From: Clostridia bacterium
Lineage (GTDB): Bacteria; Bacillota; Peptococcia; Peptococcales; BICA1-8
Direction of reading: 5' to 3'
Assembly: GCA_012720075.1 (NCBI GenBank)
Contig: JAAXZE010000181.1
Span: 1-34,307, forward strand
DNA length: 34,307 nucleotides
Shown: piece by piece, positions 1-34,307 of the stretch
Numbering within the stretch: the first letter of the stretch is position 1
Layout: every line of letters starts with the position of its first letter
Notes under the pieces: generated by a model
What the model was told of the DNA's origin: nothing
What the model saw: the letters and a program-made list of their open reading frames with translations, nothing else
The model's database searches: none
Made by a program: the position numbers and the translations under genes

Positions 1-160
1 CGATGAAAGTAAACTTTAGGGATGCATCTGCTTTTACGAAAAATGCATGATGCATCCGATGAATGACAATCTAAACTGATGCATCCCAAACAAGTTACCC
101 AAAAGAAGATGCATCCTTTAAGCTATGCTCAGATGCAGATGGGTCAGGGATTATTTACTG
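1..160 (+). repeat. Family A periodic palindrome array, copy 1 (long form)
   Basis: GATGCATC, a perfect 8-bp palindrome, occurs at 21, 49, 78 and 108, with a degenerate fifth site (GATGGGTC) at 138, so the spacing is 28-30 bp. The sequence between the octamers differs from unit to unit. Bases 42-141 match 8571-8670 in inverted orientation with one mismatch. The left edge of the window may cut the element. Confidence 0.85.
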
Positions 161-180
161 TTTCGGCTTTTCAAACTTTC

Positions 181-280
181 AACGTCACAATGACACGATG
201 GCACGATGTCACAAAGCCAAAAAATTTAACCCAATAGACATTTAAACACTTACACACTCACACACTAACACACTTACCAG
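181..280. repeat. Period-8 microrepeats beside family A copy 1
   Basis: Two octamer tracts. The first, about 183-215, reads in 8-bp steps as gtcacaat, gacacgat, ggcacgat, gtcacaaa. The second, about 244-277, reads on the minus strand as steps of GTAAGTGT / GTTAGTGT / GTGAGTGT. The same two tracts lie beside every other family A copy. They stop just short of the radical SAM gene's stop codon at 291. Confidence 0.7.
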
Positions 281-290
281 TCCCCAGTCA

Positions 291-1616
291 CTAACATATC
301 ACACATCTGCAGCCAATCTGTTCTTCCAGTTCCCATAAGCCCCGCCCCGTTAAATCCCGCTCCCAGGGATCGAAGGCGGTGGAGGGCAGTACCAATAAAT
401 CGGGCCGGGCATTTGTTTTAAGATAATTCAAATAGGCCCGGCGAAAATCATCAAGGGTCAGCAAACCGGCACACCCGATATTTCCCCCAAAAAAGTTATT
501 AACTACGGGGATAATTTGCAGCTTGGCATTTTCCCCCAAAGCAGCTTTTAATACCGGGTAACCCAGCTGGGAGGCTAAAAGCAGGGGCCTTTCGGCACCA
601 TGCTTGGCCAAGGTTTCATTTATATTTTTAATTTCGGCCAAGGATAGATCATAGGCAAAAACCAGCCCGCTTTTATTCTGAGATATATTTATTACGGTGG
701 TGAATAATCGTCCGCTGCGTTCCACTTCCAGTTCATAGCGGCCATTATTTTTCAGAGTGGAATAAGCTTCTACCCGGGAAAAAGGTTTTCTCCCGTTTAT
801 TTTTGTAATTATGTCGCCGGATTTAATACCGGCTTTCTGGGCAGGGCTCTCAAATATTACTCCAGCAACTTCCGCCTGCAAATCGGTGATTACGGCAGGC
901 TCCAGGGTAATGGGGCATAACCCCTCTCTCCAACGGGCAATTTTTTCTTCAAGCAATGAACCGGTTCCTTCATCTATTATTAACTGAGAAGGGGCATATT
1001 TAGTAAAACCCGGTTTGAAAACCCGCACGGTTTGAGCGCCCTTTTGGCTTAAAAATTCAATAGTGAAAAAAAGCTCATCCCACCCGGTAATATGAGGCAT
1101 GGCCACAACACTGCCGTGATATGTAATTCCCGCTTCTTTTAACACTACCGGAGCCTCACAGGCAATCCTGGAGTTTTTATCCTGCATCAATTGTTCACGC
1201 ATTTCAAAGCTTCCGGCATTTAAGGACAGATTGATTTCCAAAGGCTCATATTCTTTTAACTTAACGGCGTTTTTGTAATCCAAAAAGGAACCGTTAGTAG
1301 TTATTTGAACCAGCGTTTGGGGGAATTTCTTTCTAATCAGGTCCAATACTTGGAAAAATCGGGGATGGGTAAAAGGCTCGCCTTCCATAATCAAACTGGC
1401 TGATTCGCCGATAACTATTTTTTTGCCTTTATCTAAAAACCGGATTAGATTGGCAATTTCCTCCAAATCTAAAGGAGGTATGGCAATTGCATTGATGCCC
1501 GGCGGATTCTGGCGATGGCTGCAAAACACACACTTAACATTGCAAACCGAAGTAATAGGTAGAATATTGGAACTTTGCACCGTATGGCAGATAAGCTGCA
1601 TTACTTTGGCATCCAT
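291..1616 (-). CDS. Radical SAM - PDZ - DUF512 protein
   Basis: This is a 441-aa protein of three parts. Residues about 1-220 form a radical SAM domain with the cluster motif CNVKCVFC (C25, C29, C32), followed by GEPFTHP and TTNGS stretches typical of that fold. Residues about 235-305 form a PDZ domain (GVIFESPAQKAGIKSGDII). The C-terminal part resembles DUF512 (NNFFGGNIGCAGLLTLDDF, then LLVLPSTAF). It ends in a cysteine cluster, CRCVIC. DUF512 proteins I know of carry the PDZ domain first, so the order here is unusual. An upstream ATG lies at 1628, but the sequence ATGGAGGAAAAAATG puts the Shine-Dalgarno inside that extension, so the start at 1616 is preferred. The substrate is unknown. Its own promoter and a terminator-like leader lie upstream. 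Confidence 0.8.
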   Translation of the reverse strand: MDAKVMQLICHTVQSSNILPITSVCNVKCVFCSHRQNPPGINAIAIPPLDLEEIANLIRFLDKGKKIVIGESASLIMEGEPFTHPRFFQVLDLIRKKFPQTLVQITTNGSFLDYKNAVKLKEYEPLEINLSLNAGSFEMREQLMQDKNSRIACEAPVVLKEAGITYHGSVVAMPHITGWDELFFTIEFLSQKGAQTVRVFKPGFTKYAPSQLIIDEGTGSLLEEKIARWREGLCPITLEPAVITDLQAEVAGVIFESPAQKAGIKSGDIITKINGRKPFSRVEAYSTLKNNGRYELEVERSGRLFTTVINISQNKSGLVFAYDLSLAEIKNINETLAKHGAERPLLLASQLGYPVLKAALGENAKLQIIPVVNNFFGGNIGCAGLLTLDDFRRAYLNYLKTNARPDLLVLPSTAFDPWERDLTGRGLWELEEQIGCRCVIC

Positions 1617-1659
1617 TTTTTCCTCCATTTAAAGCTGTTTTTACATAGAGTATACCACG

Positions 1660-1685
1660 AAAAAAAATTCCTCCCAAAAGGGAGG
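1660..1685 (-). terminator. Hairpin plus U-tract: terminator or attenuator
   Basis: On the minus strand CCTCCC, loop TTTT, GGGAGG is followed by AATTTTTTTT, a textbook intrinsic terminator. It lies downstream of the promoter at 1732-1760 and upstream of the radical SAM start at 1616. It can therefore end fixABCX read-through, or act as an attenuator in the radical SAM leader. Confidence 0.8.
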
Positions 1686-1731
1686 ATGTGAGGAGTATTA
1701 AGTTTTTTCTATGTTATTTTTTTCACAACTC

Positions 1732-1760
1732 ATTATAGCACTTTGTCAAAAGTTTGACAA
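1732..1760 (-). promoter_or_regulatory. Sigma-A type promoter with extended -10
   Basis: The minus strand reads TTGTCA (1755-1760), a 17-bp spacer, then TATAAT (1732-1737) preceded by TGC, an extended -10. Transcription would start near 1725 and run toward the radical SAM gene through the hairpin at 1660-1685. Confidence 0.7.
1743..1760. promoter_or_regulatory. 18-bp palindrome overlapping the -35 (operator candidate)
   Basis: TTGTCAAA-AG-TTTGACAA is a perfect inverted repeat with 8-bp arms. It covers the -35 and most of the spacer of the minus-strand promoter, a typical place for a repressor operator. On the plus strand it is followed by TACTTTTTT, so a plus-strand terminator is the alternative reading, although no plus-strand gene precedes it. 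Confidence 0.5.
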
Positions 1761-1782
1761 TACTTTTTTCATGCTAAATTTT

Positions 1783-1803
1783 TAGCCCCTATAAAAGGGG
1801 CTA
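1783..1803. terminator. Hairpin just after fixX
   Basis: TAGCCCCT, AAAA-containing loop, AGGGGCTA forms a strong stem 3 bp past the fixX stop. The plus strand continues with TTTTT. The minus strand, which matters for fixX, continues AAAATTT, so it is a poor terminator there and may instead stabilise the 3' end of the fix mRNA. Confidence 0.5.
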
Positions 1804-1806
1804 TTT

Positions 1807-2085
1807 TTAACCGAATTTGTATTGTATCCCAAAGCCGCCCCTTGGATTTCGCCAATCAATGACATGGGGCGGACAGGCATATCGGCAGCTTCCGCATTCC
1901 ACACAGCCTTCATAAGCCGTTAAAATCCTATTCTCCTCCTGGCTCCAGACATAAACTTTGGCCGGACAAATATAAGTACAGGGCTTAAAGTCGCATTTAA
2001 GACAGGCATCCCGGTCTACGATGCGCAAATGGCTATGTTTATCCGATTGGTACCGGTTTAAAAACAATTTATCTTCTAAATTCAT
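1807..2085 (-). CDS. fixX: FixX-type ferredoxin-like protein
   Basis: This 92-aa iron-sulfur protein is the electron-transfer partner of the FixC flavoprotein. Two cysteine groups are visible, C28-C31-C36-C40 and C61-C64-C67-C71, each followed by a proline, enough for two [4Fe-4S] clusters. The length fits the family (about 90-100 aa). An ATG 15 nt upstream is also in frame, but GGAGG sits just after it. The start used here lies 7-8 nt past that GGAGG and overlaps the fixC stop in an ATGA. It is the last gene of the operon fixA-fixB-fixC-fixX. In characterised FixABCX complexes, electrons pass from the bifurcating FixAB flavins through FixC/FixX to quinone. Confidence 0.9.
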   Translation of the reverse strand: MNLEDKLFLNRYQSDKHSHLRIVDRDACLKCDFKPCTYICPAKVYVWSQEENRILTAYEGCVECGSCRYACPPHVIDWRNPRGGFGIQYKFG

Positions 2086-3386
2086 CCCAAAACCCTCCAT
2101 AGCTTGTAAAGGTCCTTGGCCAAATGACGCATTGACCTTTTTTCAAAAACTTTGCGCATAATGATTCTCTGTTTTTCCTTTTTGGGTATACTGTCAACGG
2201 TGAAAAACTCTTTATTGGCAATGCTGGCCAGGTGGGGATAAAGTTTAAACAGTTCGGGATGCTCCTCAAAATAACCCGAGGAATGCTGGTATTTTTGCAG
2301 ATCCTTTATTACAAAGGTATCATTTAAACGGGCTTGATATTCGGCCAAAGTCACACTTCCAAAATCCCCTTTTTCAAAAGCCTTGATAACGACTTCCCCG
2401 GCGATTTTTCCGGAAATCAGGGCCAGGTTGGAGCCTTCCCGGTGAATACCGTTAACCATTTGAGCGGCATCTCCGACAATGAGCACTCCGTTGCCATAGA
2501 GCTTGGGCATTGCTTTATAGCCGCCCTCAGGGATCATATGACCTAAATATTCCTTTATCTCTCCCCCGGCAATTAAGGGTTTTACCGCAGGATGGGCTTT
2601 GAGGTTTTCCAAAAGTTCATTAGGGTTAACCTTATTGTTTATCAAATGAGACATCAAGGCCCCTACCCCAATGGAAATACTCTCCCTGTTGGTATAAATA
2701 AAAGCCGTACCCACCATTCCTTGGGTAGCCTCGCCGATCATCTCAATGGTCGCCCCTTGACCGTCCTCCAAACCAAACCTGTCCTCAATTTTACCTTTGG
2801 GTAAAGCAATTACCTCTTTTACGGCTACGGCCAGGTAATCCCAGGCCAGATATTTCTTCTGCATCCCCAGGGCTTCCTGGGTAAGAATACTGTTTACCCC
2901 TTCGGCAATAACTACCACATCGGCATAAACATCGCCATTGGCCCTGCCGGTTTTTACTCCTACCACCTTGCCGTCTTCTTTAATTATGTCTTCCACCACC
3001 GTTTCACATATGACCAGTGCTCCCGCCTCTTCAACCTTCCGTCCCATCCACCGGTCAAATTTGGAACGAAATACCGTAAAGGCATTATATGGTTCTCCGG
3101 CAAACTCTTCTGTCCGGTAACCATATTTGGTGACGGAATCTTTGGTCATAAGCCAGTAATTTGATTCCACTACCGGCCTTTCCAGGGGAGCTTCCTTCCA
3201 AAATTCAGGAAAAACTTCTTCCGTAGCCTGACGGTAAAGAACACCGCCCATAACATTCTTTGAACCAGGGTGCTCGCCCCTTTCAAAAACGATAACCTTA
3301 AGTCCCCCTTTGGCCATGGTATAAGCAGCCGCCAATCCGGCGGGCCCGGCACCGACCACTATAACATCAAACTTTTCCTGGACCAC
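2082..3386 (-). CDS. fixC: FixC, ETF-quinone oxidoreductase-like flavoprotein
   Basis: This 434-aa protein begins with a Rossmann FAD motif (VVGAGPAGLAAAYTMAKGG, G12-G17) followed by FERGE. It contains the second FAD-binding signature LIVGDAAQMVNG around residues 300-312. It belongs to the ETF:quinone oxidoreductase/geranylgeranyl reductase superfamily and, from family knowledge, takes electrons from FixAB and delivers them to the menaquinone pool. The start is GTG, with AAGGGGGG about 6 nt upstream. It lies 12 bp after fixB and overlaps fixX by 4 bp, so the last three genes are tightly coupled. No transmembrane helix is obvious, so membrane contact is probably peripheral. Confidence 0.93.
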   Translation of the reverse strand: MVQEKFDVIVVGAGPAGLAAAYTMAKGGLKVIVFERGEHPGSKNVMGGVLYRQATEEVFPEFWKEAPLERPVVESNYWLMTKDSVTKYGYRTEEFAGEPYNAFTVFRSKFDRWMGRKVEEAGALVICETVVEDIIKEDGKVVGVKTGRANGDVYADVVVIAEGVNSILTQEALGMQKKYLAWDYLAVAVKEVIALPKGKIEDRFGLEDGQGATIEMIGEATQGMVGTAFIYTNRESISIGVGALMSHLINNKVNPNELLENLKAHPAVKPLIAGGEIKEYLGHMIPEGGYKAMPKLYGNGVLIVGDAAQMVNGIHREGSNLALISGKIAGEVVIKAFEKGDFGSVTLAEYQARLNDTFVIKDLQKYQHSSGYFEEHPELFKLYPHLASIANKEFFTVDSIPKKEKQRIIMRKVFEKRSMRHLAKDLYKLWRVLG

Positions 3387-3398
3387 CCGTTTCCCCCC

Positions 3399-4646
3399 TT
3401 ATGAGCCCAATTTCTGACGAAAAGTTTCCGTCAGTAAGGGCAAGATTTTCTGAAAGTCACCCACAATACCAAAATCGGCAATTTTAAAAATGGGTGCTTC
3501 CGGGTCTTTATTGATGGCGACAATAACATCGGAAGTCTGCATCCCTACCAGATGCTGGATAGCGCCGGAAATACCCACCGCTATGTAGATTTTAGGCCTT
3601 ACCGTTACCCCTGTCTGTCCAACCTGGTGGGCTGCATCAATCCAGCCTGCTTCTACCGCCGCCCTGGAGGCGCCGACGGTGCCGCCCAAAACCTTGGCTA
3701 AATCAAAGAGCAATTGGAAGTTTTCTTTGGTGCCCAAACCACGGCCTCCGGCTACGATAATATCCGCCCGGTCCAAATATACGGCGCTGCCCCCTTGGGC
3801 AACAAAATCCAATACTTTGGTGGCAATGTCTTCTTCTTTTAAGTCGATGGTCTCTTCCACCAGGGTGCCCCGGCGACCTTCTTCCCGCTTTGGCATAGGC
3901 ATTACCCGGGGCCGGACACTGGCCATCTGGGGCCGGTGATTGCGGCAGACAATAGTGGCCATGACATTACCGCCAAAGGCCGGCCTGGTCTGTAAAAGCA
4001 ATCGGGTTTCCGGTTCAATTTTTAACTGGGTACAGTCGGCCGTCAGTCCCGTTTCTACATTAGTGGCAACATGGCCGGCCAAATCCCGGCCCTGGGTAGT
4101 AGCGGCCATCAGGACTATTTCCGGTTTATACTTTTTAATGAGCATACTTAAAGTTTCCGAATAAGGTTCGGTACGGTAATCCTTCAATACCGGATTATCT
4201 ACCAAAAATACTTTATCAGCACCATATTCATAGACTAGATTTACTTTGTCCTTAATATTGTATCCCAAAAGAACTCCGGCCAAATCCACTCCTAACTCAT
4301 CGGCCAATTGCCGGCCGGCTCCCAACAGTTCCCAGGATACATCGGCAATTTCTCCATAGTTTTGCTCAATCAAGACCCAAACCCCAAAATAAGCGTTAAC
4401 GGCAGGGTTTTCCGGCTTAAATTCCTTGATTTTTTCTACTGCTTTTTTAACCGTTTCCTGGGGCGCCTTTTTCCCTTCTAAAGACAAAGCCATGGTGGGG
4501 CAAACAGCAACACATTCACCACAGTCGGTACATTTATCGGGATCAACCGTCGCAATACCGTCAACCAATTCCAAAGCGTCAAAGGGGCAAGTCTGAACAC
4601 AGGCCCCGCAGCCTATACAATTTTTCCTGATTACTTCAACGGTCAA
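3399..4646 (-). CDS. fixB: EtfA/FixB, electron transfer flavoprotein alpha with N-terminal ferredoxin
   Basis: The protein has 415 aa. Residues 1-55 form a 2x[4Fe-4S] ferredoxin domain (C10, C13, C16, C20 and C39, C42, C45, C49, each group ending in CP). The rest is EtfA, with the FAD-binding C-terminal part [29 protein letters not shown] and [10 protein letters not shown]. EtfA subunits with such an extension occur in bifurcating complexes of anaerobes, such as caffeyl-CoA reductase EtfA, so ferredoxin contact or an internal relay is likely. The start is TTG, fixed by AAAGGAGGTCAAAAATTG. A 315-bp family B repeat array separates it from fixA, which is unusual inside this operon. Confidence 0.93.
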
Positions 4647-4686
4647 TTTTTGACCTCCTTTCTTTGCTTCCGGGCAAATATTTTAG

Positions 4687-4946
4687 GTCAGAATCCTTTC
4701 GGGAAACTTATTGCGTCCGAAATACCAAGAAGTAATTTTTTCCGTCTGACAGCTATCTCATGGGTAACTTTTCGGGTCCGGCCATACTTTCCGGTCTATC
4801 CTTTGGGTCTGACATCTGCTTTGAGGTTACCTGTCCGGTCCGATTTGTCTGACACAAAATACTTACCCAGAAGTTGATTCTGACCAAAAATTATATACCA
4901 ATTGCCATTTTCTGACCCTTAAGCTAAACCCCTTAGTACGTCAGAC
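4687..4946. repeat. Family B periodic GTCTGAC array, copy 1
   Basis: GTCTGAC or close variants (GTCAGA, GTCCGA, TTCTGAC, GTCAGAC) occur at 4687, 4715, 4744, 4776, 4807, 4847, 4879, 4911 and 4940. Most steps are 28-32 bp and one is 40. The left units share a CTTT-GGG core between heptamers. The right units share AGCTAAAC-CCTTAG, which looks like the inverse orientation. It fills the gap between the fixA stop (4962) and the fixB start (4646). No gene is seen in it. Confidence 0.8.
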
Positions 4947-4961
4947 CCAATAGCTAGATCC

Positions 4962-5780
4962 TTAAGCATTAGGTATTACTTCCAACGGAACCAATTTTTC
5001 CACCAAAGTTTTTACCGCTTCCTCCGGGTTTTCCTCACCGCCCGGAATAATTTCCCCTCCTCCCCGCTCCGGAGGGGCAAAGATATTGCGAACCATGGTT
5101 GGGGAGCCCTTTAAACCCAGTTTGCTTTCATCCACCTCTAATTTATTTTTGTCCAAAATTGCGCATTGATATCGGGCCGCCCTAATCAGATTGTCAAGGC
5201 TGGCATAACGGAGCTCATTAATATCTTTTACAACCGTTAATAAGGCGGGCAATTTGGTTTGGGCCAGCTCTTTACCGTTTTGTACCTTGCGGTAAACCTT
5301 AATGGTCCGTTTTTCCTGGTCCAATTCCACAATTTCCATGACATAGGTCAACTGGGGCAGATTCATCCTGGCGGCAATTCCGGGACCTACCTGTGCCGTA
5401 TCACCGTCTATGGCCTGCTTTCCACAGAGCACCAAATCAACGCCCTCTTCTTTTTGCAGCTTTTCTATTGTTTTAGCCAGGACATAACTGGTAGCCAGAG
5501 TATCGGCTCCGGCAAAGGCCCTGTCACTTAAAAGAATGGCTTCATCGGCACCGTAACCTATAGCTTTTTTTAACGCCTCCAGAGCCATGGATGGCCCCAT
5601 GGTGATTACCGTTACTTTACCGCCATATTTATCCTTAAGTTGTAAAGCAGCTTCTAAAGCGTGAATATCATAAGGGTTAATTATGGCCGGCACACCTTCT
5701 CTCACCAAGGTATTGGTTTCCGGGTCAATTTTTACCTCGGTGGTATCAGGAACCTGTTTCATACACACCACATAATGCAT
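4962..5780 (-). CDS. fixA: EtfB/FixA, electron transfer flavoprotein beta
   Basis: This 272-aa EtfB subunit starts MHYVVCMKQVPDTTEVKID, typical of the family. It contains NPYDIHALEAAL, GYGADEAILLSDRAFAGAD and the signature CGKQAIDGDTAQVGPGIA. It pairs with FixB. In bifurcating members it holds the second FAD, at which NADH is oxidised. An in-frame ATG lies 30 nt upstream, but GGAGGG at about 12 nt spacing and the conserved N-terminus favour the start given. It is the first gene of fixABCX. No clear promoter was found just upstream, although the DnaA-box cluster lies 160-330 bp upstream. Confidence 0.93.
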   Translation of the reverse strand: MHYVVCMKQVPDTTEVKIDPETNTLVREGVPAIINPYDIHALEAALQLKDKYGGKVTVITMGPSMALEALKKAIGYGADEAILLSDRAFAGADTLATSYVLAKTIEKLQKEEGVDLVLCGKQAIDGDTAQVGPGIAARMNLPQLTYVMEIVELDQEKRTIKVYRKVQNGKELAQTKLPALLTVVKDINELRYASLDNLIRAARYQCAILDKNKLEVDESKLGLKGSPTMVRNIFAPPERGGGEIIPGGEENPEEAVKTLVEKLVPLEVIPNA

Positions 5781-5940
5781 TGAGCATCCCTCCTTCTTTA
5801 ATTTTTTCAAAAGCCAAATATTTATCCATTTTTTTCTTTCCCAAAAAACTCATTCACTTTTTGCAATTTATTGGCATATTTATTATTACCCTGAATACTC
5901 ATTAATAAAAATCAAAAAACAGAAAAATGCTTGGCCAGGG

Positions 5941-6111
5941 CTATCCACATTATCAACAAATTTGCCCACAGGAAAAACCGCTTAAAACTTAACCAAACGC
6001 GCATTTTCCACATTATCCACAAAATAATGTGAAATTTGTCATGGAAAAAATTCCACATAGCCAAACCCTTAATTTTTCTCGTTATGCACAGTTTTATCCA
6101 CATTATCCACA
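5941..6111 (+). promoter_or_regulatory. DnaA-box cluster
   Basis: Three perfect TTATCCACA boxes lie at 6013-6021, 6094-6102 and 6103-6111. Four more have one mismatch: CTATCCACA 5941-5949, TTATCAACA 5950-5958, TTTTCCACA 6004-6012 and TTATGCACA 6082-6090. All point the same way. Six form three exactly abutting 9+9 pairs. Such density is typical of oriC or of DnaA-titrating or regulatory clusters. No dnaA, dnaN or mnmG is seen in the window, so a secondary cluster is more likely than the origin. Confidence 0.75.
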
Positions 6112-6193
6112 GGGGAAATTCCACAAAACATCCGTTCTTCCGTTTTGTTAACCGCTTTACTAACTAACATTTTGCGACAAAATTAGTGATTGA

Positions 6194-6230
6194 CAAAAAA
6201 AATCCAGGGTCAGGTGTCCCTGGATTTTTT
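6194..6230. terminator. Bidirectional intrinsic terminator
   Basis: AATCCAGGG (6201-6209) pairs with CCCTGGATT (6218-6226) across an 8-nt loop. T-runs follow on both strands: TTTT on plus, and TTTTTTTGTC on minus. On the minus strand it could end transcripts of the PHP/t6A operon that run antisense through the Spo0E-like gene. Confidence 0.75.
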
Positions 6231-6359
6231 CCATTATTAAGTTCCTATAATAGTGACTTTAGTCCTATTTATATTCTTTAGTCATTTAGGTTATTATAAT
6301 GGTATGTTTTTTGGCGACAATAAGATTTTGACAACTATAAAACCAGAGGAGTTATTACC

Positions 6360-6575
6360 GTGGATGAAATAGAGCTGCTTTCAAAAGAAATAGAGACTTT
6401 ACGCCAGCAGTTGCACAAAGTCATAGAATTATCCGGAAATGATTTGCTTTCGGAAGAAGTCCTAAAATCCAGTCAGCAGTTGGACAGAGTCCTTGTTCAG
6501 TACCTCATCCGTCAAAAGAAGGAAAATTTCTTGGAGCAGCCTAGAATTTTACCAGATGAGGTTCTCCTTGGGTGA
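6360..6575 (+). CDS. Spo0E-like aspartyl-phosphate phosphatase
   Basis: This 71-aa, mostly helical protein contains the Spo0E family signature SQQLDRVLVQY (S-x-x-L-D) about two thirds along. Members of this family remove the phosphate from Spo0A and so delay sporulation; that this one acts on Spo0A is inference. The start is GTG, with AGAGGAG 8 nt upstream. Its 3' end overlaps the convergent PHP phosphatase gene by 35 bp, so the two mRNAs are partly antisense to each other. A Spo0F-type receiver lies 4.2 kb away, which links two parts of the sporulation phosphorelay in one region. Confidence 0.8.
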   Translation: MDEIELLSKEIETLRQQLHKVIELSGNDLLSEEVLKSSQQLDRVLVQYLIRQKKENFLEQPRILPDEVLLG

Positions 6576-7338
6576 AAGTATAGAAACCTTTAAAACCCAA
6601 ATCCTTCAATATTTCCATCCCTTCATTTAAACCTTGTCCTAAGTGCCTGACGTGGTGAGCATCTGTCCCAATGGTAATTATTTGACCGCCTAATTCTTTA
6701 TACCATTTGATAATCTCTATGGTGGGCAAAGGCTCGCCTAACCCCTGCCGAAAACACGATGTATTTATTTCAATCCCCCGAGACCTGTTTATTACCGCCG
6801 TTAAAATTTCTCTGACTATTTCCTGGTATTGGGAAGCATAAAACTTTTTAAAACGTTTGGGCACATATCTTTTAAGAACATCCAAATGCCCCAGCGAATG
6901 GTAATTCCCTTTTCGAGCAGTTTCCAACACCTGTTCAAAGTATTCCAAATATACTTCCCGCTCATCTTCATCGGGGGCATATTCCCGATGCAAAACCCGT
7001 TCCCCTATAAAATGAACTGAACCCAATAAAAAATCAAAATCCTTGTCTCTTAAAAAACTCTCATGTTCTTCCAGGTATAAATGGGGTTCACCCAGTTCCA
7101 AACCTTTTTTGATTTTTAACCTGTCGCCGAACATTTCCCGGCATTTTTCTATTTCCTCGGAATAATCCTCAAAATTGAAATAACCCAATCCCTTATCCTT
7201 GGGATTGAGATCAAAGTGCTCAGTAAAAGCAATTTCTTTTAGCCCTATTTCTATAGCTCTGCGGCAATAATCCTCCATCCTTGCGTTACTGTCAAAGGAA
7301 TTATCGGTATGAACATGGTAGTCAACTAAGTAGTGCAT
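6541..7338 (-). CDS. hisJ: PHP-domain phosphatase, histidinol-phosphatase (HisJ) family
   Basis: The 265-aa protein shows the PHP metal-binding motifs in order: DYHVHTDNS near the N-terminus, FTEHFD, LGSVHFI, SLGHLDV and ITIGTDAHH. The length and motif set match HisJ-type histidinol-phosphate phosphatases, the eighth-step enzyme of histidine synthesis. No other his gene is nearby, so another phosphoester substrate is possible. The RBS is GGAGG 7 nt before ATG. It lies 13 bp after tsaD and is probably cotranscribed with the t6A genes. Confidence 0.85.
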   Translation of the reverse strand: MHYLVDYHVHTDNSFDSNARMEDYCRRAIEIGLKEIAFTEHFDLNPKDKGLGYFNFEDYSEEIEKCREMFGDRLKIKKGLELGEPHLYLEEHESFLRDKDFDFLLGSVHFIGERVLHREYAPDEDEREVYLEYFEQVLETARKGNYHSLGHLDVLKRYVPKRFKKFYASQYQEIVREILTAVINRSRGIEINTSCFRQGLGEPLPTIEIIKWYKELGGQIITIGTDAHHVRHLGQGLNEGMEILKDLGFKGFYTFTQGEPHLVKF

Positions 7339-7351
7339 ATTTTACCTCCAG

Positions 7352-8368
7352 CTACTCTCCAAATTTCAGATTGGGTACCGCATTTAAATCCAGGCCTGAG
7401 AATTGTCCTTGCAAAGCTCGATAGTATGCCGCCGCGCCAATCATCGCGGCATTATCGGTGCAATATTTAACAGGCGGGTAAATCAACTTCATACCTAATT
7501 GGTCACATCTCTTATTCAGAGCTTCCCTTAAAGCGCTATTGGCAGCTACACCGCCGGCCAATAATACGGTTTTTACATTATTAGCTGCGGCAGCCATAAC
7601 GGTTTTTTCCGTCAAGACCTCCACAACGGCTTCCTGAAAACTTGCCGCCACGTCATTTATATTTACCTCTTCCTTTTTCATCTCTTTTTGATTCAGGTAG
7701 TTTAAAACCGCCGATTTTAAACCGCTGAAACTAAAATCATAACTTCCTTCTTCCAGCCAGGACCTGGGGAAATTAATGGCGAAAGGATCGCCTGTTTTGG
7801 CAGCTTCCTCAATTTTAGGACCGCCGGGATAACCTAAACCAATGGCCCGGGCAACTTTGTCAAAAGCCTCCCCCGCCGCATCATCCCTGGTCTGCCCTAA
7901 GAATTGATAACTGCAGTGCTCGGAAATTTTCACCAGAGTAGTATGGCCTCCGGAAACAATCAAACAGACCACAGGAAATTCAATATTTTTATTAAGTAAA
8001 AAATTGGCATAAATATGGCCTTCAATATGGTGGACTCCAATTAAAGGCTTACGGGCGGCAAAGGCCATGGCCTTGGTTGTAGCAACACCTACCAGAAGGG
8101 CTCCGACCAGGCCGGGCCCATAAGTAACGGCAAAATGAGAGATATCATCAAAAGTGAGCCGGGCTTGCTGCAGGGCCTCGGCTACACAGACATTAATCAA
8201 TTCCAAGTGTTTTCTGGAAGCGACTTCCGGCACAACACCACCGAACTTTTGATGGGTAGAAATTTGGGAAGCCACTACCTCGGCTAAAATTTTTGAACCG
8301 TTTTGGACTATGGAAACGGCCGTTTCGTCACAACTGGTCTCCACGGCCATTATTGTCATATCGTTCAA
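7352..8368 (-). CDS. tsaD: TsaD, tRNA N6-threonylcarbamoyladenosine transferase subunit
   Basis: This 338-aa ASKHA-fold protein (Gcp/Kae1) transfers the threonylcarbamoyl group to A37 of ANN-decoding tRNAs, working with TsaB and TsaE. Visible motifs: AVETSCDETA, YGPGLVGALLVG, the metal-binding HHIEGH (H114, H118), VSGGHTTL, DDAAGEAFDKVAR, AGGVAANSALR and TDNAAMIGAA. An open frame continues to 8461 but runs into the period-8 repeats. The TTG at 8368 has GAGGTG at the right distance and gives a normal family length, so it is the chosen start. A 401-bp repeat island separates it from rimI. Confidence 0.95.
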   Translation of the reverse strand: MNDMTIMAVETSCDETAVSIVQNGSKILAEVVASQISTHQKFGGVVPEVASRKHLELINVCVAEALQQARLTFDDISHFAVTYGPGLVGALLVGVATTKAMAFAARKPLIGVHHIEGHIYANFLLNKNIEFPVVCLIVSGGHTTLVKISEHCSYQFLGQTRDDAAGEAFDKVARAIGLGYPGGPKIEEAAKTGDPFAINFPRSWLEEGSYDFSFSGLKSAVLNYLNQKEMKKEEVNINDVAASFQEAVVEVLTEKTVMAAAANNVKTVLLAGGVAANSALREALNKRCDQLGMKLIYPPVKYCTDNAAMIGAAAYYRALQGQFSGLDLNAVPNLKFGE

Positions 8369-8389
8369 GTGGATCACCTCAGAAATTTT

Positions 8390-8476
8390 GAGTGTGTTAG
8401 TGTATAAGTGTGTTAGTGGGTAAGTAAATCCTGTGCCCAGGATTTCGTGCCATCGTGTCACCGTGACGTCGTGACG
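8390..8476. repeat. Period-8 microrepeats beside family A copy 2
   Basis: 8393-8424 reads in octamers (GTGTTAGT, GTATAAGT, GTGTTAGT, GGGTAAGT). 8450-8476 reads on the minus strand as octamers GTCACGAC, GTCACGGT, GACACGAT. A CCTAGCGAAGCGAAACC motif follows at 8494-8510 and a close copy at 8719-8735. The whole 8369-8769 gap is repeat-derived; no gene is seen. Confidence 0.75.
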
Positions 8477-8529
8477 CCGAAGCGGAAGTTCAACCTAGCG
8501 AAGCGAAACCTAATTATTATTTAGGCGAT

Positions 8530-8713
8530 TTAACGGGTGGCATCCCATGCATGCAAAATTACTCCTGACGCATCTGCATCTGAGCATAGCTTAAAGGATG
8601 CATCTTCTTTTGGGTAACTTGTTTGGGATGCATCAGTTTAGATTGTCATTCATTGGATGCATCATGCATTTTGCTTGAAAACAAATGCATCCCGAAAGAT
8701 TTGCATTCATCGA
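8530..8713 (-). repeat. Family A periodic palindrome array, copy 2 (long form)
   Basis: This is an inverted copy of the element at the left edge of the window. GATGCATC or a one-base variant recurs every 29-30 bp. 8571-8670 matches 42-141 with one mismatch in 100 bp. It also keeps the outer part ending in ATGCATGGGATGC, which copy 1 has lost or which has diverged. Confidence 0.85.
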
Positions 8714-8769
8714 TTGAAACCTAGCAAAGCGAAACCTTAACCTTTTTTCTGTAAAACGGAGCGCAGCTC

Positions 8770-9237
8770 CTAATCTAGCTCCTTCCACATAATTATGGCA
8801 TCCTCGTTATTATCTAAATAATACCCTTTGCGAATTCCCGCCTCAAGAAAGCCCAAGCGTTTATAAAGCTTTTGAGCGCTGATATTGGACACCCTTACTT
8901 CCAAAGTCATCTTAACGGCACCCTTGGCTTTAGCTTCCGTCATCATATGGTTTAAAAGAATTTCTCCCAGCCTTTGCCCCCTGTATTCCGGAGTAATGGC
9001 AATATTGGTTATATGGGCTTCATCTAAAATGATCCACATACCGCCGTAGCCGATGACCGTATTGTCATCATCGGCCTGGGTAAGTACAAAATAATTGGCA
9101 AAGGCATTGTCTAACAGCTCACAAACGAAAGCATAAGCCGACCAGGGAGACGGAAAAGACTTTTTTTCTATTTCCGACACCTGTTTAACATCCCTCAGTT
9201 CCATATTTCTTAGCTGCACATCTATAGGTTCCGGCAT
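8770..9237 (-). CDS. rimI: RimI-like GNAT N-acetyltransferase
   Basis: This 155-aa GNAT protein has the acetyl-CoA binding motif ITPEYRGQRLGEILL and the C-terminal SAQKLYKRLGF of the RimI group, which acetylates the N-terminus of ribosomal protein S18 in E. coli. The conserved FPSPWS near the N-terminus also fits. An in-frame ATG lies 15 nt upstream, but GGAGG between the two favours the start given. The gene overlaps tsaB by 16 bp, and the order tsaE-tsaB-rimI-tsaD is common in Firmicutes. The target here is inferred from homology. Confidence 0.9.
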   Translation of the reverse strand: MPEPIDVQLRNMELRDVKQVSEIEKKSFPSPWSAYAFVCELLDNAFANYFVLTQADDDNTVIGYGGMWIILDEAHITNIAITPEYRGQRLGEILLNHMMTEAKAKGAVKMTLEVRVSNISAQKLYKRLGFLEAGIRKGYYLDNNEDAIIMWKELD

Positions 9238-9932
9238 GTTTTGGCCTCCCATTTTATTTCAGCCTCCGACTTTCTTAAATAAAAAGGCAGAAGAGTGTAA
9301 ATATCCTCGGTCTTTCCTCGTTGAAGCTTCTTCAGACCCAATAAAGCCAATGACGATGGCCGGGGAAGTAAATTGTTTACCGAAGGCCAATGGGCTTGCC
9401 TTCCCAATAGGGAGCTAATCAGGTCCCGATATTCAAAAACACCGTCACCTAAAAAAGTAACCTTGTTGTCTAATCCCCTGATTTTTTCACAGAGAACCTG
9501 GGGTTTTACGGCTTGATACTCGCTTATCCGTTTAATCTCTCCTTCTTCCGTTTCATATAAAGCGGTATAAACTTCGCCCTTCCTGGCGTTAAGAATTGGA
9601 CAAATATAGCCGTCCAAATCCGCCAGGTTTTGCGCTAAAGCATCCAGGGTAGGAACCGCAACCAGTTTAAGACCGGAAACCTGGGCCAAACCTTTGGCGG
9701 TAGCCAGTCCAATCCGCAAACCGGTAAAAGAGCCGGGCCCTATGGATACCGCAATAGCATCCAGGTCATTTAGACTTAATTTCACTTCTCTAAGTGTCCG
9801 GTCAATCAAAGGAAGCAATTGTTCTGAGTGAGTGTTGCCGGTGTTTAAAAAACTCTCGGCCAATATGGTGTTTTGGTCAATAACGGCTACCCCTGCCACC
9901 GGAGTAGCGCTATCTATGCTTAGAATAATCAT
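9222..9932 (-). CDS. tsaB: TsaB, t6A synthesis scaffold protein
   Basis: The 236-aa protein starts MIILSIDSATPVAGVAV and has the family motif SIGPGSFTGLRIGLATAKGL. It is a catalytically inactive relative of TsaD that forms the TsaB-TsaD-TsaE complex for tRNA threonylcarbamoylation. It overlaps tsaE by 23 bp and rimI by 16 bp, which indicates translational coupling. AGAGGAG lies about 10 nt before ATG. Confidence 0.95.
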   Translation of the reverse strand: MIILSIDSATPVAGVAVIDQNTILAESFLNTGNTHSEQLLPLIDRTLREVKLSLNDLDAIAVSIGPGSFTGLRIGLATAKGLAQVSGLKLVAVPTLDALAQNLADLDGYICPILNARKGEVYTALYETEEGEIKRISEYQAVKPQVLCEKIRGLDNKVTFLGDGVFEYRDLISSLLGRQAHWPSVNNLLPRPSSLALLGLKKLQRGKTEDIYTLLPFYLRKSEAEIKWEAKTCRNL

Positions 9933-10386
9933 AGCCTGTTAACTCCTCTACCAACTTTTCGTAATGACGGCCTATGGGGAAAAAGCAAATTTCCCGGCCC
10001 TCACTCCCCTCTTTTATCTCTATTCTTAAAAATTCTTCGGGCAAAATTTCACTGATTTGATCGCCCCATTCCACTACCGTAACACCATCACCGTAAAAAT
10101 ATTCTTCATAGCCTAAATCGTTCATTTCCTCAACGGAATTAAGCCGGTAAACGTCCATATGATAAAAAGGTAAACGTCCCCCATGGTATTCCTGAATTAT
10201 TGTAAAAGTAGGGCTGGTAATGGGTTCTTCAATTTCCAATCCTTTGGCAATGCCTTGGGATAATACTGTCTTTCCGGCACCCAAAGGGCCGTTCAAAGAA
10301 ATCAAATCACCGGGCTGTAAAAATTTTGCCATCCTTTTGCCAATGTATTCAGTTTCCTGGACCTTTCTTGCTATAATACAAACCAA
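9910..10386 (-). CDS. tsaE: TsaE, t6A complex ATPase
   Basis: This 158-aa P-loop protein has the Walker A motif GPLGAGKT, then SPTFTIIQEY and YHMDVYRL, all typical of TsaE (YjeE). It hydrolyses ATP to reset the TsaBD complex. The start is TTG, with GGGAGG 7 nt upstream. It is the first gene of the cluster, and a repeat island lies between it and the Spo0F gene upstream. Confidence 0.95.
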   Translation of the reverse strand: MVCIIARKVQETEYIGKRMAKFLQPGDLISLNGPLGAGKTVLSQGIAKGLEIEEPITSPTFTIIQEYHGGRLPFYHMDVYRLNSVEEMNDLGYEEYFYGDGVTVVEWGDQISEILPEEFLRIEIKEGSEGREICFFPIGRHYEKLVEELTGYDYSKHR

Positions 10387-10404
10387 TTCGAATCCTCCCT
10401 AATT

Positions 10405-10601
10405 TTTCCTAACCTAACCTGTAGTATATCCTAATACAACTTAAGAAAAACAGCAAGAAAAAAAACCAGCATTGCTGGTCGTTAGGTTAAGGTTGAGGCT
10501 ATTCTAGTTCTACTGTTCTAAAGTTATAAAAAATTAGGTTAAGGTTTCGCTTCGCTAGGTTAAGGTTAATAAAAACGTGACATAGTGACACCGTTACATC
10601 G
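10405..10601. repeat. CCTAGCG-type and period-8 repeats before family A copy 3
   Basis: CCTAACCTAACC lies at about 10408-10419, and GGTTAAGG blocks recur at 10484-10496 and 10533-10569 around the core TTTCGCTTCGCTAGG. The tract 10574-10601 reads in octamers GTGACATA, GTGACACC, GTTACATC. With copy 3 and its flank, it fills the 413-bp gap from 10387 to 10799; no gene is seen. Confidence 0.65.
10457..10479 (-). terminator. Intrinsic terminator after spo0F
   Basis: On the minus strand ACCAGC, loop AAT, GCTGGT is followed by TTTTTTTT. It would end the transcript of the spo0F-like gene, including its repeat-bearing 3' region, before tsaE. Confidence 0.8.
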
Positions 10602-10624
10602 AAAGTATTATTAAATCATGAATG

Positions 10625-10750
10625 CGATGAAAGTAATCCTTTGGTCATGCGTCTGCTTTCAAGTGAAATGCATGATGCATCCTTTAAGCTATACTCAGGT
10701 GCAGATGCATCAAGGATTATTTCACATGCATGGGATGCAACCCAATAAGT
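10625..10750 (+). repeat. Family A periodic palindrome array, copy 3 (short form)
   Basis: It shares CGATGAAAGTAA, the AAATGCATGATGCATCC core, TTTAAGCTATACTCAG and ATGCATGGGATGCAACCC with the other copies. It lacks the two internal units (about 59 bp) found in copies 1 and 2, with a clean junction at GATGCATCC. Confidence 0.8.
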
Positions 10751-10761
10751 CATCTTAAGTC

Positions 10762-10798
10762 TAGTCACACTTTCACACTTAAACACTAACACACCTAC
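10762..10798. repeat. Period-8 GTGTWAGT-like tract
   Basis: The minus strand reads in steps related to GTGTTAGT, GTTTAAGT and GTGTGACT. The tract abuts the stop codon of the spo0F-like gene. Confidence 0.6.
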
Positions 10799-10799
10799 T

Positions 10800-11183
10800 T
10801 TACGCCAACATTTCTCCTTTTTCTCTTAACAGCTTGTCTACCTTTCTAATAAGGTCTTCTATATCAAAGGGTTTGGGAATACAACCCAATGCGCCGCCTT
10901 TATTAATATGTTCAATAGTATCGGCATCGCCATAAGCAGTCATCATCATAACCATAGTATCCGGCGCCTTGCCTTTTATCTCATAAAGGGCTGTTATTCC
11001 GTCTTTAACGGGCATTTTTATATCCATTATTACCAGCCTTGGCCGCAACTCAAGGGTTTTTTTGACGCCTTCTTCGCCGTTATCCGCAGTATCAACAAGA
11101 TATCCCAGATCGCCAAAGGCAAGGGATAATAAAGACCTGACACCCAACTGATCATCAACAATCAATATGTCAGTTTTTCCCAT
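10800..11183 (-). CDS. spo0F: Spo0F-like single-domain response regulator
   Basis: The 127-aa receiver has no output domain. The acidic pair D10-D11, phosphoacceptor D54 (VIMDIKMP), T82 (MMTAYGD) and K104 (PKPFD) fall at the same residue numbers as in B. subtilis Spo0F. ILIVDDQLGVRSLL and KPFDIEDL also match Spo0F closely. From family knowledge it would relay phosphate from sporulation kinases to Spo0B/Spo0A. A CheY-like role is the alternative. The RBS GGAGG lies 10 nt before ATG. A 57-bp gap separates it from the upstream amidohydrolase, so cotranscription is possible. A terminator follows at 10457-10479. Confidence 0.8.
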   Translation of the reverse strand: MGKTDILIVDDQLGVRSLLSLAFGDLGYLVDTADNGEEGVKKTLELRPRLVIMDIKMPVKDGITALYEIKGKAPDTMVMMMTAYGDADTIEHINKGGALGCIPKPFDIEDLIRKVDKLLREKGEMLA

Positions 11184-11240
11184 TTCTTGTGTACCTCCGC
11201 TAAATTCCCTTTGGATAAGAGATATTCGCCAAAGATTCTA

Positions 11241-12413
11241 CTATTCCTTTGAAGAATTATGACTAATAATGGCAACATCTGTCGTATTGCATGAGAAAAT
11301 TTTTCCATTTATAAAAACCCAGTGGGGTTTTGTACGGATATCAAAAGGATGTCCGGTCCATACTACCAAATCAGCATCTTTGCCTTTTTTAATACTGCCC
11401 AATCTATCATCCAAACCAAGGATTTGAGCGGGTGTAATGGTTAAGGCTTTAAAAGCATCTTCTTCCCTCATACCTTCTTTTACTGCCAAAGAGGCGCACA
11501 AAGGCAAATATTGAACAGGCATTTCGGGATGGTCGGTCATTATGGCTACAGGCACGCCGGCTGCAGCCAAGATCCCGGGGGTTCGAAAAGTTCTTTCAGC
11601 CAGTTCCACCTTTGCTCTGCTGGTCAGAGACGGCCCTATTACAGTACTAACTTCCGCTTGTAAAAGCTCCTCAACAATTTTATGTCCTTCGGTGCAATGC
11701 TCAATAACCAGCTTTACGCCAAATTCCTTGGCAATCCTGATTGCCGTAAGAATATCATCAGCACGATGAGCATGGGCCCGAAGGGGAATTTGCCCTTCAA
11801 GCACTTTTACCAAGTTTTCTTTGCCCAGGTCCCGATCCCGGTCCGGCTTATTTTGGTAATTTTGGGCATCAATAAAGGCTTGCCGCAACATAGCTGCAGT
11901 TGCCATGCGGGTATAGGGCATTTTTTTCTGTTCGCCATAAGCCCGTTTAGGATTTTCCCCAAAAGCTATCTTTAAGCCTACTTCTTCTTTAATCACCATT
12001 TCATCAAAAGTCCGTCCCCAAACCTTTAAAACACAGGCCATGCCTCCAATGACATTGGCGCTTCCCGGAGTTATCATTACCGTAGTTACCCCGCCCAATA
12101 AAGCATCCTGAAAAGCCAAATCATCAGGATTGATGGCATCCAAGGCCCGTAACTGGGGAGTCAGAGGCTCGGTCATTTCATTGGTATCGTCTCCTTCTAA
12201 TCTGTAAATTTCTTCCGCTATACCCACATGGGTATGGGCATCGATAAAACCGGGCAAAATGTATTTGCCTTCGGCGTCCAAAACCTCGGCTTCACTGGGG
12301 ATACTGATATTTTCTCCCACATCAAGAATTTTTCCTTGGCTAATCAAAATCGTGCCCCGCCGGTAATTTTCCTTTTCCATTGTTATAATCCGACCATTGA
12401 TTAAAGCTATCAT
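11241..12413 (-). CDS. Metal-dependent amidohydrolase (imidazolonepropionase-like)
   Basis: This 390-aa TIM-barrel amidohydrolase shows the family metal ligands: HTH in LPGFIDAHTHVG near residue 60, RAHAHR, IEHCTEGH and IMTDHPE, plus the C-terminal composite-sandwich motif GSIKKGKDADLVVWTGHPF. The substrate is not predictable from sequence; related proteins act on imidazolonepropionate, dipeptides or other cyclic amides. It overlaps the Nif3-like gene by 4 bp (ATGA), so the two are translationally coupled. The Shine-Dalgarno GGAG lies inside the end of that gene. Confidence 0.85.
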   Translation of the reverse strand: MIALINGRIITMEKENYRRGTILISQGKILDVGENISIPSEAEVLDAEGKYILPGFIDAHTHVGIAEEIYRLEGDDTNEMTEPLTPQLRALDAINPDDLAFQDALLGGVTTVMITPGSANVIGGMACVLKVWGRTFDEMVIKEEVGLKIAFGENPKRAYGEQKKMPYTRMATAAMLRQAFIDAQNYQNKPDRDRDLGKENLVKVLEGQIPLRAHAHRADDILTAIRIAKEFGVKLVIEHCTEGHKIVEELLQAEVSTVIGPSLTSRAKVELAERTFRTPGILAAAGVPVAIMTDHPEMPVQYLPLCASLAVKEGMREEDAFKALTITPAQILGLDDRLGSIKKGKDADLVVWTGHPFDIRTKPHWVFINGKIFSCNTTDVAIISHNSSKE

Positions 12414-13231
12414 GGTTCAATTACTCCCGCAAACCGTGTTACTTCCAGACCTTTTTCTTCAAAAGCCTTAATGAGCAAATTAATACCTATGGAATCACTG
12501 GCCATATGCCCCGCAACCACAACATTTCCGATATTTTGTTCCTTGACGGCTTTAACTACATCATCGGGAACATGCATAACAACCAAAGTACCTACCCCAG
12601 CTTCAAAATAGGCCTTCATAACATCTTTTCCCCCGCTGGTTCCACCGGCCATTGTCACAAAAACCTTGCCGGCATAACTCCTTTCCGTACCTACCCGGAC
12701 TTTGGGCTGGGCATAAGAATTTTTATATTCGGGAAGCTCCATTAAACAATCTATTACATCCTGTACCAGGGCCTGGGGTTTATTTTTAAGTTTGTCATCC
12801 AAATACTCTTGTAAAAAATCTTCTACCAATAAATCGGTGGGTGAATGTATGCCGATAAAGGGCATGTTAAGCAATTTGGCGGCCATAGCGGCTTTATCAT
12901 AATTAGAAACATGCATATTGCGGTCTACCTGTTCCTTCCTGTCCGCCAAAGCCTTTTGGGCTTTATTAATAGGCACTCCTGCTTCCACCATGCGTTCAAT
13001 TTGATTATCCATGACCTTATACAGGTCAACTCTGTTTTGGGAGTGGGGATGGTGAGTAATGACACAGTCAAAACCCAACTGCTTGGCTAACATCAATTCC
13101 GCCGTATCAACATCGATACCGAAAGCAATTTTTTTAATATTATCCCCAGGTACGATAACTCCGCTGTCGGCCGGTGCTTCCGTTAACCCTGCAACCTGCA
13201 AAGCCAGCTCAAAAATCTCTTGGGTATTCAT
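12410..13231 (-). CDS. Nif3-like dinuclear metal-centre protein (DUF34)
   Basis: The 273-aa protein has the family metal-binding signs ITHHPHS near residue 60 and VAGHMASDSIGINLL near the C-terminus, the usual His-rich ends of Nif3/YqfO proteins. Nif3 proteins form hexamers with paired metal ions and are linked to GTP cyclohydrolase I-like activity and metal handling, but the role is not settled. The RBS AAAGGAGG lies 7 nt before ATG. It is the first gene of a two- or three-gene unit with the amidohydrolase and perhaps spo0F. Confidence 0.8.
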   Translation of the reverse strand: MNTQEIFELALQVAGLTEAPADSGVIVPGDNIKKIAFGIDVDTAELMLAKQLGFDCVITHHPHSQNRVDLYKVMDNQIERMVEAGVPINKAQKALADRKEQVDRNMHVSNYDKAAMAAKLLNMPFIGIHSPTDLLVEDFLQEYLDDKLKNKPQALVQDVIDCLMELPEYKNSYAQPKVRVGTERSYAGKVFVTMAGGTSGGKDVMKAYFEAGVGTLVVMHVPDDVVKAVKEQNIGNVVVAGHMASDSIGINLLIKAFEEKGLEVTRFAGVIEP

Positions 13232-13255
13232 GGATGTACCTCCTTTGATATTTAG

Positions 13256-13299
13256 GGTGTAAGTGTGTTAGTGAGAAAGTGCGTAAGTGTTTAAGTGTT
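13256..13299 (+). repeat. Period-8 GTGTAAGT tract
   Basis: Consecutive octamers read GTGTAAGT, GTGTTAGT, GAGAAAGT, GCGTAAGT, GTTTAAGT. This is the clearest example of the GTGTWAGT microrepeat. The 13232-13568 gap holds only repeats; no gene is seen. Confidence 0.75.
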
Positions 13300-13320
13300 G
13301 CTAGATTGCAGATGATTTTT

Positions 13321-13440
13321 GGGGATGTATCTCATGCATGTGAAATAATCCCTGAAGCATCTGCATCTAAGCATAGCTTAAAGGATGCATCATGTATTTG
13401 GCTTGAGAGCAGATGCATCCCCAAAGGCTTGCTTCCATCG
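13321..13440 (-). repeat. Family A periodic palindrome array, copy 4 (short form)
   Basis: Read on the minus strand it runs CGATGGAAGC, GGGATGCATCTGC, ACATGATGCATCC, TTTAAGCTATGC, GATGCTTCAGGG and CACATGCATGAGATAC. This is the same order as copy 3, again without the two extra units. Confidence 0.8.
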
Positions 13441-13448
13441 GATACAAC

Positions 13449-13550
13449 ATTAAATGTGACTTTCATGTGATACCAATCGATGTCTCGATGTAACGTTAAT
13501 TTTACCTTATCCTAGCGAAGGGAAGGCTAGTCAACGAAGTTGACGTAACC
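13449..13550. repeat. Degenerate period-8 tract and CCTAGCG motif
   Basis: GTGACTTT, CATGTGAT, ACCAATCG, ATGTCTCG and ATGTAACG follow one another in 8-bp steps. CCTAGCGAAGGGAAGGCTAG and AACGAAGTTGACG follow. The tract ends close to the tex stop codon. Confidence 0.5.
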
Positions 13551-13568
13551 ATCAACTTTCGGCCATTG

Positions 13569-15716
13569 TTAGCATCGCATAGTCAAGGAAATCCTCCCCC
13601 TATTAATATCTACCTCCAAGACTTTAACCTTAACAATATCTCCAACGGCAACTACTTCCATCGGATGTTTCACATATTTTTCCCCCAATTGGGAAATGTG
13701 AACCAATCCGTCCTGTTTGACGCCGATATCGACAAAGGCGCCGAAATCAACCACGTTTCTTACCGTACCTTGAAGTTCCATGCCGGGCTTTAAATCTTCC
13801 ATGGTAAGAACATCGGTGCGGAATAAAGGCGGAGGCAACTCCTCCCGAGGGTCCCGACCGGGTTTCTGCAAAGCTTCCACAATGTCCTTTAAAGTTGGTT
13901 CACCGACAGCTAATTTTTCCGCCATTTCTTTAATGTTTACTTCCGTTAAGGCCTGGCGAATTTCCGGCATTTTTTCCGAGTTTAAATCATTTAACCGGAA
14001 TCCCAAAAGCTCCAACAACTTTTCAGCCGCCGTGTAAGATTCGGGATGAACGGGGGTATTGTCCAAAGGATTTAAGCCATCGGCAATCCGGATAAAACCT
14101 GCACATTGAGTAAAGGCCTTTTGCCCTAATCTAGGCACGTTTAACAGCTCTTCCCTTTTTAAAATCTTGCCTTTTTCTTCGCGATACTTAATAATCCCAT
14201 CGGCGGTAGACTTGGTTAAACCGGCCACATACTGAAGCAGTGCGCTGGAAGCGGTATTTATTTCCACTCCCACTGAGTTGACACAAGTTTCCACTACTCC
14301 TGCCAATGCTTCATCCAGTTTTTTGGGGGTTACATCATGCTGATACTGGCCTACCCCCACTGCTTTGGGCTCGATTTTCACCAATTCGGCCAACGGGTCC
14401 TGTAAACGGCGGGCAATGGATACGGCGCTACGGAGCGATAAATCATAATCAGGAAATTCCTCTTTGGCCAGCTTGGAAGCCGAATAGACAGACGCACCGG
14501 CTTCAGAAACGATAATGTATTGTACTGCCGCCGGCAAATCTTTTATTAAATCGGCAGCCAAAAGTTCCGTTTCCCGGGACGCGGTGCCATTGCCGATAGC
14601 GATAATATCTACCTTCCATTTATTTATAAGCCGAGCCAGTACTTCTTTGGCCTCCTGCTTTTGGTTTTGGGGCGGATGGGGATACATGACCCCTACTTCC
14701 AGAACTTTTCCGGTTTCATCGACTACCGCCAGCTTGCATCCGGTCCGATATCCCGGGTCAACACCCAGAACCACTTTTCCTTTGACCGGAGGCTGTAAAA
14801 GGAGGTTATGCAAATTTTGCGCAAAGATTTTAATAGCTTGTTCCTCAGCCACACTTGTCAACTCATTTCTTATCTCCCTCTCTATGGCCGGGGAAATCAG
14901 CCTCTTATAGCCGTCTTTTATGGCAGCGACCAACACATCCTGACAGCTTTTTGCTCCTGGCTCCAAATACTTTTTGCTAATCCTTTCAATGATTCTTTCT
15001 TCAGGTTGAAGAATCTTAACCTGCAAAGCTTTTTCCTTTTCTCCCCTGTTAACGGCCAGAATCCTATGGGGCGGTATCTTTTTCACCGGTTCCTGATAAT
15101 CATAGTACATCTCATAAGGGGTGATGGCCTCAGGGTCTTGGGCTTTGGAACAAATTAACCCTTCCGCCCAAACCAGATTGCGGGCGATTTTTCTTATTTC
15201 CGCATCCTCGGCAACTATTTCGGCCACGATATCCTGAGCCCCTGAAACAGCATCCTCTATACTCTCTACTCCCAATTCGGCATTGATAAAGCTTTGGGCC
15301 AGTTGGGCCGGGGTATCCACGGTATTTCCGTCCAAAAATAATAAGGCCAGAGGTTCCAGGCCTTTTTCCTTAGCAACACCGGCCCTTGTTTTCCTTTTAG
15401 GCCGATAGGGAAGATATAGGTCTTCCACTTCCTGCAAAACCTGGGCTTCAAGTATGGCTTTCTCCAGTTGGGGCGTCAGCTTCTCTTGTTCCCTTATGGA
15501 ATTAAGCACTTCTTCTTTTCGCTTGGTTAAATTTCTTAAATAGCCCAACCTTTCTACCAACTGCCGTAATACCGTCTCGTCCATTTCCCCGGTCATCTCT
15601 TTCCGATAACGGGCAATAAAAGGAATGGTGTTCCCTTCATCCAACAGTTCTATTGTTTTAGCAATTTTATCTTGAGGCCAATTCAATTCTTTGGCCAGTA
15701 CTACTGCGTAATCCAT
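13569..15716 (-). CDS. tex: Tex, S1-domain RNA-binding transcription accessory protein
   Basis: The 715-aa protein has the complete Tex layout: a helical N-terminal region (IPFIARYRKEMTGEMDE), a YqgF/RNase H-like domain (VLGVDPGYRTGCKLAVVD, near residue 325), helix-hairpin-helix motifs (VNSVGVEINTASSALL and LLNVPRLGQKAF), and a C-terminal S1 domain (LQGTVRNVVDFGAFVDIGV, about 645-715). Tex binds nucleic acid and influences transcription and RNA turnover. It ends only a few residues after the S1 core (GRISLTMRC), next to the repeat island. The length is near normal, so it is probably intact. The RBS AAGGAGG lies 6 nt before ATG. Confidence 0.95.
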   Translation of the reverse strand: MDYAVVLAKELNWPQDKIAKTIELLDEGNTIPFIARYRKEMTGEMDETVLRQLVERLGYLRNLTKRKEEVLNSIREQEKLTPQLEKAILEAQVLQEVEDLYLPYRPKRKTRAGVAKEKGLEPLALLFLDGNTVDTPAQLAQSFINAELGVESIEDAVSGAQDIVAEIVAEDAEIRKIARNLVWAEGLICSKAQDPEAITPYEMYYDYQEPVKKIPPHRILAVNRGEKEKALQVKILQPEERIIERISKKYLEPGAKSCQDVLVAAIKDGYKRLISPAIEREIRNELTSVAEEQAIKIFAQNLHNLLLQPPVKGKVVLGVDPGYRTGCKLAVVDETGKVLEVGVMYPHPPQNQKQEAKEVLARLINKWKVDIIAIGNGTASRETELLAADLIKDLPAAVQYIIVSEAGASVYSASKLAKEEFPDYDLSLRSAVSIARRLQDPLAELVKIEPKAVGVGQYQHDVTPKKLDEALAGVVETCVNSVGVEINTASSALLQYVAGLTKSTADGIIKYREEKGKILKREELLNVPRLGQKAFTQCAGFIRIADGLNPLDNTPVHPESYTAAEKLLELLGFRLNDLNSEKMPEIRQALTEVNIKEMAEKLAVGEPTLKDIVEALQKPGRDPREELPPPLFRTDVLTMEDLKPGMELQGTVRNVVDFGAFVDIGVKQDGLVHISQLGEKYVKHPMEVVAVGDIVKVKVLEVDINRGRISLTMRC

Positions 15717-15752
15717 TGTTTCCTCCTTGTTTCTTTTGGGTTAACATTGAGG

Positions 15753-16050
15753 GTCTGATAATTGCTTTAGGGTTGAAATTTCCGTCTGATATACGTCCTG
15801 GCAATCTTCTTGCGTCTGACCATTACTTTTGGGCAAAATGTCCCGTCTGACATTACCCGCGGGCATTGATTTCCCGTCGGGCAAAATCTTTTCGGTTAAT
15901 ATTAATGGTCTGATAACCAATAGCCATTGTCAGACCAAAAAAATTACTTTAAAGTCTTTTCTGACGGAATAGTTAAACCCTCAAGCCATCTCTGACGCAA
16001 AAGCTAAACTCCTTAGCCTATTGTCTGACGGATTAAATCGACTTCCTGAC
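15753..16050. repeat. Family B periodic GTCTGAC array, copy 2
   Basis: This is the most regular array. Heptamer-like sites lie at 15753, 15784, 15814, 15845, 15876, 15908, 15929 (inverted), about 15959, 15990 and 16022, steps of 30-33 bp apart from one of 21. Left units share CTTT-GGG-AAAT-TCCC between heptamers. Right units share AGCTAAAC-CCTTAGCC, so the two halves look inverted relative to each other. It fills the 336-bp tex-asparaginase gap; no gene is seen. Confidence 0.85.
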
Positions 16051-16052
16051 TA

Positions 16053-17048
16053 TCAGAAAGTCACCCTAATCATGCCAATTACTTCATTGCGGAAATTCCT
16101 AATCCGGGGATGATAATGGGAATCCAAAGCTTCTTTATCCTCAGCGGTTAAAAGCCCTAGCCTGTCCAATACTCTAAGGATAACAGGGTCCATGGCTCTG
16201 GCCCCGCCATCCTCTATCTTAATGGCTATCCCTAAACCCTTTTCCGGTATTCCGAGGCAGAACACTCCTTCGGAGCCATCCTTGGCAACTATTTTGGTTC
16301 CCAACTGTTCTGCCAATACTGTAGTAAAGCGGCCAGAACCGGCAATTAATTTGGGATTTTCACCCATTATTCTGGCTAGCTTCAGACAAGCTTCTTGCCG
16401 GGAAGAAGAAAATTTATCAGGACGGACAAAGTTTGCATAAGCCAAAGCCATGGCTTTAACCGGCATACCGAAGACCGGAACTCCACAACCGTCAATGCCG
16501 ATAATTATTTCCTCTTTTTTCATTTCCGCCAGTTCGGCCATTGTCTCCAGCATAATTTGCTGTACAGGGTGCTCCAAAAGGTAATAATCATTCAGACTAT
16601 AGTTTTCATGGACCGCAATAGCCAGCATCCCCGAATGCTTGCCGGAACAAGGGCAATGGATAGGACCCGGTTTGATATTCTCGGCCGCCATTTTAGCAGC
16701 AGTGGGCTTATGAAGGGGCTTAGTGGTCCCACAAAGTAAATTATCGGTAGAGAGGCCTATTTTTTTTAGTATTCCATTTACCGCTTCTTGATGTTCCGGC
16801 TCACCGCTGTGGGAGGCGGTGATTACCGCCAGTTCTTGCTCACTTAAGCCAAACCTTTGGGCGGCTCCCCTTTCTATGACGGGGACGGCCTGCATCGGTT
16901 TGGCAGCAGAACGAATATAGGTACGGTACTGGGGGTCCCCTACCGCAAAAACAGTTTTTCCGCTGGTATCTACTACCACAACTACACCCCGATGGGTACT
17001 TTCGACCATCTCTCCGCGAGTAACTTCCACCAGTTTACCGGTTTCCAC
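16053..17048 (-). CDS. Asparaginase, rhizobial type (Asparaginase_II family)
   Basis: This 331-aa protein belongs to the family typified by the Rhizobium etli thermolabile asparaginase, not the E. coli AnsA/AnsB fold. Signatures: RSAAKPMQAVP, TASHSGEPEH, CSGKHSGMLA and GIDGCGVPVFGMP; the SxxK and the cysteine/serine-rich motifs form the active site in that family. It would hydrolyse L-asparagine to aspartate and ammonia. The start is GTG, 3 bp after the C26 peptidase stop. AAAGGAG lies 14 nt upstream, rather far, so coupling to the upstream gene may help. Its stop codon touches the last family B unit. Confidence 0.85.
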   Translation of the reverse strand: METGKLVEVTRGEMVESTHRGVVVVVDTSGKTVFAVGDPQYRTYIRSAAKPMQAVPVIERGAAQRFGLSEQELAVITASHSGEPEHQEAVNGILKKIGLSTDNLLCGTTKPLHKPTAAKMAAENIKPGPIHCPCSGKHSGMLAIAVHENYSLNDYYLLEHPVQQIMLETMAELAEMKKEEIIIGIDGCGVPVFGMPVKAMALAYANFVRPDKFSSSRQEACLKLARIMGENPKLIAGSGRFTTVLAEQLGTKIVAKDGSEGVFCLGIPEKGLGIAIKIEDGGARAMDPVILRVLDRLGLLTAEDKEALDSHYHPRIRNFRNEVIGMIRVTF

Positions 17049-17051
17049 GAA

Positions 17052-17768
17052 TTATAAAACAACTCCTTTCTTTTCCCTGGCACTGTTGACGAGAAACTCA
17101 AATAAGGCTTTAGAATCTTTTGCTCTATCCCAATTACATTCGGGATGCCATTGGACACCCAATATGGTTTTTCCCTCGGAAATACTCTCCACAGCCTCAA
17201 TAATCCCGTCATTGGTCCAGCCGACCTTTTTTAAGCCTTGACCCAGATTTTTAACTGCCTGGTGATGAAAGCTGTTTACCTTTATTTTTTTCCGGCCGAT
17301 GATTTTAAAAAGCAAGGAGTTTTCCAGGATTTCCACTTCATGAAAAGGGAACCATTCGGGAGCTTTTTGGTCATGCTCTTGTACAGTGACTCCGCTAATG
17401 TCCTGATAAAGACTGCCACCGGCGGCAATGTTTAAAACCTGAATACCCCTGCAAATACCTAAGACAGGTTTAGTTCCTTTTAAGGCCTTTTGGGCCAAAC
17501 ACAGCTCAAATTGATCTCTCTTGGGGGTTATTTCCCCTATTCCTTTTTGGGGAGTCTCACCGAATAAATGGGGATCGACATCACAGCCTCCTGAAAAAAT
17601 AAGGCCGTCCACCATTTCATATAGCCTATCCACCACTTCTATATCCACCGAAGGCAAAATAACCGGTATTCCGCCGCTATTTTCCACTGCCTGCACATAG
17701 TAGTCCGATAATAAATGCTTTTCCCTCCGGTGGTTAAACCCTGCAGTAATTCCAATAACAGGCTTCAT
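17052..17768 (-). CDS. Class I glutamine amidotransferase-like peptidase C26
   Basis: The 238-aa protein resembles gamma-glutamyl hydrolases such as PuuD (gamma-glutamyl-GABA hydrolase). The nucleophile elbow is LGICRGIQVLN, with the catalytic His/Glu in VQWHPECNW. SGGCDVDPHLFGE and HHQAVKNLG are also characteristic. It cleaves gamma-glutamyl bonds, but no polyamine or GABA genes are nearby to identify the substrate. It lies 3 bp before the asparaginase and forms a two-gene amide-hydrolase unit with it. AAGGGGTG precedes ATG. Confidence 0.85.
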   Translation of the reverse strand: MKPVIGITAGFNHRREKHLLSDYYVQAVENSGGIPVILPSVDIEVVDRLYEMVDGLIFSGGCDVDPHLFGETPQKGIGEITPKRDQFELCLAQKALKGTKPVLGICRGIQVLNIAAGGSLYQDISGVTVQEHDQKAPEWFPFHEVEILENSLLFKIIGRKKIKVNSFHHQAVKNLGQGLKKVGWTNDGIIEAVESISEGKTILGVQWHPECNWDRAKDSKALFEFLVNSAREKKGVVL

Positions 17769-17854
17769 GATACACCCCTTCTCAATAAAAAAATTACAGT
17801 ACCTACCATATACAATATAATAGTAATGAAATTTTTATAAAGTTACAATAACAA

Positions 17855-17888
17855 GGAAAAAACACAGGGCAGACACACTGGTCTGCCC
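17855..17888 (-). terminator. Intrinsic terminator after mazF
   Basis: On the minus strand GGGCAGAC, a 5-nt loop and GTCTGCCC are followed by TGTGTTTTTTCC. It lies 11 bp past the mazF stop and ends the acpS-nnr-alr-mazEF group. Confidence 0.8.
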
Positions 17889-17898
17889 CTCTTATGTA

Positions 17899-18252
17899 TT
17901 ACAGCTCAACTAAACCTATACTAATCTCCAAAGCGCGGTTTACTTTTTGCATCAATTTTTCATCAATACTGCTTACCTTCTCCTTGAGGCGACGCTTATC
18001 AATAGTCCTAATTTGTTCAGCCAAAACAACGGAATCCTTTGCCAAACCTCCTGCCTCCGCAGGAATTTCCACATGGGTAGGAAGTTTGGCTTTACTGATT
18101 TGGCTGGTAATAGCCGCCACAATGGTAGTAGGACTGTATTGATTTCCTATATCATTTTGTACTATCAAGACAGGACGAACCCCGCCCTGTTCGGACCCCA
18201 CTACAGGGCTCAATTCTGCAAAAAATATATCGCCACGCTTTACTGTTACCAT
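17899..18252 (-). CDS. ndoA: MazF/EndoA mRNA interferase toxin
   Basis: The 117-aa protein is very close to B. subtilis EndoA in its visible blocks: [39 protein letters not shown] and KLPTHVEI. It is a ribosome-independent RNase that cuts at short U-containing sites and is neutralised by the antitoxin encoded just upstream. The frames are separated by 5 bp, and GGAG comes from the end of mazE. The family length is normal. Confidence 0.95.
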
Positions 18253-18257
18253 ATCAT

Positions 18258-18527
18258 CTACACTCCAAGTGCCTTATCGTATAAATCCTGAACTTCATCC
18301 TCAAAATTTAATCCTTCATAGGCCAGAGCTAAATTGATAGAAGCCATCTCCTGATAGCCAATACGCATTTGTTCCCGCAAAGTCTTTCTTTTCCTTTCTT
18401 GTATATATAATTTCATAGCTTCTCTAATAAACTCGCTACGGTTTTTTCTTTCTAAAGCTACTATACCATCTACTTCTTCCAGTAAATTTTCAGGCAATGA
18501 AATCATAATCCTTTTTAACTCAGACAC
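18258..18527 (-). CDS. ndoAI: MazE/EndoAI ribbon-helix-helix antitoxin
   Basis: This 89-aa CopG-like protein begins with the ribbon-helix-helix segment [20 protein letters not shown], followed by [13 protein letters not shown]. The C-terminal part ([19 protein letters not shown]) matches the toxin-binding region of B. subtilis EndoAI. The start is GTG, with GAGGGG 7 nt upstream. Promoter -35 TTGACT and -10 TATAAT lie 60-90 bp upstream, so the toxin-antitoxin pair can be transcribed on its own. Autorepression is expected from the family. Confidence 0.93.
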
Positions 18528-18585
18528 TATTTTACCCCTCCCAGCATCAAGAAAAACATTAACCGTACATAATAAATGCTATATC

Positions 18586-18615
18586 ATTATATATATTATT
18601 TATTACAAAAGTCAA
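18586..18615 (-). promoter_or_regulatory. Promoter of mazEF
   Basis: The minus strand has TTGACT (18610-18615), an 18-bp AT-rich spacer and a perfect TATAAT (18586-18591). The mRNA would start near 18579, about 50 nt before the mazE GTG. Confidence 0.75.
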
Positions 18616-18655
18616 CGAAATACCTGCTTTACACAACGTTTTTAATCATGGTACT

Positions 18656-19789
18656 TTATCCCAACTCATTAATATATATTCTAGGCACTCTGCCGGAAAT
18701 CATACATACTACCTCATAGTTTATCGTGCCCAAAATATTAGCTATTTCATCCACTGTAATACTATCATTTTTCCCTTTCCCAATAATGATAAACTCATCT
18801 CCTACATGGACCACGGGGCCAGAAGTAACGTCAACCATGCACTGGTCCATACAAATCCGGCCTATAACAGGGAAACGGCTATCGCCAAACAAAACCTGAG
18901 CTTTACCGCTTAGCAATCGCGAATAGCCGTCGGCATAACCCAAAGGCAGTGTAGCAATTACTGTTTCCCTTTGAGTAACGAAATTCCCCCCATAACTGAC
19001 CCTGGTCCCGGCAGGAAATTTTTCCACCCGAGAAACTTTAGCTTTTAAAGAGAGGGCCGGCCATAAATCAACTTTGGCCAAATCAACTTCGTCCGAGGGT
19101 TTAAGACCATAAAGCATTATCCCAGGCCGGACCATATCCAAATGGGATTCCGGCAAATCAATAATAGCTGCACTGTTGGCAGCATGTTTGATCGGGATTT
19201 TCTTTCCGGCCCTTTTTTCAATTTTTTCGGTAAAGGCCAAAAACCGTTCCAACTGCCAATAGGAATAAGTTTTATCTGCTTCATCGGCTTTAGAAAAATG
19301 GGTAAAGATACCTTCCACAATAATATTTTCCAAAGCCATGATTTCTAAGGCAATTTCCAGGCTTTTTTCCGAAGGTACCAAGCCAAGCCTGCTCATACCG
19401 GTGTCCACCTTAAGATGAACGGTAGCTTTTTTTCCTGAACTTTGAGCCAATTGGTTAAGCTTGCGAGCTTCATCAAGGTTATAAAGGGAAAGGATAATGT
19501 CATTTTCTAAAGCCCTGCCGTAATCTTCCGGAGCGGTCCAACCCAGTATCATTAACGGACAATCTATTCCTCCCCGCCGCAATAAAAGGGCCTCCTCGAG
19601 AAATGCAACGGCCAAACGGTCTGCCCCTTGACTCAAACAGGCCCGCCCAACCTCCAAAGCTCCATGACCGTATGCATTAGCTTTAACAACAGCCATTATC
19701 TTCCTAGACCCAACCAATCTCCGTACTTCCGAAAGGTTGTGCCCAATGGCCTCTAAATCTATTTCCGCCCAAACCGTTCTGCTATGCAT
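18656..19789 (-). CDS. alr: Alanine racemase
   Basis: This 377-aa PLP enzyme makes D-alanine for peptidoglycan. It starts with TVWAEIDLEAIGHNL and has the PLP lysine K36 in VVKANAYGHG. The second-base tyrosine is in TRVSYGGNF, and the sequence GRICMDQCMVDVT is conserved. The RBS is formed by the 3' end of nnr (CTGAGGGAG), 8 bp upstream. The order acpS-nnr-alr-mazEF is conserved in Bacilli and Clostridia. In spore formers D-alanine racemisation also affects germination, but a dedicated spore role is not implied here. Confidence 0.95.
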   Translation of the reverse strand: MHSRTVWAEIDLEAIGHNLSEVRRLVGSRKIMAVVKANAYGHGALEVGRACLSQGADRLAVAFLEEALLLRRGGIDCPLMILGWTAPEDYGRALENDIILSLYNLDEARKLNQLAQSSGKKATVHLKVDTGMSRLGLVPSEKSLEIALEIMALENIIVEGIFTHFSKADEADKTYSYWQLERFLAFTEKIEKRAGKKIPIKHAANSAAIIDLPESHLDMVRPGIMLYGLKPSDEVDLAKVDLWPALSLKAKVSRVEKFPAGTRVSYGGNFVTQRETVIATLPLGYADGYSRLLSGKAQVLFGDSRFPVIGRICMDQCMVDVTSGPVVHVGDEFIIIGKGKNDSITVDEIANILGTINYEVVCMISGRVPRIYINELG

Positions 19790-19797
19790 ATTTGTTA

Positions 19798-21351
19798 TTA
19801 CTCCCTCAGTCCTTGTAATATTTTAGGTAAAGCCTCGATAACGTCACCGGCTTTACAGCTTATTTCTCCAATTTCTTCCGCCACTTTTTCGCCGGCTAAT
19901 CCATGCAAATAAACTGCAGCACAAAGGGCGTGGCCAATATCAATTTCTTTAACCTGTCCCACCAAGGCCCCCATCATCCCCGCCAGCACATCTCCGGTTC
20001 CTGCGGAAGCTAAAGCCGGACCGCCTGTCGGATTAACATAAATTTGGCCTTGGGGGCCGGCAATTACCGTCCTGTAACCCTTTAAGACCACCCAAACCCC
20101 ATAGGTTTGGGCAAACATTCCGGCGCTTTCCAACCGATTTTCTTGAATTTTGGCGGCAGGTTCCTTTAAAAGCCGCCCCATCTCTCCGGGGTGGGGCGTC
20201 AAAACAACCGGTACTTTGGCCTTTTTCAGGATATCGGTCCGTTCGGCCAGGGCATTTAGACCGTCGGCATCAATTATCACCGGCACCTTGACCTGTTCCA
20301 GGAAAACACCCAGTAATTCCTGGATTTCGTTATTTCTGCCCATGCCCGGTCCAAATACCACTGCCGATTTTTGGGGCAAGCTCTCAAAAATTTCCGCCGC
20401 CGATACCAAGCCAAAGGTACCAATGGAAGTTTCCGGAGCCGGTTTGGTTATAAGCTCCGGCAAAGAGCCGGCTAAAGCCGGTTGTATTGACCGGGGAACC
20501 AGGGCTGTTACCAAACCGGCCCCCAAAGCAAATGCTCCCCGGGCGGCCAGATTAACCGCTCCCATCATCCCCTGAGAGCCTCCGATAATCAGCAGATGAC
20601 CGTAATCCCCTTTATGGCTTTCCTTTTTGCGTTGGGGAATCATATTTTTCACTGTTTCTTCATCAATTATATATCTATTTAACTTCATTTCTTCGATTAA
20701 TTGTTTGGGGATACTGATATCAGCTACTTTCACTTTCCCTGCATACTCACAGCCCGGTTGGACTGCCAAACCCACTTTAGGCAACTGGAAAGTCACTGTT
20801 CTATCGGCTTTAATACATGGTCCCATTACTTTTCCCGTATCGGCATCCAATCCCGAAGGAATATCCACTGAAAGGGTTAGGCTGGAGCTTTCATTAATTA
20901 TTTCTATTACCCTTTGGGCCAAACCCTGGACACTGCCGTGAAAACCGGTACCAAACAAAGCATCTATGACTAAATCGGTATAATGAAGAGAAAGCCGCAA
21001 AAGATGAAGATTTTTTTCATTCTCAATACTCTGCCACTTAATGGGCAGCTTTTGGGCCAGCTGATAATTAATCAGAGAGGCGCCTTTATAACTTTTGGTT
21101 CCCAGGGTAAATACCTTGACGTCAGCACCAAGATTGACCAGATGACGGGCTATGACCAGACCGTCCCCGCCGTTATTTCCCTTGCCGGCTACTATTATTA
21201 CTTTCAGATTGGTCAAGTCAGGGAATAATTCTTTAATTTCTTCAACCACCCGTAAACCGGCATTCTCCATAAGAATCAATTCCGGAATACTCCACTCCTC
21301 AATGGCCTTTTTATCAATGGCGGCCATTTCCTTTCCGGTAACCAAGAACAT
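19798..21351 (-). CDS. nnr: Bifunctional NAD(P)HX epimerase/dehydratase
   Basis: The 517-aa fusion repairs hydrated NADH/NADPH. The N-terminal epimerase domain (about 1-215) shows VAGKGNNGGDGLVIARHL and SVDIPSGLDADTG. The C-terminal ADP-dependent dehydratase domain (about 230-517) shows LLIIGGSQGMMGA, VFGPGMG, IIDADGLNAL, VLTPHPGEMGRL and ASAGTGDVLAGMMGAL. The length is normal for the fused form. It starts 3 bp after the acpS stop and ends 8 bp before alr, so the three genes form one unit. Confidence 0.95.
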   Translation of the reverse strand: MFLVTGKEMAAIDKKAIEEWSIPELILMENAGLRVVEEIKELFPDLTNLKVIIVAGKGNNGGDGLVIARHLVNLGADVKVFTLGTKSYKGASLINYQLAQKLPIKWQSIENEKNLHLLRLSLHYTDLVIDALFGTGFHGSVQGLAQRVIEIINESSSLTLSVDIPSGLDADTGKVMGPCIKADRTVTFQLPKVGLAVQPGCEYAGKVKVADISIPKQLIEEMKLNRYIIDEETVKNMIPQRKKESHKGDYGHLLIIGGSQGMMGAVNLAARGAFALGAGLVTALVPRSIQPALAGSLPELITKPAPETSIGTFGLVSAAEIFESLPQKSAVVFGPGMGRNNEIQELLGVFLEQVKVPVIIDADGLNALAERTDILKKAKVPVVLTPHPGEMGRLLKEPAAKIQENRLESAGMFAQTYGVWVVLKGYRTVIAGPQGQIYVNPTGGPALASAGTGDVLAGMMGALVGQVKEIDIGHALCAAVYLHGLAGEKVAEEIGEISCKAGDVIEALPKILQGLRE

Positions 21352-21354
21352 TTC

Positions 21355-21732
21355 CTACCTATCCCCCTCTAAAACCACCATAGCCACAGCGTATTCACGA
21401 CAGTGGCTAAGACTTACATGGATTGTATGAACACCTAATTCTTGGGCTTTTCTTTGTGCTTTGCCATAAGTAATAACCTTAGGTTTGCCCAGGGAATCAT
21501 TAATGATTTCTATATCCTGCCACCCAAATTCTCTGAAGCCGGTTCCCAAAGCTTTGGCTACCGCTTCTTTGGCGGCAAACCTGGCCGCTACAGAGGGGAA
21601 GTAATTCCCGGTATTTTGGCAGTAATCCATTTCCCTGCCGGTAAAAACCCGCTGGACCAGCTTAGGCCTGGTCTGCACGGCCTTTTTGATTCTGGATATT
21701 TCAATTATATCAGTTCCAATACCTATTATCAT
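21355..21732 (-). CDS. acpS: Holo-[acyl-carrier-protein] synthase
   Basis: The 125-aa enzyme transfers 4'-phosphopantetheine from CoA to acyl carrier protein. It begins MIIGIGTDIIEISRI, which includes the metal-binding aspartate. RFAAKEAVAKALGTG carries the catalytic glutamate, and HVSLSHCREYAVAMV closes the fold. The RBS AAAGGAG lies 7 nt before ATG. It is the first gene of the acpS-nnr-alr-mazEF cluster, with a repeat-bearing gap between it and glmM. Confidence 0.95.
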   Translation of the reverse strand: MIIGIGTDIIEISRIKKAVQTRPKLVQRVFTGREMDYCQNTGNYFPSVAARFAAKEAVAKALGTGFREFGWQDIEIINDSLGKPKVITYGKAQRKAQELGVHTIHVSLSHCREYAVAMVVLEGDR

Positions 21733-21818
21733 TTCCTTCTCCTTTGGATTAAGCCATTGTGGTCTTGTTCTCTGTACTCTGTGACCGGTGAGTAGCCATA
21801 CCTATTTTGAACCCTGGG

Positions 21819-21975
21819 CACAGGTCACAGATCACAGGGCGCAAAACCTGATACTTTAACCTGTCAGCACATATCAGGCGGGATATTTTGACCCCTTAGT
21901 TATGTCAGACGCAAAACATTCACCCTTAAGCATTGTCTGACCAAAACTTACTACTTAAAAGTCCGTTGTCGGACC
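21819..21975. repeat. Family B periodic GTCTGAC array, copy 3 (short), with heptamer repeat
   Basis: GTCAGAC-like sites lie at 21873 (degenerate), 21904, 21935 and 21968, steps of 31, 31 and 33 bp. CTTAAGCATT and CCCTTAGT blocks resemble copy 1. Just upstream, three heptamers (CACAGGT, CACAGAT, CACAGGG, 21819-21839) form a separate short tandem. The 21733-21994 gap contains no gene. Confidence 0.7.
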
Positions 21976-21994
21976 CCAAATATTAACCCAAAAG

Positions 21995-23332
21995 CTAATT
22001 CAGTTCTTTCTCAATCACCATCGCAATACCTTTCGTGATTTCCTCTAACTCTCTTTGATCATTACCTTCGGCCATGACCCTAATCATCGGTTCGGTTCCG
22101 GAAGGTCTTACCAATATCCGCCCCCGCTTGCCCAGTTGTTTTTCTGCTTGTTGAACAACCTGCTGAATGGCTGCATTGTTTTTCCAGGAATTTTTATCTT
22201 TAACCCGGACATTGATTAATACCTGGGGCAATCTTTCCATAAGAGCGGCCAGTTCCGATAAAGGTTTGCCGGTTTTTCTCACTACCTCCAGAAGCTTGAG
22301 GGCGGTGATTATCCCGTCACCGGTAGTATTATGATTTAAGAAGATAATATGGCCTGATTGTTCTCCTCCCAGAACCGCCCCTATTTCCTGCATTCTCTCC
22401 AGTACATATCTATCGCCCACTTTGGTTTCTTCCACTTCAATGCCATACCGCTCACAGGCCTGCTTGAGCCCCAGATTGCTCATAACGGTAACAACCACTT
22501 TATTGCCTGCCAATAAACCTTGCCGTTTCAACTGCAGGGCACAGGCCGCCATAATTTGGTCTCCATCCAATAACCGGCCGGCCTCATCAACAGCCAGCAA
22601 ACGGTCACTGTCACCGTCATGGGCAATTCCTAAATGGGCACCCTCTTTAAGAACAGCCTCCTGCAAAGCCTCCAAATGGGTAGACCCGCAACCGGCATTG
22701 ATATTCAGACCGTCGGGCTGATCAAAAATACTGATAACTTCCGCTCCCAAGTCTCTCAATAAACCCGGGGTTATGGGGGAAGCGGCCCCATTGGCGCAGT
22801 CCACTACTATCTTTAAACCTTTTAAGTCAACGTCAATGGCTTCTTTCAAAAATTCTTTATAAAGTTCAATACTGTTGGTGACATTCTCAACCCTGCCAAT
22901 ATTCGCTCCGGTTGGGTAGGGAATTTTATCCATCTCATTAAATATAAGGTGTTCTATTTTTTCTTCCAGCTCATCGGAGAGTTTGTAACCCTCATGATTG
23001 AAAAATTTTATTCCGTTGTCTGCAGCCGGATTATGGGATGCCGAAATGACAACCCCGGCCATGGCTTCCAATTTTCTTGTCAAATAAGCTATCCCTGGGG
23101 TTGGCATAACCCCTAGTCTAAGAACATTTACCCCGGCAGAGCAAATACCGGCTATCAAAGCACTTTCCAGCATATCGCCTGAAATCCTGGTATCCTTTCC
23201 TATCACTATTGCTTTTTTCTTATCCAGGGGATTGAGTAAATATGCCGCAGCCCGCCCTAACTTATAAGCTAATTCCGGCGTTAATTCCGAATTGGCTTGC
23301 CCTCTTACGCCATCAGTTCCAAATATTTTCAC
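21995..23332 (-). CDS. glmM: Phosphoglucosamine mutase
   Basis: The 445-aa enzyme converts glucosamine-6-phosphate to glucosamine-1-phosphate for UDP-GlcNAc. It begins KIFGTDGVRG. The phosphoserine loop is VVISASHNPAADNGIKFF near residue 100, the metal loop is HDGDSDRLLAVD, and the phosphate-binding loop is RPSGTEPMIRV near the C-terminus. The start is GTG, with AAGGAGG 7 nt upstream. It is last in the cdaA-cdaR-glmM operon. In other Firmicutes GlmM binds and inhibits CdaA, which links wall precursor supply to c-di-AMP. Confidence 0.96.
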   Translation of the reverse strand: MKIFGTDGVRGQANSELTPELAYKLGRAAAYLLNPLDKKKAIVIGKDTRISGDMLESALIAGICSAGVNVLRLGVMPTPGIAYLTRKLEAMAGVVISASHNPAADNGIKFFNHEGYKLSDELEEKIEHLIFNEMDKIPYPTGANIGRVENVTNSIELYKEFLKEAIDVDLKGLKIVVDCANGAASPITPGLLRDLGAEVISIFDQPDGLNINAGCGSTHLEALQEAVLKEGAHLGIAHDGDSDRLLAVDEAGRLLDGDQIMAACALQLKRQGLLAGNKVVVTVMSNLGLKQACERYGIEVEETKVGDRYVLERMQEIGAVLGGEQSGHIIFLNHNTTGDGIITALKLLEVVRKTGKPLSELAALMERLPQVLINVRVKDKNSWKNNAAIQQVVQQAEKQLGKRGRILVRPSGTEPMIRVMAEGNDQRELEEITKGIAMVIEKELN

Positions 23333-23411
23333 TTAACTTCCTCCTTCGTAAACTACAAAATTTAACCATGGATAATATAATAAATCATTTTACTCAGGGA
23401 CACGGAAACAC

Positions 23412-24674
23412 CTACTGGTTTCTCCCATTATTATTTTCCGGTTTCTCTCCATTACCGGTCATTATTGTGCCCGGTTCTTCCTCTGCTTTAATTTCCGCTT
23501 TTACTTTCTGAGGTTCTATATTCACCAAGCGCACATTTGCGGGAATATCAACCTGTACTTCCAAGTCAAAAGTACCGAAATCTCTGCCGGCTACATCGAT
23601 ATAAGCTTTGATGTCTTGACCCGTCAACTTATTTATTGCTTCTTTATTGCCTTCAAGACTTACCTTTACCGTTTCTACAGTTGTAACTACTTTTTGATTA
23701 CTCTTGCGGTTATGAATATTTAAAGGCACCTCAAAGCTTTTTGCCACCGGTTCTTCTTCCACCTGAATAATTACCTTGACTTTTGTTCCATATAATAAAG
23801 TGACCCCCGCTGGAATACTTAAATCCACTTCCCGAACAATATTTTGTTTTACATCGTTAACGGATATGGGTATTGTTTGGATACGGTCAATGTCATCCAA
23901 CTTATTAAATTGTCCCAGGATTTTTACCGTTTCAGGCTCAACCAGCACCCGGGCAATTTGATAGCCTTGGGCCGGTTTGCCCTCCAACACGGGTTTTACC
24001 GGTACCGTTTTGCTAGGGGTGTCCTCAGCAATAGGAATAAACACCTCCACGGTATTGGGAATAATATTTAAAGTATCCGTTCCATACCAATTACCCCATT
24101 TATCCTGCACTTTTATAGGCAGGTTCAAAGTCAGATTGGACTGGGCATTGTTTAAATTAACATCTGCCCTGGCTTCCTCCAGATCATCAACAATATTCTG
24201 CGGTCCCCTAATGACTACTTGAGAAGGCTTGACCGTCGCGTTAAAGCTGGAGTATCCGTGGGCAGTCTGCCCTAATAAAGCAACTTTCACAGGCACTTGC
24301 TTTTCCGCGATTCTGTCAACGCTTACGGAAGCCTCTTTGGGGGAAATATCGACTATTTCTACGCCTAAAGAATTTTCTATTTTTACCGGAACGGTCTGTT
24401 CTCCAATTTTAACCTGGGACAAGTCAACAGTAGCCCTAAAATCCTTTAATCCCAGGCTGTTTATCTCTTTGGCATCTCCCCGGACTTTGACATTTACGAC
24501 ATTTGATTTGGAAACAAGGACCAAATCTTCGGGAAGATTTTCATAATTGATACTGAGATTTAAAGTCCGTTCTACCGGCGGATTCTGATCGGCAGTCACA
24601 TAAAGCCACAATAAAATGGCCAGCAATACTGCAATAATTTTATAAACCGCGTTTTCTTTCCATAATTCCCCCAT
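23412..24674 (-). CDS. cdaR: CdaR (YbbR-domain) regulator of the c-di-AMP cyclase
   Basis: The 420-aa protein has one N-terminal membrane segment (KIIAVLLAILLWLYVTAD, residues about 12-29). It is followed outside the membrane by four YbbR-like repeats, recognisable by LNLSINYENLPEDL, VPVKVALLGQTAHGYSSF and VPVKPVLEGKPAQGYQI. The polar tail is rich in E, N and G. CdaR modulates CdaA activity in related bacteria. Its ATG follows the cdaA stop by 1 bp, with GGAGG inside the cdaA end. Confidence 0.92.
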   Translation of the reverse strand: MGELWKENAVYKIIAVLLAILLWLYVTADQNPPVERTLNLSINYENLPEDLVLVSKSNVVNVKVRGDAKEINSLGLKDFRATVDLSQVKIGEQTVPVKIENSLGVEIVDISPKEASVSVDRIAEKQVPVKVALLGQTAHGYSSFNATVKPSQVVIRGPQNIVDDLEEARADVNLNNAQSNLTLNLPIKVQDKWGNWYGTDTLNIIPNTVEVFIPIAEDTPSKTVPVKPVLEGKPAQGYQIARVLVEPETVKILGQFNKLDDIDRIQTIPISVNDVKQNIVREVDLSIPAGVTLLYGTKVKVIIQVEEEPVAKSFEVPLNIHNRKSNQKVVTTVETVKVSLEGNKEAINKLTGQDIKAYIDVAGRDFGTFDLEVQVDIPANVRLVNIEPQKVKAEIKAEEEPGTIMTGNGEKPENNNGRNQ

Positions 24675-24675
24675 C

Positions 24676-25485
24676 TTACGACCTCCAATTCCAGAAATGG
24701 GTTATTTTCTGTTGAGGGGTTATTTTGTTTAGCAAAAGTTCTTTCAAAGTGGTTTCATCCAAATACCGGGTAAGTCTTCCGTCTTCAGCCACAGAAATTA
24801 CTCCCGTTTCTTCTGAAACCAAAACAACCAAAGCATCCGATATTTCTGTTATGCCTATGGCCGCCCTATGTCTGGTTCCCAGTTCTTTGCTGAGGTTGGG
24901 GTTTTCCGATAAAGGAAGGAAACAGCTGGCTGCAATCAGTCTATTGCCCCGCAGGATTACCGCACCGTCATGGAGGGGAGTTTTGGGAACAAAGGTATTA
25001 ATTAACAACTCACTGGTAACCAACCCTTCAATTTTAATACCGGTCTCAATAAATTCAGCCAAACCCGTTTGCCTTTCGATAACAATTAAGGCTCCTACTT
25101 TTCTGGCTGACATTATTTTAGCCGCCCTGACTATTTCTCCGACTAATTTTTCTACGTCCTCTTCAGCCAAATAATCCTCGGTACGAACAAATAATTTGCC
25201 CCTGCCCAACTGTTCCAGGGCCCTCCGCAATTCCGGCTGGAAAACAACGGGAATAGCAATGAAAAACACCGTTTGAGCCTGCTCTAACAGCCAATTTATA
25301 GATTTAAGCCCTAAAATCTTACTGGCTATAGTGGCAATTAGTAGTACAACCAAACCTTTTATCAATTGTACCGCCCGGGTGCCCTTTAAAATCATCATTA
25401 ATTTATAAATAACAAAAGCAACAATGGCAATATCCAAAAGATTAATAGGATTTAATATTCTTAAAAAGAAAAACTGATCAAACAA
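24676..25485 (-). CDS. cdaA: CdaA membrane diadenylate cyclase
   Basis: The 269-aa c-di-AMP synthase has three N-terminal membrane segments (LLDIAIVAFVIYKLMMIL, LIKGLVVLLIATIASKIL and VFFIAIPVVF) and a cytoplasmic DAC domain. The DAC motifs are visible: HDGAVIL and GTRHRAAIG. The start is TTG, with AAAGGTGG 7 nt upstream. It leads the cdaA-cdaR-glmM operon. No convincing promoter could be picked in the 25486-25713 gap. Confidence 0.95.
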   Translation of the reverse strand: MFDQFFFLRILNPINLLDIAIVAFVIYKLMMILKGTRAVQLIKGLVVLLIATIASKILGLKSINWLLEQAQTVFFIAIPVVFQPELRRALEQLGRGKLFVRTEDYLAEEDVEKLVGEIVRAAKIMSARKVGALIVIERQTGLAEFIETGIKIEGLVTSELLINTFVPKTPLHDGAVILRGNRLIAASCFLPLSENPNLSKELGTRHRAAIGITEISDALVVLVSEETGVISVAEDGRLTRYLDETTLKELLLNKITPQQKITHFWNWRS

Positions 25486-25701
25486 GGCGGCACCACCTTT
25501 CTGTTAAAAAATAGTTTCCTGTGATTGTTTTCACCAGAATAGTCCTTTATTTTGGATAATAATTTTGCTATATTATTTCTTCGATAATAATATGAAAAAA
25601 CCCTGTTATCTTTAGCTTAATAGAAAAAAAACAATAAATAAAGTTAAGTTTTGAAAAATTTTTTATGGAAGCATCTTATAGCTTTTTTTTATATCATGCT
25701 G

Positions 25702-25710
25702 TGCTATAAT
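25702..25710 (+). promoter_or_regulatory. Extended -10 promoter element before DUF881
   Basis: TGCTATAAT is a perfect TGnTATAAT, 43 bp before the DUF881 start at 25753. The -35 position holds only T-rich sequence, as is common with extended -10 promoters. Confidence 0.5.
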
Positions 25711-25752
25711 TAAGTGAAGATTATTATTGATATATCTGAGAGGGGTAGGCCT

Positions 25753-26469
25753 ATGCGAAAATGGATTCTACCGATTACTATAGTATGTATTATTTCCGGT
25801 TTATTACTTTCTTTACAATTTAAGGCACAGGCTTCACTGTCACCAAACCCTATTGGCGAAAGAAATGAGGCCTTGGTAAGTCTTATTAATAATCTGGAAC
25901 AGGAAATAGACCAATACCAGGAGAACTTAAATAATCTCAGGGCTGAATTGGACAAAATCGAAAACAGCACAGTTTCAGGACAAGCGGAAATCGAAGCCCT
26001 CCAGCAAGAAATCCAAAAAGCCAGATTGCAAGCGGGTCTCCTGCCGTTAAAAGGCAGAGGCATCAAAGTAGTGCTTGACGATAACCAAGCGGGCCTTAAG
26101 GCTGCCCCTAACGATGATCCAAATCGTTATATAATTCATTATGAGAACATCCTCAATATTATTACCGAATTAAAATTAGGCAGAACAGAAGCCATCAGTA
26201 TAAACGGACAGAGACTGGTAACCCCCTCGGAAATCAGATGTGTCGGAAATGTAATCTTGGTCAACACTACAAGGCTGGCACCACCTTTTGAAATTACCGC
26301 CATTGGGAACCCCGATATTTTGGAAGAAGTCTTATTATATGGCGAGTATGACCTTTTAAAAAGCAGCGGTTTCCCGGTAAGTTACACTAAACACTATAGC
26401 GATAATCCGGTGGAAATACCCGCTTATTCAGGAACTTATCAATTCAAATTTACCAAGATTAATGAGTAG
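25753..26469 (+). CDS. DUF881 (YlxW/YlxX-type) membrane-anchored protein
   Basis: The 238-aa protein has an N-terminal membrane anchor (WILPITIVCIISGLLLSLQF), then a coiled coil of about 45 residues (NNLEQEIDQYQENLNNLRAE), then the DUF881 domain with GRGIKVVLDD, ENILNIITELKLGRTEAISI and ITAIGNPDILEE. In Firmicutes such genes flank the small basic protein gene near division genes; the function is not established. The frame is open from 25714, but GAGGGG before the ATG at 25753 sets the start and gives a clean membrane N-terminus. It is 10 bp from the next gene. Confidence 0.88.
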   Translation: MRKWILPITIVCIISGLLLSLQFKAQASLSPNPIGERNEALVSLINNLEQEIDQYQENLNNLRAELDKIENSTVSGQAEIEALQQEIQKARLQAGLLPLKGRGIKVVLDDNQAGLKAAPNDDPNRYIIHYENILNIITELKLGRTEAISINGQRLVTPSEIRCVGNVILVNTTRLAPPFEITAIGNPDILEEVLLYGEYDLLKSSGFPVSYTKHYSDNPVEIPAYSGTYQFKFTKINE

Positions 26470-26479
26470 GTGATTTTTT

Positions 26480-26842
26480 ATGTGGCTTCCCTTATTAGGG
26501 CTGTTATTTGGTGCTATTATAGGGTCCGCTATTTCTTTTGAAATACCGGTAGTCTATGTAAAGTATATGTCGGTGGCCGTTTTGGCCTCCCTGGACTCTG
26601 TCTTTGGAGGTATAAAAGCTGTCTTAGAAGATACCTTCGACGGTTCGGTCCTGTTAACCGGTTTTTTTACCAACGCCCTTTTGGCAGCCCTATTAGCCTA
26701 TTTGGGAGACAGACTGGGTGTTGACTTATATATGGCAGCGGTATTTGCTTTCGGGGTAAGACTTTTCCAAAACTTAGCCGCAATTCGGCATTATCTGTTG
26801 GACCGGCACATCAAAAACTACAAAGAACGCCTGGAGAAATAA
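26480..26842 (+). CDS. sbp: Small basic family protein (DUF1290, Sbp)
   Basis: The 120-aa membrane protein has about three hydrophobic segments (LPLLGLLFGAIIGSAISFEI, YMSVAVLASLDSVFGGI and FTNALLAALLAYLG) and a basic C-terminal end (RHIKNYKERLEK). It matches the Sbp/DUF1290 family that sits between DUF881 genes next to ftsA/ftsZ in Bacilli. The role is unknown. The RBS is AGTAGGTG, 6-7 nt before ATG. A family B array separates it from the second DUF881 gene. Confidence 0.88.
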   Translation: MWLPLLGLLFGAIIGSAISFEIPVVYVKYMSVAVLASLDSVFGGIKAVLEDTFDGSVLLTGFFTNALLAALLAYLGDRLGVDLYMAAVFAFGVRLFQNLAAIRHYLLDRHIKNYKERLEK

Positions 26843-26895
26843 ACAAATTTGTAGTTAAAAAATAAGGCAGCAATTCTTATGGGCAAAAATTTTTC

Positions 26896-27000
26896 GTCTG
26901 ATGATACTTTTATTTAAATATTCCCCGTCAGACAATTTCTTTTTGGTTAAAGTTTTGCGTCTCGACGGAATAGTAGTATGGCTCAAAATCTCAACCCTTG
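26896..27000. repeat. Family B periodic GTCTGAC array, copy 4 (short)
   Basis: GTCTGAT lies at 26896, GTCAGAC at 26927, GTCTCGAC at 26959 and a degenerate TCTCAAC near 26988, a spacing of 29-32 bp. GGGCAAAAATTTTTC before the first site matches the inter-heptamer core of copy 2. It lies inside the DUF881-sbp-DUF881 group. Confidence 0.7.
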
Positions 27001-27026
27001 AGGCCAATAAAGGTTGGTGAAGATTA

Positions 27027-27722
27027 ATGAACAAAAAAAATTGGCAAATCCCAATCACTATAGTATTAGTATTTTTGGGTGTTTTATTGTCCGCACAATT
27101 TCAAACCCAAGCCCGGGTATTATCGGATTTATCAATGCAAAAAACCGAAGACCTGATTGCTATGGTTAGGAACCTGAGCGACAAAAGAATGCAATTGGAA
27201 AGAGAATTGCGGGAAACCCAAACCAAGTTGCGGGATCTAAGAAACTCCACTTCCGATGAACAAAACATAAAAAACAATCTCCTGGCAGAATTGAACAGAT
27301 TAAAATTAATAAATGGTGCTGTTGAGGTCAAAGGTCCCGGTTTAAGGATAACTTTTTATGATAATTCCCCAATTCTTTATGTTGACATCGTCAGCATGAT
27401 CAATGAACTTTGGGCCGCCGGAGCCGAAGCCATTGCCGTCAATAACGTGCGCATTAACGTCCATTCCAGTTTCTTTTATACAGAAACGGAAAATGACATG
27501 TTTATTACTTTAAATCACCAGCCTTTAAGCTATCCTATTACCATCACTGCTATCGGAGACCCCAATACTTTGGAAAAAGGTTTGACATTACCGGGCGGTA
27601 TCATTGATAATCTGGCCTTGTTCGGAGCTTTTCCCATTCTGGAACGTAAAGAGGAAATTATTGTTCCGGCTGTAGAAACTCCTCCTGTTTTTATAGAAGC
27701 GGAAATTGCCAAAAAACCTTAA
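27027..27722 (+). CDS. DUF881 membrane-anchored protein, second paralogue
   Basis: This 231-aa protein has the same plan as the gene at 25753: an anchor (WQIPITIVLVFLGVLLSAQF), a coiled coil (KRMQLERELRETQTKLRDLR), then a DUF881 domain (GPGLRITFYDN, AAGAEAIAVNNVRI, ITAIGDPNTLEKGL). The paired paralogues suggest a heteromeric assembly around Sbp; that is inference. GGTTGGTGAAG precedes ATG. It is probably the last gene of its transcript. Confidence 0.88.
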   Translation: MNKKNWQIPITIVLVFLGVLLSAQFQTQARVLSDLSMQKTEDLIAMVRNLSDKRMQLERELRETQTKLRDLRNSTSDEQNIKNNLLAELNRLKLINGAVEVKGPGLRITFYDNSPILYVDIVSMINELWAAGAEAIAVNNVRINVHSSFFYTETENDMFITLNHQPLSYPITITAIGDPNTLEKGLTLPGGIIDNLALFGAFPILERKEEIIVPAVETPPVFIEAEIAKKP

Positions 27723-27744
27723 TCAAGCCGCCGGCAACATATAA

Positions 27745-27764
27745 AAACGGGCAAATGCCCGTTT
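27745..27764 (+). terminator. Hairpin after the second DUF881 gene
   Basis: AAACGGGC, loop AAAT, GCCCGTTT makes a strong stem 22 bp past the stop. Only three T residues belong to the stem end and no long U-tract follows, so termination may be partial. Confidence 0.5.
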
Positions 27765-27880
27765 GACTGTAGACAAAGCCATTAATTAATATTTAGCAAA
27801 AATAAAACTATATGATTATTATCAAAAGAAAAGCATTAGCGAGATTGAATAAAAAGAACGCAGGTGGCTGAGGAATAGAA

Positions 27881-27966
27881 TTATCAACTGTTTGAGCTAG
27901 CTTTTCGTTGATAATATATATGGTTTGTCAACAAGCTGAACGGGCCGCAAGGCCCGTTTTATTTTA
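27881..27966 (+). other. Hairpin plus terminator in the gap; possible small RNA end
   Basis: TTATCAAC (27881-27888) pairs with GTTGATAA (27907-27914). AACGGGCC-GCAA-GGCCCGTT followed by TTATTTTA (27939-27966) is a good plus-strand terminator. No ORF precedes it in the 27723-27958 gap, so it is either a second terminator for the DUF881 transcript or the end of a small RNA. Confidence 0.45.
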
Positions 27967-29758
27967 CAATTCCCATTCTTTTGGCCATTTCCCACCGGGA
28001 AACATGGGGAACAAATATTTGGGTAAAGGGATGCTTTTTGAGATAACTAATTAACTTGTAATACTGCCATTTTTCCTTTTCATCTTCGTATTCCCGCCCA
28101 AAGGTAATATCTTTTATGTTTTTCCACAAATCAGGCCATTTTTTCTCTATGGCTTTATCATAATTGTTATAAGTAAAAATTAAAACATGCTTATCCTGAT
28201 TTACTGCTTCTAGGTTACTCCCTGCCAGTTCCAAAACCTGGATATTTTGCTGGATCATATATTTTTTTTCAGCTTCTTTTTGTAATAAAGTATAACAGTA
28301 TTTATTGTTTTCAGCCAAATTGAGGTAATAAATTCTATGATTATTTGCTAAAAATTTACTCAAGGAAAATTCTTTTTCCGTAATTACCCGGTAAACATCC
28401 CTTACCCTGCATGGCCCTTTTGCCAAAAGATGCAATTCCGCCCCTTTATTTTTCAAAATGTGTTCCTGGCAATGGCAGCCAACTTCGGTAAGGTTTTGCA
28501 GGTGGCCGCTGAAAATAATCAGTTCTTCATTGGTAAGAATAAACTCGCCGTAAATATCCCGGGAAACGTCAATACCCATTTCCAGCAAATTCCCGGTTTT
28601 AAACCATTTATAACAGTTGCCCCCGTCAAATTCCCCTGTCAAATTGACCTTATCCCAACTGTCAAAGATATTTCTAAAAAGGGAATGGTTATTGATTTTA
28701 TAGACACTGACATAAACTTGATAATTTAGAGGATTTACAGGTTCACTAACACCAACGGGCTTAATACATTCTATATTCACTTCGGCAAAACGCCAAAAAT
28801 CCCTGATCTTTTTCAACACAAAGCAGAAATCGATTTTTTCCAGTTCATCCTTTTCATTGCCGGCAATCAATTGACATCTTGCCCGGCAACCACCGCTGCT
28901 TTCCTCCTTATCCAGGAGTATGGATTTAACAAATGTGTATTTCTGCAAAGGATGAACCCAATTATTAATGAAATCCTCCCGGGACCCAAATCTCTTCTGC
29001 AAATTTGGTGCGGCCAAATCGTAAACCAAAGAAGCATCCATATTTTTTAAAGCGAAAAAGTATACGTTTATCAGTTTTTCAGGTTCCAATTCCTTATCAG
29101 TCAGTCGGAACAAATCAATGTTATTTATTTCATTTTGTTCAATGGTTAATAAAAACTGGTATTGAGAAAAACCTCCGGCAGTTTTTGTGCCGTAACGTTT
29201 ATTTTGCAAATAAGCGTCTTTTAGAATTCTTTGGGCCGTACCGAAATCAATCTCCAACAAATTTTGTTTTTCAATTATATTCAGTAAATCTTCTTTGTGG
29301 ACACTGCTATATTGAAAATACTCTTTGATTCCCAAAGAATTAAAAGCTAAAGAAAAATAATAGGCATGATATTTTCCGTTTAACCTATGGATAAAAACTA
29401 AAATGCAGGCACCTTCCAGGCGAGTAAGGGATATAAAGGCCTGGATATCATCGGCTTTTATCTTTTGCGGAGTATAGGGTTTTATCTCATACCCCAAGTA
29501 AAGAAATTTCCTTAAAGCGTTTTGGGCAATTTTTTGCACTTTCCCCTCTGTTTCCCGGGCTATCATTTGAAAAAAAGGTATTAATTTGGGACTATTGGTT
29601 TTGGCTAAACTTTGAAGGATTTTTTGTTGAATTTCAGCAGGTGTATTTTCGATAATATTCAAACAAGTGCTTTCAGCCCCCTCCATTTCAGCCAAAACTA
29701 TCAACTCTTTTATTAATTCGTTAAAAAAAGCCCCCGTAATATTGCCTTTTTTCAACAA
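27959..29758 (-). CDS. Unrecognised 599-aa protein with HEAT-like N-terminus
   Basis: No family was recognised. Residues about 1-92 look like HEAT-type helical pairs (EIQQKILQSLAKTNSPKL, then VQKIAQNALRKFLYLGY). A middle part (about 230-330, with VYDLAAPNLQKRFGSREDFI and CRARCQLIAG) resembles an NTF2-like fold. The C-terminal third has CHCQEH and no obvious catalytic motif. There is no signal peptide or membrane segment, so it is probably cytoplasmic. The start is TTG, with AAGGGAG about 9 nt upstream; a second TTG follows immediately. The gene stands alone between gaps. It has long clean coding and normal base use, so it is likely real. Confidence 0.75.
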   Translation of the reverse strand: MLKKGNITGAFFNELIKELIVLAEMEGAESTCLNIIENTPAEIQQKILQSLAKTNSPKLIPFFQMIARETEGKVQKIAQNALRKFLYLGYEIKPYTPQKIKADDIQAFISLTRLEGACILVFIHRLNGKYHAYYFSLAFNSLGIKEYFQYSSVHKEDLLNIIEKQNLLEIDFGTAQRILKDAYLQNKRYGTKTAGGFSQYQFLLTIEQNEINNIDLFRLTDKELEPEKLINVYFFALKNMDASLVYDLAAPNLQKRFGSREDFINNWVHPLQKYTFVKSILLDKEESSGGCRARCQLIAGNEKDELEKIDFCFVLKKIRDFWRFAEVNIECIKPVGVSEPVNPLNYQVYVSVYKINNHSLFRNIFDSWDKVNLTGEFDGGNCYKWFKTGNLLEMGIDVSRDIYGEFILTNEELIIFSGHLQNLTEVGCHCQEHILKNKGAELHLLAKGPCRVRDVYRVITEKEFSLSKFLANNHRIYYLNLAENNKYCYTLLQKEAEKKYMIQQNIQVLELAGSNLEAVNQDKHVLIFTYNNYDKAIEKKWPDLWKNIKDITFGREYEDEKEKWQYYKLISYLKKHPFTQIFVPHVSRWEMAKRMGIVK

Positions 29759-30000
29759 GTCAGGAAACTCCCTTTCTCTAAAAATTTACAAATTTACAGT
29801 AGATAGCTTTCGCTTTAAAAACATATTTTCCTTTAGTTTTTTTCCGTAATTTTCCATCAGGATTCGTCAGCAAATTTCAATTTACTACTTTGAATAATTA
29901 GTTGTAAAATATAAAAAGCAAAACCCTTTCATAAAAATTTTTTTTATAGATTAGCAGGTAAATTAATAAAAATTAAGAATTTATTATAAACACAGATGTT

Positions 30001-30022
30001 ATTAACTATAAAAATAGTTAAT
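30001..30022. promoter_or_regulatory. Perfect inverted repeat upstream of the PAS gene
   Basis: ATTAACTAT, AAAA, ATAGTTAAT: perfect 9-bp arms, 33 bp before the PAS gene start. It could be an operator or a 5'-UTR hairpin. The surrounding 29759-30051 gap is AT-rich with no gene. Confidence 0.45.
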
Positions 30023-30054
30023 GGGATTGAGTTTTAGGGGGAGGTTTTAACTTG

Positions 30055-30510
30055 ATGAAAAAAGTAACTTTAAATTATGTTCCTGCATTTCCCAGAGCGG
30101 AACAAAAAATATTGGAAATTTTCTCCGATAACAATACCAGGATGGTTGTGACCAAAGGCCTGTTGCAAGCCATACTGGATAATCTTCCTTTTAATATTTT
30201 GGTCTTTGATGATAACGCCAGAATAATTTTCACCAATAAAAACTTCAGCAATTTAATCGGTTATTCCAATAATGAATTGTTGGAGCTTACTCTGGAACAA
30301 TTTGTTAAACTGGCCATCGCCGATGAAAGTTATGATTATACCCGTTTACCTAAAATTTTGTCCGGGGAAACAATAAAAAATTATACCTATACCTTTAAAC
30401 ACAAAAACGGCAATCTCGTTCCGGTCCGCTACAATTCCTATCCTTTAAGGGTTGAATCCAACGGCAATATAATCGGCTGTTTATGCATTATCGAACCTCA
30501 AGAACAGTAA
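30055..30510 (+). CDS. Stand-alone PAS-domain protein
   Basis: This 151-aa protein is mostly one PAS domain (residues about 35-148). Visible elements: ILDNLPFNILVFDDNARIIF, TNKNFSNLIGYSNNELL, and the PAC-like end YTYTFKHKNGNLVPVRY and GNIIGCLCIIEPQE. It has no kinase, HTH or cyclase domain, so it would work by contact with another protein or as a separate sensor. The ligand is unknown. GGGGGAGG lies 10 nt before the ATG used; an in-frame TTG three bases earlier is also possible. A perfect inverted repeat lies just upstream. Confidence 0.8.
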   Translation: MKKVTLNYVPAFPRAEQKILEIFSDNNTRMVVTKGLLQAILDNLPFNILVFDDNARIIFTNKNFSNLIGYSNNELLELTLEQFVKLAIADESYDYTRLPKILSGETIKNYTYTFKHKNGNLVPVRYNSYPLRVESNGNIIGCLCIIEPQEQ

Positions 30511-30616
30511 TCCTTTACTCCGGTTAAATTATGGCGGCTCTTATTTCAACAATATTAAACAGGCGGGCATAGAATATTATATCTACTCTTCTTTTTGACA
30601 GTGGAGTTGATTTAAA

Positions 30617-30736
30617 ATGGAAGAGATAGGGCTGTTATTCCTTTTTTCTCTCCTTCTAGGCCTGTGGATAGAAACTACCTCTTTATTGAAAAAATATTTG
30701 AAACGATTGGTTAAAGAAAAATCCGCAGACAATTAA
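30617..30736 (+). CDS. 39-aa single-pass membrane protein (small ORF)
   Basis: The ORF encodes a short hydrophobic helix (IGLLFLFSLLLGLWI, residues 4-18) followed by a basic tail rich in lysine, which predicts one membrane segment with the tail inside the cell. GTGGAG lies 10 nt before ATG. A good terminator follows 25 bp after the stop. No homologue is recognised. It sits 106 bp after the PAS gene on the same strand, so it may share that transcript. Confidence 0.5.
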   Translation: MEEIGLLFLFSLLLGLWIETTSLLKKYLKRLVKEKSADN

Positions 30737-30760
30737 ATATGCCGCTTAGTGAAAAAAATA

Positions 30761-30794
30761 AAGACGGGTTAGAGGAAAAATAACCCGTCTTTTC
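30761..30794. terminator. Bidirectional terminator
   Basis: AAGACGGGTTA pairs with TAACCCGTCTT around a 9-nt A-rich loop. T-runs follow on plus (TTTTC) and, interrupted by A, on minus (TTTATTTTTTT). It ends the PAS/small ORF transcript. Confidence 0.8.
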
Positions 30795-30801
30795 TATACA
30801 A

Positions 30802-30835
30802 AAAAATGTTTGGTCAGAGACCAAACATTTTTTTA
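30802..30835. terminator. Bidirectional terminator at the end of fmdB
   Basis: AATGTTTGGTC, loop AGA, GACCAAACATT has T-runs on both sides. The minus-strand copy overlaps the fmdB stop codon region. Confidence 0.8.
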
Positions 30836-31045
30836 ATGACACCCCGAGCATGAACTGCAACTTCCGCCGGAACATGAAGAACCGCCGCCACCTGCTGAAA
30901 TGCCTCCTATATTGAGCCTATTAAATCTTTGGCTGATTTCTTTGGAGCCACATTGAGGACAGACAACTTTTGATTTATCTTTAATACTTACCTGAACGGT
31001 AAAGTCTTTATCGCAATCTTTGCATTTGAAATCGTAGGTTGGCAT
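30833..31045 (-). CDS. FmdB-family zinc-ribbon protein
   Basis: The 70-aa protein starts MPTYDFKCKDCDKDFTV and has a second knuckle, CPQCGS, so CxxC...CxxC binds one zinc. The tail is glycine-, serine- and cysteine-rich with a final histidine, typical of the FmdB/regulatory zinc-ribbon family. The family name comes from a formamidase operon regulator, but most members have no known role. GGGAGGTGAGG precedes ATG. It is monocistronic, with a strong terminator at its end. Confidence 0.85.
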   Translation of the reverse strand: MPTYDFKCKDCDKDFTVQVSIKDKSKVVCPQCGSKEISQRFNRLNIGGISAGGGGSSCSGGSCSSCSGCH

Positions 31046-31272
31046 AACCTCACCTCCCTATAATTGACCTTTCCTTTAATGAGTATAATGCTTCATGGTA
31101 TTTTTATCAATATGAGCAGAAGGCCGCCAGCAGAAAGGGAAAATATTTGCTCGGAAGTTTTGTCAAAGCTGGGACATGCAGGAAAAACAAAATTTTATAT
31201 AGAATTACTTATAAAATTCTTGGCTCCTTTTTTGGACTTAATCACCGGTCGCTTTAAAGGTAGGTGTCAGCT

Positions 31273-32358
31273 ATGCTCAACGTGAACGAAACCCTATATC
31301 TTGAACCCCAATCCCAAATCTACAAAGGTACTTACCAGGCAACTGTGACCAATATAGCTGATTCCACTTTTTCCATTACCATGCCCTTTGAAAAGGGAAA
31401 GGTTATCCTTTTAAGCGTAGGAACCATGCTGAAAATACCCTTGCCGGAGAAAAATATTTCCTTTATATCTGAAATTGTCCAGCGTAGCTTTGTTCCGGTA
31501 CCAACTTTAGTATTAACTTTACCGGCACAATTGGCCGATAAAAAGGCGGCCAAAAAGGCTAAATTTATTTCCGTCACCAGCGGTAAAGGGGGCGTCGGCA
31601 AAACCAGCTTTACCATTAACCTGGGGATAGCCCTTAGCCGGCTGGGTTATAAAACTTTTATTATCGATGCCGATTTGGGCACCGCCAACGTTGATGTCCT
31701 CCTTAACCTGCACGCCAAGTATAATATCAATCATATTATCAACCGGGAAAAAGACATCTTAGATATTATCATCGAAGGCCCAGGGGGAATAAATTTGGTT
31801 CCCGGCGGTTCGGGTCTGCAAAACCTGGCTGAACTTGATGAATGGCAGTTTAACAGGCTGATCAACAGCTTTCAGACCTTAGAGGATTATGCCGATATTA
31901 TTTTAATCGACACCGGTGCCGGTCTTTCCAAAAACGTAACAAACTTCATTTTAGACAGCGATGAAGTAATAGTTGTCACCACCCCGGAACCCCATGCCAT
32001 TACCGATGCCTATGCCATCATTAAAGTAATGGACGAACAGGATAACACATTAAGACCCAAATTAGTTCTGAATCGAGTTGAAAGCCCTGAGGAAGCTAAA
32101 AAAGTTTCCGATAAGATGATCACCGTCACCGAACGTTTTTTGACAATAAGGCTGGAAAGCCTGGGCTATATTTTAGACGACAGCAACGTACTCAAGGCCA
32201 TTAAAAGAATGCGTCCCTTCATCCTGGCCGAACCTTCATGTCCGGCAGCTCAGTGCATAAAAAATATCGCTTTAAAATTAGTACGACCTGAAGAAACTCC
32301 TCAAATTGAGGTTAGAAAAAATTTCTTGCATCGAATGAAGGAATTGTTTCATAGGTAA
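31273..32358 (+). CDS. PilZN-like domain fused to MinD/FlhG-type ATPase
   Basis: The 361-aa protein has two parts. Residues about 10-85 resemble the YcgR/PilZ N-terminal domain (PilZN): GTYQATVTNIADSTFSITMP, VILLSVGTMLKIPL, then VQRSFVPVPTLVLTLP. From 97 on it is a MinD/ParA-type ATPase with deviant Walker A SGKGGVGKT (104-111), IIDADLGTANVDVLL, ILIDTGAGL and VTTPEPHAITDAY. This resembles FlhG/MinD2 proteins. No PilZ c-di-GMP domain and no flagellar gene is present. The ATG at 31273 has AGGTG 6 nt upstream and is preferred to an in-frame GTG at 31264. Confidence 0.85.
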   Translation: MLNVNETLYLEPQSQIYKGTYQATVTNIADSTFSITMPFEKGKVILLSVGTMLKIPLPEKNISFISEIVQRSFVPVPTLVLTLPAQLADKKAAKKAKFISVTSGKGGVGKTSFTINLGIALSRLGYKTFIIDADLGTANVDVLLNLHAKYNINHIINREKDILDIIIEGPGGINLVPGGSGLQNLAELDEWQFNRLINSFQTLEDYADIILIDTGAGLSKNVTNFILDSDEVIVVTTPEPHAITDAYAIIKVMDEQDNTLRPKLVLNRVESPEEAKKVSDKMITVTERFLTIRLESLGYILDDSNVLKAIKRMRPFILAEPSCPAAQCIKNIALKLVRPEETPQIEVRKNFLHRMKELFHR

Positions 32359-32409
32359 GATATCTACATTTTAAGACGGCAAAAAATAATATAAAAACGA
32401 GGGAATTCA

Positions 32410-32850
32410 ATGCATAGAAGAACATGGTTAAAGTATTTTGCTTACATAGTCTCACTGGTCCTTTTGATATTTTTAAAAGAATATGTCAACGGACTTATAA
32501 AAGGGAACTTTGCTCAAACATTTCGTGTCAATTTGTACTATCTGGCTGCTGCTGCCCTTGTTAATATAGGAATCGGAATTTTTTTAGGATTGGAGCATTT
32601 GATCAGTGAAATAAAAAAAACCGGTACATGGAAAGTCAATGTACCAAAAATAATTTTGATGGGACTGCCGTCATTATATTTCTCTATGGTTAACTTTATT
32701 ATTTACGGCAATATTGAATTTTTACGCAAAGCATTGGTTGAGCCGTTTTGGGATTTCTTTTTTAAATTCGGCACAAATTATGCGCCTGTTTTTCAAATAA
32801 TCCTGGGGTTTGTGATTATCACCGGCTTTTATAAACATAATGGAAGCTAA
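32410..32850 (+). CDS. Four-helix membrane protein of unknown function
   Basis: The 146-aa protein has four hydrophobic segments at about residues 9-23, 42-60, 80-100 and 124-141, with a basic N-terminus (MHRRTWLKYF). No family was recognised. GAGGG lies 7 nt before ATG. It follows the PilZN-MinD gene by 51 bp and may share its transcript. It overlaps the convergent amidase gene by 4 bp at the stop codons. Confidence 0.7.
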   Translation: MHRRTWLKYFAYIVSLVLLIFLKEYVNGLIKGNFAQTFRVNLYYLAAAALVNIGIGIFLGLEHLISEIKKTGTWKVNVPKIILMGLPSLYFSMVNFIIYGNIEFLRKALVEPFWDFFFKFGTNYAPVFQIILGFVIITGFYKHNGS

Positions 32851-33557
32851 AGCATTTTCGCTAATACTCCGAACATTTCACCGACGGTTACCTTTTCTCC
32901 CAGACGGGTTGCCCAGTATTCAGGGGTAGAAATAATCCCTTTTTTTATTAGTTTTTCAAAAGCTTCTGTCTGCCAGGCCGGAATATTGCTTACCGGTTGA
33001 AGATTCAGGTAACCTATAATTGCGTCGGCTATAGCTTTGGCTTCTTTATGCAAATAATCTTGTGATTTTAAAAGTTTTGCATCTTCTGCATTTGTTAGGA
33101 ACCCGCCTTCGACAATAATAGCATCAGTATCGTTATCCCAAATTCTTCTGATCATGTAGTACCAGTCTTCTTTTTTGTCATTAAGCTTGGTAAAGGCCCT
33201 CCTGCTGGGCATGCCTATACCTGCTAACTTACTAAGAATATCCAAAGCCAGCTTATCATCATATTCATCATAGTGGGCGTGTATTACTTCCGCCCCCCTG
33301 GCTGACGGGTTTTCGGCAGCATTATGATGGATACTCACACTCAAATCGGGATTAAAGTTATTTACCAACCTTACCCGCTCATCAGGTGAAAGATACACAT
33401 CGCCGGTCCTGGTTACCTCAACTATGGCATCATAGTTATCCAATATTCTTTTTAATTCCAGTCCAACCACCAAGTTCAATTCCTTTTCAACCAGTCCATT
33501 ACCGGTAGCTCCTACATCTTTACCCCCATGACCCATATCTATCATAATTTTCTTCAT
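32847..33557 (-). CDS. N-acetylmuramoyl-L-alanine amidase (Amidase_3)
   Basis: The 236-aa zinc amidase has the ligands H10 (DMGHGGKDVGA), E24, H77/H78 (SIHHNAAENPSARG) and the catalytic glutamate in IIVEGGFLTN. Residues about 190-236 (AWQTEAFEKLIKKGIISTPE) are a small C-terminal domain seen at the end of many phage endolysins and Clostridial amidases. There is no signal peptide, unlike CwlC/AmiC-type exported enzymes with one, so release through a mother cell or phage-like lysis is possible. GGGGTG lies 6 nt before ATG. No other phage gene is nearby. Confidence 0.9.
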   Translation of the reverse strand: MKKIMIDMGHGGKDVGATGNGLVEKELNLVVGLELKRILDNYDAIVEVTRTGDVYLSPDERVRLVNNFNPDLSVSIHHNAAENPSARGAEVIHAHYDEYDDKLALDILSKLAGIGMPSRRAFTKLNDKKEDWYYMIRRIWDNDTDAIIVEGGFLTNAEDAKLLKSQDYLHKEAKAIADAIIGYLNLQPVSNIPAWQTEAFEKLIKKGIISTPEYWATRLGEKVTVGEMFGVLAKML

Positions 33558-33668
33558 AATTTCACCCCTATAAAATTTTTCAGAAAAAAATCATCCTAAT
33601 TACATAATATAAACCTGCCGAACTGCTTGATACAGAAAAACCCCGCCCAATGGAGAACTCAAAATACA

Positions 33669-33697
33669 CTCGATATTTTTTGTAGGAAAAAGTCGAG
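33669..33697. promoter_or_regulatory. Imperfect inverted repeat upstream of the AraC-type gene
   Basis: CTCGA with T-run and A-run with TCGAG face each other across TGTAGG. It lies next to an extended -10 (TGTTATGAT, 33715-33723) and could be the regulator's own operator. Confidence 0.35.
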
Positions 33698-33714
33698 CAT
33701 GGTTAAAATACCTT

Positions 33715-33723
33715 TGTTATGAT
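33715..33723 (+). promoter_or_regulatory. Extended -10 of the AraC-type gene
   Basis: TGTTATGAT (TGn plus TATGAT) is 22 bp before the ATG. No good -35 is present, as for an activator-dependent promoter. Confidence 0.4.
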
Positions 33724-33745
33724 GTAGTTACGAAGGAGGGAACCG

Positions 33746-34307
33746 ATGTTAAAACAATTAAACCGTGTAATGGACTATATAGAAGACAACTTGACCGACG
33801 ATCTTTCTTTGGAGAAAATTTCCCAATACGCAGGGGTTTCCGATTATCACTTCCGAAAGATATTTTTTTATCTGGCAGGGATGCCTCTCAGTGAATATAT
33901 CAAAAACAGAAAGTTATCGGAAGCCAATAAGGATTTACTGCAAGGAGAAAAAGTGACCGATGTGGCTTTTAAATACGGTTATCAGTCGGTGGACGGCTTT
34001 ACCCGAGCCTTTAAAAAATGGAGCGGTTTTTTACCCTCCGATGTTATAAAAAAAGGCATTAGCAAATCCTTTCCCAAACTTTCGTTTGTAATTACGGTCA
34101 AAGGAGGAATTAGTATGGACTTTAGAATTGAAGAAAAACCGGCTTTTTACATAGCCGGTGTAAGTAAACGGGTTCCCATACAGTTTGAAGGGATTAATAA
34201 TGAAATTGTAAAACTGGCCGAAAGCATAACCGATGAGCAAAAAGCGGAAATGCATTCTCTGCAAAATACGGAACCCTTTGAAATTGTCAATGCTTCTTAT
34301 GATGCCG
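33746..34307 (+). CDS. AraC-family regulator with GyrI-like effector domain (partial, cut by window end)
   Basis: The gene is open to the right edge (187 codons seen). The N-terminus is an AraC DNA-binding domain with two helix-turn-helix units (LSLEKISQYAGVSDYHFRKI and VTDVAFKYGYQSVDGFTRAF). From about residue 130 it becomes a GyrI-like small-molecule binding domain (FRIEEKPAFYIAGVSKRVPI). This resembles the Rob/SoxS-plus-effector layout of multidrug-responsive regulators such as those controlling efflux pumps. The RBS GAAGGAGGG lies 5 nt before ATG. Confidence 0.9.
   Translation, partial: MLKQLNRVMDYIEDNLTDDLSLEKISQYAGVSDYHFRKIFFYLAGMPLSEYIKNRKLSEANKDLLQGEKVTDVAFKYGYQSVDGFTRAFKKWSGFLPSDVIKKGISKSFPKLSFVITVKGGISMDFRIEEKPAFYIAGVSKRVPIQFEGINNEIVKLAESITDEQKAEMHSLQNTEPFEIVNASYDA

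Follow-up and report, generated by a model that had tools for sequence, protein, structure and literature searches.

Repeated sequences between bacterial genes are usually explained as hairpins or as REPs driven by a transposase. The described elements that appear to come closest in their working to the repeat family analysed here are the BIMEs, extragenic multi-site elements that have been reported to bind several proteins (PMC2817692). Like BIMEs, our repeats are extragenic and present in many copies per genome, and each element carries several regularly spaced sites, with both orientations represented. However, the REPs of a BIME are imperfect palindromes that alternate in orientation, whereas the units described below are same-sense within an arm and the arms always converge, such that all 49 two-armed arrays consist of a run of + units followed by a run of − units. 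The unit also differs in its length of 31 bp and its 7-bp core, and four Y1 loci revealed no linked RAYT.

REPINs, for which compensatory changes, a capacity to form hairpins and an association with RAYTs have been described (PMC3116915), share with the present arrays an extragenic position and an inverted pair of conserved ends around a less conserved spacer. The arms here instead avoid likeness to one another and hold 2–11 units each, and neither a RAYT (Y1, PF01797) flanked by the repeats, at the four Y1 loci examined, nor compensatory pairing between arms was found. The TAACTGA heptamers of Beggiatoaceae, which are nearly all direct repeats and mostly lie a few nucleotides upstream of start codons (PMC4679880), offer another parallel, namely a conserved intergenic heptamer that is grouped in sets, occupies more than 100 loci and is biased towards one lineage. 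Our heptamers differ in lying 31 bp apart, in converging arms that start at the stop codon of the upstream gene. The likeness to CRISPRs (a short conserved word, regular spacing and variable sequence between) is a resemblance only. Near-identical repeats of 20–50 bp with unrelated spacers were not seen; the conserved word here is 7 bp long, the ‘spacers’ have a consensus, the halves are inverted and the arrays occupy dozens of loci in housekeeping operons. Among open-licence papers we found none describing a 31-bp GTCWGAC repeat family, and the family is filed here as a variant of the bacterial interspersed intergenic repeats.

The repeat unit and the arrays of the window

The window is the whole stretch of 34,307 nt that was analysed. 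The original prediction placed in it four arrays of the heptamer GTCTGAC, repeated at steps of about 31 bp, and all four are present. The word occurs exactly 11 times (1.1 expected in shuffles), each time inside an array, and the density of heptamers with at most one mismatch is 18-fold higher inside the arrays than in the rest of the window. Twelve pairs of near-exact heptamers lie 29–33 bp apart, compared with a mean of 0.19 and a maximum of 2 in shuffles, and the commonest spacing is 31 bp, so the periodicity withstood the comparison with shuffled sequence that had been proposed as a check. The heptamer is also not as frequent inside coding regions, which had been the other ground for doubt. 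In one related genome (G003), only 3 of 183 units fall in called ORFs despite 86% of the sequence being coding.

In two respects the description had to be amended. The heptamer is real, but the repeat is a unit of about 31 bp in which AATACTTnnGGGTnAAnATTTTGC precedes GTCWGAC; weaker conserved positions lie upstream and the heptamer forms the 3′ end. Furthermore, bare GTCTGAC is not enriched across the genome, with 157 occurrences in the whole 2.64-Mb window genome vs 154 of the reversed word, whereas the spaced pair of heptamers is (31/31 matches vs 5/4 in the reversed control, allowing up to 2 mismatches). The GTC-n-GAC core is a 7-bp palindrome while the whole 31-bp unit is oriented, and orientation was called from the 24-bp part upstream of the heptamer.

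Units were detected with weight matrices and with R1, a three-unit covariance model based on sequence only. Array 2 lies between the L-asparaginase II gene upstream (16053–17048, − strand; Pfam PF06089) and tex downstream (13569–15716, − strand; Tex, YqgF-like, HHH and S1 domains by Pfam). Its left arm (15729–15914, + strand), found by weight matrix and matched by R1, holds six + units with heptamers at 15753, 15784, 15814, 15845, 15876 and 15908, which gives spacings of 31, 30, 31, 31 and 32 bp. The right arm (15929–16053, − strand; weight matrix) holds four inverted units, with heptamers at 15929, 15959, 15990 and 16023 (spacings of 30, 31 and 33 bp). Array 1 is flanked by an etfB-type gene upstream (4962–5810, − strand; Pfam ETF) and an etfA-type gene with a ferredoxin domain downstream (3399–4646, − strand; Pfam ETF, ETF_alpha and Fer4). 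Five + units make up its left arm (4663–4813, + strand; heptamers at 4687, 4715, 4744, 4776 and 4807; weight matrix, with an R1 match at 4664–4751), and four inverted units its right arm (4847–4970, − strand; heptamers at 4847, 4878, 4910 and 4940; weight matrix).

The remaining two arrays were detected with one arm each. Array 3 (21873–21998, − strand) has four inverted units, with heptamers at 21873, 21904, 21935 and 21968 (weight matrix, with an R1 match at 21903–21995), between glmM upstream (21995–23332, − strand; NCBIfam TIGR01455 above cut-off) and acpS downstream (21355–21732, − strand; NCBIfam TIGR00516 above cut-off). Array 4 (26872–26965, + strand) has three + units, with heptamers at 26896, 26927 and 26959 (weight matrix, with an R1 match at 26873–26962), between a DUF1290 gene upstream (26480–26842, + strand; Pfam PF06947) and a DUF881 gene downstream (27027–27722, + strand; Pfam PF05949). 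The array-bearing junctions of the window are thus etfB–etfA, asparaginase–tex, glmM–acpS and DUF1290–DUF881. The window gave no match to Rfam 15 at the gathering score.

The weight matrices were applied to sampled loci of three genera, represented by the window genome (G000), by JASKKI, isolate DJKA51_ANT-F21_bin.3 (G003), and by Clostridiaceae bacterium BRH_c20a (G004). The paper reporting the BRH_c20a MAG (PMC5067608) lists it among new genera. These loci, which were sampled for carrying units, gave 164, 183 and 159 units in G000, G003 and G004, respectively, vs 0, 2 and 12 in reversed sequence; gene calls were simple longest-ORF calls, all genomes are drafts and the titled ones are MAGs. 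The unit is sharpest in G004, where CAATA..TATTG can be seen by eye inside some units, and most degenerate in the window genome. Mean spacing is 31.1 bp in G000 (sd 1.2), 30.6 bp in G003 (sd 1.0) and 31.2 bp in G004 (sd 0.8), values that would be compatible with sites lying about three helical turns apart on one face of the DNA. In G003 a short step tends to be followed by a long one and vice versa, and successive spacings are positively correlated in G000. A candidate reading of GGGTnAAnATnTTGC as the GG-N10-GC promoter spacing of sigma-54 was dropped, given that the GC is often CC or GG in the window genome.

Arrangement among genes and genomes

Arrays are intergenic and lie mostly between co-directional genes, inside operons. 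In G000 and G003, a median of 22–23 nt separates the stop codon of the upstream gene from the start of the array, a distance so short that the outermost block frequently overlaps that codon. Array 3 overlaps the stop codon of glmM in this way, at a junction that was compared in five genera. At one locus of G003 (L087, 50–85), the outermost unit reaches into the coding end of a gene that we take to be iron-alcohol-dehydrogenase-like, and the heptamer provides its stop codon (GTC TGA C). When gaps of 100 bp or more are considered in G000 and G003, arrays occur in 0 of 34 divergent gaps but in 43 of the 199 remaining gaps (Fisher p 0.0012). The corresponding count for divergent gaps in G004 is 3 of 25.

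The inversion between halves that had been predicted for the long arrays is correct for arrays 1 and 2, and it proved to be general. Both orientations are present in 49 of 81 arrays, and every one of these reads + units first and − units second, the sole exception to this order being one − hit at threshold score located 250 bp outside a two-armed array. The sizes of the two arms are correlated (rho 0.40, p 0.005). The 5′ and 3′ arms have similar consensus sequences, and heptamer variants are equally frequent in both. Many arrays in G004 are one-armed, and their inner end often reads GTCTGACACAAGCATTGCATG or a similar sequence, beyond which other repeat modules follow. In one-armed G004 arrays such as L056, L058, L064 and L067, this inner end looks like a terminator-like tip of the arm, and the centres of G003 arrays carry the inverse of the same pattern.

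R1 matches number 67 in G000, 53 in G001, 14 in G002, 98 in G003 and 157 in G004, which places units in all five genomes, representing five genera, of the taxonomic family. None of 41 other genomes of the same class gave a match, and a search of 300 genomes of the phylum with stricter filters produced one match outside the family, on contig C31 of G102. This 6-kb contig is assigned to another class, but its last 99 bp (L173, 6078–6176) match the first bases of a G003 contig (L087, 1–99) with 100% identity, so that it was most likely mis-binned from the G003 assembly. No copy was found in viral contigs by pattern search or in plasmids and phages by blastn, and a scan of contigs anchored on the asparaginase protein gave no match.

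The four junctions of the window carry arrays in G000, G003 and G004, and hence in three genera, although the tex array of G003 sits behind a different upstream gene. Orthologues of tex are present in five genera. The tex and DUF1290–DUF881 junctions have no array in G001 and G002, whereas glmM–acpS has a divergent version of the array in G002 and other repeats in G001; etfB was not found in G001 or G002. The likeness between orthologous arrays (13 pairs) is only a little greater than that between unrelated ones, and therefore the positions are inherited while the units turn over.

Copying between arrays and candidate functions

Segments of more than 150 bp are copied between loci in either orientation, and in one case a 5′ arm and the 3′ arm of a different array some 11 kb distant agree at 153 of 165 bases (93%), over a stretch that includes five heptamers. 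When arms of different arrays are compared, 5′ arms share about as much with 3′ arms as 5′ arms or 3′ arms do among themselves. After copying, mismatches in the GTC-n-GA core amount to 3.1% in G003 and 1.2% in G004, whereas the spacers reach 20.1% and 23% (G000 yielded one usable pair only). The core values are biased somewhat downward, on one side of each comparison, since unit calling demanded a fair heptamer. However, heptamer bases 4 and 7 serve as an internal control for this bias, and in G003 they drift at the spacer rate. Further constrained positions of the unit are −6, −13, −20 and −19, with −6 as fixed as the core.

The original prediction had offered two alternatives, a protein-binding array or a self-amplifying degenerate satellite, and each half has found support. 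The satellite half matches the turnover and the copying of long segments. The binding half would accord with a core that stays nearly fixed after copying and with arms that are interchangeable between transcription orientations. A core that is retained while spacers drift points to sequence-specific recognition, and a symmetric core with a free centre, the same in both transcription orientations, is what we would expect of the target of a dimer that binds double-stranded DNA. We give nearly even chances to the proposal that this is a family-specific intercistronic repeat in which each 31-bp unit is a putative double-stranded DNA binding site for a protein. The convergent order in 49 of 49 arrays, the phasing, the interchangeable arms, the presence throughout the family and the junctions common to three genera all speak for it. 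The protein would contact the two-fold symmetric GTC-n-GAC together with T at −6, G at −13 and CT at −20/−19, and adjacent sites about three helical turns apart could let it bind cooperatively. Facing each other, the two arms might then organize the region between cistrons into a compact nucleoprotein block, whose role would most likely be architectural. The arrays could persist by vertical descent, unit duplication and gene conversion, with near-perfect palindromes within one array being weeded out.

Several observations sit uneasily with putative binding sites. The avoidance in G000 and G003 of divergent gaps, which offer promoters only, is unusual for transcription factor sites, and a dimer on a palindromic core would not alone impose a convergent polarity. 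Copying between arrays could homogenize words without any function, but a constraint confined to the core would not be explained in this manner. Should a protein read the core, it would add a new member to the nucleoid-associated or boundary factors. A possible but doubtful elaboration is a lineage-specific system for organizing or insulating the chromosome, in which one putative DNA-binding protein coats dozens of convergent, helically phased arrays at gene boundaries inside operons. Sequence would turn over in such a system while polarity, spacing and core are selected and palindromes within an array are purged.

An explanation at the level of RNA would have the inverted arms form a long imperfect stem in the mRNA between cistrons, where it protects or terminates the transcript on one side. 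Arrays are probably transcribed, because they lie between co-directional genes that are about 15–40 nt apart in G001 and G002, and on the sense strand they are more stable than shuffles (mean z about −5.4). This folding advantage arises because the arms are inverted. The hairpin would also fit the avoidance in G000 and G003 of gaps that lack the 3′ end of a gene. However, arms swapped between arrays pair at least as well as the two arms of one array, which in two genomes are significantly less alike, with a mean likeness of 2.89 vs 4.20 for permuted arms in G003 (P < 1/5000) and 5.00 vs 5.91 in G004 (P=0.0012), low values to which short-read assembly may contribute by dropping arrays with near-identical arms; the difference is not significant in G000 (P=0.21). 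The centre bases of partner heptamers match at chance (21/50 and 30/63 vs 21.0 and 32.2 expected), and wobble-type variants show no bias between the 5′ and 3′ arms. The advantage of sense over antisense folding, seen in 25 of 33 arrays, is close to that of shuffled sequence and reflects largely base composition. After the swapped-arm, covariation and wobble-asymmetry tests we rejected the RNA hairpin as the main selected feature, and we consider a hairpin explanation unlikely.

The second half of the predicted alternative, taken on its own, is a neutral intergenic satellite that grows and is homogenized by slippage and gene conversion, has no function and is restricted to non-coding gaps by the harm that insertions would do elsewhere. 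Tandem multi-unit duplication is evident at locus L059, where spacings of 30, 33 and 32 bp recur with a period of three, and the copying between arrays, the weak likeness of orthologous arrays and the presence in similar gaps of other repeat families with no relation to this one would all be natural outcomes of such a process. We nevertheless judge it rather improbable, as drift leaves unexplained both a mismatch in GTC-n-GA that is 6- to 19-fold lower than at neighbouring bases and a polarity that is convergent in 49 of 49 arrays.

It is also conceivable that the arrays are non-autonomous mobile elements of the REPIN or MITE type, their arms being the transposase-binding ends, as in the multi-site inverted ends of some transposons, with the transposase acting in trans. 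Convergent multi-site arms around a variable centre, segments common to several loci, orthologous junctions that are filled in some genomes and empty in others (tex and DUF1290–DUF881 in G001 and G002) and genes with a Y1 transposase domain in four of the five genomes are consistent with this scheme. The filled and empty junctions are too diverged for target-site duplications to be read. However, G002 has no Y1 gene and the window genome only a 27-residue Y1 fragment, and no exact GTCNGAC lies near the four Y1 loci examined (G004 has 18 further Y1 matches). Consequently, a RAYT-driven REP is not supported. Conserved transposon tips were likewise looked for, and the outer-end consensus is that of an ordinary unit with no conserved extra tip. 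Unit number per arm varies from 2 to 11, the junctions are common to three genera, and the pattern search of viral contigs and the blastn searches of plasmids and phages returned no copy. We find a mobile element quite improbable.

The repeat family therefore fits neither a hairpin nor a transposase-driven REP, given arms that invariably converge, a likeness between the two arms of an array that falls below chance in two of the three genomes and a core fixed through copying. With dozens of arrays, and with orthologous junctions that are filled in some sister genera and empty in others, the question of a protein that reads the core is directly testable.

Other repeats in the same gaps

A second intergenic family is formed by the palindrome GATGCATC within the conserved context TTTAAGCTATGCTCAGATGCAGATGCATC and is present in the window at 14–160, 8527–8715, 10639–10722 and 13314–13440. 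Repeats of the GATGCATC type occupy the glmM–acpS gap of G001, where the window genome has GTCTGAC units. The gaps that harbour this family in the window also contain tandem repeats of about 8 bp, GTGTTAGT or ACACTAAC, at 186–277, 8391–8425, 10766–10798 and 13257–13298. Palindromic repeats of the AACCTAGCGAAGCGAAACC type are found at 8492–8522 and 8718–8748, as well as at loci L136, L165 and L166. Within G004, AACCTAGCGAAGCGAAACC-type repeats and 8-bp repeats of the GTGACCAG type are nested in the centres of GTCTGAC arrays, where they form inverted layers around one core. Finally, one gap of the window (5990–6115) holds several TTATCCACA-like words, with tandem copies at 6002–6021 and 6094–6111, in an arrangement that resembles a DnaA-box cluster.
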